From positions 1 to 50,489 of the IMG/VR virus record IMGVR_UViG_3300019360_000283: a stretch of DNA of 50,489 nt; one strand, 5' to 3'. This DNA comes from a virus. The first letter of the stretch is position 1. The number at the start of each line of letters is the position of its first letter. The notes under the pieces are model-generated. The model was not told the DNA's origin. It did not search any database and worked only from the letters and a program-made list of their open reading frames with translations. This document shows positions 1 to 50,489 of the stretch, one piece after another. The translations under genes were made by a program, and so were the position numbers.

Positions 1-750
1 CTAGGGCCCGATGTCGATCGCGAGCGCCGCGGAGACCGAGTAGTCCGGCCGGCGACCTTCTGACGCGATGAGGTCGCGCGAGATGTCGCCCGCGACCCCG
101 AACCGCTTCCCCGGCGGATACCATGAGCCCCCGCCCCTGAACGCGGGCCGGGGATCGTAGATCAGGTCGCGCAGCTCGAGACCGATGCGCAGCTCGCCAT
201 CCCATCGCCTGACCGCGCGCGCGGCGGTGTGCTCGTAGCGGACATCTTCGAGCGCCTCGTTCCCCTCCGGGTCGCAGGTCTTCCCGGGCGCGCAGCCGCG
301 CTCGACGATCTGGCCGCCCGGGAGCCGGACGGAGGAGTTCCCGAAGATCCGGGCGACCGTGAAGCCGGGGGCCGCCTCGATGACCTGGGAGCGACACGAT
401 ACGGCGAGGTCGTCTGGGGTGATCGCGGCGAGGAGATCGGGACATTTCTCCCCCTTTGAATAGGGGGTTTTAACAGGGGATAAATCCCCCTGTTCCTCGG
501 CGGTGCGGCGCATGCCGCCCTTCCCCGACACGTCCTCGAGGACGCGCGTTCCGCGGGGGAGGTCTTTCGTCTCGGGCGTGGCCTCCTTCGTTTCAGGAAC
601 CGCCCCGATCGTTTCGAGATCCCGCAGGATCGTCTCGCTCGGCGCCGCCGCGGCCGGCTCGCGGCACCAGATCCACCAGCCGATCGCGAGGCCACCGATG
701 AGGAATGCGATCGCGCCGGCGAGCTCGAGCTTCCCGCGGAGCGAGATCAT
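1..750 (-). CDS. Membrane-anchored lysis-region protein, spanin-like topology
   Basis: The 249-residue protein has an N-terminal transmembrane segment at about residues 10-28 (AFLIGGLAIGWWIW), followed by a soluble region predicted to lie outside the cytoplasm. A Glu/Thr-rich stretch with a repeated PETKEA/PETKDL motif sits at about residues 50-65, and five cysteines lie in the soluble part. I recognise no enzymatic motif. It is the last gene of the leftward late operon, after the endolysin and three small membrane proteins. That position and the N-in, C-out topology suit a spanin or other lysis accessory, but this is inference. The ATG at 750 is the natural start, and the stop codon is the first three bases of the window, so the gene is complete. 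Confidence 0.7.
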   Translation of the reverse strand: MISLRGKLELAGAIAFLIGGLAIGWWIWCREPAAAAPSETILRDLETIGAVPETKEATPETKDLPRGTRVLEDVSGKGGMRRTAEEQGDLSPVKTPYSKGEKCPDLLAAITPDDLAVSCRSQVIEAAPGFTVARIFGNSSVRLPGGQIVERGCAPGKTCDPEGNEALEDVRYEHTAARAVRRWDGELRIGLELRDLIYDPRPAFRGGGSWYPPGKRFGVAGDISRDLIASEGRRPDYSVSAALAIDIGP

Positions 751-781
751 CGCTTGCCCGCCGTTCCATTCGTCGTGAATG

Positions 782-1006
782 TCACGGGGCCGGCTCGATC
801 GGGTTCCCCCGCACGCCCTTCACGACGACGACCTGCCGAGTGTTGATCGCGGTGAGGCTGATTGTCGTGTCGTTTCCTGGCATCCGCTCCACCGACTCGA
901 GGTCCACGTTGCAGTAGTCCTCGGCCTGGTGCACATGCTTGACGATGAACTCCACGGTTACGCGCTGGCCTGGTTCGACGACTCGGCCATTCTTGTCGTG
1001 CGGCAT
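782..1006 (-). CDS. Small conserved phage protein, unknown function
   Basis: This is a 74-residue soluble protein. Its start (MPHDKNGRVVEPGQRVTVEF) and the following alternating hydrophobic pattern look like a small all-beta, SH3- or OB-like fold. It has one cysteine (DYCNVDLE) and no catalytic motif. The ATG is preceded by AAAGGAG at good spacing, which fixes the start. It lies between the holin-like gene and the terminal membrane protein of the lysis cassette. I know similar small proteins from other phage lysis regions but cannot name a function. Confidence 0.75.
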   Translation of the reverse strand: MPHDKNGRVVEPGQRVTVEFIVKHVHQAEDYCNVDLESVERMPGNDTTISLTAINTRQVVVVKGVRGNPIEPAP

Positions 1007-1030
1007 GGTGTCTCTCCTTTGTGTTGACGT

Positions 1031-1249
1031 TCAGCGAATCAGGCTGATCTCGACTCCGCGCGCGAGGCGTGCGGCGGCCTTGCGCACAAGCGTCTCGCCG
1101 CTCTTGACCACGAGCATCGCGCCGACGAACGCGAGCAGCTTCCACGGCCACGGGGGCACATCGACCATCAGCCAGATGGCAAAAACGAGAATCGCCCGGA
1201 TTGCGTTCACGATCAGGAACCCGGGGAGCTTCTCTTTCCAGGTCTTCAC
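1031..1249 (-). CDS. Small membrane protein, holin-like
   Basis: The 72-residue protein has two hydrophobic stretches, at about residues 11-30 (FLIVNAIRAILVFAIWLMVD) and 34-48 (WPWKLLAFVGAMLVV), and a basic C-terminus. It starts with GTG at 1249, which overlaps the upstream stop as GTGA. An AGGAGG-like Shine-Dalgarno lies just upstream, so the longer in-frame extension is not needed. Size, two membrane segments and position in the lysis cassette fit a class II holin or antiholin. The function is inferred from topology and context only. Confidence 0.7.
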   Translation of the reverse strand: MKTWKEKLPGFLIVNAIRAILVFAIWLMVDVPPWPWKLLAFVGAMLVVKSGETLVRKAAARLARGVEISLIR

Positions 1250-1650
1250 TTGCCACCCTCCTTTTCGTTGTCCTCGGCCGCCCGGCGCTCCGCGCGCCGC
1301 ACGAGCCATGTTTGAAAGATCGGGATCAACCGGAACGCGACTACGTGCGACAGGATCCCGGACGAGAACGCGGTGAAGGGGTTGAGGTTCATCTCCCACG
1401 ACTCCAGCCAGCCTGGGCGCACCGAGTTCCAGGCCGTCGTGAACACCTCGTCGTAGAGCGCCATGCAGATGCCGACGTGGATGATCAGCGTCGCGACGAC
1501 CTCGGCGCTCTGCTTGTAGGCCTCGAACAGCGCTGTGCTGAACCGCTTGTCCTTCGGGTTCATGAAGGCGGTCACGACCCAGAAGAGGCTGCCGAGACCG
1601 CCCGGGATGAACGTCAGGAGATAGAAGCTGATGTCGCCGAATCCGTTCAT
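1246..1650 (-). CDS. Membrane protein of the lysis cassette, candidate holin
   Basis: The 134-residue protein has about three hydrophobic segments: residues 9-30 (FYLLTFIPGGLGSLFWVVTA), 47-66 (AEVVATLIIHVGICMALYDE) and 92-112 (AFSSGILSHVVAFRLIPIFQ). Its tail is charged (RRAERRAAEDNEKE), as is usual for holins. The ATG at 1650 overlaps the upstream stop as ATGA, and its own end overlaps the next gene as GTGA. It is one of two candidate holins here; which one forms the hole cannot be told from sequence. Confidence 0.7.
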   Translation of the reverse strand: MNGFGDISFYLLTFIPGGLGSLFWVVTAFMNPKDKRFSTALFEAYKQSAEVVATLIIHVGICMALYDEVFTTAWNSVRPGWLESWEMNLNPFTAFSSGILSHVVAFRLIPIFQTWLVRRAERRAAEDNEKEGGK

Positions 1651-2072
1651 CGCCGTCCCCCTGTGAGCCGTTCCTCGCGCTCGCTGGTCAGGCGATCGGC
1701 GAGCGCCTTGATCGCCTCGTCCTGCGTTCGGTCCCGATCGCGCATGGACTGGTGCTCCTTCTCCGCGTCCGCGACGCGCAGTCGCATTTCGTCCTGGAGG
1801 CGTGAGATGCCGCCGCCGTTGGCCTGCCCCTGCAGCAGCGACGCTTCGATCTTCTCCCCCTGCCTGTCGAGCTGCACCCGGATGTCGCTCAAGAAGAAGA
1901 CGCCGACACTCATCAGGAGGGTGATCAGCCCGCCACAGATCGTGCAGAAGATGCTGCCGAGCGCGACGACGACCGCACCGAAACCCATTGCGACATATCG
2001 CCATGACGGCCCATGTCCGTTCCCGTTCAATGCTCTTCCCCCTGCGCTCTTCCCCTTCGAAGGAGCGTTCAT
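1647..2072 (-). CDS. Transmembrane plus coiled-coil protein, i-spanin-like
   Basis: This 141-residue protein has a Gly/Asn-rich start, a long hydrophobic region at about residues 26-61 and then a charged helical domain with heptad-like spacing (residues 65-135, for example LQDEMRLRVADAEKEHQSM). A membrane anchor followed by a coiled coil is typical of Rz-type inner-membrane spanins, and XhlA-like proteins are similar. The gene follows the endolysin directly, with ATGA overlaps on both sides. The assignment rests on topology and position, not on a conserved motif. Confidence 0.65.
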   Translation of the reverse strand: MNAPSKGKSAGGRALNGNGHGPSWRYVAMGFGAVVVALGSIFCTICGGLITLLMSVGVFFLSDIRVQLDRQGEKIEASLLQGQANGGGISRLQDEMRLRVADAEKEHQSMRDRDRTQDEAIKALADRLTSEREERLTGGRR

Positions 2073-2611
2073 GGCGTTGCCGCCCGGTAGGCGGCTCGGA
2101 CCTTCGCGATGTAGTCGGCCGGGACGATCCGGTCGCGATAATTCCCGCTGTTCCAGGCGTCGGCGATCTGCTCGACCGTCTCGCTGGGCGAGGGACCGGC
2201 GATGATCCGGTTGAGCTCGAGGGAGACGAAATCGAGCGCGATCTCGGCGTCCATCAGCATCCACGGCGCGGACCCGAATCCTCGATCCGCCGCGGTCTGG
2301 TAGTGGATCTGCCAGGGGGACCAGCTGCAGCACGCCGCGCAGCCCCACTTCTCGTGCCTCTGGCGCACGATCGCGTTGACGTTGGCGGCGCCCCGCTGGA
2401 TCGTGGTGAATGATCCATTCGTCATGACCCGGACGACACGGAGGCCAGACATGTTCCGGCACCAGGAATCCTCGTGTCGGGGGATGTTGTTCAGGCCGAA
2501 GGAACTCTCCACGACCGCGAGGGCCTTCAGCATGCGCACGCCGTTGACGGCCGTCTTTGACCAGTCCACGGCGCTGGCGCCGGCGACGATGATTTCTGGG
2601 AGGCTCTTCAT
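2069..2611 (-). CDS. Lytic transglycosylase-like endolysin
   Basis: This 180-residue protein has the three landmarks of the SLT/goose-lysozyme-like fold: a catalytic-Glu context VVESSFGLN (about residues 37-45), SPWQIHYQTA in the place of the usual GLMQI motif (about 97-106), and ADAWNSGN in the place of AAYNAG (about 150-157). It is expected to cleave the peptidoglycan glycan strand during lysis. No signal peptide is obvious, so release would need a holin, and candidate holins follow directly downstream. Several cysteines (WCRN, CAACCSW) could form disulfides after export. The start is the ATG at 2611, which overlaps the previous stop as ATGA. Confidence 0.78.
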   Translation of the reverse strand: MKSLPEIIVAGASAVDWSKTAVNGVRMLKALAVVESSFGLNNIPRHEDSWCRNMSGLRVVRVMTNGSFTTIQRGAANVNAIVRQRHEKWGCAACCSWSPWQIHYQTAADRGFGSAPWMLMDAEIALDFVSLELNRIIAGPSPSETVEQIADAWNSGNYRDRIVPADYIAKVRAAYRAATP

Positions 2612-3045
2612 GGGCACACCCCCGAGGTCGGCACCGTCCGGTGCGGCCTCAGCTGCAGGATGTTGCGGACGATCCGCCCCGCGGCATCTCGCAGGCACTC
2701 TCCTTCGCGCGCCGTCCCTTCGAGGTCCGGATCGGCAGTGCAGATGTCTGCAGTCGCGTCCACCGTGCCGGAGGGCAGGCAGATCACCTCGAGCTGCGGG
2801 AGCTCGAACCAGTCCTCACAGTCCGCTGCGAGACAGGTGCGGGCGCGGAAGATCCGGTTCACGTCCAGGATCGGCATCTTCAGGAGGGCTGTGCGGGCCT
2901 GGACCCCGCTGCCGCAAGAGGCCGGCGTGAACGTCGTTTCCATCACCCAGGGCCCGTCGGCGATCGGGCGAGATTGCACCTCGATGCGGTCGGCCGCCTT
3001 GAGGTTGACCAGCAGCGCCAGCACCGGCGTGATCGCGTCGGTCAT
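2608..3045 (-). CDS. Hypothetical protein between adhesin and endolysin
   Basis: This is a 145-residue soluble protein with eight cysteines, several in pairs within its middle third (RTCLAADCEDWFEL; VICLPSG). There is no signal peptide, membrane segment or motif I recognise. It overlaps the giant adhesin gene upstream and the endolysin downstream, each by four bases (ATGA), so it is very likely translated with them. It could be an adhesin chaperone or assembly factor by position, but nothing in the sequence proves that. Confidence 0.65.
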   Translation of the reverse strand: MTDAITPVLALLVNLKAADRIEVQSRPIADGPWVMETTFTPASCGSGVQARTALLKMPILDVNRIFRARTCLAADCEDWFELPQLEVICLPSGTVDATADICTADPDLEGTAREGECLRDAAGRIVRNILQLRPHRTVPTSGVCP

Positions 3046-6000
3046 GGGTGCTCCACGCAGTTCGCCCGGATCTTGGCGATCGCGGCGTTCGCGCAGGTGG
3101 GGACCCCGCCCACGAGCGCCGGGAGACAGTCATGCGGCGCGCTCGTGATGTCCTGGGTCGAGACCAGCCCGGCCGGCTGTCCGTTCACGAGGATCTGGTC
3201 CTTCCACAACCGCCCGCCGTAGGGGGCACCGCTGGTCGTGTCCGATGTGCCGAAAATGAAATCAAATGCCACATTCGGGAAATAGAAGAGCCCGTGATCC
3301 CAGACGTGGCTCATCTGCTGCCAGTCCGAGGTGTAGGAGGTGTCCGCGACGGCGCGGCAGGCGCCGCCGGCGCTGAGCGCGTTGCAGCATGGCCCCGTGC
3401 CATCGGTCGCCGCGCCAACTGCGCGATCGATGAGCGTGGAGCCAACGTCGGGATACCCCTTCGTGTTGTCTGCGCAGCTCGTCACCGGCTCTGCGCAGAA
3501 GGCCGATGCGACCCCCAGGTCGCAACCGAGGTCCACGCGGCCTGCGAAGGGGCCAGAGATCTCCACCTGATGATCGAAGATCCGAGTCGCGCCGTCGCAT
3601 AGCCCGTAGATTGAGCAGGCATACACCGCCTGCGTCGAGCCTGCGCTCGTGCCCAGCCCGCAGAAGGAGCCCCGGCCGTATTGATCTGCGACGTATTTCG
3701 ACACCGTGGAGAAGCGACAGGCGGCGCGCTCCATGCCATCGCGCGCGCCGGTGTTGGTGTTGAACCAGCCGCCGCTCGCGAGCCACCTGAGCTCGATGAC
3801 CCGCGCGCTGTTCTGGCTGCCACTGCCGCGCAGGGGCTCGAAGATGCTGTTAAAGATGACGGAGTCGCTTCCCAGGAATCCAGTGGAGCCGAGGCCTCCA
3901 ACGGCGAAGACGGTCTTTGTGGCCGTGCCGAGGCCGGCTGTGGGGTTGGCGACCCGCAGCTCGAAATCCATGGGCGGCAGATCGGCGCTCGCGCCCCCGC
4001 AACCCGACACCGTGCCGGTGAAGCAGGAGCGCCCGGCCTGCGGCGTCGAGCAGGTTGTCGGCACCACGTTCGACACTGTGCCGAGCGGCCGAGGAGTGAA
4101 CGCCTGTGATCCGCCGGTCGAGGTCTCCCCCAGGATCCACGCCCCGAGGATCCAGTTCACATCCGAGGGCGGCGGGCTGTCGTCGTCGGTGATTGTGCCG
4201 GTCGCAGTGCCATCGGAGATCGTGCAGGTGACGGGCGTGTTCATGACCACCGTGAAGGCCCGGGCACCGTCCACGAGCGCGTTGTCGGCGAGCGTGACGG
4301 CCAGTGACCCCATAGAGGTCACCCCCGCGCCGAAGCTCACCAGCTGATCGGTGATCCCGGTGAAGTCGGTTCCCGCCAGAGCTGTCCCGTTGACCGTAGA
4401 GAACTTCACCGAGGCTGTGCCCGTGCCGCTCGTGCGGGAGATCGTGAAGTTCATGGGCGACGTGTTCTCCGGCTGCGTCACGTCCGAAGCCCAGGAGAAC
4501 GTGCATGCGGCGTCGTTATCCTGGATCGTCACAGTGTGAACGCCCGGGCTGCCGAGCGTCGCGTTCGTCGGGCTGCCGATCGTGAGAGTGATCGTGAGGC
4601 CGGGATCGTTCACACCGTCATCAACGAGGGTGCAGGCCACGGAGCCGGTCAGGTTGCCCGCCGTGATCGTGATTGGGCTCGAGCCGCACGAGTAATCGCC
4701 CGGGCTCGCCGCCGAACCGCCCAGAGTGAATGGGACCGTCACAGGGAGACCTGTGGTATTCGACAGCCTGGCGACGATGTTGATCGTTCCAACGGCCTCG
4801 GAGGGGCTTGAGGTGGCAATCTCCCAGGCGACGGTGGGGACCGTGTCGTTGTCCTTCAGGGTCGCAACCGTCGAGGTCGCGCCCAGCTGGAAGCTGCAGA
4901 GGTTCTGGCAGGAACTCGAGTTGATGAGCGCGTTGAATGTCTCCGTCGCCGCCTCATCGTCCGGGTCATCGCAGGAGGGCACCGAGACGGAGCCCGCAAC
5001 CTGGCCACCGAAGAGCGTTGTGGAGAGGTTCCCGTTTCTGAAGTCGACCCCCGCCGGGCACATATCCACCTGCCGGGCGACGATGTTGTAGGTGCCGCCT
5101 CCGGCGTTCTCCTGGTCCATGACGATGATCTCGTCACCGACGATGGACGCGGGGATCTGAGGATATTGCCGGATGCCGGTCGTCGAGGAGAGGGTGAGCG
5201 CCGCCGTTTCCGCTGGCCAGGCGGCGCCGTCCTTCGTGAGGAGTTTCAGGACGTAATTGAACCCGCCCGGAACGCCGGTGTCATTGTTGTCGATATAGGC
5301 GAGGTGGAGTTTCGCCGGGGACGTGCGCGTGTCGATTCCGAGCGACACGCCGTCGTTCTCTCCGAGCACGATGGGAACGTCAGGAGACTTTGTGCCGAGA
5401 CCGGTGTGCGGCTGCCCGAAGGTGAAATACTGGATGTTCGCCTGCGCCGAGTTGCCGGTATCGTCGGCGATGTAGACGACATGGATGATCCCGGTCGCCG
5501 GGTCGATCACCGCGGAATAGCGCCGGTCGTCGAGGCGGGTGCCGTCGCACGACCCTGAGGGAAACCGCGTGGACCCGCTCGTCTGACAGTCATTCCCGGA
5601 GGTCGTCAGTGCGAACCAATTGCTCCAGCCGCCATCGCTCCCGGCCGCGTTCACAGAGAACACGAGTTGCCCGTTCGAAGGGACCAAGTCGCTGCCCTTG
5701 TCGTAGCACATGGCCCCGACGGCGTTCCCGGCTCCCGCGTCCAGGTCAAATAGGGTGCAGCCCTTCTCGCCCTCTCCGAAGATGTTCGAGTTACCGGGCT
5801 CGACCCAATCGTCGTTACAGTCTCCGGCGACGGAGGCATTGCACCCGGCCGCGCCCCAGGTCGCGATGCTGTTCGGGTTCGTCGAGCGCAGGATGACCAC
5901 CGTGCTATTCGGGCCGCCATCCCCCTTCATGCCGATGACGTAGTAGCGGCCGGAGGAATCCTTCAGCTGGCCGCCGTAGAAAATGATGGTGCTCGTGCCG

Positions 6001-8804
6001 GTGGACGCACCGCACGACGACACGCTCGACGTCGACCCAGCGCCGCAGTAATGGAGAATCTTGGTGTCCGTCAGACTGAGATCGCCGTCGACGGCGTCGA
6101 TGTCATAGGCTCGCTCGACGTATTTGTCCGGGTAGACGGTCGTGGAGGGATAGGCAGAGCGCGTCAAGATCTTCATGCCGGTGCCGTCGATGATCGGCAT
6201 CAGGGCAGTCATGCCCGCCCCCGCGGTGCCGTCAATCAAGAAGGGCGTGCTCCACGTCAGGCCGTCGAGAGAATGCTGTTCCCACGCCTGGCCAAAGCAG
6301 CCGTGCGCAGCGACGCACGATCCGCCTCCGCAGGTGGAACTGGAGAAGCAGGATGCGCCGGGAGTCGGCCCACCCGAGCATGTGCCGCCGCAGTCAGCGG
6401 TCGCGCTTTCCCCGTTGCAGGCCTGTCCGACGTTCGGTCCCGAGAAGCACACGCCTTTCTCGAGGATGGCGTAGGTGTAGTCCGTCGTCGGGTCCGTCAG
6501 GACCTTCCGGCTGTGCGCGCGGGTGATCGCGTGCGCCTGCTCGGTTGTCCCGAGGGTGACGCCGGACGTCGAAGCAACCACCGGAGCGCCGCCGGTGGCG
6601 GTGCCGTCTGTGAAGCGGACTGTGACGTCGATGTTTCCGCTCGCCGGCGCCGTGAGCGTCAGAGGGATGACGACATTCGCCCCCTCGGTGACGGCCGCGG
6701 GCGTTCCGATGGAGAGGATGGGGGGCGGCGGGGCGCCGCCGTCGAATTCTCCAGGCCCGATGTCGCAGGCGGATCCCAGGACCGCGTGTCCGCAGTTCGC
6801 CGGGTTCGGATCGCCGGCGTCCCGCAGGGGAGAGGTTGCGCCGGGAATGAACGTGCGGTTCACCGCCGTGATCGGGTTGCCCTTGATCATGGCGCGAGTG
6901 CCGTCGCCTTCGGGATCTTGGCCACCGTAGGACAGCCACCACCACTTCAGCGGAGGCGGGTTCGTCGACATCGGAGGGTCGAACCTGACACGTCTCTCGC
7001 AGACGAAATTGCAGGAGCCGCCGCCGCTGCATGGCACTGAGGACGAGCAGCGGGAGCCGTCGTTGCTGCAGAACCCCCCCGGGGCGTTCGCGTCGTTGGA
7101 GATTAGCTGCCGCGTCGTCCCGTCTAGATTGAATTCAACGAGGTCACCGACTTGCCACGAGGACAGCCACGTCGAGCGGCCCCAGAAGTATTGCAACCGG
7201 TCAGGCGTTCCGTCCGCATCCGTGTCGGTCGATGGAGTCGGGCAAAGGTTCACGCTGTCGCACTGGCACTCCACCATGCCGCCCCAGAGCGAGCCCGTCG
7301 TGCCGTAGAGCGACCCTGAGCTCACCAGATTGCAGCTCCCCCCGCCGGTGCAGTTCCCGCCGGAGGTGCAGGCGGCGCCGGGATTCGAACCGCCGACGCA
7401 GTAGCCGCCAGGATTTGCGCGCCAGTCTTTGTTCCCGAGGATGATGGAGTTCACGTCGAGGGCCGGGATGATGATCCCGGGTGCCGCGTCGGTGAGCGCC
7501 TGCCACGCCGCGAATTGCGAGGCGCTGCGCTTCGTGCCGTTTCCTGTGGGAACGTCGCGATCGTCGTTCCAGGACAGCCCGCTCGAGCTGTTCCCGAAGT
7601 TCAGGCCGCCGACATAGGCATTCCAGTCGGAATCGAACGTGACGGTGGGTGTGGGCCCGTTCTCCCCGTTGCAGCCGCTCGTGCAGCCGAAGTTGATCCC
7701 CGCGATCTCCTTGGACTGAGCCGCGGTGGAAGTGTCGAACGAGACGAAGACGTTGTTCCGTGACTTGATCGTGCCGCCCATCGAGAGCTCGTGATCCGGC
7801 GATGGAAGACGGAAGCCCCCGACGAACAGAGTGTTCAGGAGCGTCATGCCGTTGAGCTTCAGGGTCGGCGTTCCGCGCGTCTGGAATTGCTCGCGAAAGT
7901 CCGCGCCGGCGAGGACCACGGAGTTCTTCACGAGGAGGTTGTTCTCCTCATGGATCTCGAAGACGTGATTCTTGTTGCCGCCGACCTTGAGCCCGTCGAT
8001 CGTGCAATTCGTGCACGTGGTCTGCAGGACCAAGCCGTTCCAGTAGCCCCAGAGCGTGACGTTGCGGACGGTCGTGCCCGTCTCGGCGGAGCCGGACATG
8101 ATCATCAAATAGGCGGGCGCGGGGCTCGAGACCTGGTAGGGGATCTTGATGAGCCCGTTCTCGATGAGGTTGTTCGTGCCGCCGGATGTCTCGATGACGG
8201 CGACGCGCGTCTGGCTGCCGCTGTTATCGTTCGTCACCGAATCGACCGCGTTGAAGTTCCGGAGGATATTCCCCGTGGAGCCGGATCCGCATGGACGGAT
8301 GCTGCTGGCCCCGAGCGGACCCCCATCGAAGGTGAACCCATCCACAGTGATGAACGAGCGCGACGTCAGGTCGAGCGTTGGCCCATTCGCGCTCTGGATC
8401 GTGCAGGCGCCGCCCGGGCAGAGGTATGTAATCGGATGCCCGGAGCTGCCGCTGCCGGTCGGACGGAGGGTTTCCCCGTTGCTGGCGCCGCCGATCACGA
8501 GATTGCCGTAGACCCCGTTCGAAACGGAGCAGATGTCGTCATCATCGAGTGGTGAGAGGTTCGACTGACCCCCCGTTCCCCCATCGCAGGCGTCGATGGT
8601 GGCGACGGCGCAGTCGCATCCCCCAGAGGGCACCGTGGTCGGACACCCGGACGGGGTTGTGGCCTGCAGGAGGGTCCGGTCGACGGTCCCGTTGCAACTC
8701 GTGTTATTGCCTCCGAGCGTCCGAACGAAGCGCGTTGCGGCGAGCGCGGGCGTGATGACAGCAATGAGGACGGCGAAGACGAGGAGTCTGGCCGGGGCGC
8801 GCAT
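3042..8804 (-). CDS. Giant secreted multidomain adhesin or tail-spike-like protein
   Basis: The start is the ATG at 8804, overlapping the upstream stop (TAATG), which gives 1920 residues. The protein begins with a typical Sec signal peptide (RLLVFAVLIAVITPALAA). Residues about 60-330 have the short, repeated Asn/Gly/Thr-rich rungs of a right-handed beta-helix. Cysteine-rich repeats of the form C...GxxC...C-x-GG-x-C occur near residues 475, 580 and 800. A Calx-beta-like domain begins near 696. A sialidase-like region with an Asp-box (SLDGLTWS, near 847) follows, then two more Calx-beta-like domains (about 1325-1420 and 1435-1545) and an unassigned C-terminal domain that may be lectin-like. Its place after the tail genes suggests a receptor-binding spike. 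The signal peptide is unusual for a virion protein assembled in the cytoplasm, so a secreted or surface product is possible. Confidence 0.8.
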   Translation of the reverse strand: MRAPARLLVFAVLIAVITPALAATRFVRTLGGNNTSCNGTVDRTLLQATTPSGCPTTVPSGGCDCAVATIDACDGGTGGQSNLSPLDDDDICSVSNGVYGNLVIGGASNGETLRPTGSGSSGHPITYLCPGGACTIQSANGPTLDLTSRSFITVDGFTFDGGPLGASSIRPCGSGSTGNILRNFNAVDSVTNDNSGSQTRVAVIETSGGTNNLIENGLIKIPYQVSSPAPAYLMIMSGSAETGTTVRNVTLWGYWNGLVLQTTCTNCTIDGLKVGGNKNHVFEIHEENNLLVKNSVVLAGADFREQFQTRGTPTLKLNGMTLLNTLFVGGFRLPSPDHELSMGGTIKSRNNVFVSFDTSTAAQSKEIAGINFGCTSGCNGENGPTPTVTFDSDWNAYVGGLNFGNSSSGLSWNDDRDVPTGNGTKRSASQFAAWQALTDAAPGIIIPALDVNSIILGNKDWRANPGGYCVGGSNPGAACTSGGNCTGGGSCNLVSSGSLYGTTGSLWGGMVECQCDSVNLCPTPSTDTDADGTPDRLQYFWGRSTWLSSWQVGDLVEFNLDGTTRQLISNDANAPGGFCSNDGSRCSSSVPCSGGGSCNFVCERRVRFDPPMSTNPPPLKWWWLSYGGQDPEGDGTRAMIKGNPITAVNRTFIPGATSPLRDAGDPNPANCGHAVLGSACDIGPGEFDGGAPPPPILSIGTPAAVTEGANVVIPLTLTAPASGNIDVTVRFTDGTATGGAPVVASTSGVTLGTTEQAHAITRAHSRKVLTDPTTDYTYAILEKGVCFSGPNVGQACNGESATADCGGTCSGGPTPGASCFSSSTCGGGSCVAAHGCFGQAWEQHSLDGLTWSTPFLIDGTAGAGMTALMPIIDGTGMKILTRSAYPSTTVYPDKYVERAYDIDAVDGDLSLTDTKILHYCGAGSTSSVSSCGASTGTSTIIFYGGQLKDSSGRYYVIGMKGDGGPNSTVVILRSTNPNSIATWGAAGCNASVAGDCNDDWVEPGNSNIFGEGEKGCTLFDLDAGAGNAVGAMCYDKGSDLVPSNGQLVFSVNAAGSDGGWSNWFALTTSGNDCQTSGSTRFPSGSCDGTRLDDRRYSAVIDPATGIIHVVYIADDTGNSAQANIQYFTFGQPHTGLGTKSPDVPIVLGENDGVSLGIDTRTSPAKLHLAYIDNNDTGVPGGFNYVLKLLTKDGAAWPAETAALTLSSTTGIRQYPQIPASIVGDEIIVMDQENAGGGTYNIVARQVDMCPAGVDFRNGNLSTTLFGGQVAGSVSVPSCDDPDDEAATETFNALINSSSCQNLCSFQLGATSTVATLKDNDTVPTVAWEIATSSPSEAVGTINIVARLSNTTGLPVTVPFTLGGSAASPGDYSCGSSPITITAGNLTGSVACTLVDDGVNDPGLTITLTIGSPTNATLGSPGVHTVTIQDNDAACTFSWASDVTQPENTSPMNFTISRTSGTGTASVKFSTVNGTALAGTDFTGITDQLVSFGAGVTSMGSLAVTLADNALVDGARAFTVVMNTPVTCTISDGTATGTITDDDSPPPSDVNWILGAWILGETSTGGSQAFTPRPLGTVSNVVPTTCSTPQAGRSCFTGTVSGCGGASADLPPMDFELRVANPTAGLGTATKTVFAVGGLGSTGFLGSDSVIFNSIFEPLRGSGSQNSARVIELRWLASGGWFNTNTGARDGMERAACRFSTVSKYVADQYGRGSFCGLGTSAGSTQAVYACSIYGLCDGATRIFDHQVEISGPFAGRVDLGCDLGVASAFCAEPVTSCADNTKGYPDVGSTLIDRAVGAATDGTGPCCNALSAGGACRAVADTSYTSDWQQMSHVWDHGLFYFPNVAFDFIFGTSDTTSGAPYGGRLWKDQILVNGQPAGLVSTQDITSAPHDCLPALVGGVPTCANAAIAKIRANCVEHP

Positions 8805-10966
8805 TACCAGGCCTCGATCAGCATTTGCTGACATTTGACCTGGTGGGTGTTCGTCGCGTTCGACGCCCACTGCCCCGTGACGACGATGTCGCGCGTCGCG
8901 TTCATCGTCGTGGTCACGGTGGCGTCTGGGCTCGAGCCTTTGAACGATCGCGCGGAGAGGGCGCCTGAGGCACCCTCCACTGTCACCTTCCCGAACGAGA
9001 TCGTCGTTCCGGTCGGGGACCCGACGGTGCGGACCTCGATGAGCCCGATCGCCTCCCACTGCCCTTCGGATCCGGAACCGAACGAGGCCTGCAACGTGAG
9101 TGCGGTCGTCTGGAGGAGGAGATCTCCGGAGACGCCGCCAGACCGGATGCGGATGGTGAGCGTCGGCGGCCCGGCACCAGTGAGATACGTTCCGCTCGCC
9201 GTAACCTTGAGGTATCTCCCCTGCACCCAGAAGGCGGTGGGGATCGTGACGGTGCCGCTGAAGGTCCCGTCGCAGAGCGAGGTTTCTGCCGTGGACGTGT
9301 CATCGACGTAGGCGGTGCCGGCACCGCGCATTTCCGCCAGCACTGAGCTGATGCGGCCGCTGTTTCCGGCGTTGGTGGTGGGGAGGTCCGCCATGACAAT
9401 CGCGCGAGGGGTAATCGCGGCGGTAGATCCGTCCGGGCTGGCAAGAAAGAGATTCGGGGCGACAGAGGTGAAGCAGGAGCCGGTGGTGCAGCTTCCGACT
9501 TGGTCGATATCCCCGCCGCCGGAAGACACCGTGCAATCAGTCCGACCCGAACCCGAGTTATCGACGCAGCTCACGCCGGAGCCGATCCAGTTGATTGTCT
9601 TGCGACGCGTGAGGCCGGTGCCCTCGTCGGCGACCTCGAGCAATGCGGATCCGGTCACGTATTCGCCGGACAGCGTTGTCGAGAGAACGGCCTGGTCGGC
9701 GTTTGCAATCGGCACAGGCGGCTTCCAGGCCATCACACCGGCCTGGAACAGGCAGACGCGCTGAGCCGATGAGTTGTCGCAGTCGGTCATGCCCCAGCGG
9801 CCGGGAACCTTCGACGGCACCATCGGGTTGGTGAGGTCGTGGTTGTCCGCATACGCCATGACGTTCCCGAACATGCCGGGGCTCGCCGACTGGTCCGGCT
9901 GCTCGATCTTTCCGAGGGCGTAGAACGTCGTGCGGCCCGGGTCCACCGACATGCCCGAGTCGGCCATCGATCCGCTGCTTCCCGCCGCTTGGATCGCGTC
10001 CTGCGCTCCCACGGCGGCCGAGCTCTCCGTCTTCGTCCAGTTGCAGCTCCCGGTGTTCAGGTCGTTACGCCACCAGTTCGGTCGGTTCGAAGCGTCGGCA
10101 CAGGTGCCGCCGGCACAGAGAAGGAACATTTCGCCGACGGTGGTGCAGGTCGTGGGGAGGGCGCTTCCCGTTCGAGGCCGGAAGAGAACGTCGCCCAGGT
10201 CGGCGCCGCCGAGGAAGTAGCCGTTGGTGATGTAGACGGCACCGCCGTTGTTCGCGCTGATCCCGACGCTGGCATTCACCCCGAGCGCCGCGATCGTGAG
10301 TTGCGCGTTCTCCCCCAGCGTGTAGATGTTCATGCCGCTGTTGTCCGCGGTGGTCTCGATCTCCAGCGCGCCGGTGACGTCGGAGAAGTCCGAGATGATC
10401 TCCAGCTTCCCGCCCGTCCGGACTTCGAGACCGGAGGGGACACCGGAAGTCAGCAGGTCAGAGATGAGCCGCGTGCAGAGCAGGCTCGAGCTGTTCGAGC
10501 AGGCCGAGGCATCACCTGAGAAGCGGACGAAGATCTTTCCGACGACGGTCAGGGTGTTGGTCGCGGGGTCGTAGAGGTATTCGTTGTCCTGAACGATCGG
10601 GTTGCCGGCGCCTCCCCCGAGGAGCGGCTTACCAGTGGCCAGCGCATTCGCGGGGCCCAAGACCTCCGCCTTGTCCACGATCCCATCGACGTCGGTGTCG
10701 TAATCGCCGGTGGACATGTTCCCGGAGCCCCCGCCCGCGGCGGTGCAGTCCGTCCAGGTCCCGCCGTTCGCAGGGCAGCAGTAGCTGCGGCCCTTGTTCG
10801 GACCCTGAGAGACCTGCTGGACGCGTCCAGCGGGCCCAGCGGCGCAAGAGTTCGTCCCGGGCGTCGTGGACGGCGCCGAGACGACGGTCTCCACCGGCGG
10901 GCGCACCTGGGCGCGCGCGAGGGAAGCGCTGGTGATGAGGAGGGATAGGACCGCCAGACGGCGCAT
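8804..10966 (-). CDS. Tail-fibre-like protein with signal peptide
   Basis: The protein has 720 residues from the ATG at 10966, which has GGAGAC upstream. A longer TTG start would add ten charged residues in front of the signal peptide. The N-terminus (MRRLAVLSLLITSASLARAQ) is a Sec signal peptide. The middle is rich in Gly, Asn, Thr and Ser with fibre-like repeats (for example GGGAGNPIVQDN, ISANNGGAVYITNG). The last 150 residues form a compact beta-rich domain (GRYLKVTASGTYLTG...WEAIGLIEVRT) like the knobs of phage fibres. It ends one base into the next adhesin gene. A receptor-binding fibre is the likeliest role. Confidence 0.75.
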   Translation of the reverse strand: MRRLAVLSLLITSASLARAQVRPPVETVVSAPSTTPGTNSCAAGPAGRVQQVSQGPNKGRSYCCPANGGTWTDCTAAGGGSGNMSTGDYDTDVDGIVDKAEVLGPANALATGKPLLGGGAGNPIVQDNEYLYDPATNTLTVVGKIFVRFSGDASACSNSSSLLCTRLISDLLTSGVPSGLEVRTGGKLEIISDFSDVTGALEIETTADNSGMNIYTLGENAQLTIAALGVNASVGISANNGGAVYITNGYFLGGADLGDVLFRPRTGSALPTTCTTVGEMFLLCAGGTCADASNRPNWWRNDLNTGSCNWTKTESSAAVGAQDAIQAAGSSGSMADSGMSVDPGRTTFYALGKIEQPDQSASPGMFGNVMAYADNHDLTNPMVPSKVPGRWGMTDCDNSSAQRVCLFQAGVMAWKPPVPIANADQAVLSTTLSGEYVTGSALLEVADEGTGLTRRKTINWIGSGVSCVDNSGSGRTDCTVSSGGGDIDQVGSCTTGSCFTSVAPNLFLASPDGSTAAITPRAIVMADLPTTNAGNSGRISSVLAEMRGAGTAYVDDTSTAETSLCDGTFSGTVTIPTAFWVQGRYLKVTASGTYLTGAGPPTLTIRIRSGGVSGDLLLQTTALTLQASFGSGSEGQWEAIGLIEVRTVGSPTGTTISFGKVTVEGASGALSARSFKGSSPDATVTTTMNATRDIVVTGQWASNATNTHQVKCQQMLIEAW

Positions 10967-11021
10967 GAGCGTCTCCGGCGGCTCCGCGTGCCGCAATCCC
11001 GCGCTTGATAGTGCTGGAAGG

Positions 11022-11043
11022 AAACCCCGCGCGGACGGGGCTT
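11022..11043 (-). terminator. Short GC hairpin with T run
   Basis: Read on the minus strand, CCCCG, a six-base loop and CGGGG are followed directly by TTT. It lies in the 118-base gap between the minor tail gene (ending 11085) and the fibre gene (starting 10966). It is probably a weak rho-independent terminator or attenuator that sets adhesin expression apart from the tail genes. The stem is only five pairs. Confidence 0.4.
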
Positions 11044-11084
11044 ATCAGTGGCCTCCCTATCCTTCCAACGTCGTCTCTATCTCC

Positions 11085-11615
11085 TCACGGCCCCCCGGTC
11101 TGCAGCGTCACCCATTCGTAGACGTCCGCTCCTGCCACCTGCGTGCCCGCCTTGAGGCAGATGACGGCCTGGTCGGGAATGCCAACGCCGCCTTCTATGA
11201 CCTTCACCTTTCGGCGGTAAGAGAGCGATGGCGCCGGCAGCGCGGAGAGCGACGGGAAGGTCAGCTCTTCGGGGATCGACACGGATCCGGCGACCTGCGC
11301 GATCGCGCCGATCTCCATCGGGTCTGGATTGATCGTGATCTCCCAGAGCTCCTTCCACTTGAACCCGTCCGGCGCGGAGTACTCCGCCACGTAGAAGGTG
11401 CCCGAGGGAGTGATGGATTCGTTCGGGATGAGCGTGAAGCTCACCGACCCGTCGGCGGCGATCGGCACCCGCACCTGGCCGTTCACGACCTGGACGACGG
11501 CGCCGTCGAGCACGGTCCCGCGTTGAGAGAGCCGAATCAGGATGCTTCCGCCGGCCGCGGCGCTCCCGTTCGGCATGTAGACCTTGCCGGTGATCGTCGT
11601 CTTCTCTACGGCCAT
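11085..11615 (-). CDS. Minor tail protein, beta-rich, unknown function
   Basis: This 176-residue protein begins MAVEKTTITGKVYMPNGSA. This resembles the carboxypeptidase-regulatory or transthyretin-like beta sandwich (ITGKV..PNG.) seen in phage baseplate and fibre adaptor proteins. It has no signal peptide or membrane segment. It sits between two tail-tip proteins of unknown function and the fibre gene, so it may link fibres to the tail tip (inference). Confidence 0.65.
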   Translation of the reverse strand: MAVEKTTITGKVYMPNGSAAAGGSILIRLSQRGTVLDGAVVQVVNGQVRVPIAADGSVSFTLIPNESITPSGTFYVAEYSAPDGFKWKELWEITINPDPMEIGAIAQVAGSVSIPEELTFPSLSALPAPSLSYRRKVKVIEGGVGIPDQAVICLKAGTQVAGADVYEWVTLQTGGP

Positions 11616-11622
11616 CGGTCCC

Positions 11623-12138
11623 TCACGCGAGAACTGCGAAATACCAGTGCGCGCGCCACTGGATCTCTCCCCCGTTCACATCCGGAGGGAGAGTCACCGT
11701 GCGCTTCAGCTGGTAGGTGAAGATGTCCTCGACGTCGCGGATCCCCCGGACGTCGTGCACAAGGTCGTAGGGCTCAAGCTGCCCGCTGAAGCCAGATGGC
11801 GGAACGTAGGGCAGCACGTCGATGCGCAGTTCCTCACCGAAGGAGGAACCGATGCGAGATCGGACGAAGAGCGGTCCGCCGGCGCCGGTCTCGTTCAGGA
11901 TCACCGAAATCAGCACTCGCATGACGAGCAGATCGGCGGACGGTGGGACCCAGATCCTCCCGGACACAGCGAGGTCGGAGTAGACGTTCGTGACCGGGGT
12001 CTTCGTGCCACCGATCTTCACCCCGCGCCATGCTCGCGCCTTGAGCGCGTCGTCTCTGCCGATCCACTTCCCCAGGAAGGTCTCGTTTCCCTCGGCCCCC
12101 GCCTGCCGCTCCACCGCCGGCCAGCTCACCCAGCTCAT
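11623..12138 (-). CDS. Minor tail protein, unknown function
   Basis: The protein has 171 residues, starting MSWVSWPAVERQ at the ATG at 12138, which overlaps the upstream stop (ATGA). It is soluble with alternating beta-type hydrophobicity and no recognisable motif. It forms a coupled set with the following gene of the same strand (12135..12626). Both fall in the tail-tip interval and are of similar length, so they may be paired tip or adaptor components. No function can be shown. Confidence 0.65.
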   Translation of the reverse strand: MSWVSWPAVERQAGAEGNETFLGKWIGRDDALKARAWRGVKIGGTKTPVTNVYSDLAVSGRIWVPPSADLLVMRVLISVILNETGAGGPLFVRSRIGSSFGEELRIDVLPYVPPSGFSGQLEPYDLVHDVRGIRDVEDIFTYQLKRTVTLPPDVNGGEIQWRAHWYFAVLA

Positions 12139-12626
12139 GGCGCCACCTCGAGACGCGTGACGTCCCAGGTGTTTCGGGTGCGCACCTGGCCTGTGCCGGA
12201 GACGCGCTTCATCTCCAGAATGAGGTTCGCTTCCGAGCCCGCGACCGCGCGCACGTCGGCCGCGGCGATCCGCAGTTCAGTGCGCGTGGGCGCCGTGGCC
12301 GTGATGTCTCCCGTCTCCACATAGGAGCCGGCGCCCAGCTTGATCCGGGCCCGGCCGACCGCGCCGGCGTTCTGGTTGTAGGCCTCGAAGACGACGAGCA
12401 GCGACACATCCTTCTCTGTCGCCGCGGCCGCCGGCGGGATCCACAGGGGGATCGTGGCCTTCAACGCGAACGACGAGCTGGTCTCGTTCACTTCGGCCCA
12501 CTGCACCGGAATCGGTCCCGCAATTAGCGCGAGCTGGTTCTTCCAGAAGTCGGTGATCAGGCTCTCTTTGGAAGGCGAGAGTCCGTCCACCCGGGTCTCC
12601 AGGATGTCCGTAAACGCGAGGCTCAT
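12135..12626 (-). CDS. Minor tail protein, unknown function
   Basis: The protein has 163 residues from the ATG at 12626 (MSLAFTDILETRVDG). That start overlaps the end of the hub-like gene as ATGA; a longer in-frame extension would run deep into that gene and is rejected. The sequence is beta-rich with no membrane segment (for example SSFALKATIPLWIPP, VSLLVVFEAYNQNAG). It is predicted to be a tail-tip component from gene order only. Confidence 0.65.
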   Translation of the reverse strand: MSLAFTDILETRVDGLSPSKESLITDFWKNQLALIAGPIPVQWAEVNETSSSFALKATIPLWIPPAAAATEKDVSLLVVFEAYNQNAGAVGRARIKLGAGSYVETGDITATAPTRTELRIAAADVRAVAGSEANLILEMKRVSGTGQVRTRNTWDVTRLEVAP

Positions 12627-14341
12627 CCTGGCACCACCTTGTATGCGGGCGAGCCGTCGGGGAAGAAGTCCTCGTCGCCTGGGGCGAAGTAGCAGAAGGC
12701 CTTGTCCGCGTCGGAGGCGGTCGCGTAATCGTCGGACACGGAGTTCGGGGCGATGATCCACGGCCGGAAGGTCAGACGCCGCTGGCGCAGCCCTAGGAGC
12801 ACCTTGCCCTTGAGGTCATCGACCTGGCGCTTGTAGATGAGAAAGGGCGACGCGATGAGCCCCCGCCGGCGCTGGTCGAGATCCGGCACTCCCGGGACGT
12901 CGATGGCCACCGCCTCACCCATCGACAGATCCTTGAACTTGTAGAAGGCGTCGATCTCCAGTTCGATCGCCGGGTTCGAGACGTCCAGGAGCACGCGCGA
13001 GGCCCCGATCGAGGCATCGCTGATACCGTGGTAATCGGGGAACCCGAGCTTTCCGGATCGGAAACCCCGGCCGCCGAGCTCCTGCACCTTGGACTTTCCG
13101 AACTGGTCCTGAGAGAGCGCGTCCTCGATGAGTTTCGAGAAGGCGTGCTCCTCCTTCCCGATGTCCCAGTCGGTCTGCACGCGGAGCAGGTTCAGCTTCT
13201 TGCCGTCGAGTCCACGGTCCCATTTGGAGGCTTCGAAGTCCTTCACCATCCACTGGCTTCCGACAGCCGTCGGGGTGACGGGGGTCCTGTAGCGCGTGGC
13301 GACACCGAGGCGTTCCTCGGCGGTGACGACGAGGATCAGGCCGAGCGGCTGGATGATGTTCTCTACGACGAAGTCCAAGACGTCGACGATCGGGTCCTTC
13401 TCCACGAACAGCATCGCGTTGCCGCTCGTGAGGGCATCTCCGGTGAAGACGGGAACCGGCCAGAACTGGTCTCGCACATCATCGATGACGTTGTGATCGA
13501 AGTAGGCATCGTCGAGCTCGTCCCCGAGGCCGTCGCCGTCGCCGATGTCGTAATCCCCGTTCGTGCCGGCGTCTGTCGTGGCCATCCATTCGCGCATGAT
13601 GTCGAGCGGGTTCCCGCGCTTCACCCAGACCTGCCAGACGCGCGCCTCCTTCTGCGCGAAGTCGTAGCCGCTCGGGGCCTTGACGCCGAACTTGCGCCGG
13701 GTGAGCGTCTGGAGGACCTTGTTTCCGGTCCCGCCGATCGCCGTGTAGCCGACGAGCTCGTAGACGTTGTCGTCTTCGTTGTAGACGACCACGTGCCCGG
13801 GCTCGCGCCAGATTCCCTTCGGAGAGTCCTTCAGGTGTAGCTGGGTGTCTCCGTTCTGGAATGACTGCGAGAGGCGGTAGCTCTCGCCGTCGAAGTCCTC
13901 ATAGAGTCCGCGCTGCAGCGGCCGGAAGACGTTCACCAGATCGATCGCGAACCCGCCGCCAGCGTCGCCGCTCGCGGAGTAGTTTCCGAGCAGCCACCGG
14001 CTGATCGCGTATTCCGCCTCAGCCACACCCAGGAACCCCTGTCGGCGGATCACCCGGGCCCGCGAGATGTCGGTCTCGTGATCGGCGAACCAGTGCGTGA
14101 GGGCCTGATCCACGTCGGGGATCTCGAACCCTGCGGATCCGATCTCCAGCTTTCCGTCGTGCAATGCGACGGCGCTGCCCTTGTCCTTGATTGGCCGGGC
14201 CCCATCGAACTGGGTCCAGCCGCCAGGCAGCGTGAGACCTGCATGCCCCTCGGTCACGAACCGGGTTTCCAGGTCGGGGAAGTCCCAGACTGTGCAGAGG
14301 GCCTTCTGATCGGCCGCGAGGTTGTCGGCGTATTCCGTCAT
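12623..14341 (-). CDS. Tail hub or tail-tip protein (Tal-like position)
   Basis: This is a 572-residue protein, the second gene after the tape measure. In siphoviruses that place normally holds the central tail hub or tail-associated protein. It has an Asp/Gly-rich stretch (about residues 268-285, DYDIGDGDGLGDELDDA) that could bind calcium, and several aromatic beta-strand-like segments, but no lysozyme or peptidase motif is visible. The start ATG at 14341 overlaps the upstream stop (ATGA). The role is given by synteny. Confidence 0.65.
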   Translation of the reverse strand: MTEYADNLAADQKALCTVWDFPDLETRFVTEGHAGLTLPGGWTQFDGARPIKDKGSAVALHDGKLEIGSAGFEIPDVDQALTHWFADHETDISRARVIRRQGFLGVAEAEYAISRWLLGNYSASGDAGGGFAIDLVNVFRPLQRGLYEDFDGESYRLSQSFQNGDTQLHLKDSPKGIWREPGHVVVYNEDDNVYELVGYTAIGGTGNKVLQTLTRRKFGVKAPSGYDFAQKEARVWQVWVKRGNPLDIMREWMATTDAGTNGDYDIGDGDGLGDELDDAYFDHNVIDDVRDQFWPVPVFTGDALTSGNAMLFVEKDPIVDVLDFVVENIIQPLGLILVVTAEERLGVATRYRTPVTPTAVGSQWMVKDFEASKWDRGLDGKKLNLLRVQTDWDIGKEEHAFSKLIEDALSQDQFGKSKVQELGGRGFRSGKLGFPDYHGISDASIGASRVLLDVSNPAIELEIDAFYKFKDLSMGEAVAIDVPGVPDLDQRRRGLIASPFLIYKRQVDDLKGKVLLGLRQRRLTFRPWIIAPNSVSDDYATASDADKAFCYFAPGDEDFFPDGSPAYKVVPG

Positions 14342-15273
14342 GCCGCCTCGCTCGGAGCGGTCAACTCGAAGCCGTAGTGCGTCCGCAGGAACCCAGGCGG
14401 GATCTCGATCTTCAGCTTCGGATCCTGATAGACCCGCTGGTAGTGCATCCCGGCGTTCGTGTGCTGCTCGCGATCGACCCAGAGGGCGAGCGTCCCGGGG
14501 AGCGGCCCGGCGAGCCAGCGGCGCAGAGCCTTCAGCTGCAGATCGTCCTCGCAGCCGTGCGCGATGTTCGCCAGCTGCAGGTCGAGCTTCGTCATGGGCC
14601 GGCGTGTGCGGACGATCTCGACGGCGCCGTCCCCCTCATTCGCGGCGTAGCCCGCGGTCGGTTCCGGGTCGATCTTCCGGAAGCCCTTGTGGAGATCGAC
14701 GAGCCCTCCGAGGAAGACGCGGTCCCAGAAGGCGTCGGAAGCGGCGTTATAGCCGGCGGTCAGGTCATAGCGCAGCACGACATCGAGCCAGGCGGCCGCC
14801 GGATCCGGCGCCGCGGCGGCCAGGCGGAGGACCCAGTTCCCCTCTCCGCAGGAGAAGGACCGCGAGAACGGCGGTGGGAGGAGCGCCCCGCTCCCCGGCG
14901 CCGAGGTCCCGCCGCTGTATTGCTCGAGCACGAGCGTCGCGTTGTCCGCCGCGCGCTGGTCGGTTGGCTTGAACATCGCAGCGAGAGCGATCTCGGTGCC
15001 CGCCTCGCGGATGATGGGGAGCAGTTCGGGCAGGGCGACCCGCTGGCGCGCGATCGCCTTGTTCCCGGCGGTGCCGCTCGAGGTGTTCTGCCGGAGGCCT
15101 CGCGCGGATGGGAGGCCGTCGCCGGCGGAGTGGAATTCCGCGGAGGAGACCAGGCTGATCCCGTTCACCGACGCGGCCGTGTCCCAGCCGGAGGGGGCGG
15201 CGCCGCCGGCGTCGGACTCGAAAGACGAGTTCACGAGCGGCGCGAGACCGAAGAGGATCAGCGGGAACCCCAT
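14338..15273 (-). CDS. Distal-tail-like protein
   Basis: The protein has 311 residues, directly after the tape measure. The ATG at 15273 (overlap TGATG) has AGGGGG seven bases upstream; a GTG one codon earlier is an alternative. The N-terminal part (FESDAGGAAPSGWD, FHSAGDGLPSARG) looks like a carbohydrate-binding-type beta sandwich of the sort found at phage tail tips. The C-terminal half (LANIAHGCEDDLQLKALRRW, LALWVDREQ) resembles distal-tail proteins. Position supports a Dit-like role in joining the tube to the tip. Confidence 0.6.
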   Translation of the reverse strand: MGFPLILFGLAPLVNSSFESDAGGAAPSGWDTAASVNGISLVSSAEFHSAGDGLPSARGLRQNTSSGTAGNKAIARQRVALPELLPIIREAGTEIALAAMFKPTDQRAADNATLVLEQYSGGTSAPGSGALLPPPFSRSFSCGEGNWVLRLAAAAPDPAAAWLDVVLRYDLTAGYNAASDAFWDRVFLGGLVDLHKGFRKIDPEPTAGYAANEGDGAVEIVRTRRPMTKLDLQLANIAHGCEDDLQLKALRRWLAGPLPGTLALWVDREQHTNAGMHYQRVYQDPKLKIEIPPGFLRTHYGFELTAPSEAA

Positions 15274-17681
15274 CACCGGGCCCCCTGCGGCAGCGGGAGC
15301 AGTTCGCCGCGGCCGATCGCCTTGCGGATAGCCTCTGTGATCGTGCGGGTGAGGTCATTGGAGAGACCGCTGTCGCGCCAGTTGTCCCCGTTCACCGTGA
15401 CGGCGATGTTGATCGTCGGCCCGCCGCCGATCCCCAACTCCTCCACAGCGCGACGCGCGCGCGGGCCGCGCAGCGGCAGGACGGCCTCTGGCCCGGCCTC
15501 GCCGATGATCGCGCGCACCGGACCGCGATCCACGATGCCGCCTTCGGCCATCGCCGTGCCCGCAAGGATGCTGGCCGAGAGGCCCGCCCCGGTCGCCGCG
15601 GCGCCGGCGGCGCCGGCGCTGGCGGCTGCCACGGCCGCGGCCGCCGCAGCGGGAGCGAGGAAGGGACCCACGATCGGGATCGCCGCGATCGACGAGAAGG
15701 TGTTCGTGAAGACCGTGGCGAGGCTCCCCGCCAGGAGCGTCGCGTTCTCCGCTGCGGCGGCGACCTGGGCCAGGCGGCCGACGATGAGCCGCCGGATCCC
15801 CCACTCCGTGAGCATGGCGATGATCTGCGCTGTCGCCTGCTGGGCAAAGCGCTTGAAAGCCTCGCCGGCGTCCTCTGCCCCGACGATGACCTGACCCACG
15901 GTCTGGGCAAAGCCGGTGATGATTTTGTCCGTGAATGCCTGCCAGTTGTCGCGCATCTGATCAAAGCCCGCGTTGAGCGCTTCGATCCATTCCTGCTTGA
16001 TCGCGATGTTCGCGATCCGCTGGAATTCCTCGGAAACAGACACTCCGGCTGCAGCGGCCGCGTCCGCGAGCTGCAGGATCTCCGCTCGATTCGCCGCGAT
16101 GACCGCCTGGAGGGGGATCCCCTCCTCCTGAGCCGCGATGAACATCTGGCGCAGCTGCTCGCTCATTGTGGCGGCGGCCTCGCCGGTTAGGATCTGGGCC
16201 TCGGCCAGCTTCTCCCGGAGGTTCTTGATCCAGCCTTCCAGGTTCGGACCGAGGGGCACGTTCTGTGACAGTAGCTCCTGGATCGATGCGAATGGCTTCG
16301 TGGGCAGCGCCTCGATCTTGTCCTTGATCGCGCCGATCGCCTCGCCGAACTGGAACGCGCGCTTGGCGATTTCGTCGCTGAGGAACTTCTGGTCCAGATC
16401 CGGCGCAGAGGCCTTGAGTTTCTGGAGCGCGTCGATCGTCTCCAGCAGCTTCGTGGGGCTCTTGCTGAGGATCGCTTCGAGCGGATCCCGCACCTTCTTC
16501 AACGGAGCCTCGGCGCCGAAGAAGGACTCGGTGAGTTTCTTGAACGCCGCGTCGTAGCCCCCGACGATTTTCACGCCGCGGCGCTGCAGGTCCTGCAGCC
16601 GCTCGGTGGCCGCGCGCCACTTCTCGAACGCCTCCGATAGGAGCGTGGCCCCGCTGGCCAGGGCGAGCTCGGCGTCTGTCAGGTCTCGAACCGGCTTCGG
16701 ATCGGTGCTGTTCTTCAGATCCGCTGCCGCCTTGGCCGCGTCCGTGGCGTGGACGGCGATCGCCTTCAGCACAGCCTCGAGCTGCTCTCCGCTCTGGGTG
16801 TTGGCGAATGCGACACCGATCTCGGAGAGCAGGCGCATCCATTCCTGCCAGCTCCCGCGCTCGATGACCTCGTTGATGCCGCCGAGAGCGTCGCGGAGAT
16901 CTGCCAGGGGAACGAGGAGATTCCAGACGTTGAGAGCGAGATCGCCGACTCGCACTTTGAGATCGCCCACCAGGTCGCGCAGCTGCCTCGTCTGGGTCGC
17001 GATGCTCTCCGTGGACTCCTTCGCGCGGCCGCCGTAGAGATCGGACAGCTCCCCGACGATGATCCCGACGCGCTCGGTCGCGGTCGCCTCCTCGAGCCTC
17101 TTGCGGGTCAGTTTGTCGAGGCCGGGCAGGAGGGTTTTCAGCCGGAGATTGTTTCCCTCAATCGCGTCGCCGATAGTTTCGGTGACGGTGGCGAGGGGCT
17201 TGCCGCGCGCGGCCGCGGCGTCCACCGCCGCGGTGAGAGCGTCGATCGAGCCGTGCACGTCTTGGGTGAGCGTGAGGAGCGTGTCGAAGGACTCCGAGAG
17301 TTCGTCCTTCGTGAAATTGGAGGCGAGGCGCACCGAGTTGAGCCAGGCATCGACCGGCTCGCGCGCCGTCTCCCAGCTGTTGCCCGTGGCTTCGATCGCC
17401 GCGCGGAGCTGGTTCGTCCGCTCGGCCGCCTTGATCGCTTGGTTGATGGAGTCTGTGACGAACTGGATTGAGTTCCGGATTACTTCGAGCGCCACCTGCG
17501 AGCTCGCGATGGCGATGCCGATGCTGAGGATCTGACTCCCGAGGGAGCCCATCGCGGCGCCGGCGGTATCCGCCGCGGCCGCCGACTTGAGGATCGCCTT
17601 CTCGGCGTCGCTCGCGCCCTTAGCGAGGCGCGCGGTGCCGCGGTCATCGACCTCGAGCTGGATCGTGACGACGCGCGCCAT
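15273..17681 (-). CDS. Tail tape measure protein
   Basis: The protein has 802 residues. The N-terminal half is Ala-rich and helical with coiled-coil character (for example AERTNQLRAAIEATGNSWET), followed by hydrophobic helices (about residues 645-715). The C-terminus carries the tape-measure signature GGIVDRGPVRAIIGEAGPEA and then VLPLRGPR. The protein would set tail length; 802 residues suggests a tail of roughly 120 nm by the usual 0.15 nm per residue. It follows the chaperone frameshift gene as expected and is separated from the 17682 stop by no bases. Confidence 0.9.
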   Translation of the reverse strand: MARVVTIQLEVDDRGTARLAKGASDAEKAILKSAAAADTAGAAMGSLGSQILSIGIAIASSQVALEVIRNSIQFVTDSINQAIKAAERTNQLRAAIEATGNSWETAREPVDAWLNSVRLASNFTKDELSESFDTLLTLTQDVHGSIDALTAAVDAAAARGKPLATVTETIGDAIEGNNLRLKTLLPGLDKLTRKRLEEATATERVGIIVGELSDLYGGRAKESTESIATQTRQLRDLVGDLKVRVGDLALNVWNLLVPLADLRDALGGINEVIERGSWQEWMRLLSEIGVAFANTQSGEQLEAVLKAIAVHATDAAKAAADLKNSTDPKPVRDLTDAELALASGATLLSEAFEKWRAATERLQDLQRRGVKIVGGYDAAFKKLTESFFGAEAPLKKVRDPLEAILSKSPTKLLETIDALQKLKASAPDLDQKFLSDEIAKRAFQFGEAIGAIKDKIEALPTKPFASIQELLSQNVPLGPNLEGWIKNLREKLAEAQILTGEAAATMSEQLRQMFIAAQEEGIPLQAVIAANRAEILQLADAAAAAGVSVSEEFQRIANIAIKQEWIEALNAGFDQMRDNWQAFTDKIITGFAQTVGQVIVGAEDAGEAFKRFAQQATAQIIAMLTEWGIRRLIVGRLAQVAAAAENATLLAGSLATVFTNTFSSIAAIPIVGPFLAPAAAAAAVAAASAGAAGAAATGAGLSASILAGTAMAEGGIVDRGPVRAIIGEAGPEAVLPLRGPRARRAVEELGIGGGPTINIAVTVNGDNWRDSGLSNDLTRTITEAIRKAIGRGELLPLPQGAR

Positions 17682-18427
17682 TTACCGACTCTCCGCCCGG
17701 GCGCGCGGCCGCAGCTCATCTCCGGCGGCCTTCAAGCCTTCGACGATCGCGTTCAGCTGATCAATGAGCCGCTGTGCACGCCGACGGTCCATTTCGAGCC
17801 CCGCAAGCTCCATCACCGCGTCCTGTAATCCGAACTGCTCGACGGCGGGGGCGCTCAATCTTCGATAGAGCTCCCACGCCAATGCGACTCCGTCCGGGAT
17901 CGGATTCCGCTGCGTCTGTTCCCACAGCGGGCAGAGGCGACAGTCGTCGATCGTCGCCGGCGGCAGGCTCGCCTCCGCCCGAACGTCCCTGCAGGTCAGG
18001 CAGTCGGGGATGCCGGTGTATCGGGCCCAGAAGAGGCCCTCAGACCGAGCAAACTCCCGGACAATCCGTTTTTTTCCTGCGCATCCCTCCCGATGCCCAT
18101 CTCGCCCACCATCCAGCTGATCAGCGCGACGAGGTCATCCAGCGGCAGCTTGTTGATGAGCCGCGGTTCGAATTCGAGATCGTGGCCCTCCTGGTCCCGG
18201 AGGCCGCTCCAACCGCGGATTGCTTTATGGGCCAGCTTGAGGATCTCCGTCGCGTCCTTCCTCTGGGGGTCGAAACCCAAGAGATCTACGATCGTCGGCG
18301 TCTCGACCTCGAACACCGTCGCGCCTTCGGGCGGCTCCGTCTCACCGCCACTCAGCTCGACGACCTTGCCGTCGTCCTCGATGTAGACCCGCGCCGGTTT
18401 CGGCCGGATCTTGATGGTTCGTGCCAT
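17682..18427 (-). CDS. Tail assembly chaperone fusion made by -1 frameshift (GT-like)
   Basis: Residues 1-120 are shared with the shorter chaperone. At the slippery run on the minus strand (A AAA AAC, plus-strand 18068-18074) the -1 frame is open without a stop for 128 codons down to 17682, giving about 248 residues. The added part contains CLTC and CRLC 17 residues apart, a likely zinc site, and then a helical end (AWELYRRLSAPAVEQFG). This copies the lambda G/GT arrangement, in which a small fraction of ribosomes shift to make a chaperone that recruits tape measure to tube subunits. A separate TTG start at 17882 would make only the last 66 residues and has no clear Shine-Dalgarno. The frame was read base by base; frameshift use is inferred. 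Confidence 0.8.
17996..18427 (-). CDS. Tail assembly chaperone, zero-frame product (G-like)
   Basis: This 143-residue acidic, soluble protein starts at the ATG at 18427 (MARTIKIRPKPARVYIEDDG). It lies between the tail tube gene and the tape measure, the fixed position of gpG-like chaperones. It contains a beta-rich first third and a helical second part (DLVALISWMVGEMGIG). The slippery heptamer lies at codons 118-120, and the reading frame ends 23 codons later. Known family behaviour is that the short form is made in excess over the frameshifted form. Confidence 0.8.
   Translation of the reverse strand: MARTIKIRPKPARVYIEDDGKVVELSGGETEPPEGATVFEVETPTIVDLLGFDPQRKDATEILKLAHKAIRGWSGLRDQEGHDLEFEPRLINKLPLDDLVALISWMVGEMGIGRDAQEKNGLSGSLLGLRASSGPDTPASPTA
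18068..18074 (-). promoter_or_regulatory. Programmed -1 frameshift slippery site A AAA AAC
   Basis: On the minus strand the codons read GAA AAA AAC, so the heptamer A AAA AAC has the X XXY YYZ frame of a strong -1 site. It is preceded by another A, giving seven in a row. A GGGCC/GGCCC hairpin is possible about 30 bases downstream; no closer stem is convincing. Confidence 0.8.
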
Positions 18428-18454
18428 GCGCTTTCTCCTTCCGCGATGCCTCGG

Positions 18455-19564
18455 TTACGCCGCCGAGACGGAGTTGGTGTTTATGAGCCGCGCGCGCACT
18501 GGTGTGCGCCCGATCACTACCCACGCCCAGGCGGATCCGTGGCCGGCCGCGACGGGTGTGCTGATGTTGAACGTCAGATCGACCGGGGTCCGCTGCCCCG
18601 GACCTCCGGCGTTTACCGGACCGGTGGCGAGCGCCAGGCTCGGGAGGTCGAACGAGAGGCGATATTTCGAAGCGGCCGCGGCGCCTGGGATGTCGCAGCC
18701 CAGCCATTCAACCGTCGCCTTGTAGCGCTTCGGATTGCTGCAGGGCTGTCGGATCTGCGACGCTTTGATGATCGCATCCACGGTGGCGTTGTAGTTCGCC
18801 ACGGTGAACATCAGCTGTCCGTCGGAGAGCTTCTCGGTTTCAGGCTCGCCGATCGTGCCGGCGCCCGTGCCGCTCTCGTGATCTCCGGAGAGGTTCCGCT
18901 TCGGGGAGATCTTCAGGTTCGTGCACCGGATCTCGTCGCCGCCGGCCAGGTTTCCTTCCGCACCGGTGACCTCCTTAATCAGGAGTGTCATCTGGTTGAA
19001 GATCGCGAGCAGCCCGTCCGTGGGGTTGGTAAGGGCCCCGAACTCGGATGCCTTGTTCACGATGACGGCCGTGTCCCGCTCGCACTTGTTCGAGAGGGAG
19101 TTCCAGCCGGCCTGCAGCTTTCCGCCTTCATGGGAGAGCTCGAGGCCGGTGAACTTCACCGATGGGTATTCCCACGGCGCGGACCCGAGCGATCCCAGGC
19201 CCTTGTCGATCGCGAGCGTGCCGAACTTACCCGTATTCGAAGGCTGGAAGATCATCTCGTGCTGATGGATGACCGTCTCGCCGGCGACGAGGGTGACAAC
19301 GTCGGCGCCCATGAACAGAGCGAGGCGGCGCTCGAGACCGAGATAACGCACGGCTTCGACGAAGCCGCCCTCGGCGTTGATATTCCCCTGCATCTGCCCC
19401 GACGTCATGACGTCGCCGACGTTCTCGTCGAGGATCGGTTCGGGGATCCCCTCGGGCATCGACTCCGACAGGATCTTGACGCCGTCGTTCGCGCCGAGCG
19501 GAACTGCGGTGTTCCACGTCGCGGCCTTCTTGAACCCGACTCTCCAATCGACGGTCGACGACAT
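18455..19564 (-). CDS. Tail tube (major tail) protein
   Basis: The protein has 369 residues, starting MSSTVDWRVGFKKAATWNTA, an N-terminus typical of siphovirus tube proteins (GxKxExxWxT type). The rest is beta-rich with a repeat-like pair of domains and ends in LTFNISTPVAAGHG. It lies between the tail terminator and chaperone genes, where the major tail protein belongs. It is long for a tube protein (usually 150-350 residues), so an extra Ig-like surface domain may be included. No signal or membrane segment is present. Confidence 0.8.
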   Translation of the reverse strand: MSSTVDWRVGFKKAATWNTAVPLGANDGVKILSESMPEGIPEPILDENVGDVMTSGQMQGNINAEGGFVEAVRYLGLERRLALFMGADVVTLVAGETVIHQHEMIFQPSNTGKFGTLAIDKGLGSLGSAPWEYPSVKFTGLELSHEGGKLQAGWNSLSNKCERDTAVIVNKASEFGALTNPTDGLLAIFNQMTLLIKEVTGAEGNLAGGDEIRCTNLKISPKRNLSGDHESGTGAGTIGEPETEKLSDGQLMFTVANYNATVDAIIKASQIRQPCSNPKRYKATVEWLGCDIPGAAAASKYRLSFDLPSLALATGPVNAGGPGQRTPVDLTFNISTPVAAGHGSAWAWVVIGRTPVRARLINTNSVSAA

Positions 19565-19591
19565 GGCGGGATCCTCCTGTGCGCTGCGCCC

Positions 19592-20122
19592 TCAGGCGTG
19601 CGCGACTTCCTCGAAAAAGGTCACGATGAGCGGGCAGGTGTGCCCCTTGATGTGCGATCCTGAGAGCTCGGCCGCCAGCACGTGCGACTGCATCCGGGGC
19701 CGATCCTCCAGGAACCCCAGATAGCCGATCCCGGTGTTCAGCACGACGTTTTCCGTGTTGCGGAGATGGAGCGTGTCGAGCAGCTCGATGCACGCGGTGC
19801 GGAGCGCCGCCTCCTGGCCTGAGCCCTCTTCCCACTGATAGAAGGGCGTCACGAGCACCTGGTTGCGGTATTCGCTGCTCTGGTTCGTGAGCGGTCGCGG
19901 CTCGGAGTGCCCGGAGAGGGTCCAGAAGCGCGTCGCTTTCCGTCCCGCCCGCGTGGGGTCATCGAGCGCCGAGGGTGTGACCACCTCGAGGGCCGCCCCG
20001 GCTTCCAGCTCGCTGTCCGTGCGCCAGCGTTCCTGCACCTGGTAGACCGACCCGATGTTCGGGTCGATTCCCTCGATGAGTGCCTGGAGCTTGTCCAGGA
20101 AGAGAGGCAGGGTGCTTCTCAC
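19592..20122 (-). CDS. Tail terminator / tail completion protein
   Basis: The protein has 176 residues. The layout (MRSTLPLFLDKLQALIEGI..., then a strand-rich centre and a closing block) fits minor tail U or gpU-like terminators that cap the tail tube and join it to the head. It overlaps the gp10-like gene (ATGA) and precedes the tube gene. The call rests mainly on position between the gp10-like and tube genes, and the family match is approximate. Confidence 0.65.
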   Translation of the reverse strand: MRSTLPLFLDKLQALIEGIDPNIGSVYQVQERWRTDSELEAGAALEVVTPSALDDPTRAGRKATRFWTLSGHSEPRPLTNQSSEYRNQVLVTPFYQWEEGSGQEAALRTACIELLDTLHLRNTENVVLNTGIGYLGFLEDRPRMQSHVLAAELSGSHIKGHTCPLIVTFFEEVAHA

Positions 20123-20697
20123 GACGGCCTCTCAATCAGGGCCGCCGCGGCATCTGCCGCCTCCTGCATCTGCTGCTGGAAGAGGGGGTCGAGCCGTCCG
20201 GCGGCCTTCTCGAAGAACTTCCGGGGATCGATGCCCTTCTGGCCGATCTTCCGCTGGATGACGAATGCGGCCGACCGGATCGCGCGCGCCTCGTCGCGGA
20301 TCCCGGTCCACGAGACGTCCATCTGGCCCCGGCGGACCTTGAGCTCGACCCAGCGGTGGATGGGGGCAAAGGGCGGCCAGCGACCGGGCGCACGCCCCTC
20401 CTCCATGATGACGCCATGCGGCACCGTAGTGAAGACGCTCGCCCGGATAGCGATCGAGGGACCGGTCTGCAATACCTGGGCCGGCCGGAGCTGGATGCCG
20501 TTCGCGAGCTCGCCGGTGTAGACGGGCGCGGTCGAGCGGACCTCAGCCTGAAGGAGCGTGGCGACGCCGTCGAGCCGCTGCGCGAAGATGTCGCGGATCT
20601 TCGACGCGTCACGCTGCAGCTCACGCGCGAAGTCGATCGCCTCGTGAAGGTCGAGCCGGACATGCATGCCGCCCTGACCGGGCGCCCCGGGGCTCAT
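20119..20697 (-). CDS. HK97 gp10-like head-tail / tail component
   Basis: The protein has 192 residues from the ATG at 20697 (TGATG overlap); ATG 20667 (MHVRLDLHE) is an alternative. The central motif APVYTGELANGIQL is the conserved APVDTGxLRxS segment of the gp10 family. It is followed by HGVIMEEGRAPGRWPP, the family's place for VEFGT..., and by AFVIQRKIGQKGIDPRKFF near the end. These proteins form part of the neck, stabilising the head-tail joint. Its place between connector and terminator genes agrees. Confidence 0.8.
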   Translation of the reverse strand: MSPGAPGQGGMHVRLDLHEAIDFARELQRDASKIRDIFAQRLDGVATLLQAEVRSTAPVYTGELANGIQLRPAQVLQTGPSIAIRASVFTTVPHGVIMEEGRAPGRWPPFAPIHRWVELKVRRGQMDVSWTGIRDEARAIRSAAFVIQRKIGQKGIDPRKFFEKAAGRLDPLFQQQMQEAADAAAALIERPS

Positions 20698-21425
20698 CAG
20701 TGCGAGACCCTCGGGATGCCGGAGATTGGGTCGGTCGAGGGCCACTCGACTGTGCTGGCGGCCGCCGGCGCTGCGCTCGGCTCGCCCTGTAGGCGCTCTG
20801 CCGCGGCCTTGAGAGATTCGTTCGCACGCTTCGCCCAGCGGTCGCTGAACGCCTGGTAATCGACGTCATCGGCGCCGAGGCGCTGGTTCGCCAGGTCGCA
20901 GGCCGTGCGGGCGATCCACTCGGCGGCCTTTCCCACGGTGAGGGCGACGATCGCCTCGCAGTCGCCGTCCGGCACGGTCGTCAGGGTCTCATTGTCATCG
21001 TGGATGACGTGCGGAATGGAAAAGTGGATCCGGATCGTCTGCGAGGCCCCCACGGCACTCTCTAGGAACAGGACGTCCTTGCCGTCCGCGGCGCGGCGCT
21101 GGGTCCACTCCGAGGAGGGGATCTCCGTCACGAACTCGTCGTCCGTGTCTGGCCCTGAGACGCTTTCGACGCGCAGCACGCGGGACGTGCGCAGGACCCA
21201 GCCCGGGAGCGTGGCGTCCTCGAGCACATAGCGGCGCTTCGTGTCGCTGCCGGCGCCCTGGAAGATCTTCGTGTTCGGCCGGAGCCGCCCGTAGGCGTCG
21301 ACTGCGTCATCGATGACACCGGTCCACGCCTCGGCGGTGAGCTCCAGCTTGGACGACTCGACCTTGCCGAGGCGCTGGAGGGCCTTCGCCTGAAAGGCTG
21401 TTCGGTCACCGACGAGAGGCGGCAT
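20697..21425 (-). CDS. Head-tail connector (adaptor) protein
   Basis: This 242-residue soluble protein lies between the capsid gene and the gp10-like gene. Its body alternates helical blocks (LTAEAWTGVIDDAVDAYGRL; CEAIVALTVGKAAEWIARTA) with a beta insert (RRYVLEDATLPGWVLRTSRV). That is the layout of gp6/gp15-type adaptors that sit below the portal. No catalytic motif is present. The C-terminal 25 residues are low complexity (EPSAAPAAAS). The call depends on layout and gene order. Confidence 0.65.
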   Translation of the reverse strand: MPPLVGDRTAFQAKALQRLGKVESSKLELTAEAWTGVIDDAVDAYGRLRPNTKIFQGAGSDTKRRYVLEDATLPGWVLRTSRVLRVESVSGPDTDDEFVTEIPSSEWTQRRAADGKDVLFLESAVGASQTIRIHFSIPHVIHDDNETLTTVPDGDCEAIVALTVGKAAEWIARTACDLANQRLGADDVDYQAFSDRWAKRANESLKAAAERLQGEPSAAPAAASTVEWPSTDPISGIPRVSH

Positions 21426-21446
21426 TAGGGGCTCCGGTGCGGAAGT

Positions 21447-21470
21447 GGGGGAGGCCCGGAGGCCTCCCCC
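21447..21470. terminator. Strong GC hairpin downstream of the capsid gene
   Basis: A perfect ten-base-pair stem, GGGGGAGGCC / GGCCTCCCCC, has the four-base loop CGGA. It lies in the 72-base gap after the capsid polyprotein gene. Neither strand has a T run directly after it (GTTTCGG on plus), so it may act as a partial terminator or an mRNA stabiliser that raises capsid mRNA over downstream genes. Confidence 0.6.
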
Positions 21471-21497
21471 GTTTCGGTCAGGGTGTCGATCCCGTGC

Positions 21498-23891
21498 TTA
21501 CGGGATGCCCAGCTGGAAGCCGCGGAAGTCGCCAACTTCCGGCTTCCAGATGTGCCGCACCTTCATCGTCACGACGTCCTTGTCGAAGAATGTCCCGACG
21601 CGATCGAGGTCCTGGACAAAGAGCTCCGGTTCCTCGTTGCCGTTCAGGAAGCCGACGATGATCATTTCGGCCTCGCTCGGATCGGCCGTGAGCGTGTAGG
21701 CGTCCGCGTCCACCGACTCGTAGTACGGCACCTCGATCAGGTCCCAGCCATACTTCGCCCGGAGGATGTTCGGGATCTGCTGGTTCTCCTTCGTGATGGT
21801 GCGAGCGGTGCCCGCCGCCTGGTTGCTGTCGGTGTCCACGAGCGTAGGCTTGCCGTCCGAGAAGATGAACCCGTAGAGCGCGTCCATCGTGGAAGGACCG
21901 CAGAAGACGTGTCGCGCGGTGAACCGGCCGGCTTCGCGGGCGTCGAGATCCTTCTGGAGGAACATCTTGCGGCGCATCGCCTGCAGGTTCGCGAGCGACG
22001 CGGCCGAGGCCGTGATGTTCGAGTGGCCGGCTGCCGCGAGCGCAACGCCGTCGTAGATCACGGCGTTGGTGAGGATGAGATCGAAGACGGCCTCGTTCAG
22101 CGTGCGGGCGGCCGCACGGGCGAGCTTCGTGGGGATCGACCGCAGCTTCGTCAGGTCGTCGTTGAGCATCGCCTCCCAGGTCCAGTTGGCGAGCCCGCCG
22201 CGCTTCACGATCTGTAGGGTGATCTCTTCCTCGTTCGGATAGTCCGTCACCTCGAGGTAGGCCCCGTTCTGCGCCACGACGGCGAGGTTGGGGAACTCAC
22301 CGAACCGCTCGAAGCGCCACGTCTTGAAGTCGGTGACAGGGACGGGCCGGGCGACGAGCTTCCACTGCAGGTCCTGCTGCGCGTATTCCCGCAGCATCGC
22401 CTTGTGCATCCGATCGGAGAGGATCAGCGGGTAGGTCGCGGTCGTGATCCCTTCGAGGATCGACCGATCGTGCCGCACAGCCATGTAGGCCTGGGCGAAC
22501 TGGTTCCCGTCCCAGCTCATCCCCTCGACAGCGCCCTGCGGACGATTCTGCCGCCCGTAGAACCCGGCCCCCTCCATCCACATGTCGCCGGTCATCACCT
22601 GGTAGGCCTGCTTCGGCCCGGTGAACGCGGGGACCTGGATCTTCGTCTTCCCGTCGCCTTCGAGGACGCCGAAGCGCTTGCCCTCGATCATGGCGTCGAA
22701 AGCCGCCATCACCTTGTCGGCCGAGTTCCACTCCTCTCGCATGTAGGGTCCCCGGTGCTGGATCCCCTCGAGGAGCCCGCCACCGGGCGCGCCGGCGCCG
22801 CCGAGGCCCTTCTTCAGGCCGGCGATGAACTCGTCGAGCTCGGTCCCCTCGATGACCCCCTGCGCCTCGAGGCGCTTCTTCCAGTGCTCGCGCGTGAACT
22901 CGACGAGCGCCTTCGGCAGCTTCGACGCGGCCAGCGCCGCCTCGAGCGCCGAGAGGGAATTGGTCTTCAGGAGCCGCTTCACGTCCTCCGACAGCCCCTT
23001 CACCCTCGATTCGAGGGCCGCGTCCTCCTTCTTCTCGGGCTCCTTGACGGGATCCCCCTCGGCCGCCTTCTTCGGCGCGGGCGGGTCCTCCGCGGGGGCG
23101 ACGAGTGCGATCGCTTCGAGGGCGGCCGCCTGGAGGGCGGGATCCGTGATCTTCAGACCCAGCGCCTCCATGAACTTGCTCGCGATGTCCTTGTGCTCGG
23201 CGATGAATGCCTGGGCGGTTTCGATCCCGTCCGGGAGTTTCAGCGCTTCGACGAGGGAGCGCTTCTCCTTCGCGACCATTCGCATGAGGCGCTTGAGAAA
23301 GTCCTTCATCGGATTGACCTCCATGAGCGCTTCAAGGACCGGAACGAAGCCGCCTCCGGCGCTCGGGAATGACACGACCTCGAAGGCCGTGATCTCGGAA
23401 ACGGTTTCGGGCTCGACGCCTCCACCGGGGAGCTGCTTGCCTTCGAGCCCGCCCTCGGGCACGAAGATCGAAAGACCCAGGTCACGACCGAGCGCCCGCG
23501 TGCGCCCCAGAAACCCGCTGAACCAGCTGCCCTTGTCGGTGAGCTCGACGTCGGCCATGACCGCCGCCTTGCCGCCCTCCTCCACTACCTCGGCGTTTCG
23601 CACCACGCCGATCTGCGCATCCGGCAGCAACTGCGGAAGGAGCCCCCGCACTGCCGGCGGGAGCTTCATGCGCAACTGCTCCCAGTGGGCGGCGAACGTC
23701 CGGTCGCCGTTCTGCGACATGTCGTAGAACGTGATCGGCTTGCCATTGGCGATCGCAGCGATTTGTTCGAGCGCCTTGCGGGTCCAGTTGTTCCCGTTCT
23801 TCGACTTCCCTTCCCGGATGAGCCGCGCGCGCATGCGCGAGCCCTCGGCCATGAAGAGCGATTCGAAGAGGTGGAAGCGCTTCGGTTTCAT
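21498..23891 (-). CDS. Fused prohead protease, scaffold and major capsid protein
   Basis: This is a 797-residue polyprotein. Residues 1-190 look like a herpesvirus-assemblin/U35-type prohead protease: likely catalytic His69 (FAAHWEQL) and Ser141 (LGRDLGLSIF), then EITAFEVVSFPSAGGG. Residues 195-345 are a charged, helical scaffold-like region with a Pro/Lys/Glu linker (EDPPAPKKAAEGDPVKEPEK). Residues about 370-797 are an HK97-fold major capsid protein. The protease would act after assembly to remove the scaffold and free the capsid subunit. An internal start (ATG at 23309, GGAGG eight bases upstream) can produce scaffold-capsid without the protease. Such fusions are known in other phages. The cleavage sites cannot be placed from sequence. 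Confidence 0.85.
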   Translation of the reverse strand: MKPKRFHLFESLFMAEGSRMRARLIREGKSKNGNNWTRKALEQIAAIANGKPITFYDMSQNGDRTFAAHWEQLRMKLPPAVRGLLPQLLPDAQIGVVRNAEVVEEGGKAAVMADVELTDKGSWFSGFLGRTRALGRDLGLSIFVPEGGLEGKQLPGGGVEPETVSEITAFEVVSFPSAGGGFVPVLEALMEVNPMKDFLKRLMRMVAKEKRSLVEALKLPDGIETAQAFIAEHKDIASKFMEALGLKITDPALQAAALEAIALVAPAEDPPAPKKAAEGDPVKEPEKKEDAALESRVKGLSEDVKRLLKTNSLSALEAALAASKLPKALVEFTREHWKKRLEAQGVIEGTELDEFIAGLKKGLGGAGAPGGGLLEGIQHRGPYMREEWNSADKVMAAFDAMIEGKRFGVLEGDGKTKIQVPAFTGPKQAYQVMTGDMWMEGAGFYGRQNRPQGAVEGMSWDGNQFAQAYMAVRHDRSILEGITTATYPLILSDRMHKAMLREYAQQDLQWKLVARPVPVTDFKTWRFERFGEFPNLAVVAQNGAYLEVTDYPNEEEITLQIVKRGGLANWTWEAMLNDDLTKLRSIPTKLARAAARTLNEAVFDLILTNAVIYDGVALAAAGHSNITASAASLANLQAMRRKMFLQKDLDAREAGRFTARHVFCGPSTMDALYGFIFSDGKPTLVDTDSNQAAGTARTITKENQQIPNILRAKYGWDLIEVPYYESVDADAYTLTADPSEAEMIIVGFLNGNEEPELFVQDLDRVGTFFDKDVVTMKVRHIWKPEVGDFRGFQLGIP
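23307..23322 (-). promoter_or_regulatory. Internal ribosome binding site and ATG for scaffold-capsid product
   Basis: On the minus strand GGAGG lies eight bases before an in-frame ATG (Met195, MKDFLKRLMR), exactly where the protease domain ends and the scaffold-like region begins. This predicts a second product of 603 residues lacking the protease, comparable to the nested lambda C/Nu3 arrangement. Confidence 0.6.
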
Positions 23892-23908
23892 GTCGCTGCT
23901 CCTGAAAG

Positions 23909-23956
23909 CCGAAAGCCCACCCCTCGCACCCCTGCAGGTCGGGGATGGGCTTTCGG
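23909..23956. terminator. Long hairpin in the capsid mRNA leader
   Basis: CCGAAAGCCCA (23909-23919) pairs perfectly with TGGGCTTTCGG (23946-23956). Four further C-G pairs lie inside after a one-base bulge. It falls in the 129-base gap just upstream of the capsid polyprotein, ending 18 bases before its ATG on the minus strand. It may terminate upstream transcription or, by analogy with other phages, stabilise and process the capsid mRNA. Confidence 0.6.
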
Positions 23957-24020
23957 TGACTCGCCGCCCGCGGGGTCTCGAGTCCCCAGGGGCAACATCA
24001 ATTGTGCAGAACCGGTGCGG

Positions 24021-24464
24021 CTACGCCGCGGGCTCCTTCTTCTCGCCCTTCACCTCGAAGAGCGGCACCTCCGCCTGGCTGCCGTCGTAGAGGCAGATCC
24101 GCACGCGCGGGATGAATGGATCGCCACTGTCCAGCTCCTCGTCGCCGCCGAACTGATTCTTCGTCACCAGCTTCGCGAGCAGAATGTCCTTCTCCTGGAG
24201 AGGCCGCTCCTTCGTCCCGTAGACCCGGCGTTTCGGATTCGCCTTGTCCGGGTAACTGATCGTCTGATCGACGGCAGTCATCGTGGACGAGGAACGGTGA
24301 CCGATGTCCAGCGTCGAGAGCGCTTTGTTCTTCCCCTCGAGCCAAGCCCGCGTGCTCGCCTCGATGATTGCGGCCTCCTCGGACGTTGCCCGATCCTCGA
24401 AGGAACGCGAGATGTCCTCGAGGCCGACCTGAACCGTGGTGTGCTTCACGACGTGGCACTTCAT
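24021..24464 (-). CDS. Hypothetical head-region protein
   Basis: The protein has 147 residues from the ATG at 24464, with GGAGGAG just upstream. The N-terminus (MKCHVVKHTTVQVGLEDISR) is followed by a helical block (SEEAAIIEASTRAWLEGKNK) and a beta-rich acidic C-terminus ending in a Lys/Glu run. It has no membrane segment or enzyme motif. It sits between the MuF-like gene and the capsid polyprotein, a place often held by head decoration, scaffold-accessory or capsid-stabilising proteins; none can be chosen. Confidence 0.6.
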   Translation of the reverse strand: MKCHVVKHTTVQVGLEDISRSFEDRATSEEAAIIEASTRAWLEGKNKALSTLDIGHRSSSTMTAVDQTISYPDKANPKRRVYGTKERPLQEKDILLAKLVTKNQFGGDEELDSGDPFIPRVRICLYDGSQAEVPLFEVKGEKKEPAA

Positions 24465-24477
24465 GACGACTCCTCCT

Positions 24478-25377
24478 TCAGGCGGCCCTCGGGAATGCCG
24501 CGAGCTCGATCCCGAGCTCCCGCGCAGCGGCGAGGGCCTGTGTGGGCACAGGCACGACGTAGCACCCGCAGTTGATCGTCGCCTCCGGGGGCGCGACCGG
24601 ATCCCGCGGGAACATCATCTTCACGGTCCCGCCCTTCGGGAGAGGGACGCTGAACTTCCCATCGGCCGGGACAACCTGACCGTCGATCCGCGCGTGCTCC
24701 TCGCGCGAGATCCCGGACCAGCGCCACATCTTCTGGACGTCCATGCGCTGGGCCAGCCGCTCGATTCCCTGCTGGGTCACGATCGAATGGATCCGGAGGA
24801 CCTCTGTGCGATAGATCCGCTCCGCCTCCCAGTGGAACCGGCGGAGACCGCGCATCGCCTGGAGGATCCGCTCGGCGATGACGAACCCACCCTCGCCGGC
24901 GCCGAGGGCTGACAGGCGGATCAGGCGATCGACGGCCGCGAGCATTCGGGCCCCGAGACCGCCCTCCCGGACGGAGATGAGCCGCGCACTGAAATCCCGG
25001 ACCAGGTCGAGCTGGCTGGGCGAGAGGCTGACCAGGCCGATTGCCTGCCCGGTCTCGGTAAAGTGCCGCATGAACGCCTGCAGGGACTCGTTCGCGAGTT
25101 GCTCCTGAGCGAGCAAGCCGCGGCGCACTGTGACATCCAACTCTTGCGTCAGGCGGTCGATCTCCTGGGCCAGGTCCCGAAGGATCGATCCAATGATCAT
25201 CTGGCTAAAGCGCGAGGTCGGCACGCTGCTGGAGAGCCGGCGCACGAACTCCCGGAAGGCGGCGCGAATCCGGATCAAATCGCGCGCCTGTAGCACGAGC
25301 CCGCGCTTGCGCAGCGCGTCGAGCTCGCGCCCATAGGCGCGGATTGCAGCCTCGAGCTCGCGCTGGTTACGCCGCAC
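24478..25377 (-). CDS. MuF-like minor head protein
   Basis: The protein has 299 residues, with GTG start at 25377, overlapping the portal gene end by 11 bases. The first 200 residues are helical. The last 100 hold the MuF signature: YRTEVLRIHSIVTQQGI, then KMWRWSGISREEHARIDG and PPEATINCGCYVVP, matching RTE...W....D.R.RxxH..LDG...P.E.xNCRC. MuF proteins enter the head with DNA and occur next to the portal, as here. No toxin domain is fused to it. Confidence 0.85.
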   Translation of the reverse strand: MRRNQRELEAAIRAYGRELDALRKRGLVLQARDLIRIRAAFREFVRRLSSSVPTSRFSQMIIGSILRDLAQEIDRLTQELDVTVRRGLLAQEQLANESLQAFMRHFTETGQAIGLVSLSPSQLDLVRDFSARLISVREGGLGARMLAAVDRLIRLSALGAGEGGFVIAERILQAMRGLRRFHWEAERIYRTEVLRIHSIVTQQGIERLAQRMDVQKMWRWSGISREEHARIDGQVVPADGKFSVPLPKGGTVKMMFPRDPVAPPEATINCGCYVVPVPTQALAAARELGIELAAFPRAA

Positions 25378-27040
25378 GGCTCACCCTCCGCGGATCCCCG
25401 CGCGGCTCGCGGTCCGGCTCGGATTCGGCCTTCTGCCGGCCGGCGAGCTCGGCCAGCATCTTCTCGACGATGGCCATGTCGGCGCCCTCGGGCAGCTCGG
25501 CCCATTCGTCGCGCACTTCCCAGCCACCCTCGCGGAGCGCCTGGATGAGGATCGCGTTCGCGGCTTCGGGCTTGAGCACCTGGTCGGTTACGGCGACCGA
25601 GATCGCGGCGATGAGATCCTTGATGATCGTCGTGCCGCGCTGCTTATCCTTGCCACCGACCTCGGTGGAGACGATCTCGAACTCACCGACCGTGTTCTCA
25701 TCCGCCACGCCGGCGCGCACCTGCAGCTCCAGCTGGATCGTGATCAGCTTCTTGAACAGCGTCGAGACCTGCTTCTGCTTGCGGCGGAGGCGCTTCATCG
25801 GGAGGACGTCCTGGGCCTGCGCGGTCGCCAGGTTGGAATCCCCGCCGGACCCTCGAAAGTGCTCCGGCATGCCCTTAGCGCCGTAGATATTCACGGCGAG
25901 GGTGCGCTCGAGCTCGTTCTTCGTCCCCGCGGAAAGCTCTGGCTTGATCATCTGCACGGTGACCTTGTCGTTGTGCGCGACGACCTTCGGATTCTCGGGC
26001 GCCTTCAGGAGGCCCATCTCCTTCAGCTTCGCGTCGATGTCCTCTTTGTTCGTGACGCCCTCGATCGAGACGTCCATCACGAACAGGTTCAGCAGCTTCT
26101 CGCGCTGCACTTGGGCCCAGACGAGCTCGTCGTGCGCGGCGATGTAGTCGAGGATCTCGGCGAGTTCGCTGCGGCCGCGGCTGCCGCCTTCCGGGCGATT
26201 GGCGAACCAGGCGAGGGCGAGCCCCCGGACGCTGCGCATTACGGTCGTTTTCGCGCCGCCGCTGTCCACCAGCGTCTCGGTGATCACGTAGCGATTGCCC
26301 TGCTGATCCTCGGGCTTCCGCTCAATCTCGATCTCGTCTGTCAGGTTATCCAGGACGAAATATTCCCAGGGCTCCTGGCCGGCGCCGCGCTCGACGGCGA
26401 TCAGCACGTCGCGCCCGCGGTTGTCCTGGATCACTCCGGTGACCTTCTCCGGGCGGACGTAGGCGATCTCCAGCCGCCCGTCCTGCTCCGACAGCTCCGC
26501 CAGGGCGAAGCGCTCCCCTTCGAGGAGGTAGCTGCGCACCATCGCCTCGTGAGTATCCTCCAGGCGGTTCTTCGGATCCTCCCACAGCGCGTCGAGCAGC
26601 TGCTGCAGTGCCTCGTTCGGCTTGCCATCCTTGAGCGGCTGCGCCTTAGGCGCGAAGCCATCACCGATGATGAAGTCGATCATCGACTCCAGGATGTTGT
26701 GCGCATCGCCGCGGAACGCGAAGGCCTGGTGCGCGAGGCGGAGGATCTCAGAGCGCTTGAAGGTGTTCAGATCGCGATCGGTCTCTTTTCCCTTCCCGAT
26801 CGCGCGGAACAGCCCTTGCGCCTGGCGCGTGGCGAACGGCAGAAGGGCGTCCGGATCGCCGATCGTGGACAGGACGCTTTCCAGCGCATCGGCGCGCTCG
26901 CCGTGGCGCTCGGCCTCGGCAGTAACGCGGCGGATCCGGGCGTGCGCCTCGATGAGCGCCTGGCGCGGAACGACATCCCCCACTGACGGGGCTGCCGTCT
27001 GCGTTGCGCCGCGGCCCAGGATGCGGTCGAGCAGGCTCAA
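25367..27040 (-). CDS. Portal protein
   Basis: The protein has 557 residues and is predicted to form the dodecameric portal at the packaging vertex. Supporting features are its place after the large terminase, its length, the block FRGDAHNILESMIDFIIGDG near the N-terminus, VRGLALAWFANRPEGGSRGR (portal GxS stretch), and a long C-terminal helical crown-like region. The start is TTG at 27040, overlapping the upstream stop as TTGA. It is one of several TTG/GTG starts in the operon, so the true N-terminus is a little uncertain. Confidence 0.85.
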   Translation of the reverse strand: MSLLDRILGRGATQTAAPSVGDVVPRQALIEAHARIRRVTAEAERHGERADALESVLSTIGDPDALLPFATRQAQGLFRAIGKGKETDRDLNTFKRSEILRLAHQAFAFRGDAHNILESMIDFIIGDGFAPKAQPLKDGKPNEALQQLLDALWEDPKNRLEDTHEAMVRSYLLEGERFALAELSEQDGRLEIAYVRPEKVTGVIQDNRGRDVLIAVERGAGQEPWEYFVLDNLTDEIEIERKPEDQQGNRYVITETLVDSGGAKTTVMRSVRGLALAWFANRPEGGSRGRSELAEILDYIAAHDELVWAQVQREKLLNLFVMDVSIEGVTNKEDIDAKLKEMGLLKAPENPKVVAHNDKVTVQMIKPELSAGTKNELERTLAVNIYGAKGMPEHFRGSGGDSNLATAQAQDVLPMKRLRRKQKQVSTLFKKLITIQLELQVRAGVADENTVGEFEIVSTEVGGKDKQRGTTIIKDLIAAISVAVTDQVLKPEAANAILIQALREGGWEVRDEWAELPEGADMAIVEKMLAELAGRQKAESEPDREPRGDPRRVSRAA

Positions 27041-27225
27041 TGGATCCTCGCGTGGATCACGGTCCGCCCGTTCTCATAGCACTCGATGCGTGGCCCGCAG
27101 GGACAAAGCAGCCCGTCGGTCTCGTGCTGCTTAATTTCACTGAACTTGAGGACGTGAATCGTCCTGGGCTCCTCGAAGCAGCCCCACTGCTCGAGCGGCC
27201 GCTCGCTCGTGGTCTCTGGGGTCAT
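27037..27225 (-). CDS. Small protein between terminase and portal, metal-site-like cysteines
   Basis: The protein has 62 residues with ATGA and TTGA overlaps on either side. Cysteines at CPCGPRIEC and an earlier single Cys (WGCFEE) form a loose cluster that could bind zinc. The sequence ends NGRTVIHARIH. No function is recognisable. Tight overlap with terminase and portal shows it is translated as part of the packaging module. Confidence 0.7.
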   Translation of the reverse strand: MTPETTSERPLEQWGCFEEPRTIHVLKFSEIKQHETDGLLCPCGPRIECYENGRTVIHARIH

Positions 27226-28775
27226 CCGATGCGCTCCCGGCGCCCCTCGAAGGGGTTCAGCACGCCGCGCGGGGTCTCCAGCTCTTCTGTGTCAGTGCCG
27301 GCCGCCGGTCCACCGATCGCACGATGGATGTAGGTGAGCGCTTTGATGCCATCGATGTGCTTGTCGGAGCTTCCGATGCCGGTGGGCTTGCAGAGGGCCA
27401 TCTTGTCGCCGGCGCGGATCTCGTAACGCGTGTGCCGCGATTGCGCGCCGAGCTCGCGATGCTCTTGATCTTCTGCGGGATCCGCCCGCCACATCTTTAC
27501 GGTCCCCTTGTTGAGCCGCGCCAAGAGGTCGTAGCAATCGGCTGAGACTTCGGGGCTCGTGGCCATATAGGCCTCGATCGCCGGGATCTCCTTATGCAGG
27601 GCCATCGCGACGGCTTCGCCCACGCCGCGCGCGTCGCAGACGCCGCTCCCGACATCCCAGTGCCGCGCGTGGGTGCAGAGCTCGGGGACGTTCTTCAGAT
27701 GGGACGCGCCGACCCACCACTGCCCGGCGACGATCCGCACGACGGGATAGACGTCGAAGGTCTCCGTCGGATCCCACTCGAGGATCCACGCGACCGTCGC
27801 GTCGCGCCCCGGTGCAGAGATGACGATCTCGTGCTCATCGACCTCGACTTCCGACTCCCCGCCGATGTCCACGACCATCGCGTAGTGCATGCCGCGGCGC
27901 GGGCCCTCGAGGCGCGGATGGTCGCCGGAGAACAGCGCGGCGCGCTGGGCGGAGTTCAGGTAGCCGCCGATCGCCTCGATGTCGATCAGGTCGTATTGCG
28001 TGCGCACGATCGGGTGATCTCCTCCGAGCGTCTTGCGCTTCCCTTCATAGTGCGCGGCATACGCCTTCGAGAGATCCGCCCATATCGCGGCGGGGAATTC
28101 GAGGAGCCGGTCCGTGCCGCGGAGGCGCTCGACGTGTTCGTAGAGGAGGTCCTGCTTTGCCGCGGCCACGCCCCAGAGAATCGTCGGTGCGTTCGTGGAG
28201 GCGGTGAACGGCCCCATGTCCTCGAGGAACTTCGCCGGGCTGATCTTGTGTGCCTCATCCACCGACAGCCCAAGCGACGCGGTCGCTCCCACGACGTTTG
28301 CGGTCGGGCCAGCCGAAAGGAACTGGATCTGGACGTTCTCGTATTCGACGATCCCGCCCTGGCGCCCGCGTGGACGTGCGCGCAGCAACGGATCCACGCG
28401 GGTGAATTTCTCCAGGCGGTGCTTCGAGTTGACGAGCTGCGGGGAGTAGGTCGGGGCAACGCGAATCCATCGACTGCCCGGCCGGCGCGCGAAGATCGAC
28501 ATCATCCGCGCTTCGAGCAAGCCCTCGGTCTCGTTCTTCCCCCCCTGGCGGGCGAAGCGCATCGCGATGTCCTCGCCGTTCCGCTCGTACACCGCACGCT
28601 CGCACCGGTCTATGGCCTGCCGCTGCGGCCACGGGAGATGCGCCTGGCGCTCGTGATACTCGAGTGGCCGGCCGAGCGTGCGCTCGAGCGCCGCGTCGGC
28701 CTTCCCGAACATGAGATATCGGTGATACGCCGGATCCCGCAGCGCGGCGGTGCGCTGGGCCTGGGAGAGCGCCAC
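27222..28775 (-). CDS. terL: Terminase large subunit
   Basis: The protein has 517 residues from the GTG at 28775, which overlaps the upstream stop (TAGTG) and has GGAGG four bases upstream. A longer ATG start at 28841 would prepend a membrane-like segment read across the previous gene and is rejected. The ATPase has a Walker A-like FARQGGKNE (about residues 75-83) and a Walker B DEAH (about 173-176, GLSVDEAHK). The nuclease domain has VVDIGGESE and the C-terminal VCDARGVGEAV acidic site. It would translocate and cut DNA at packaging. Confidence 0.88.
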   Translation of the reverse strand: MALSQAQRTAALRDPAYHRYLMFGKADAALERTLGRPLEYHERQAHLPWPQRQAIDRCERAVYERNGEDIAMRFARQGGKNETEGLLEARMMSIFARRPGSRWIRVAPTYSPQLVNSKHRLEKFTRVDPLLRARPRGRQGGIVEYENVQIQFLSAGPTANVVGATASLGLSVDEAHKISPAKFLEDMGPFTASTNAPTILWGVAAAKQDLLYEHVERLRGTDRLLEFPAAIWADLSKAYAAHYEGKRKTLGGDHPIVRTQYDLIDIEAIGGYLNSAQRAALFSGDHPRLEGPRRGMHYAMVVDIGGESEVEVDEHEIVISAPGRDATVAWILEWDPTETFDVYPVVRIVAGQWWVGASHLKNVPELCTHARHWDVGSGVCDARGVGEAVAMALHKEIPAIEAYMATSPEVSADCYDLLARLNKGTVKMWRADPAEDQEHRELGAQSRHTRYEIRAGDKMALCKPTGIGSSDKHIDGIKALTYIHRAIGGPAAGTDTEELETPRGVLNPFEGRRERIG

Positions 28776-29356
28776 TACTCCTCCGGCGGCCGCGAGGAGT
28801 CCGGCGAGGACGAGGGCTCCGATCCGAACCGGCTTACCCATGCTTCATAGTCCTCATCGCCCTCGCCCTCGTGGGGCGGGGGAGCGCCGGCGAGGAGCTG
28901 CTGCCGGGCGAGCTCGAGGCGGCGGATTGTGGACAGGTGCTCAAGCTCGATCTCGTGCCACGGCCGATAAACGACGTACGGTCTGCCGCCGGAGATCTCC
29001 ACGCGCAGACGCACCCCGGGCTCTTTGCTCGACGCGCGCTTTTGCAGGAAGCGTGCGAGATTCGCGCGCGCCAGCTTGATCTCATCGTCGAGGTGACCGA
29101 CATGGGCTGAGTCGTAGGTCTTTCTCTCCTCGGCGGGGAGGAAACGGCGATAGGTGAACGTCGTGGGGGGTCGGCCGCCGCGCTCATCGGCGCCTGGCTT
29201 CGCGGCGAGATTCTTCCCCCCGTGCTTCCAGCACCGGCCCTTTTGTCCATCGCGGTCGGAGCCGGGCGTGATGGGTCTCTTGCAGGGCCACTGCCGAGGC
29301 CGGCCGATCTTGGGTGCGGCGCCGCACCGTTCCCCGTCGCCGCGACGATCAGCCAC
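28775..29356 (-). CDS. Terminase small subunit-like protein
   Basis: The protein has 193 residues with GTG start at 29356. The N-terminus has the cysteine-bearing start seen in many small terminase-like proteins of metagenomic phages (GRPRQWPCKRP, GRCWKHGGKN), then GRPPTTFTYRRFLPAEERKT, and a helical segment (DDEIKLARANLARFLQKR). A Pro/Ser/Glu-rich tail follows. It would recognise the DNA end or pac site and hand it to the large subunit, which follows with a one-base overlap. The assignment is by family resemblance and order. Confidence 0.7.
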   Translation of the reverse strand: MADRRGDGERCGAAPKIGRPRQWPCKRPITPGSDRDGQKGRCWKHGGKNLAAKPGADERGGRPPTTFTYRRFLPAEERKTYDSAHVGHLDDEIKLARANLARFLQKRASSKEPGVRLRVEISGGRPYVVYRPWHEIELEHLSTIRRLELARQQLLAGAPPPHEGEGDEDYEAWVSRFGSEPSSSPDSSRPPEE

Positions 29357-29383
29357 AGGGCCACTCCGAAGGCGGTCCTGGCC

Positions 29384-30622
29384 CTACGCACAAGCCGTCC
29401 CCTTCTTCGCCCTGGGTCGCTTCGCCTTGATTCCGGTGTGCTCCTCGAAGCGCTGCACGATGACGTCGCAATAAGCGGGGTCGAGCTCGAGCAGACGGGC
29501 CTGCCTCGCGAGGCGATGTGCCGCAATCAGCGTCGAGCCCGACCCGCCGAAACAGTCCAGGACCAGGTCCCCTCGCTGCGTGGAGTTGCGCAGCGCGATC
29601 TCGATCAGCTCGATGGGCTTCGCCGTCGGGTGCAGCTCGCTCGCGCGCGGCCGGGGCACGTCGAACACGGAGCTCTGCGCGTTGTCGCCATACCATCCGG
29701 CGCCGCCGCGGCCCCGTCGCCCCTTGGCTGGCGCGTGGCCGTAGAGAATCGGCTCGTGCTGGTAGTGGTAATCGCTGTGGCCCAGGACGAACACGTCCTT
29801 CCGCCACACGAGCGTCTGGTGCAGCACCCATCCCGCCTCGAGGAACGCCTCGCAGAAGACCGCCGCGCCACGGCCGGCGGGATGCGCGATGTAGATCGCC
29901 GCACCCGGCTCGAGCACGGCGCAGGCGGTCGCGAAGGACGCGCGCAGCAGCTCCCCAAGGCCCTCGGGGTCGTCCCCCTCGAAACGCAACCGGCGCGCCG
30001 TCTTCCCCTCGTAGCGCACGCCGTAAGGCGGGTCCGTCCACAGGCAGTCAGCGCGCGCACCCTGCATCAGCCGCGCCATGTCCTGCGCGCTGGCCGCGTT
30101 CCCGCACAGCAGCCGATGGACGCCGAGCTCGATCAGATCGCCCGCGCGCGTGATCGGCTGGTCCGGTGGGGCCGGGATGGCGTCCGGGTCGGTGGCGCCG
30201 TCCGTGACGAGACCCGCCGCATCGAGCAACTCTCCGAGCTCGGCGTCCGTGAAACCGGTTGCGACGAAAAGATCCGCGTCTTCCGCCTGGAGCTCGCGCA
30301 GCATGGCCCCGAGTTCCGGCGCCCACTCGCTCAGCTCCGCGACGCGATTGTCTGCGATCGCGAACGCCGTGGCCTCGACGCCCTTCAGCGGCAGCCGGAC
30401 GGCGTCGACATGCGTCCAGCCGAGCGCCATCGCCGCGGCCAGTATCCCGTTGCCCGCTCTCACGACGCCCTTCCCGTCGACGACGATCGGCTTGCGCTGG
30501 CCGAAGCGCCGGAGCGATGCCTTGATCCCGTCGATCGAACGATCGCCATGCACGCGCAAGTTCGCGGGATCGGCAGAGAGCGATCGGATCGGCAGCGATT
30601 CGACTCGGAGTTTCGCCGGCAC
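29384..30622 (-). CDS. ParB-like domain plus N4/N6 DNA methyltransferase
   Basis: The protein has 412 residues with GTG start at 30622. Residues 1-110 form a ParB/Srx-type nuclease-like domain (VVRAGNGILAAAMALGW). Then come DPPYG (197-201) and FGGSGST (about residues 363-369). DPPY precedes the FxGxG motif, the order of beta-class amino-methyltransferases. The pattern is known in phages, where it methylates the viral genome and may protect it from host restriction; the target site cannot be read from sequence. It lies between the replication genes and the terminase. Confidence 0.85.
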   Translation of the reverse strand: MPAKLRVESLPIRSLSADPANLRVHGDRSIDGIKASLRRFGQRKPIVVDGKGVVRAGNGILAAAMALGWTHVDAVRLPLKGVEATAFAIADNRVAELSEWAPELGAMLRELQAEDADLFVATGFTDAELGELLDAAGLVTDGATDPDAIPAPPDQPITRAGDLIELGVHRLLCGNAASAQDMARLMQGARADCLWTDPPYGVRYEGKTARRLRFEGDDPEGLGELLRASFATACAVLEPGAAIYIAHPAGRGAAVFCEAFLEAGWVLHQTLVWRKDVFVLGHSDYHYQHEPILYGHAPAKGRRGRGGAGWYGDNAQSSVFDVPRPRASELHPTAKPIELIEIALRNSTQRGDLVLDCFGGSGSTLIAAHRLARQARLLELDPAYCDVIVQRFEEHTGIKAKRPRAKKGTACA

Positions 30623-30724
30623 GAGTTCATGTGGGTTTCCCGCACGATGGGGCCCTCACGGCCTCACACATGCGGCACCGTAATCCCGTTTTTGGTTTCG
30701 TGGACGGGAACTGCAGAAAAAAAC

Positions 30725-30922
30725 TTACCCGGTGGGGAGCACCTCGAGCGCGATCTGGACCCGGCGCGCGGTGAGTTCCGCCTGTCGGAGAGCCTCGACG
30801 AGGTCGGGTCGCGCCTGCTGCCCGAACGCCCAGACGGCCTTCCAGCAAGGCCTGCAGAGACGGTCGCAGGCGCGCGGTCCCGCGAGTCTCGCAGGCGCGC
30901 GGCCGCAGCATGTGCAGGTCAC
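30725..30922 (-). CDS. Small zinc-binding protein
   Basis: The protein has 65 residues. The GTG at 30922 overlaps the RusA-like stop as GTGA. Cysteines at CTCC near the N-terminus and CDRLCRPC at residues 19-26 form a probable zinc ribbon; the rest is one amphipathic helix (VEALRQAELTARRVQIALEV). A protein of this size may be a regulator or an accessory to replication. After its stop codon the minus strand runs GTTTTTTT with only a weak upstream stem. Confidence 0.65.
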   Translation of the reverse strand: MTCTCCGRAPARLAGPRACDRLCRPCWKAVWAFGQQARPDLVEALRQAELTARRVQIALEVLPTG

Positions 30923-31278
30923 GCCGCGTTCTCCACGAGGACTTCGACCTCTGACCGTCCAGCGCGGCGCTCCTGCAGCACGGTGACGGAGCGGATCCAA
31001 ACCGGGGAGTCGTTCGGGGTGATGGCCTTGCGGAACAGGCCGTCGATCACCGGCTTGCAACCTGAGAGGGCGCCGTCGAGGTCCATCCACTCCGCCCGGC
31101 GGATCAGGAGCGTGACCAGGACGGCACCCGGCGCTCGAGGTCTCCCGGCAGCGATCCACGCCCACGCGGCCGTTTCCTGGCCCTTCGCGTAGGCGTGGCG
31201 CTTCACGGTCCAGTGCCGGCCGTCGAGGCGATTCCTCGAGGCGTTGTCCGGATCCCACGGGACGGTGACGCGGATCAT
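30919..31278 (-). CDS. RusA-like Holliday junction resolvase
   Basis: The protein has 119 residues from the ATG at 31278. Motifs match the RusA family: VPWDPDNASRNRLDGRHW near the start, a Lys/Tyr basic segment, MDLDGALSGCKPVIDGLF (usual DlDNxxKxxxDxL) and ITPNDSPVWI (usual NDxxV). These supply the acidic active site of the dimeric resolvase, though the usual Asn after the DxD is Gly here. It resolves recombination intermediates before packaging. It is coupled to the replication-organiser gene upstream by ATGA. Confidence 0.78.
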   Translation of the reverse strand: MIRVTVPWDPDNASRNRLDGRHWTVKRHAYAKGQETAAWAWIAAGRPRAPGAVLVTLLIRRAEWMDLDGALSGCKPVIDGLFRKAITPNDSPVWIRSVTVLQERRAGRSEVEVLVENAA

Positions 31279-32219
31279 GGGCTCTCGTCCTCGACGATCA
31301 GGAGGCGCTTGCGCAGGGACTCGGCTGCGCTGCCGGCGACCTGATTCCTGACCCACGCGAGGACGCGCTCGGCTGCGGCGCGGGGGGCGCGGATCACGGG
31401 GCGCATCTGCGCGCCCCAGGTGCCGAGGGGGACGAACAGGTCCAGGTCGTCGCGGATGGACTCGTTCCCCCGGCTTCTCGCGAGTTCCTGCGTGACGCGG
31501 AGAATCCCTTCGGCGACGACTCTCGAGCGGTGCGATCCGTCGATCTCGCCGAGGCTTGGGTGGGTTTCGGGTGTGGCGGTCTCCGGGGTTTCGGGTGGGA
31601 GGTCTTCGGGCAGTTCGAAGCGACGCGGGTCCTCGTCGTCGGGCTGTGGTTCGGCTGTTGCCGTTCCGGGGTTCAGGCCTGAGAGAGAATCCGTCGCTGT
31701 GGCAGGAGGGTCGGGCTCCCCTGGTACCGCACTTGGCACAGCGACGGATTCAGGTACAGAGACATCCGAAGGAAAAGAAGGAAAAGAGACATCCGCCGGG
31801 CTTTTAACCGGCTCTTCACCGGCTTTCAACCGGCTAGCCGGTTGCTTTCCGGTTTCTTGCCGGTTGCTGGCAACCGGCTTTCTTGTCGGCCTGTAAGGGT
31901 CTGGCAGCTTTGACTTTATCTCCTTCGGATGAGGGTGCTGTCGCGCTGCGAACTGCACCACCCTGATGACACTGGTGCCGTCCACCTGATACCGCGTGAT
32001 GAACCCCAGATCGGCCAACGCGGCGAGGTATTGCTCGACCGGCACGTCCGGCTCGTAGGGGAAGATCCAGGCCCTCAGGCGCGAGGGCCGATCCTCGACC
32101 TTCCCGTCCCGGTCCGACCAGCACCAGAGCCCCTCGAAGAGGAGCCTGGCATGGGGGGGGAGTCCACAGAGATCCTCGTTCTGAAAGAACCCCGGATGGA
32201 GATCGCGAACTCGCGGCAA
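31275..32219 (-). CDS. Replication organiser-like protein with N-terminal HTH
   Basis: The protein has 314 residues from a TTG at 32219, after GGGGAGAGGG. The N-terminal 100 residues hold the common phage replication-initiation winged-helix block (DLHPGFFQNEDLCGLPPHAR; LWCWSDRDGKVEDRPSRL; WIFPYEPDVPVEQYLAALAD). A Pro/Thr/Glu-rich linker follows. The last 100 residues are basic and helical. By family analogy it would bind the phage origin and load the helicase. No ATPase motif is present. A 23-codon reading frame at 32220..32291 precedes it but is unconvincing. Confidence 0.7.
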   Translation of the reverse strand: MPRVRDLHPGFFQNEDLCGLPPHARLLFEGLWCWSDRDGKVEDRPSRLRAWIFPYEPDVPVEQYLAALADLGFITRYQVDGTSVIRVVQFAARQHPHPKEIKSKLPDPYRPTRKPVASNRQETGKQPASRLKAGEEPVKSPADVSFPSFPSDVSVPESVAVPSAVPGEPDPPATATDSLSGLNPGTATAEPQPDDEDPRRFELPEDLPPETPETATPETHPSLGEIDGSHRSRVVAEGILRVTQELARSRGNESIRDDLDLFVPLGTWGAQMRPVIRAPRAAAERVLAWVRNQVAGSAAESLRKRLLIVEDESP

Positions 32220-32337
32220 CTAGCCCTCTCCCCTCTCCCGGACTCCGGGCGGAAGTGGTCCGTCCTGAACTCTGTAATCGGTGGCTGGCATCGCCTGGGG
32301 GGCCTTCCTCTGGAGACGTTCAGTTCGGGTGCCGGGG

Positions 32338-32622
32338 TCAGTTGCGCGAGGGATCCGGCGGGCGGCGGGACAGCCAGGGAGGCGGCGCCCGCCCCTCCGA
32401 CATCCCGTCGAGCCGATGCTCCAGGCGGGCCAGGGTCCGGGCATTCGCCAGGTAGGCGTCCGCCAGCGCGTGGAGGGCCTTGAGCTGCGCCTGCATCACG
32501 ACATGGGTCTTCTCCTCCACCGCCAGCAGAGAGGCGGAGGCTGAGCGCGTGATACGCAGCTCCTCCCGGAGGTCCCCGATGAGCTGGAGCAGCTCCCGCC
32601 GGCGCTTCAGGAACATGGTCAT
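32338..32622 (-). CDS. Coiled-coil protein, unknown function
   Basis: The protein has 94 residues and almost all of it is helical with heptad-like hydrophobics (LLQLIGDLREELRITRSASA; QLKALHALADAYLANARTLA), ending in a Pro/Arg-rich tail. The ATG at 32622 overlaps the upstream stop as ATGA; ATG 32616 is an alternative. No membrane segment or motif is seen. It lies upstream of the replication-organiser gene, so it could be an accessory to replication, but the role is unknown. Confidence 0.65.
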   Translation of the reverse strand: MTMFLKRRRELLQLIGDLREELRITRSASASLLAVEEKTHVVMQAQLKALHALADAYLANARTLARLEHRLDGMSEGRAPPPWLSRRPPDPSRN

Positions 32623-33041
32623 GCCCCCGTGACCTGCTTCGCCGCGTGGGCTTCGTGGAGCGGGGAGGCAGGGCAGTAAATTTCGATTGCCTCTGGCGTA
32701 TATGGTCTAACGACATGCGTCCACGGTGTCTCACCGGCGCGCGAGAGCGGGACGTCCTTCGCGCACTCCGGACACATCGCCGCGCAGTCCGCCCGGAACT
32801 GCTCCTCGCGGGCCGCTTGAATTGCAGGAGCGCCGAATCGTTCGCACACTTCCGTGTGGCCCGATGCGTGTTCTTCCACCTGTTCGCGCAGCGTCTCGAT
32901 AGCCTTCTGCACCTCCCGCAGCTGCTCGATCAAGGAGCGGATGCAGTCGGCCGTTTCTGGAAGTTCTCCAATCTCGTCTACTCTTGCCGCCTTCGCCCTA
33001 GCCTGCCCCAGCGTCCACTTCCTCTTCGGCGTCTCGCTCAT
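32619..33041 (-). CDS. Hypothetical protein, coiled coil plus cysteine cluster
   Basis: The protein has 140 residues from the ATG at 33041 (MSETPKRKWTLGQARAKAAR), overlapping the upstream stop by ATGA. A coiled coil spans about residues 32-60 (SLIEQLREVQKAIETLREQV). It is followed by a cysteine-bearing segment (MCPECAKDVPLSRAGE...YCPASPLHEAHA) typical of zinc sites. I do not recognise the family. Confidence 0.62.
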   Translation of the reverse strand: MSETPKRKWTLGQARAKAARVDEIGELPETADCIRSLIEQLREVQKAIETLREQVEEHASGHTEVCERFGAPAIQAAREEQFRADCAAMCPECAKDVPLSRAGETPWTHVVRPYTPEAIEIYCPASPLHEAHAAKQVTGA

Positions 33042-33442
33042 CGTGACGGCTCCGGCGGAACGTGTAGACACGCGCGCGCCTCGGCTTCCGTCCGCTCGTA
33101 GATCTCCCACCAACGTTCGCGCTGCTCTTCGGCGAGAAGGCAGCTCGCAGCGTCAGGGGATTCCGGGTAGGCGAGCGCGATCGTGGGGCAGTGCAGGGTG
33201 AGGTCGCCCTTCGAGATGCGAAAGCTTCTGCCTCTCCATGCGTACCACTGGTCCTTTGCGATGAAATAGAGTCTGGCCCAGGCCTCGCATGTATCGGGCT
33301 CGGCCTCGATGAACTCGATCTCTGGGCGGTCTGCGAACTTGAGCGGCCCTGGCGGAACCGGATGGTCCTTGTATTGGCCTGGACACAGCGCCGAGAGCCC
33401 TGTTGAGAGCAGAAGCAGAGTCGTCACGTAGGCGATGTCCAT
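33038..33442 (-). CDS. Hypothetical protein with N-terminal signal or membrane segment
   Basis: The protein has 134 residues from the ATG at 33442 (MDIAYVTTLLLLSTGLSALC). The first 20 residues are a hydrophobic signal- or anchor-like segment. It is not a clean lipobox, because the residues before Cys are A-L. The remainder is soluble and Trp/Cys-containing (EAWARLYFIAKDQWYAWRGR). It may act at the cell envelope. It is one of the few export-type proteins in the early region. No function is identifiable. Confidence 0.6.
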   Translation of the reverse strand: MDIAYVTTLLLLSTGLSALCPGQYKDHPVPPGPLKFADRPEIEFIEAEPDTCEAWARLYFIAKDQWYAWRGRSFRISKGDLTLHCPTIALAYPESPDAASCLLAEEQRERWWEIYERTEAEARACLHVPPEPSR

Positions 33443-33461
33443 TCTGGTCACGGCGTCTCGC

Positions 33462-33722
33462 TCATCGGTCCACCAGGCGGAACCGTCCGTCGTGTGTGGG
33501 GACCATGGATACCCGGACCTCACCCCGCTGTTCCGCGGCGCGACGGTCCTTCTCTCGCTTGTAGAGGAACGCGAGAACCAGAATCGCGCCTCCGATGCTG
33601 TCGCCCCCTTCTCTCTTCAGCTCCTCGATCTGGCGGTGGAGCAGGGCGAGCACCTCACCATCGACGCTGAAACGGAATATGGAATCAAGCGTCACCGGGT
33701 CCCTGAAGGTTTCGAGTTTCAT
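33462..33722 (-). CDS. Small protein with helical membrane-like centre
   Basis: The protein has 86 residues with a helical segment (ALLHRQIEELKREGG) and then a hydrophobic stretch (SIGGAILVLAFLYKREK) that could be a single membrane segment, with a basic C-terminus. It overlaps the ATPase 3' part by ATGA. Function unknown. Confidence 0.6.
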   Translation of the reverse strand: MKLETFRDPVTLDSIFRFSVDGEVLALLHRQIEELKREGGDSIGGAILVLAFLYKREKDRRAAEQRGEVRVSMVPTHDGRFRLVDR

Positions 33723-34786
33723 TCGAACAGCTCTCCCGCAGCACGCAGTTCGCCGCGCCCCTCGATCAGCTCAAGCGTTCGGAGGTAGCTGAGCGAGTTG
33801 TCGACGTGTCGGCTGGTGACGGAGTACCCCGAGGCGCACGCGACCTCGTCCCGGGTCATGGCTCGCGGATAGGCGTCCACCAGGACCCTGAGCATCTCGC
33901 CGGGCGCTTTCCCGGCTTCTCTTATCCAGTAATCGATCAGGGCCTTGCCGGTGGGAAGCTGATCCCACGGGCCCAGCGCCGCGAGTCCCGCTTCAGTAAT
34001 CACGAGCGAGTCGCCCGGCCCCTGAATGTGCCCGCTGGACCGGAGCGTGCTGATCGTGTTGTCCACGTGACGGCTCTTCGCGGAGTAGCCGCTGAAGACC
34101 GCGAGCTGGTTCCGGCGGGTCCCCTTCCCCTGTCGGTTGGCCAGGACGGTCAGGAACGCGCGGTGGACGCGGCCGAGGGACTCGCCGGTTGCGCGCGCCG
34201 GGGCTGCATGCCGGGAGGGAGCGACGGGGCGGGGCGTCTCGTTGGGTGTATGGGGAAGCGTAATGGGGCCGTGGAGCGGCGCATTCAAGGCGCGATAGAT
34301 TGGGCCGATCGCCTCCCCGTGCGCGACGCGGGCGGCCTCGACCGCCGCAATGGACCTATCCACCGCGGCGCCATACGCTTTCGTGGCTGCCTCGAGGCGG
34401 GCGAGCAGTTTCGGCTGCAGGACCGGCTTCTCGATGACCTTCGCCGGCGCTGCCGGCTGGGTGGTGGGCTTCGCCGCGAGCTGGCGCTTCAGGTCCGCGA
34501 TCTGTTTCTGCAGCTCCTTCGGGTCCTCGGCCTTCCGTCGCTCGATCGTGGCCGCCATCCGCTTGCGGAACTTCTCGATGTCCACCGGCGCCAGGCGGCG
34601 CGGTTCGACGCGCTGCTTGCCGGGCTCCGGTGTCGCCGACGAGTTGAACGTCCGCCGCTCCCGGATGCGGATCTTGCGGAAGATCGCCGGATCGCCCCCC
34701 GGCTCCCACAGCCAGGCCTCGCCTAGCGCGAGGGAGGACATCGACTCGTTGAGGGCGAGCAGCTCGGCCTCGGTGCCGTGGGACAC
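33719..34786 (-). pseudogene. 3' part of a HerA-like ATPase with tandem winged-helix tail
   Basis: This is a 355-residue open frame from a GTG at 34786. Its start (SHGTEAELLALNESMSSLAL) and LGEAWLWEPGGDPAIFRKIR are the usual C-terminal part of a phage HerA/FtsK-like ATPase, and the frame continues upstream of the GTG with LRTVGPNDRKAIDGY. Then come a Lys/Glu coiled coil (about residues 70-105), an Ala/Pro linker and two similar winged-helix repeats (RNQLAVFSGYSAKSRHVDNT and RDEVACASGYSVTSRHVDNS). The matching 5' part is the next entry; the two are in different frames. It may still be translated as a DNA-binding fragment. Confidence 0.6.
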
Positions 34787-35349
34787 GACGTAGCCGTCGA
34801 TCGCCTTCCGGTCGTTCGGCCCGACCGTGCGCAGGACGCTCCGAGCAGCCGCGGGCTCGTCTCGCCGCTGCCTTTCCGCATCTGCTGCGGAATGAACCGG
34901 TCCGCCTCGTCGATGAAGAGGTGCAGGGGGAAATCGCGCCCGGGCTGCGCCTTCGCGCGGTAGAGCCGTTCGGCGAAGTCCACGGCGAACTGCCGCTCAG
35001 CCTCTCCGGATTCGAACATCGAGAAGTCGATGACGTAGAAGCCGGGCTCCTCGGTCACGAGGTCCGCGACGAGGGCGCCCCCGTTCCGCTCGATCGGCAT
35101 GTCCTGGTGCTGCCCGCCGAGGATCACGACCGGCAGCCCCTCACCCTTTCCGTCGGCCGAGCTCCTGAGGCCCCACCAGGCGCCCGTCGGGTCGAGCGCG
35201 ACGAACGGCTGCTTCGCCGCGACCATCTCCTCGGCGATCACGGAGGCCGTGTAGGTCTTGCCCTTGCGCCGCTGGGCGAGGATCGCGGCGGTCTTGGTGG
35301 CGAAGTCCTGGCCGAGTGAGACGCCCTGGGCGATGTGGAGGCGGGTCAA
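34723..35349 (-). pseudogene. 5' part of a HerA/FtsK-like ATPase, truncated by internal deletion
   Basis: The fragment has 208 residues from a TTG at 35349 (overlap TTGA, GGAG upstream). It has Walker A (QRRKGKTYTAS, about residues 25-33), the linker block PFVALDPTGAWWGLRSS, PVVILGGQHQDMPIERNGGA, and Walker B (HLFIDEADRF). After SPRLLGA the frame turns into out-of-frame Ser/Arg/Pro-rich sequence and stops. The region that usually follows (RRGRxxG...SQRPA...) is missing. An internal loss of roughly 100-120 bases, not a multiple of three, is the simplest reading. Intact members are predicted DNA translocases. Confidence 0.65.
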
Positions 35350-35777
35350 ACCGTCTCCTTCCGCATAGCGCGGCTCCCAGCCCGGAGCGCCCCTATGGCT
35401 TCGAGCCAGTCCTCGAAGGCGATGAAGGACGGGTCCCACGCCCAGGAGGCGAGCCCAGAGTGTGCTGACGCGGTAATGAACGCCAGGTCCCAAACACGCA
35501 TCAAGTCCTCATTCGTCGGGCGCTGCGGTTCTTTGAGGCGTGCGCGCATCTCACGCACCGCAGCGATGTTTTCCTCGAAGAACTTCTTTGGCGAGTAGGG
35601 TCTTGCACCGGCACCGAGTCCTGTTGCGTCCGCAAGATCTTGGAGCGCACCCATCCATTGCCCGATCTCGTCGTGCGTGTCCGGTTCCAAGAGCGCGTCG
35701 ATGAGGCGGTAGACTTCGATCTTGGTAAGCACCGCCTTGTCTACCGCCTCCCGGAGTTCGGTGAGTTTGTCTGTCAT
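35346..35777 (-). CDS. Hypothetical helical protein
   Basis: The protein has 143 residues from the ATG at 35777 (MTDKLTELREAVDKAVLTKI). It is mostly helical and acidic, with a Trp-rich end (SWAWDPSFIAFEDWLEAIGA). It is coupled to the ATPase gene by TTGA overlap, so it may partner with it. No motif or known family was recognised. Confidence 0.6.
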   Translation of the reverse strand: MTDKLTELREAVDKAVLTKIEVYRLIDALLEPDTHDEIGQWMGALQDLADATGLGAGARPYSPKKFFEENIAAVREMRARLKEPQRPTNEDLMRVWDLAFITASAHSGLASWAWDPSFIAFEDWLEAIGALRAGSRAMRKETV

Positions 35778-36004
35778 GGCGTTAGTCCTCCCGCCAGCGC
35801 CTTCATCGCCGCGTCCCACATGACGTAGACCTCTTCCTGTGTCGTGGCTTGGACAGCGCAACCGCACGCTGTGCACCTGAGACAGAATAGGTCGAAGTCC
35901 TCATCCAACCGGATTGTCACAGAGACGTTTCCCGCCTCAACGAAATCGTCAGGTCCGCAAACGCAGTCTTCAATCTCGCGGTCGGTCTGCTTCCATTCGT
36001 TCAC
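35774..36004 (-). CDS. Small cysteine-rich zinc-ribbon-like protein
   Basis: The protein has 76 residues from the GTG at 36004 (GTGA overlap). Two cysteine pairs lie far apart, CVC at 14-16 and CLRCTACGC at 41-49, the second looking like a zinc knuckle. Sequence EVYVMWDAAMKALAG ends it. It is the first of five neighbouring small cysteine proteins with four-base overlaps. Function unknown. Confidence 0.65.
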   Translation of the reverse strand: MNEWKQTDREIEDCVCGPDDFVEAGNVSVTIRLDEDFDLFCLRCTACGCAVQATTQEEVYVMWDAAMKALAGGLTP

Positions 36005-36222
36005 CGGGCCGGCTCCGGGAACCGCTGGCTCCGCGCAGCCTTGATCGCGGAGGCGACCGACTCGAGGTGATCTCTTGAGCCCGCGGAGTGCTTCCACTGC
36101 TTCCAGACTTCCGCCTTGAGGAAGAAGGGCACGTGGCGCCAGCAGGGCCAGCACATGACGTGCGTTTCGATCCGGCGGAGGTTGCGGCAGCCGGGGACCG
36201 GGCATGGCAGCGCGAGCTTCAC
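36001..36222 (-). CDS. Small zinc-finger-like protein
   Basis: The protein has 73 residues from the GTG at 36222, overlapping the upstream stop by GTGA. CPVPGC and CWPC, 12 residues apart, form a treble-clef-like site, with a basic helical tail (HLESVASAIKAARSQRFPEP). It is probably DNA- or protein-binding. The longer in-frame start upstream would run into the neighbouring gene and is rejected. Confidence 0.65.
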   Translation of the reverse strand: MKLALPCPVPGCRNLRRIETHVMCWPCWRHVPFFLKAEVWKQWKHSAGSRDHLESVASAIKAARSQRFPEPAR

Positions 36223-36386
36223 AGCTCGATCCCCTGACACGCCGAGCAGACCGCGATCTCGATCCATGCGCAGCCGCCCGGGCAGGCGTCGAACTCGGTG
36301 CATCCGCAGAAGACGCACGAGCTCGCCTGGACCGCGATCGCGAAGGCGACCACATCGAGGCCGATCCTGAGGATCGCCGGGTTCAT
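36219..36386 (-). CDS. Very small cysteine protein (55 residues)
   Basis: The ATG at 36386 overlaps the upstream stop (ATGA), and the TGA at 36219 overlaps the next GTG. The first 20 residues (MNPAILRIGLDVVAFAIAVQ) are hydrophobic. They are followed by CVFCGC, CPGGC and CSAC, seven cysteines in a C-x2-C...C-x3-C...C-x2-C layout typical of small phage zinc ribbons. The frame was translated by hand and the fit of both overlaps supports it. Confidence 0.7.
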   Translation of the reverse strand: MNPAILRIGLDVVAFAIAVQASSCVFCGCTEFDACPGGCAWIEIAVCSACQGIEL

Positions 36387-36727
36387 TCGGTCTCACCGCC
36401 ACGCTGCCGGCGGTCGATCTCGGCCGCGATCAGGGCACCGGCCTTCACCAGGTTGCGGATCGGCGTGGAGGGCTTCCAGTACTCCGCGTCCCACGGCCAG
36501 TACGGTGGTGCACCCGTAAACCCCGCCGTAAGGCGAGTGCCTCGGAGCAGGTAGGAGTGGGCTGCCCGAATCAGCGCCGGCCCGCCCGGTGCGTACTCTC
36601 CATGACTGGAATCATCGTGTGCGGCGTCGTAGCCCTCGACCTCGATCTGCCTCTGCCGCTCGGCCGCGATCAGTTCGGCGCCGGTCATCTTCCTCGCCTG
36701 GGCCGGCGCGCTCTCGGTATCGCTCAT
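36383..36727 (-). CDS. Conserved phage protein of unknown function (ERxRQ...WPW type)
   Basis: The protein has 114 residues from the ATG at 36727. ELIAAERQRQIEVEGYDAAH with DDSSHGEYAPGG, then WPWDAEYWKPS and a closing NLVKAGALIAAEIDRRQR, is the signature of a widespread small phage protein of unknown function. It has no membrane segment. The ATGA overlap with its neighbour shows it is part of the operon. Confidence 0.75.
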   Translation of the reverse strand: MSDTESAPAQARKMTGAELIAAERQRQIEVEGYDAAHDDSSHGEYAPGGPALIRAAHSYLLRGTRLTAGFTGAPPYWPWDAEYWKPSTPIRNLVKAGALIAAEIDRRQRGGETE

Positions 36728-36894
36728 GAGCCACTCCTGGTCTCGATTGCCGCCGAGGGATCCGGCGGGTGACAACTGATGCAGATCCACGGACCGTGCG
36801 GGAGTCGCCAGAACACGTCCCCCTTGCAACAGCGGCAAGGCGGATCGTCGAGCGGCGCCGGCGGACGCAGGTCCACCTCCACGCTGTCCGTCAC
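36724..36894 (-). CDS. Small zinc-ribbon protein (56 residues)
   Basis: The GTG at 36894 overlaps the upstream stop (GTGA). CRCC at 20-23 and CISC with HPP at 38-44 make a C-x2-C...C-x2-C ribbon around FWRLPHGPWI. This layout (CxxC, W/F-rich loop, CxxCHPP) is common among small phage proteins whose role is unknown. Too short for some gene finders, but both overlaps and the cysteine pattern support it. Confidence 0.7.
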   Translation of the reverse strand: MTDSVEVDLRPPAPLDDPPCRCCKGDVFWRLPHGPWICISCHPPDPSAAIETRSGS

Positions 36895-37088
36895 TGCCCC
36901 GGCTCCTCTCTCTCGTTCATGTAGCCTGGCGCCTTGAACGGGCGCTTGCAGGCCGAGCACCACATGCGGCCCGGACGCTTCCGGTCCGGCTTCGCCGGGC
37001 GGCCGCACCGGTTGCATCGGGCGACGCGATGGCGCACGTCGGCTTCGTGCTCCTTGTGCTCGCGCCAGTAATCCCCGACCTCTCCCAT
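36891..37088 (-). CDS. Small zinc-ribbon protein (65 residues)
   Basis: The ATG at 37088 begins MGEVGDYWREHKEHEADVRH, followed by CNRC and CSAC 16 residues apart, a classical zinc ribbon, and a short tail (GYMNEREEPG). It overlaps the next gene by GTGA. The helical, charged N-terminus plus ribbon is a recurrent small-phage-protein plan without known function. Confidence 0.7.
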   Translation of the reverse strand: MGEVGDYWREHKEHEADVRHRVARCNRCGRPAKPDRKRPGRMWCSACKRPFKAPGYMNEREEPGQ

Positions 37089-37113
37089 CGCCCCGTCTCC
37101 TGGAATACGGCCA

Positions 37114-37148
37114 GCGCCGCCCCCGCCCATCTCGAACGGGAGCGGCGC
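37114..37148. terminator. GC-rich hairpin after the Ig-like gene
   Basis: GCGCCGC, a mismatch and CCCG pair with CGGG and GCGGCGC across an 11-base loop. It lies eight bases beyond the stop of the 37156-37599 gene on the minus strand. No T run follows, so it is a candidate pause, processing or terminator site between that gene and the zinc-ribbon cluster. Confidence 0.45.
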
Positions 37149-37155
37149 AAGAGTC

Positions 37156-37599
37156 CTAGAGGATCGGCTTGAGCTCCGGTTCTCCCACCGTCGCGTTCAG
37201 CCGCTCGGCCTCGGGCGACACCACCGAGATCTCGAACGTCTCGGAGATGTTGCGGATTTCGTCCAGGTCGAGGTCGACGTCCGCCGTCACGGTGATCGTC
37301 GCGACGCCGGTGCCCTCGCCGGAGATGAACTCGACCGACCGGCCATCCGCCAGGACGGGGCCGAGCACGCCGATGCTGTCGTCGCCCGAGTCCCGCTGCC
37401 AGATGGGATCCCCGTCGATGTTCGCCGGCTTGCCGGCGGCAGTCGTCGGGGCGATCGAGAGGAGCACCTTCTGCTCGTTCGTGATCTGTTTCTGCACCAT
37501 GCGTCCACTTCCTTTCAGGGCCACGGGCCCGATGACGACTCGCAGCGAGTCGGGTTTCTTGTGACAGCCGAGGAGCTGACAGAGCAGCCGGCGGATCAC
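37156..37599 (-). CDS. Ig-like domain protein with short basic N-terminal extension
   Basis: The protein has 147 residues from a GTG at 37599 (GTGA overlap). An in-frame ATG at 37500 with a good AAAGGAAG upstream would give a 114-residue form. That shorter part (MVQKQITNEQKVLLSIAPTT, then GVATITVTADVDLDLDE and FEISVVSPEAERLNAT) is a bacterial Ig-like beta sandwich, known from phage virion decoration and host-surface proteins. The first 33 residues (RRLLCQLLGCHKKP) resemble short phage N-termini. Which start is used cannot be decided by eye. Confidence 0.6.
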   Translation of the reverse strand: MIRRLLCQLLGCHKKPDSLRVVIGPVALKGSGRMVQKQITNEQKVLLSIAPTTAAGKPANIDGDPIWQRDSGDDSIGVLGPVLADGRSVEFISGEGTGVATITVTADVDLDLDEIRNISETFEISVVSPEAERLNATVGEPELKPIL

Positions 37600-39098
37600 T
37601 TCTTCTTCCTCGCCTTCTTCTCCGGCGCCGCGGCGCGCTTAGCTCTCTTCGCCGGCGCGTCCTCCGACTTCGGTTGTTCGACAACGGGAGCGTGCTCGTC
37701 GAGGATCTTCTGCACGTCGACGCCAAAGTCCTTCCCGAGTTCAGGGAAGTCATCCTGCGCAACCCACTCGGCCACCTGACCGATCAGGTGATAGGCGCCG
37801 GCGCGCACCAAATCTTCGAGCGACTTGAGCTTCGGGATCTTGTTCTCCCAGACATGGCGCGCCACCAGCTGGGCCGCTGGACCGCCAGGCTTCGCGTCCA
37901 TCTCGGAGATGCGTTCCTGGAAAGCCTGGAGGATCGCGGGGCGGGCCTTCTTGAAGCGCTCGCGCACGGCCTCCTCCCGCCTGCGCTCCTCTTCGTAGGC
38001 CGCCTGTCGTTTGGCTTGGCTCTGCGACGACGTCCGAGAGGCGGGTTTCGGTTTCTTCCGCTCCGGCCAGTGGATCCCGCACGACCTGTTCACGCAGACG
38101 CGCAGCGTCTCTCCGCGTGCCGGTCCCGCGCCGAACACGCCCAGCACGCTCTTCTCGCAGGTCTGAGATTTACGCCGCTTCGTGCCGTATCTGTCCTGCT
38201 CGCTCTCGAGGCCCTCCCCCGTGGCGTTCTTCCAGGAGACGACGCTGTAGATGCGCTGGCCACCCGGCTCCCGCACTTCCGGTGAGGTCGCATGCTGATG
38301 GGTGATGAGGACGATCTTCTGCTTCGCCTCAGTCGCCTCTTCGATGGCGCGCGCGGTCTCCGGAAAGAGAATCTGCTCGACCTGGTCCGTCTTGAACCGG
38401 ACGTTCTTGTCGATCCAGCCTTCGAGCTCGCGCACGCTCTTGGCCTTCCGGTATCCGAACTTCGGCGTCTTGGCGTCCGGCCGGAACAGCACATCGTCGT
38501 GCTGCCAGAGGGGCGAGGTCCTCGAATCGGGCTCGCCGAGCACCATCTTCTGTTGGGCGGGTGCGAGCCGCGAGATCAGGATCGCGTGGCCCGGCGTGAT
38601 CTCGCCAGCCAGAAATACCGTCTGCCCCTCCGGGATCAGCTCCAGCAGCTTGATCCGGTCGTAGACGTATTTCTCGGACTTCCCCACCTGATGCGCGATG
38701 CGCGCGGCGTCCCGGCCGAAGCCCATGAGCGCCTTGTAGCCGGCGGCCTCCTCGAGGGGATGGAGATCCCGGCGCTGCAGGTTCTCGATGACCTGGATCT
38801 CGATGACCGCCTCCTCGTCGAGATCCCGGATCGTGGCGGGGATGGAATCGAGGCCGGCCGCCTTCGCCGCGCGGAAGCGGCACTCGCCCGCGACGACCTC
38901 GTATCCCTCTCCGGCGCGGCGGAGCAGGAGCGGCTGCAGGACTCCCTTGCGCGCGATCGATTCGCTCAGTTCCTCGAGGTAGGACTTGTCGAAGATCTTC
39001 CGGGGATTCGTCCGCGACGGGACGATCTGGTCGATCGGGATCATGACCGCGGCGCTCGCCGGCGCCTCGGTGTGTTCAGCGGTTGCGGCCTTGTTCAT
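37596..39098 (-). CDS. ParB/RepB-type partition-like protein
   Basis: The protein has 500 residues from the ATG at 39098 (overlap ATGA, GGGAGG upstream). The ParB N-terminal domain carries PIDQIVPSRTNPRKIFDKSY, VLQPLLLRRAGEGYEVVAGE and the CTPase/arginine region CRFRAAKAAG. The HTH follows (ENLQRRDLHPLEEAAGYKAL; KSEKYVYDRIKLLELIPEGQ). A long C-terminal extension has a Lys/Arg-rich helical tail. No ParA gene is next to it. In phages such proteins may take part in partition, gene control or recombination with the SbcCD pair; that is inference. Confidence 0.85.
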   Translation of the reverse strand: MNKAATAEHTEAPASAAVMIPIDQIVPSRTNPRKIFDKSYLEELSESIARKGVLQPLLLRRAGEGYEVVAGECRFRAAKAAGLDSIPATIRDLDEEAVIEIQVIENLQRRDLHPLEEAAGYKALMGFGRDAARIAHQVGKSEKYVYDRIKLLELIPEGQTVFLAGEITPGHAILISRLAPAQQKMVLGEPDSRTSPLWQHDDVLFRPDAKTPKFGYRKAKSVRELEGWIDKNVRFKTDQVEQILFPETARAIEEATEAKQKIVLITHQHATSPEVREPGGQRIYSVVSWKNATGEGLESEQDRYGTKRRKSQTCEKSVLGVFGAGPARGETLRVCVNRSCGIHWPERKKPKPASRTSSQSQAKRQAAYEEERRREEAVRERFKKARPAILQAFQERISEMDAKPGGPAAQLVARHVWENKIPKLKSLEDLVRAGAYHLIGQVAEWVAQDDFPELGKDFGVDVQKILDEHAPVVEQPKSEDAPAKRAKRAAAPEKKARKKK

Positions 39099-41572
39099 GC
39101 AGCCTCCCTGAGAGCGCCGATCCGGACTGCGCCGTCGGCGACGTGGACCTGGACGTCCGAGGCCTCGTAGACCTCGGGCACGTGCGCGACAAAGAGCACC
39201 TGGTGGAACCCGCCGAGCTGCATCGCGCGGCGGAGCATCGCGACGTAGCGGCCGGCGTTCTTCGGATCGAGCGCGCCGGCGGTCTCGTCGCGGAAGAGCG
39301 TCTGCCACCGGATCCCGCTCTTTCGGGCATTGAAGATGGAGATCGCGAGCCCGATCGCCTCGCCCACGATCACCCGCTCCCCGCCGGAGAGCGCCTCGAC
39401 CGGGCGGGTCTCGCCGCGGTCGAAGACCTGGATGTCGAAGGCCTCGACGAACTCGCCGGCGGCGGAGCGCTTCTCGCGGAGGGTCTCGAAGGTGATGCTG
39501 AAGCGCGGCCCGTAGCAGGCCTCGAGCAGATCGTTCGTGATTCGGGCGACCTCGGGCCCGGCCGCATCGATCTCCAGCGCCTGGACGCCGTCCCGGCCGA
39601 GGGCTGTGGCGAGGAGCCGCCAGTCCCCCAGCTCGCGCTCGACCGCCGCGACCTTCTCCTGCATCTCCGCCCGCTGTCCTGCGCGCGCCTGGAGCGCCTG
39701 CAGGGCAGCCCGGGCCCGCTCGAGTGCCCGGTCCGCGTCGCGCGCCAGATCCTCGGCCTTCTTCGTGCTGCCCTGCGATGCTTCGAGCTTGCGCTCCGCC
39801 TCTTCGAGCGTGAGTCGCCCGATCTCTTCCTGGAACCGGTCCAGCGCCGCCGCGGCTTCCGCGTGTGCCACGGAGGCCAGGTCATGCCGCTCCTGGGCTC
39901 GGGAGATCTCGGCCGCGGCCGTCGCCAGGTCCCGCTCGAGCGCGTCTTCGACCCCCTGGAGTTCCACGAGGTCCGCCCGCACCGTCTCGGCCGCGGCCAC
40001 CAGGTCCGCATCGAGCCGGCTCTGGACCTCGATGCGCTCCTCGCCGGCGAGGCGCAGCTGCTCCTGGGCCCCGGCCGCCGCTCGCACGCGCGCCAGAGCC
40101 TCGGTGATCTCGTCCTGCCGGGTCTCGATCAGGGGCCTTCGCGTCTTCCTCTGGAGCATCGCCCCGGCCCCGGCTTGCACGTCCTGGACCGCGGCGTCCG
40201 CCTTGGCGATCGCCTGCGCGTGGCCGGCGTCCTCTTCCAGGACAGGATTGGCCAGGAGTTCCGCCAGACGCGCTTCGGCGGTCTTCGCGTCGGCCAGCAG
40301 GGGGCACGTGCCGGCGAGGTCGACCTCGACCGGGGCGGGAGCGGCTTCGGGGCACCATGAAGGCGCGGCCGTGCAGGGCGCCTGCACCAGGAGTTCGACC
40401 TGCTCCTGGAGCCGGGACACCTCATTGTTGCGCGCCCGGCGCGCGATCGTGACTGCCGCGTCGGCCGACGCTTTGTTGAACAGGGCCTGGGCCTGCACGT
40501 CGAGGAGTGCCTCGTATTTGACATCTGCCGCATCGAGTCGTCTCTTCTCCGCGGCGAGATCCTTCCGCTCCTGCTCGAGCGTTGCGGCATCCGGGACGTT
40601 CTCCAGGGATGCGCGCAGGCCCTCCTCGCGGCGGGTGATCGCGGCGAGCGCACCATTGGCCCGCTCCCGGGCGATCGGTTCCAGCCGTTCGGAGTGGCGC
40701 ACCTGAATCACCGTCCGCCGGGCGTCTGCCTGGCCCCGGATCCATGGCGGCCGGAACTCGGCCCGCTCCAGGGCAAGTCCCGCCTCCTTGTTTTGCCCGG
40801 CGGATGCAGCCTTGGCCTGCTGGAGCGCCGCGAGACGGGCGCCGGCGCCGCGGAGCCTCTCGACGATCGCGACCCACTCCCGCTCACTCGCACGCGCGTC
40901 CTCGAGCATCGCCTGGCGCGTGCCGGTCGACTCCGTCGCGCTCATGACGGCCTGTTCCGCCAGCGGGAGATCCTCCAGCTCGGCGTCCAGGTCGGCGACG
41001 TGCTGGCGGGCCCGGTCGAGCTTCCTGGCCTCATCCGCGGCGGCCGCGGCCGCGTGCGTCGCCAGAACCTCGAGCATCGCGAGTCCCAGGAGTTCGATGA
41101 AGAGGCCTTTCCGGTCGGTCTTCTTCAAGCCGAGGAAGTTGCCCTGCTTGCCCTGAGCGGCGAAGACGGAGGCCAGCAGGAGATCGCGCGAGCCGAAGCG
41201 CCGCAGGATCTCCGCGTCGAACTCGGCCGCGCGGCCGGTCGTCAGGGAACGGCCGTCTTCGAAGACGTAGCTCTCGCAGGTGCGGCGGTCGGCGTCGATC
41301 TGGACGCGCACCTTGAGCTCGCGGCCGCCGTCGTCGAAGGTGCACTCGATGAAGGCGTCCTTCCCGGCGGCGTATTCGTAGAGCGAGGCGGGCCGGGAGG
41401 CGAACTGCTTGTGCAGCGCCGCCGGCACCGCCTCGAGGAGCGTCGTCTTCCCTGCACCGTTCGGCCCCACCAGGGCGATCAAGCCGGGCCCGAGGGCGTC
41501 GAGGTCGATGCGCACGGGCTCCGCGCCGGCGAATCGGGTCAGGCCGCGAAGGGCGATCTCACGCAGCCTCAT
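39095..41572 (-). CDS. sbcC: SbcC/Rad50-like SMC-type ATPase
   Basis: The protein has 825 residues. Walker A is GPNGAGKTT near residues 36-44, and the C-terminal signature is ALSGGERVIVGEAIGLA with a Walker B/D-loop further on. The middle is a long charged coiled coil. The usual CxxC zinc hook is replaced by a three-cysteine arrangement (APCTAAPSWC and TCPLLADAK, about residues 398-423). It would pair with the SbcD-like nuclease whose gene overlaps by 14 bases, to process DNA ends and hairpins. Confidence 0.88.
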   Translation of the reverse strand: MRLREIALRGLTRFAGAEPVRIDLDALGPGLIALVGPNGAGKTTLLEAVPAALHKQFASRPASLYEYAAGKDAFIECTFDDGGRELKVRVQIDADRRTCESYVFEDGRSLTTGRAAEFDAEILRRFGSRDLLLASVFAAQGKQGNFLGLKKTDRKGLFIELLGLAMLEVLATHAAAAAADEARKLDRARQHVADLDAELEDLPLAEQAVMSATESTGTRQAMLEDARASEREWVAIVERLRGAGARLAALQQAKAASAGQNKEAGLALERAEFRPPWIRGQADARRTVIQVRHSERLEPIARERANGALAAITRREEGLRASLENVPDAATLEQERKDLAAEKRRLDAADVKYEALLDVQAQALFNKASADAAVTIARRARNNEVSRLQEQVELLVQAPCTAAPSWCPEAAPAPVEVDLAGTCPLLADAKTAEARLAELLANPVLEEDAGHAQAIAKADAAVQDVQAGAGAMLQRKTRRPLIETRQDEITEALARVRAAAGAQEQLRLAGEERIEVQSRLDADLVAAAETVRADLVELQGVEDALERDLATAAAEISRAQERHDLASVAHAEAAAALDRFQEEIGRLTLEEAERKLEASQGSTKKAEDLARDADRALERARAALQALQARAGQRAEMQEKVAAVERELGDWRLLATALGRDGVQALEIDAAGPEVARITNDLLEACYGPRFSITFETLREKRSAAGEFVEAFDIQVFDRGETRPVEALSGGERVIVGEAIGLAISIFNARKSGIRWQTLFRDETAGALDPKNAGRYVAMLRRAMQLGGFHQVLFVAHVPEVYEASDVQVHVADGAVRIGALREAA

Positions 41573-42773
41573 GGATCACCTCCGGAGCCGGGGTTTCGAG
41601 GGCCGCGAGCTTCGCGCGCACCCGCTCGCGGGTCTCCGGCGGGACGTCGATGCCCTTCGCCTGCCAGTAGGCCTCGACCTTGGCGAAGAGCGTCTGCGCC
41701 GTCGTGATCGCTGCGGAGCGGATCCGCTCCTCGTGAACGATCACCGCCTCGATCTGAACCTCGTCCGCTCCCCCGCCCTCCAGATAGAAGCGGCGGAGAT
41801 ACGTCTCGTCCACCTCGTGCAGGTGCTCGGCCCGGACTCGGTAGCGGAAGCGGACGAGATCCCCCTTGCGGATCGCGCCCTCCCCGAGCGGGATGTTCCA
41901 GCCACCGTCCCAGGTGTTCTCCAGCAGGACGATGCGCCGAGCGTAGGTGAGCGGGACGAATCGGTTCTCGACGTCGTAGCGCCCCGTCTTCGGATCGCCC
42001 TCGATCGTGACGAGCCGGAAGCCCTTCTCCTCGGGCTCCCCGAAATTGCAGCGCCGCGGGGATCCGGAATACGCGACGCGGCCATCGAGCCACTCCTGCG
42101 CCTTGTGGACGTGGCCGAGCGCCGCGTAGGCGCACCCGACCTCGGCGATGTCGTGGGGGCTCAGCTCGACGGTCGTCCCGATCGGAATGAACCCGGTGCC
42201 GGTCTCGCTGCCGGCGACGAGGACGTGCCCGACCAGCAGAGGCATGTTGCCGAGCGAGGAGATCCGCTGCGCCTCGATCGCGAGCAGGGTCAGGAGGCGC
42301 CTGGCCGCGGCGATCGTCGCGTTGCGGGTCTGCTCCGCATCGAATTCCGCCGAGAGCGTCGAGACGAGGTGCGCCTTGTCGAACCAGGGCAGGGCGAGCA
42401 CCCCGAACGGGCGCATGCGGGTCTCGAGCATCATCGTGAGTGCGGACCCGGGCGCCGACGTCGGCCGGTCGAAGATCGCGACCGGGAACTGCGACTGGAT
42501 CCGGTTGAAGATCTCCAGGTCGCCGGCGGCGTCGTGGTTGCCTTTCGCGCCGATCACGGGCGCCACGTTCCCGGCCGCCTGCAGGAATCGCGCGAGAGCG
42601 GTGCGCTCCGCCGGGGTGCTCTTCCGGTGGAAGAAGTCGCCCGCGTGGAGGAACACGTCCACGCCGGCGTCGTCGGCCTTCGCGACGATCTCCCAGTGCA
42701 GCTGCGCCGTTTCGTCGAGGCGGTCCTGTTCGTCGAAGTGCGAATCTGAGGTATGGCAGATGACGAGTTTCAC
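41559..42773 (-). CDS. sbcD: SbcD/Mre11-like exonuclease
   Basis: The protein has 404 residues from a GTG at 42773 (GTGA overlap). The metallophosphoesterase motifs are all visible: TSDSHFDE, FLHAGDFFHRK, IGAKGNHDA, LVGHVLVAG and LGHVHKAQE. It cuts double-stranded ends and hairpins with the SbcC-like ATPase. Residues about 313-328 carry a sequence almost shared with the end of the helicase two genes upstream, including an identical LHEVDETYLRR coded by a 34-base exact repeat. This is described separately. Confidence 0.88.
   Translation of the reverse strand: MKLVICHTSDSHFDEQDRLDETAQLHWEIVAKADDAGVDVFLHAGDFFHRKSTPAERTALARFLQAAGNVAPVIGAKGNHDAAGDLEIFNRIQSQFPVAIFDRPTSAPGSALTMMLETRMRPFGVLALPWFDKAHLVSTLSAEFDAEQTRNATIAAARRLLTLLAIEAQRISSLGNMPLLVGHVLVAGSETGTGFIPIGTTVELSPHDIAEVGCAYAALGHVHKAQEWLDGRVAYSGSPRRCNFGEPEEKGFRLVTIEGDPKTGRYDVENRFVPLTYARRIVLLENTWDGGWNIPLGEGAIRKGDLVRFRYRVRAEHLHEVDETYLRRFYLEGGGADEVQIEAVIVHEERIRSAAITTAQTLFAKVEAYWQAKGIDVPPETRERVRAKLAALETPAPEVIHEAA
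41790..41823. repeat. 34-base direct repeat, copy 1 (inside SbcD-like gene)
   Basis: This is identical to 44478-44511, in the same orientation and the same reading frame of two otherwise unrelated genes. It codes for LHEVDETYLRR at residues 318-328. Similarity continues a further 13-15 bases upstream on the minus strand with three substitutions. Confidence 0.85.
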
Positions 42774-43891
42774 CGGCCACCTCCCGCGAGCTGCTTGCGG
42801 CGGTCCTCAGCCATCTTGGGCGTGAAGTCCGGATGGCTCTTGATCTCCAGCGTCTTGAGATCCTTGTGGGCGCCGTAGACGAAATCGCGCCCCGGGTAGC
42901 AGGGCCGGCAGCGCACGGATCCGCCGAGCCTCTCCATGCACATCGCGGCATCGGCGGCCTTCACCGGCACCTGGTGTCCGCACGGGCATCCGCAGACGGC
43001 TTGCGGGGGTCCGCCTTGCGGCTGCGGGGGCGGGAGGTCGTCGTACACCGGGTCCGCCTCGCCCGACACCGGCGCAGACGTTGTCGCTGCCCCGGACTCG
43101 GGTTCGTCGTCCGCGTCCAGCGGCGCGGCGGAGCTCCGGGTCACGACCTCCGCCTCGATCACCTTCCCCGCTCCCGGGCGCGAGCCGTAGAGGACGTCCT
43201 CGAGCCCGAGGGCCTTCGCCGCGACCATCCTCTTGATCTCGGGATCGTTCATGTCCGGCGCGGGCACCAGGACCGGGATGACGAACGGCTTCTCGAGCAG
43301 CTCCTCGGAGGTGTATTTCTGCTGCAGGGAGAACAACTGGCGGATGCAACGGAGGAGGGCCTTCGTCTCGGTCACTTCCTCGATGCGCTCCTGGGCCATC
43401 GCGATCCGCTCGACGCTCCAACCGCTGGTCCGCTCCGCGCGGAGGTCGGTCGTCTTCCCTTCCCGGATCCGGATGAGCTTGCCGTCGAGCTGCTGGACCT
43501 CCACGGTCACGTAGAGCGTGCACACCCGCGGATCCTTCCGGTCATCGCCGCGCGCGATGTCGATCACCGATACACCGCCGGCCGTAAGGAGGCGCGAGAG
43601 TCCCTGCTTGTTCAGCGCGCGCTCGTTCGGGGCACAGAACTTGCTGTCGAAGTAGCAGTCGCGGCCGCGCTCCGAGCGCGGATTCTTCAGGTCCTTCGTG
43701 ACGGTGGGATCGATGAAGACCCCCCGAAGCGACACGTGGTGCATCGGCGGGAGGTAATCCACGCCGATGACCGGCGTCAGGAGGATGGCCCGGTCCTGGA
43801 TCGCGACGAGGGTTTTCCGCAGCTCCTCGATCGAGGCCAGTGGGCGTGGGGGCAGGAGCGCGAGAGCGCTCGATTGAGTCGCGGTTGTCAT
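42770..43891 (-). CDS. Conserved phage recombination-region protein, unknown function
   Basis: The protein has 373 residues from the ATG at 43891. Strongly patterned blocks (VIGVDYLPPMHHVSLRGVFI; YFDSKFCAPNERALNKQGLS; TKALLRCIRQLFSLQQKYTS) look like a conserved core, followed by an acidic linker and a C-terminal zinc ribbon (CGCPCGH; MCMERLGG; CRPC). It lies directly upstream of the SbcD/SbcC pair, a frequent place for single-strand annealing or recombination mediator proteins, and the fold could be such a factor. I cannot assign a family from sequence alone. Confidence 0.6.
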   Translation of the reverse strand: MTTATQSSALALLPPRPLASIEELRKTLVAIQDRAILLTPVIGVDYLPPMHHVSLRGVFIDPTVTKDLKNPRSERGRDCYFDSKFCAPNERALNKQGLSRLLTAGGVSVIDIARGDDRKDPRVCTLYVTVEVQQLDGKLIRIREGKTTDLRAERTSGWSVERIAMAQERIEEVTETKALLRCIRQLFSLQQKYTSEELLEKPFVIPVLVPAPDMNDPEIKRMVAAKALGLEDVLYGSRPGAGKVIEAEVVTRSSAAPLDADDEPESGAATTSAPVSGEADPVYDDLPPPQPQGGPPQAVCGCPCGHQVPVKAADAAMCMERLGGSVRCRPCYPGRDFVYGAHKDLKTLEIKSHPDFTPKMAEDRRKQLAGGGR

Positions 43892-43926
43892 CGGGTCTCT
43901 CCTGCGCTAGGCTTGGTGCTGTTCAC
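43888..43926 (-). CDS. Possible 12-residue leader peptide
   Basis: A GTG at 43926 with GGAGA at good spacing opens 12 codons (VNSTKPSAGETR). It ends at a TGA overlapping the ATG of the next gene as ATGA, just as most genes here overlap. It may be a translational-coupling leader. It is short enough to be chance. Confidence 0.3.
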   Translation of the reverse strand: MNSTKPSAGETR

Positions 43927-43948
43927 GGTTGTCTCCTTGCAGTGATGG

Positions 43949-43972
43949 ACGCCCCGGTCGCCGCCGGGGCGT
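43949..43972. terminator. Perfect nine-base-pair hairpin upstream of recombination genes
   Basis: ACGCCCCGG and CCGGGGCGT pair around a six-base loop in the 94-base gap between 43892 and 43985. Neither strand has a T run next to it. It could be an attenuator or processing site between the small HTH-like gene and the recombination genes. Confidence 0.55.
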
Positions 43973-43985
43973 TCGTGTGTTCGGG

Positions 43986-44441
43986 TCATTTCTTTCTCGC
44001 CCGCCAGCCGGTTGGGCCGAAATCGGCCAGCCCATTGATCTGCATGTGCTTGAGTACGTTCGACACAACCTGTTCGATCTGGCCGAAGGAGAACGAAACA
44101 CCACGCGCCTTGACCTGTGTGACGATCTCCGCCCGGGTGAGGGGGCTTCCGTCCGTGCCGGCGAAGATGCGATCGATGTGCACGCGCACCTCGCCCATCT
44201 TCGAGTTCTTCGCCCAGGTGACCTGGAATGGCTGCGAGCCAGGCTTCCGCGCGGGTTCCGGCGGGCTGTTCGGGGCCGCGGGCGCCGAGGGCGCGGGTGC
44301 CGGTGGCTCTGAGACCTGCGCGGACGCTTCCGGGGCGGGGATTCCCTCGTAGATCGACAGGACCGTCAGGAGCGCGGCGATCTCCTCCTCGCGTTTGACG
44401 ATCTGCGCATGCAGAGCCGCTACCAGATCGGCGGTCGTCAT
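43986..44441 (-). CDS. Hypothetical protein with C-terminal winged-helix-like domain
   Basis: The protein has 151 residues. A coiled-coil N-terminus (DLVAALHAQIVKREEEIAAL) is followed by an Ala/Pro-rich linker (about residues 33-70) and a C-terminal block (IDRIFAGTDGSPLTRAEIVT and QIEQVVSNVLKHMQINGLAD) that looks like a winged-helix DNA-binding fold. It lies between the helicase and recombination genes, which suggests a regulatory or accessory role; function not determined. Confidence 0.6.
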   Translation of the reverse strand: MTTADLVAALHAQIVKREEEIAALLTVLSIYEGIPAPEASAQVSEPPAPAPSAPAAPNSPPEPARKPGSQPFQVTWAKNSKMGEVRVHIDRIFAGTDGSPLTRAEIVTQVKARGVSFSFGQIEQVVSNVLKHMQINGLADFGPTGWRARKK

Positions 44442-44444
44442 GGG

Positions 44445-46244
44445 TTACCGCCCCCCCGAATCGAAGAGGCTGCGCTGGCGGCGGAGATACGTCTCGTCCA
44501 CCTCGTGCAGGCGCTCCGTCCGGAGGCCGAACCGTTCGCGCAGCTCGGCGCGCGCCGGTTCTCCTGGCTCACCATGAAACGCGCCCCCGCACCAGCACTG
44601 GCAGCGCCGGCCGCCCGCTCCGAACAGGCCCAGCTGCAGCTTCTCGGATTCCACGTCGAGCAGGCCCTCATCCGGTCCGACCGTGGCCGCGTCGATCGTC
44701 TGATCGATCAGCCGCTCCTTCACGGTGAGGACGTCCGTGACGAAGTGCTCGAGCGCGTGATCGGCGACGAGCCGCAGGACCACGACGCCGCGGTTCTGGC
44801 CCATGCGGCAGACGCGATCAACGGCCTGGAGGTTGATGCCGGGCGTCCAGAACAGATCGACCAGCAGCACCATGTGCCCGCGGGTCAGGGTGATCGCCGT
44901 CCCGCCCGATTGCATCGTGGACGCGACACCCCGGAGCTTCCCGGCCTGGTACGCGTCGACGATCTCCGTGCGTTGCTCGGCCCGAACATCCCCGGTGATC
45001 GCGGCCCAGCCGGTCCGCCGGCCGAGCATGTCGATCGGCTCGCGGTGGCAGGAGAACACGACGAGGGGCTCGCCGGCCGCCTCCATCATCTCGACCTGCT
45101 CGAGCATCGCCGGGATCTTGGCTGTCGCGAGCGCGGCGCGGATCTTCGAGATCATGGTGAACTCGATTTGCTGGATCTGCGCGAGGTCGACCCGCTCGGT
45201 GGCGCGCGAGAGATCGATCCCGTGCGCGGCAAGTCGGGCGACGAGTTCGTCGCACTGCTTGCGCGTTTGGGCCGGGATGTCCTCGACGACGATGTCCTGG
45301 TAGGTTTTCGGGGGAATCTGCGGCCAGACGTCGCGGCGCGAGCGGCGGAGCATGACCGTCTTCAGCCTCTCCGGGACCCACGGCGCGGGATCGCCCCACA
45401 CGACCTTGCGGCCCTTCACCCGGCGATCGGGGAAGCCGTCGTTGAAGTTGGCCTCGCTCCCGAACGCCTTCTCGAAGACACCGACCGCGGTCAGGATCGA
45501 CTGCAGCTCCGGAGGCCGGTTGAGAAGCGGCGTGCCGGTCAGGGCCCACAGGCTTCCTTCCATCTGCGCGGCCGCGGTCGCCAGCGTCCGGAACTTGCGG
45601 GTGCGCTGCGCGTCCTCGTTCTTCACCGCGTGCGCTTCGTCGGCAATGACGATCGTCCCGGGGAGCGGGGTGGGAAAGAACTCCGGCAGGATGTCGTAGT
45701 TCAGGACGACGGACTCGCCGCGCATCGGCCAGCGGAAGCTGTTCCGCCCGGAGAAGACCGTCACCAGCGTCTCCGGCCGCCAGGCGCGGAAGTGCGATCG
45801 CCAGACGCCCTTGGCCGCCTGGGGACCGATGACGACCGTCGGGGCGCGCGGCGGGATCGCCATGACCGCCTGCACGGTCTTCCCCACGCCCATCTCGTCG
45901 CCGAGGACGGCGCCGCGGCGCTGCCCGAGCCACTGCGCACCGATCTCCTGAAACGGGCGCATCTGCAGCGACGGGTCCCGGACCGGGTCGGGCGTGTCGC
46001 CGTTCCCAAGATGCGCCTTCAGAGGATCGGAGAGCAGCGGGCGGAAATACGTGTTCTCGAAATACGAGAGCGCCAACCGGAGCCGCTCCATCGGGAGTGT
46101 CTGAGCGCGGCGCATCGGATCGAACGAACCACCGGCGGCGCGGACGAGCCGCCGATAGTGATCGAACGTGCGCGGGTCGAGGCGCCCGACCGGCTTGAGC
46201 TGGACGTGCGCCGTGCTGATCTCCTCGATCCGGACGGCGATCAC
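44445..46244 (-). CDS. SNF2-type DNA helicase/translocase
   Basis: The protein has 599 residues from a GTG at 46244 (GTGA overlap). Helicase motifs: GDEMGVGKT (I, 115-123), ADEAH (II, 201-205), LTGTPLLN (III, 235-242), then late motifs STMQSGGTAITLT and the SNF2-type VDRVCRMGQNRGVVV. The C-terminal tail has QLGLF (537-541), a cysteine cluster CQCWC (548-552), LHEVDETYLRR (579-589) shared exactly with the SbcD-like protein, and QRSLF (590-594). Both Q-x-x-L-F motifs resemble beta-clamp-binding peptides. It would remodel or unwind DNA at replication or recombination sites. Confidence 0.85.
   Translation of the reverse strand: MIAVRIEEISTAHVQLKPVGRLDPRTFDHYRRLVRAAGGSFDPMRRAQTLPMERLRLALSYFENTYFRPLLSDPLKAHLGNGDTPDPVRDPSLQMRPFQEIGAQWLGQRRGAVLGDEMGVGKTVQAVMAIPPRAPTVVIGPQAAKGVWRSHFRAWRPETLVTVFSGRNSFRWPMRGESVVLNYDILPEFFPTPLPGTIVIADEAHAVKNEDAQRTRKFRTLATAAAQMEGSLWALTGTPLLNRPPELQSILTAVGVFEKAFGSEANFNDGFPDRRVKGRKVVWGDPAPWVPERLKTVMLRRSRRDVWPQIPPKTYQDIVVEDIPAQTRKQCDELVARLAAHGIDLSRATERVDLAQIQQIEFTMISKIRAALATAKIPAMLEQVEMMEAAGEPLVVFSCHREPIDMLGRRTGWAAITGDVRAEQRTEIVDAYQAGKLRGVASTMQSGGTAITLTRGHMVLLVDLFWTPGINLQAVDRVCRMGQNRGVVVLRLVADHALEHFVTDVLTVKERLIDQTIDAATVGPDEGLLDVESEKLQLGLFGAGGRRCQCWCGGAFHGEPGEPARAELRERFGLRTERLHEVDETYLRRQRSLFDSGGR
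44478..44511. repeat. 34-base direct repeat, copy 2 (inside helicase gene)
   Basis: This is identical to 41790-41823 and codes for the same LHEVDETYLRR, at residues 579-589 of the helicase. Upstream on the minus strand the similarity continues (LRTER here, VRAEH in the SbcD-like protein). Confidence 0.85.
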
Positions 46245-46444
46245 CGGATCAGCCCGTAGACGCCGAGGAGCTTTCCCAAGGCGGCGGCGAGCAGCATGAG
46301 CAGGAGCAGCAGCCGTAGCGGCCGCGTGCGCCGAATCTCACGCGGTGCCGCGATCCCCTGTGGGTGGCAGCCTGCGGGGGGCGATCCCGATGAAAACGTC
46401 GCCGCGGATGCGCGCCAGTCGCGCGAGACCATCGGGCGGGTCAT
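46241..46444 (-). CDS. Small single-pass membrane protein
   Basis: The protein has 67 residues, starting at the ATG at 46444 (ATGA overlap). It is basic with a C-terminal hydrophobic segment (LRLLLLLMLLAAALGKLLGV), so it is probably tail-anchored in the membrane. No motif was found; it is coupled to the cysteine-rich protein before it and the helicase after it. Role unknown. Confidence 0.55.
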   Translation of the reverse strand: MTRPMVSRDWRASAATFSSGSPPAGCHPQGIAAPREIRRTRPLRLLLLLMLLAAALGKLLGVYGLIR

Positions 46445-46662
46445 TCGTCGCCTTCCCCTGGGCCTGGGTCATCGTCTGTTGGATAGCAGGCATCACAGGT
46501 CCCGTTGCCGCAGGGACAATCTCTGTCCTCGGTATGCCCGCAGTCTTCCTCGCCGCAGTCGTACGGGCATGCGTCGGGCTCCGGGCAAACGCAGGTGTCC
46601 TCGCCGCAGACGTTCCCGCGCTCGTTGGCCCTCCCGCCCTCTGGCGTGTGGATAGACGTCAT
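46441..46662 (-). CDS. Acidic cysteine-rich protein
   Basis: The protein has 73 residues from the ATG at 46662 with GGAGG upstream. Ten cysteines lie between residues 17 and 58, many next to Asp/Glu (CGEDTCVCPEPDAC, CGEEDCGH, CPCGNGTCDAC), with an acidic tail. The density suggests metal binding or, if exported, disulfides. There is no signal peptide. It follows the excisionase-like gene. I know no matching family. Confidence 0.65.
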   Translation of the reverse strand: MTSIHTPEGGRANERGNVCGEDTCVCPEPDACPYDCGEEDCGHTEDRDCPCGNGTCDACYPTDDDPGPGEGDE

Positions 46663-46871
46663 GACAGCCTCCTTCCCTCGGCGTGGTTGCGTTCGAACGC
46701 GTCCAGGTCCTCTTGGCGGTAGCGCACGATCCGACCGATCTTGATGAACCGGATCTTCCGGAGGGCTCTCCACTCGCGAACGGTCCGCGGGGACACCCTG
46801 TATTTCTGTGCGACCTCTGCCTCGGTGTAGCGGCGCTCGAGCGGCTCGCGGACGTGGGCAAGGGCGGTCAT
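46659..46871 (-). CDS. Excisionase-like HTH protein
   Basis: The protein has 70 residues from the ATG at 46871 (ATGA overlap with the upstream stop); ATG 46883 is an alternative. A helix-turn-helix of the MerR/HTH_17 type is visible (YTEAEVAQKYRVSPRTVREW and then IRFIKIGRIVRYRQEDLDAF). Such proteins act as Xis-like factors or early regulators. Its position among early genes fits excision control with the integrase at the far right end. Confidence 0.75.
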   Translation of the reverse strand: MTALAHVREPLERRYTEAEVAQKYRVSPRTVREWRALRKIRFIKIGRIVRYRQEDLDAFERNHAEGRRLS

Positions 46872-47290
46872 CGGCGCCCCCACTTCCCGGGCCCGATCTC
46901 CTCGACGATCAGCGACTCGTACGCCCGGCCAACTTCTGCTGCCGCTTCCGGGCTGAGCCTCTGCATGACCGCTTCGGGAGTGGCGGCTCGCGCGACTAGC
47001 ATCTGGAAGATCTGCGACCGGAACGGCGCATCCAGCTCCACGAGGACCGGGAGGAACACCGCGGGGAACCGGCGCGGCTTAGCGATCCACCGGCTGATGG
47101 TGGACTCCGCGACTTCCTCGCCGTCCCGGCCGTCGAAGCACTCGGCGAGGCCTTTCCCTCCCCTTTCGGACCGGAGCCGCGTCAGGGAGGCGGAGATGCA
47201 CGCGCTGAGCGTCGCGGCGGCCATCGGTAAAGGGGCGGGCGCATCGGGGAAATGTTTTGCCTGGTCGGCCTGGCGCACGGTGGTATCCAT
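46868..47290 (-). CDS. Early regulator, possible CII-like DNA-binding protein
   Basis: The protein has 140 residues from the ATG at 47290. A central segment (GEEVAESTISRWIAKPRRFP) resembles an HTH of the CII or activator kind, followed by VLVELDAPFRSQIFQMLVAR. It has no membrane segment. It is the second gene of the leftward early operon after the Cro-like gene, the place of CII in lambda-like phages, which supports an activator role by analogy. Confidence 0.55.
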   Translation of the reverse strand: MDTTVRQADQAKHFPDAPAPLPMAAATLSACISASLTRLRSERGGKGLAECFDGRDGEEVAESTISRWIAKPRRFPAVFLPVLVELDAPFRSQIFQMLVARAATPEAVMQRLSPEAAAEVGRAYESLIVEEIGPGKWGRR

Positions 47291-47299
47291 CCCTCGTGC

Positions 47300-47509
47300 T
47301 CAGGCGACCTGTTCGAAGAAGTAGTCGAGCGGCTTCTCGAGGAGGGCTGCGATCCGCATGAGCGGCGTCGCGTCTGGCTCCCCTTTCCCCTGCTCCCAGT
47401 TCCGGACCGTCTGCAGCGTCACGCCGGCGGCCACGGCCAGCTCCTCGGCGGCCCGGTCGCCCCTGGCGTCCCGGAGCTTTGCCGGGCTGAATCTCTTAGT
47501 GCCTTTCAT
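47300..47509 (-). CDS. Cro-like XRE-family regulator
   Basis: The protein has 69 residues from the ATG at 47509. An HTH_3 fold is clear (LRDARGDRAAEELAVAAGVT, then LQTVRNWEQGKGEPD) with the usual closing LMRIAALLEKPLDYFF. It heads the leftward early operon. A near-consensus promoter (TTGACA, 17 bases, TAAATA) ends seven bases before the ATG, so its mRNA is probably leaderless, and a palindromic operator covers the -10. Self-repression is likely. Confidence 0.85.
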   Translation of the reverse strand: MKGTKRFSPAKLRDARGDRAAEELAVAAGVTLQTVRNWEQGKGEPDATPLMRIAALLEKPLDYFFEQVA

Positions 47510-47531
47510 ACCGTGGTATTTAGTCCACGGT
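47510..47531. promoter_or_regulatory. Palindromic operator
   Basis: ACCGTGG (47510-47516) and CCACGGT (47525-47531) are exact inverted repeats separated by eight bases. They touch the ATG of the Cro-like gene and cover the -10 of its promoter. This is a likely binding site for the Cro-like or CI-like protein. No second clear copy was seen nearby. Confidence 0.7.
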
Positions 47532-47545
47532 TTAGATGGTGTCAA
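47517..47545 (-). promoter_or_regulatory. Leftward early promoter (TTGACA-17-TAAATA)
   Basis: On the minus strand, TTGACA (plus 47540-47545) and TAAATA (47517-47522) are 17 bases apart, matching sigma-70 consensus closely. The ATG of the Cro-like gene follows seven bases after the -10, so transcription should start at or next to the start codon. Confidence 0.75.
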
Positions 47546-47568
47546 TACCTTTATGAAAGTTTTTTTGA

Positions 47569-48039
47569 GTGACATCGGAGAGTAGCCTGCCGGTCGTGCC
47601 CTACGACCAGGTGGAGCTCGGACGCCGAGTCCGGCAGGCGATCGAGGCCGGCGGCCGCGGCGCTATCAGCCGCGTGGCGCGCCAGGTCGGCATGACCGAA
47701 TCGAACCTGCAGCGCCTGATGGGCGGAAAAGTGGCTCCCAGGGCAGATAGTCTCTACCGGATCGCCGAGGCCACCGGGCGTCCGGCCGACTGGCTTCTCG
47801 GCCGATCAGGCGAGAGCCGCCAGGCGGCACCAGCCGGTTCCGCCGCGCCACTACCGCCCTGGGCGGCTAGCCTTGCCCGTCACGTGCCGGAGCTGCCCGA
47901 GGAAGACCTTCGGACGGTGATTGGTCTCGCCCGCGATCTTCACCGTCGCGCCCGAGAGCGCAAGGCCCTGCGCACGCCATCAGAAGAAGGCAGTCCGCGC
48001 ATGAGTAGAACAGAGGGTCGCCGGCGTGCGAAGGGGTAA
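47569..48039 (+). CDS. CI-like repressor with HTH domain
   Basis: The protein has 156 residues, beginning at a GTG at 47569; GTG 47596 is an alternative. An XRE-type HTH spans residues about 20-75 (AISRVARQVGMTESNLQRLM, then RADSLYRIAEATGRPADWLL). After it comes a Pro/Ala linker and a helical end (LPEEDLRTVIGLARDLHRRA). There is no LexA-type Ser/Lys autoprotease domain, so induction cannot be by self-cleavage. It diverges from the Cro-like gene across the operator and starts the lysogeny side. Confidence 0.72.
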   Translation: MTSESSLPVVPYDQVELGRRVRQAIEAGGRGAISRVARQVGMTESNLQRLMGGKVAPRADSLYRIAEATGRPADWLLGRSGESRQAAPAGSAAPLPPWAASLARHVPELPEEDLRTVIGLARDLHRRARERKALRTPSEEGSPRMSRTEGRRRAKG

Positions 48040-48128
48040 CCTCCGAGCCGGGGAAGCTGATGAGAACGCCCATGCTGCTCATAGGGATCCCCCGCCCGAT
48101 CCCTCGCGCCCCTTCCCTTCCCCCGGCC

Positions 48129-48152
48129 CTGGCGCGGCGGGTGGCGCGCCAG
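48129..48152. terminator. Eight-base-pair hairpin downstream of the repressor
   Basis: CTGGCGCG and CGCGCCAG pair around an eight-base loop in the 156-base gap between the repressor-like gene and the secreted-protein gene, without a T run. It could end or attenuate repressor transcription, or be a regulator site for the next gene. Confidence 0.4.
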
Positions 48153-48195
48153 CGAAGGGTGCGGAAGCTACAGTGAATCGGGTTGGGAGGCAATC

Positions 48196-48831
48196 ATGAA
48201 ATTGATCTCTATGCCGCTCTCGATCTTGGTATTCATCGGGGTGGCAACGGCTGGGGAACCGGCCGCTGGCACGGAAGAAACGCCTGCAACCACGGAGCCC
48301 TCCGCAGCGGCCAGCGAGCAGCCGGATCCTGAGCGCTGCGTGATGGGTGGTTTCACGATCGGGCAAGGAATCCTGGACAAAGAACTCAAGGATCGGTCGA
48401 AGTTCAAGCGAGACAAGCCCGATCTCGTTGAAATCCCTCTGTGCGACAGCTACACGCACCTTGGGCCGCATCAAAGGGACTTTAATGAGTTTGTGATCGT
48501 GTGCTCCGGGACGTTGCTCATGATCATCCGGGAATACGACGGCGCGAAAGAGCAGCAGCTGCTCCTGGCGCTGAGGGAGAAATACGGTGTGCCGGACATC
48601 GCGCCGTTGGTGCCGAAAGTAAAGAGTACGTACGCGGGCTTCGGAGGAGGCATTGCCGTGGTGAGCGAGGCCCTGTGGGTCGATAAGGCCTGCGGGACGA
48701 CGGTCGAGCTCTTCCAGCATACGAAGACGACGATCGCACCGTTCTACGCCGGCACTCACAACCGGCTCGCCGTGGTCGTGAAGGCGTCGGCGAAGAAGGC
48801 GAAGGATGACAAGGATCCACTCCTCGAGTGA
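48196..48831 (+). CDS. Secreted protein of unknown function, possible lysogenic conversion gene
   Basis: The protein has 211 residues from the ATG at 48196 with GGGAGG at good spacing. The N-terminus (MKLISMPLSILVFIGVATAG) is a signal peptide, followed by a Glu/Pro/Thr/Ala-rich linker and a soluble domain with four cysteines (RCVMG; LCDSYTH; IVCSGT; ACGTTV) and repeated-strand segments. It lies between the repressor and integrase on the strand expressed in lysogeny, typical of accessory (moron) genes. No family was recognised. Confidence 0.7.
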   Translation: MKLISMPLSILVFIGVATAGEPAAGTEETPATTEPSAAASEQPDPERCVMGGFTIGQGILDKELKDRSKFKRDKPDLVEIPLCDSYTHLGPHQRDFNEFVIVCSGTLLMIIREYDGAKEQQLLLALREKYGVPDIAPLVPKVKSTYAGFGGGIAVVSEALWVDKACGTTVELFQHTKTTIAPFYAGTHNRLAVVVKASAKKAKDDKDPLLE

Positions 48832-49037
48832 GAGAGGCAGTCCCGCCGACTCCAGGCACCGCTGGAGCGGTGAGGGTCGCGCCATCGACGACGCCCTTCG
48901 CCGGCGGGTGCCATCTGATACTTGGGGTCCGGGCAATGGTCTATGGGGTTCCGCTCGCGAGTGCTGCACCTGTGAGACGAGTTCCGTGGCTCGGATAAGA
49001 CAACGGTTTCGTCATCGCTGCGACATGGGCCGCCGAA

Positions 49038-49283
49038 GTGGGTGACGATCTCTCCGCGCGCCGCGAGCGTCGCGGATACAACCCGCCTTCGAAGGGGTGC
49101 CTGGACTGTGGCCAGGTTCTACTCCCTTCCTGGATCTTCTGTCCCACCTGCGGCCTCGGGGCGCGCGCGTGGGCCTACGATAATGAGGGGAAGCGCGTGA
49201 TCGTGGATCCGGGCGGGTCGTTCGACGTGAGGATCATCGATCGGCCCAGCGGGCGTGATGGCGGTGGAAAGTCGAACGCCTGA
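49038..49283 (+). CDS. Small zinc-ribbon protein
   Basis: The protein has 81 residues from a GTG at 49038. CLDCGQVLLPSWIFCPTCG is a classic four-cysteine zinc ribbon, followed by a beta-rich end. The start lacks a clear Shine-Dalgarno. It lies alone between the secreted protein and the integrase; the 206 bases before it hold no other gene that I can see. Confidence 0.5.
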   Translation: MGDDLSARRERRGYNPPSKGCLDCGQVLLPSWIFCPTCGLGARAWAYDNEGKRVIVDPGGSFDVRIIDRPSGRDGGGKSNA

Positions 49284-49346
49284 GAGCGAGGCCTCAGGGA
49301 TGCAGTTAGATTCAGCCGTCCTGCCGCTGCTGTCCGGCATCAGCGT

Positions 49347-49352
49347 TATATT
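49347..49352 (+). promoter_or_regulatory. Possible -10 of a leaderless integrase promoter
   Basis: TATATT lies six bases before the integrase ATG, the spacing of a leaderless -10. No convincing -35 is seen 16-18 bases upstream. Confidence 0.35.
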
Positions 49353-49358
49353 CGCGGC

Positions 49359-50489
49359 ATGTCGGAAACGCCACGGCGGCCCTCTTACGGCCTCGGGTCC
49401 CTGCAGAGACTTCCATCCGGCTCCTGGAGGGCCCGAATCTGGATCGCGGGCCGCCGCGAGGAGAAGTCCTACGCGACGCGCTCACTGGCGGCCGCGTGGC
49501 TCAAAGAGAGGCGGCTTCTCAAGGTGCAGGTGGAGGCTGGTGTCCGAGCTCCCACCGCCGCTTGCGAATCCATCACGTTCTCTGAGCTGATCGCGCTTCT
49601 GAAGGAACACTACCTGGCGGAGCGCGGGCGATCGCTCACGGATTCGACGGTTACCGGATACCTCAAAGCCTTGACGCGGGTCGAGCACCGCTGGGGCGCG
49701 CTGATCGTGGCCCGCACCCGGCTGCGGGAAATCGACGAGTGGATACTGGAGATGCAGAAGGAGGGGCTCGCGACGGCGACGATCCGGAACGCATTGAACC
49801 AGGTCGCCGCGCTATTTCGCCTGGCCGTGCGGCGCGACCTCCTGCCCCAGCCGCCGTGCGCCGTGCCCAGACCGACGGTAATCGTCCGCTCCGTCCGCGA
49901 TCGGGTCTCCGAGGAGGATCTAGATCGGCTGCTCGAGCAGGCCGCGGCAGAGCGGGACCCGGCCGCGATGACGATCATTCTGCTCGCGGCGGATGCCGGG
50001 CTCCGAAGGAGCGAGATCGCCAGACTACGAGCCTGCGACATACACAGGCAATCTCTCCATGTCGCAGTGCTAGGACAGAGCTGGAGGACGAAGAGTGGCC
50101 GCGGCCGCGATGTGCCTATCCTGACGGAGCGCCTCCGCGCGACGCTCGCGACGTCTGCGGGCAAGGGTGAGGCGTCCGTCATCTCCCCGGGCCTCGATGC
50201 CGCCGGGGTCACTAAGCGGGTCTCCGTCGTCTGGCAGCTCGCGCTGCAGCGGCAGCCCTCCCTGCACCGCTTGCGGCACCGGTGGGCCTCGCAGCTCGCA
50301 GACTCCGGTAAGGTCACTCCGATGCAGCTCATGGCCTGGGGAGGGTGGCGGACGCTCGGAGTAGCCCAGCGCTACTTCCATCACGACGGCCGAGGCCCAG
50401 AAAAGGGACTCTCGCGGGTGCTCGAGAAGAAGGATTGGGGCATTAGCGGGGCACGCGCCCGAAACGCGCGCTCCGAGAGTTCGGTGTAA
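49359..50489 (+). CDS. int: Tyrosine-recombinase integrase
   Basis: The protein has 376 residues, starting MSETPRRPSYGLGSLQRLPS. A SAM-like core-binding domain (about residues 70-155) precedes the catalytic domain, with DAGLRRSEIARL (first Arg), LHRLRHRWASQLAD (H-x-x-R box), GGWRTLGVAQRYFHH (Trp in the place of the second His, and catalytic Tyr in RYFHH). It would join phage attP and host attB. The frame ends at the last base of the window. The att site cannot be placed because flanking host sequence is absent. Confidence 0.9.
   Translation: MSETPRRPSYGLGSLQRLPSGSWRARIWIAGRREEKSYATRSLAAAWLKERRLLKVQVEAGVRAPTAACESITFSELIALLKEHYLAERGRSLTDSTVTGYLKALTRVEHRWGALIVARTRLREIDEWILEMQKEGLATATIRNALNQVAALFRLAVRRDLLPQPPCAVPRPTVIVRSVRDRVSEEDLDRLLEQAAAERDPAAMTIILLAADAGLRRSEIARLRACDIHRQSLHVAVLGQSWRTKSGRGRDVPILTERLRATLATSAGKGEASVISPGLDAAGVTKRVSVVWQLALQRQPSLHRLRHRWASQLADSGKVTPMQLMAWGGWRTLGVAQRYFHHDGRGPEKGLSRVLEKKDWGISGARARNARSESSV

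Follow-up and report, generated by a model that had tools for sequence, protein, structure and literature searches.

A phage tail assembly chaperone with a conserved, predicted helical four-cysteine segment in the -1 reading frame

The tail assembly chaperone of the virus described here is quite probably of the lambda G/GT type, made with a programmed -1 shift, and its T part adds a helical four-cysteine (Cys4) domain that most likely holds one structural zinc. The virus is known from a 50,489-base IMG/VR record, referred to below as the window. The siphovirus-like late operon on its minus strand encodes, besides the tail protein, the chaperone and the tape measure, proteins for head morphogenesis, the portal and the neck, and a Phage_capsid_4-type capsid protein. 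To our knowledge, little is understood of the contact that T, as part of GT, makes with the tail tube protein, and a compact helical Cys4 domain that aligns clearly and is reached only via a frameshift would provide a handle on this contact. The parts of the locus, in window coordinates, are as follows.

18455..19564, minus strand: probable major tail protein, a role assigned from its position and a weak phrog_290 match (E 8.8e-4, label minor tail protein)
17996..18427, minus strand: G ORF, the 0-frame product of the tail assembly chaperone, 143 aa; relatives match phrog_313
18068..18074, minus strand: slippery heptamer A AAA AAC, read from the sequence in the G frame (GAA AAA AAC)
17996..18067, minus strand: 0-frame tail past the heptamer, 23 codons and a stop, unconserved in sequence comparison
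17997..18062, minus strand: predicted RNA stem-loop that begins 5 nt after the heptamer (MFE -30.6 kcal/mol, z -2.78)
17682..18068, minus strand: T segment in the -1 frame, 128 codons and a TAA stop (17684-17682), conserved in 13 other sequences
17991..18002, minus strand: first CxxC (CLTC), conserved columns in the alignment
17931..17942, minus strand: second CxxC (CRLC), invariant alignment columns
17880..17882, minus strand: first ATG/GTG/TTG of the -1 frame, a TTG, downstream of both CxxC pairs
15273..17681, minus strand: tape measure protein (phrog_2854, E 2.8e-8)

The gene order in the window is thus tail protein, chaperone, tape measure, the match of the upstream tail protein to phrog_290 being weak, and the ATG of the tape measure gene (17681) is one base past the end of the -1 frame (17682). 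A previous sequence-only reading had placed a G/GT-type -1 frameshift here, at an A AAA AAC in phase with G. We find the heptamer in that frame at 18074-18068 on the minus strand, and re-reading of the sequence confirmed a -1 frame open for 128 codons from the slip to the stop at 17682; in full, this frame extends from 18134 to 17682 and has 150 codons, 128 of them after the slip. Both CLTC and CRLC are present as that reading had reported, with 16 residues between them rather than 17. The frameshift as a whole is well supported by synteny, the heptamer, the conserved -1 peptide, the downstream RNA structure and the lack of a common start before the cysteines.

Three other features of the window were observed. 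The capsid protein (21498-23891, 797 aa) matches Phage_capsid_4 over residues 478-791, and its PHROG matches start at residue 254. An N6_N4 DNA methylase domain is present in a 412-aa protein (29384-30622) whose gene adjoins the packaging genes, and a 2005-aa ORF that is partly rich in Cys (3042-9059) lies downstream of the tail genes.

Relatives of the T segment were reached through the capsid gene. Single-protein scans of viral contigs with T, G, MCP or terminase revealed no relatives, T alone as a tblastn query against phages and plasmids gave only chance-level matches, and a first scan of genome contigs with the T alignment likewise found no relatives. MCP alignments later succeeded, and the capsid-anchored scans with them yielded loci L005-L084 and L086-L161 from IMG/VR and L162-L241 from GTDB genomes. 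The closest T segment, in L090, is 38% identical to that of the window (E 1.6e-23; capsids 45% identical) and has CREC, CGRC and the heptamer A AAA AAC. The T segment of L089 is 30% identical (E 4e-15; capsid 45%), follows G GGA AAC and has one Cys moved. Heptamers were also seen in L141 (G GGA AAG) and in L133 and L207 (A AAA AAC), and L005 and L100 have a CxxC..CxxC T segment in the same -1 geometry without a canonical heptamer. Pairwise E-values to the window T range from 1.6e-23 (L090) to 0.019 (L207), and leave-one-out profiles recovered each of eight T segments, the window at E 2.9e-22 and L207 at 0.0048. As individual queries against phages, the T segments of L207 and L102 gave no match, and that of L132 matched only Microcystis phage Mae-JY22.

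The similarity extends beyond the cysteines. The Cys-free tail of T (82 residues behind the cysteines) alone finds L090, L005, L089 and L100 at E < 1e-3, and all four of these phages carry a Cys cluster, which is CxxC..CxxC in three of them and has one Cys lost and one gained in L089. In the 14-member alignment, C26, C46 and C49 never vary, and 13 of the sequences have C29. The exception is L089, in which the second Cys of the first pair is missing (C..S) and the second cluster has an extra Cys (CGECADC), so that the total stays at four. Counts on the 12-row alignment A4 are biased, because five of its rows (L102, L151, L136, L115 and L141) were chosen by eye for their Cys; alignment A10 omitted L102, L151, L136 and L115.

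Profile searches provided a blind test of the slippery site. Of 395 genomes from the phylum to which the L166 genome (a MAG labelled Desulfobacca) belongs, a profile of eight T segments matched 7, the source genome among them. Each of the six new loci from that phylum combines CxxC..CxxC with a heptamer in frame at the junction. An extended profile added two further loci, both with A AAA AAC, from one genome of a nine-genome phylum sample, in which two genomes matched, including the source genome of L207; three other genome samples gave no profile matches (0/398, 0/296 and 0/251). All eight new loci (L246-L253) therefore have an in-frame heptamer at the junction, A AAA AAC in seven and G GGA AAC in one. 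This is a blind result, because the profile held no heptamer information; the A9 and A10 profiles include the Cys columns, and the heptamer is the only blind feature among the profile-found loci. The T profile finds unannotated frameshifts.

RNA folding was evaluated over 66 nt from 5 nt past the site, at 20 sites and 240 nearby controls. The mean z was -1.93 at the sites versus -0.26 in the controls (Mann-Whitney p 7e-6), and z was -2 or lower at 12 of the 20 sites versus 20 of the 240 controls. Single-site values ranged from -6.24 (L151) to +1.35 (L090), and downstream structure was absent in some members (L090; L115, +0.17; L251, +0.51). In L005 (13398-14128) and L100 (13154-13956), GTAAAA is found at the junction, with downstream RNA z of -2.0 and -2.8, respectively; this junction is possibly an A AAA-type slip site.

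Two explanations would do without a frameshift. One is that the -1 frame is open by chance in GC-rich DNA, or that an assembly error splits one gene. The DNA has 67% GC, and in 11 other late genes the -1 frame is open for at least 130 codons at 1403 of 4862 codons (29%). Among 5000 dinucleotide-shuffled versions of the 0-frame ORF, 14 had A AAA AAC in frame and 503 had some in-frame XXXYYYZ with Z other than G. Because long open -1 frames are common in this genome, the case for the frameshift rests on homology, and it is homology that contradicts this explanation and leaves it next to no chance: across phages the -1 peptide retains 15-38% identity, and independently assembled sequences share its -1 geometry. 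Distant phages thus keep the -1 frame, which the sequence-only reading had expected to be broken by stop codons if its proposal were wrong. The other explanation, that T is a separate gene with its own start and that the heptamer is incidental, could draw on the Mae-JY22 record, which starts its T piece downstream (L002, 11658), and on the ATG, GTG or TTG that precedes the CxxC in the -1 frame of 8 of 17 Cys-type loci. The other nine, the window included, have no such codon in the stretch from the preceding -1 stop to the first CxxC, which rules out ordinary initiation as the source of the T segment there. The first common start of the window's -1 frame (17882) comes after both CxxC pairs, and junction heptamers accompany all eight blind matches; we consider a separate gene very improbable.

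Eight of the ten G proteins compared match phrog_313 ("Tail assembly chaperone"; best E 3.4e-11), which places the G part in this kind, whereas the window G itself has no phrog_313 match at E 0.1 or better. It also has no Pfam match, and among PHROGs it weakly matched a family of unknown function. A leave-one-out HMM of the other G proteins finds the window G with E 1.9e-4, and L089 and L115 were not recovered in this way. The structural model of G has a pLDDT of 71.8, and its top VIA hit was the HK97 tail assembly chaperone 2ob9 (2ob9_B), at a weak Z of 3.9 (rmsd 5.2, 79 aligned residues).

The T segment is a conserved four-Cys helical domain absent from Pfam, PHROGs and NCBIfam, none of which gave a family match for the window T. 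Its AlphaFold2 model, made from 12 sequences, has a mean pLDDT of 86.3 and shows nine helices and no strand, with the Cys pairs near helix starts. The suggestion in the sequence-only reading that the segment resembles a zinc ribbon is not supported: the predicted model has no beta strands flanking the Cys knuckles, and its all-helical nature speaks instead for a small helical Cys4 site. No zinc-ribbon profile matched the window T, and among 12 members Zn_ribbon_4 matched one (E 0.058) and DUF1451 another (E 0.12). Comparison of the model with PDB and BFVD (Foldseek, VIA) returned nothing significant and no solved structure that is close; two tape-measure chaperones appeared among the top BFVD hits, but with E-values of 2.0 and 4.0 they are not evidence. 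Binding of heme c was also considered, as weak cytochrome matches appeared, and was rejected, as no His comes directly after either CxxC in the window (in L133, one CxxC has such a His).

A metal site in T is likely, because the Cys cluster is real and conserved, and we infer from the sequence that the four cysteines bind zinc. The frameshift may also be real while the cysteines serve another purpose, such as disulfides, binding of another metal (e.g., an Fe-S cluster) or a redox switch. The assignment of zinc is drawn from Cys conservation, L089 rearranges the Cys pairs, and several of the related genomes share a phylum with the Desulfobacca MAG, where Fe-S chemistry would be plausible. However, two CxxC pairs are spaced here as in structural zinc sites, the Cys count remains four in L089, the lack of CxxCH in the window makes heme c unlikely, and tail assembly takes place in the reducing cytoplasm. 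We therefore regard a role other than zinc binding as unlikely.

With a structural zinc as the preferred reading, the locus may function as follows. The majority of ribosomes would yield the 143-aa G, and a minority would slip one base back at A AAA AAC, aided by the stem-loop 5 nt downstream, to give a 248-aa GT. A single structural zinc ion, most likely bound by the four cysteines of CLTC-x16-CRLC, would keep the short T helices together for docking on the tail protein. By analogy with lambda, G would coat the tape measure and T would recruit the major tail protein, its presumed partner, and both would depart before the tail is completed. In lambda, according to PMC5009743, G binds the tape measure, T binds the major tail protein, and both leave. 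For TP901-1, PMC4493119 describes that loss of T abolishes tails and that a permanent fusion gives non-infectious particles.

Cysteines in T are not confined to the window type. A script run over 242 sequences produced 84 candidate frameshift rows in 78 loci. In the classification of candidates, 161 loci had 5 kb behind the capsid gene, and 94 of these had no row, including the segment-bearing L005, L092, L100, L133 and L207; the rows of L021, L078 and L124 and the second row of L171 are probably spurious. Two CxxC classes account for 15 of 64 non-redundant candidates, and 43 of the 64 have fewer than four Cys (both counts uncurated). The sequence-only reading had called such an added segment less usual. 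This holds for the family libraries and for the literature searched, whose titles and abstract beginnings, with most subscription journals outside the scope, contained no report of a zinc or Cys4 tail assembly chaperone; it does not hold for Cys-bearing T segments as such, which recur in these 15 candidates and in more by profile search. T-like -1 segments that differ in pattern, with a Cys cluster at the extreme C-terminus ending in CATCP and with TTTTTT heptamers, were also observed in L009 (7502-7948), L013 (4705-5085) and L167 (6921-7300).

By profile comparison, shared ancestry of the window-type T with A6 (Mae-JY22 type), A7 (L022/L094/L104 type) or A8 (Cys-free type) was not supported, and the comparison of A8 with the Cys4 family (A9) was not significant. 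A6 and A7 resemble one another (E 1.8e-5), and a short N-terminal stretch is common to A6 and A8 (E 5.6e-5). Since the other Cys-bearing T types lack detectable homology to the window T, Cys in T either arose more than once or diverged beyond recognition. It is conceivable, though we think it quite doubtful, that there is a broad, so far unrecognised class of metallo tail chaperones, in which the frameshift-only T gained a Cys4 metal site in several phage lineages and the binding or loss of metal (zinc or redox) acts as a switch by which the tail tube protein is recruited or released. If so, tail assembly would be tied to the metal or redox conditions within hosts such as sulfate reducers.

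Among known phages, Mae-JY22 (PP438414, L002) has the same gene order, an in-frame A AAA AAC and a Cys-bearing -1 segment, whose Cys pattern is CxxCP..C..CP and which has no detectable homology to the window T. Loci of this type are L002, L132, L189, L206, L169 and L040, most of them with CxxCP..C..CP. The chaperone frameshift of Mae-JY22 at A AAA AAC (L002, 11104-11900) is unannotated, and the record gives two separate hypothetical proteins, an example of how annotation overlooks the G/T join. T segments of the phrog_680 type (e.g., L017 and L008) occupy the same gene position behind a slippery site, in phages with related capsids, but are without cysteines of the window kind. From lambda gpG/gpGT the window T differs in its conserved Cys4 cluster and in matching no Pfam, PHROGs or NCBIfam family by sequence. 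Like lambda gpG/gpGT and TP901-1, as described in PMC5009743 and PMC4493119, the chaperone lies between the tail tube and tape-measure genes, has a -1 site of the form XXXYYYZ near the 3' end of G, and carries T at its C-terminus.

Follow-up and report, generated by a model that had tools for sequence, protein, structure and literature searches.

A 34-nt sequence occurs twice as an exact direct repeat in the genome of this virus, in a gene for an SbcD-like nuclease and at the 3' end of a helicase gene, and encodes the same peptide, LHEVDETYLRR, in both. The copy in the sbcD-like gene is native coding sequence, and a short ectopic tract of sbcD was probably copied recently into the helicase gene, at its 3' end, and tolerated there.

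The repeat and its genomic setting

The window analyzed (50,489 nt, the whole stretch of DNA) is the entire IMG/VR virus record IMGVR_UViG_3300019360_000283, a phage fragment with 67% GC, repressors and an excisionase-like gene. A tyrosine-integrase-like frame, read from the sequence by eye, extends at 49359–50489 (+) as far as the record's right-hand end and suggests that the phage is temperate. On the minus strand the gene order is helicase (44445–46244), a 151-aa protein, a 373-aa protein (42770–43891; phrog_13782), SbcD (41559–42773), an SbcC-like ATPase (39095–41572; phrog_77, AAA_23) and ParB. The same order of 373-aa homologue, SbcD (46% identical) and SbcC (40% identical) was found in the virus contig L047, which starts just ahead of the 373-aa homologue, so that any helicase gene further upstream falls outside it.

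No function could be recognized for the 373-aa protein. Proteins of unknown function lie directly upstream of SbcD in three virus records (window 42770–43891 on the minus strand, L047:197–1762 and L048:6865–7977); the window and L047 proteins matched phrog_13782, while the L048 protein was compared against Pfam only. In L047, a 218-aa frame (L047:1627–2283) that by eye resembles an HNH homing endonuclease lies between the 373-aa homologue and SbcD, and is absent from that place in the window.

Positions 41790–41823 and 44478–44511 are identical over 34 nt, and 44 of 47 positions agree when the comparison is extended to 47 nt. Both copies, 2.7 kb apart, are translated from the minus strand in one and the same frame, giving residues 318–328 of the SbcD-like protein and 579–589 of the helicase, confirming what a preliminary description had reported. 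Allowing up to three mismatches, the record contained only these two copies, with none expected by chance, and no third copy in its entire length. In 60 windows simulated with an order-2 Markov model, exact repeats reached at most 20 nt, and a chance origin of the repeat is excluded. Since all codons agree (P ∼ 4e-4 if chosen independently for the same peptide), the repeat reflects copied DNA and not convergence on a peptide. Exact repeats of 33–51 nt were present in 5 of ∼60 other loci, with copies only 250–410 nt apart.

The two sides of the repeat differ. Upstream, in the sense of the genes, similarity fades gradually, from 10/13 to 18/30 nt (in-phase background P ∼ 0.001–0.002), the latter between the flank of the sbcD copy at 41824–41853 and that of the helicase copy at 44512–44541 (both minus strand). 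The corresponding peptides, VRFRYRVRAEH in SbcD and LRERFGLRTER in the helicase, scored 20 with BLOSUM62 over 11 residues (P ∼ 3e-4). The upstream likeness of VRAEH and LRTER described earlier is thus real in a weak sense, at the level of nucleotides (P 0.002) as well as residues. Downstream, the match ends abruptly (1/15). The identical codons, the abrupt 3' end and the presence of two copies only all support the earlier suggestion of a recent duplication or conversion.

The sbcD-like gene and the helicase tail

The 404-aa product of 41559–42773 (-) matched PF00149 (E 8e-11) and phrog_100, and its structural model matched E. coli SbcD and Mre11 structures in Foldseek (E ∼ 1e-16); its score against TIGR00619 was 64.5 bits, under the cut-off of 77.65. 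Carrying metallophosphoesterase motifs and the SbcD fold, it belongs to the SbcD/Mre11-like nucleases. Single-sequence searches with SbcD returned nothing from viral contigs, phages or genome contigs, and searches of viral contigs for SbcC and terminase gave no matches; relatives were reached through the similarity of SbcC to Leptospira phage LE1, through plasmids and with an alignment query. The set comprised six plasmid proteins (from Burkholderia, Cupriavidus, Paraburkholderia and Caballeronia) and eight viral proteins, which included gp75 of Leptospira phage LE1, Leptospira prophages and the 46%-identical phage SbcD.

All fourteen relatives aligned without gaps over residues 307–328, the peptide site included, and plasmid family sequences such as VRIRWQVDEEHKQSVDRDAIAALF aligned to the window sequence VRFRYRVRAEHLHEVDETYLRRF. 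LHEVDETYLRR ranked in the top 1% of all 11-mers of the window against the columns of the plasmid alignment, and in the top 0.1% against those of the viral alignment. The closest relative, SbcD of L047, has THLVDVGVIER at this position. An AlphaFold2 model (pLDDT ∼ 80) placed a strand at residues 306–314, helices at 315–320 and 323–333, and a strand at 338–346. According to this model, the peptide helps to build the folded C-terminal region; across the family the segment is conserved in position but not in exact sequence. The SbcD copy (41790–41823) is native coding sequence; it was not inserted, nor does it form an exposed linear motif within disordered sequence. The gap-free relatives, the fit to the family columns and the strand–helix–strand unit refute the earlier proposal that the peptide had been inserted into SbcD.

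The helicase is a 599-aa SNF2-type protein (PF00176/PF00271, phrog_62) with a core extending to about residue 516 in its structural model. Residues 517–599 had pLDDT values mostly <50 and form a tail that is probably disordered, judging from the model. The frame ends at a stop 3 bases ahead of the next start codon. Among 24 helicase relatives the tails varied in length and sequence, and LHEVDETYLRR was absent from all of them. The tail alone, used as a query, found no convincing homologue among phages, and a genome-wide, alignment-based helicase search gave distant relatives only. The tail thus appears to be lineage-specific, as far as the relatives found show, and the 34 nt most likely came from sbcD into the helicase gene, making 44478–44511 the derived copy. 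With the nearest helicase relative (L003) only 40–45% identical, it is from SbcD alone that the direction of copying is read.

When the tail was compared with the other proteins of the window, one weak match besides SbcD was obtained, to the 373-aa protein; it was judged to be chance, with P 0.004 before correction for ∼12 comparisons. Residues 160–187 of that protein (43331–43414, -), ERIAMAQERIEEVTETKALLRCIRQLF, bear a weak likeness to the helicase tail around the repeat. A CxCxCG sequence, a possible zinc site, is found in the helicase tail at residues 548–553 (44586–44603, -) and in the 373-aa protein at residues 300–305.

Origin of the helicase copy

The ancestral source would be the sbcD sequence coding for the C-terminal (capping) region, from which a tract of 34 nt, perhaps up to ∼47, was probably copied, recently and without reciprocal exchange, into the 3'-terminal part of the helicase gene on the same phage genome. 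Template switching or a homeologous, conversion-like recombination could have been the route, probably primed by modest pre-existing similarity just upstream; the graded 5' side and the abrupt 3' stop fit a conversion-like tract or a template switch seeded upstream. The copy would then have persisted because it kept the reading frame of a tail that is disordered and dispensable. The chance of landing in frame is 1 in 3, hence selection is not needed to account for the preserved frame. As a counterpoint to a single copying event, the repeat has 0 differences over its 34 nt and the adjoining 30 nt upstream have 12, an uneven pattern for a duplication decaying uniformly; it requires upstream similarity that was already there or arose by chance, or else re-conversion at a later time. 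The genes of the phage included no recognizable annealing recombinase. Phage recombinases are able to recombine genes diverged by 22%, with joints in homologies down to 2 bp, and RecET joins homologies of 5–13 bp (PMC2327257). A diversity-generating retroelement was also considered and rejected, because the copies are identical and show no changes specific to adenine, and because the sequence copied from is coding as well.

The preliminary description had instead suggested that LHEVDETYLRR is a docking peptide common to both proteins; on such a reading both segments would bind one partner (clamp, SSB or SbcC), and selection would maintain their identity. The peptide is indeed in frame in two functionally linked neighboring genes, and the helicase copy lies beside QRSLF, one of two QxxLF motifs in the tail. 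Selection on a peptide would not preserve identical codons, however, and a shared docking role is unsupported and quite unlikely given that the SbcD copy is structural within a folded region and that the family conserves its position and not its exact sequence. An accessible, disordered segment is present in the helicase tail but not in SbcD. Nor does any relative reuse the peptide: HEVDETY was encoded in 0 of 11 related virus records, and each of the five matches in viral contigs fell in an unrelated protein or a short frame. The clamp-like motif noted earlier next to the helicase copy is real and adjacent, as QRSLF (residues 590–594; 44463–44477, -) directly follows the repeat, but both it and a second motif, QLGLF (residues 537–541; 44622–44636, -), fall outside the copied segment. 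QLGLF fits the clamp-binding consensus QLxLF (PMC4549789) and QRSLF fits it except at position 2, giving the helicase a motif of this type near its C-terminus. They are the only QxxLF sequences in the 9,943 residues of 17 window proteins, with 0.008 expected in the helicase tail (P ∼ 3e-5, calculated post hoc), and both were absent from the related helicases examined. It is plausible from these motifs that the tail binds a clamp, the copied segment being an accidental spacer before the last motif. That the SbcD capping segment, grafted beside a clamp motif, became a new adaptor by which the helicase competes for or recruits a partner of SbcCD is distinctly improbable; if true, a new interaction motif would have been born by DNA copying between neighboring genes of one module.

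Among the readings that concern DNA, an older and longer duplication, of at least ∼64 nt of sbcD, in the tail of the helicase, of which 34 nt were later re-homogenized by gene conversion, would account for the 18/30 nt match and for upstream peptides above background (P 3e-4). We regard it as unlikely, because the upstream signal is modest, its length was picked after the fact, and one event seeded by homeologous sequence accounts for the pattern equally. A DNA-level site (for protein binding, recombination or an origin) kept twice regardless of coding agrees with the identity of synonymous positions and with the ParB-like and repressor genes of the phage. It is nevertheless very unlikely, as there are two copies only, both within genes and 0 intergenic, one of them already accounted for by a conserved protein, and the copies folded no better than shuffles, without a hairpin of note (z +0.45 and +1.01). 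An assembly or library artefact can be entertained in that the sequence is an IMG/VR virus record without reads, yet it is hardly credible: the flanks are coherent, with SbcD continuing on both sides and the helicase frame running to its stop, and a misassembly at a repeat presupposes the repeat and creates no second copy with two intact contexts.

Comparison with known systems

Ordinary intragenomic copying into a permissive tail is the most likely explanation of the repeat. It probably represents a quirk of genome rearrangement, not a docking signal common to the two proteins. The repeat offers a small, clean example of a phage protein tail gaining coding sequence from an unrelated neighboring gene. 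It also advises caution: where one copy is structural and both use the same codons, a peptide found in two components of a machine is not necessarily a binding motif.

The closest parallels lie in the homeologous and illegitimate tracts made by lambda Red in temperate phages (PMC2327257), which likewise involve small patches, diverged sequences and very short joints, although here two non-homologous genes of one genome took part. Rickettsia palindromic elements, which are palindromic, ∼150 bp long, present in many copies and inserted in frame in unrelated genes (PMC10969869), resemble the repeat in that one piece of peptide-coding DNA lies in frame in proteins unrelated to each other. Unlike them, the repeat is 34 nt long and non-palindromic, folding no better than shuffled sequences, and it has two copies instead of many dispersed ones; one of these is native, SbcD being free of any insertion relative to its homologues. 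With respect to Mre11/SbcD, the SbcD copy belongs to the folded C-terminal region of a protein with such a capping region, and the sole oddity is the second occurrence of part of its DNA, in a helicase gene.
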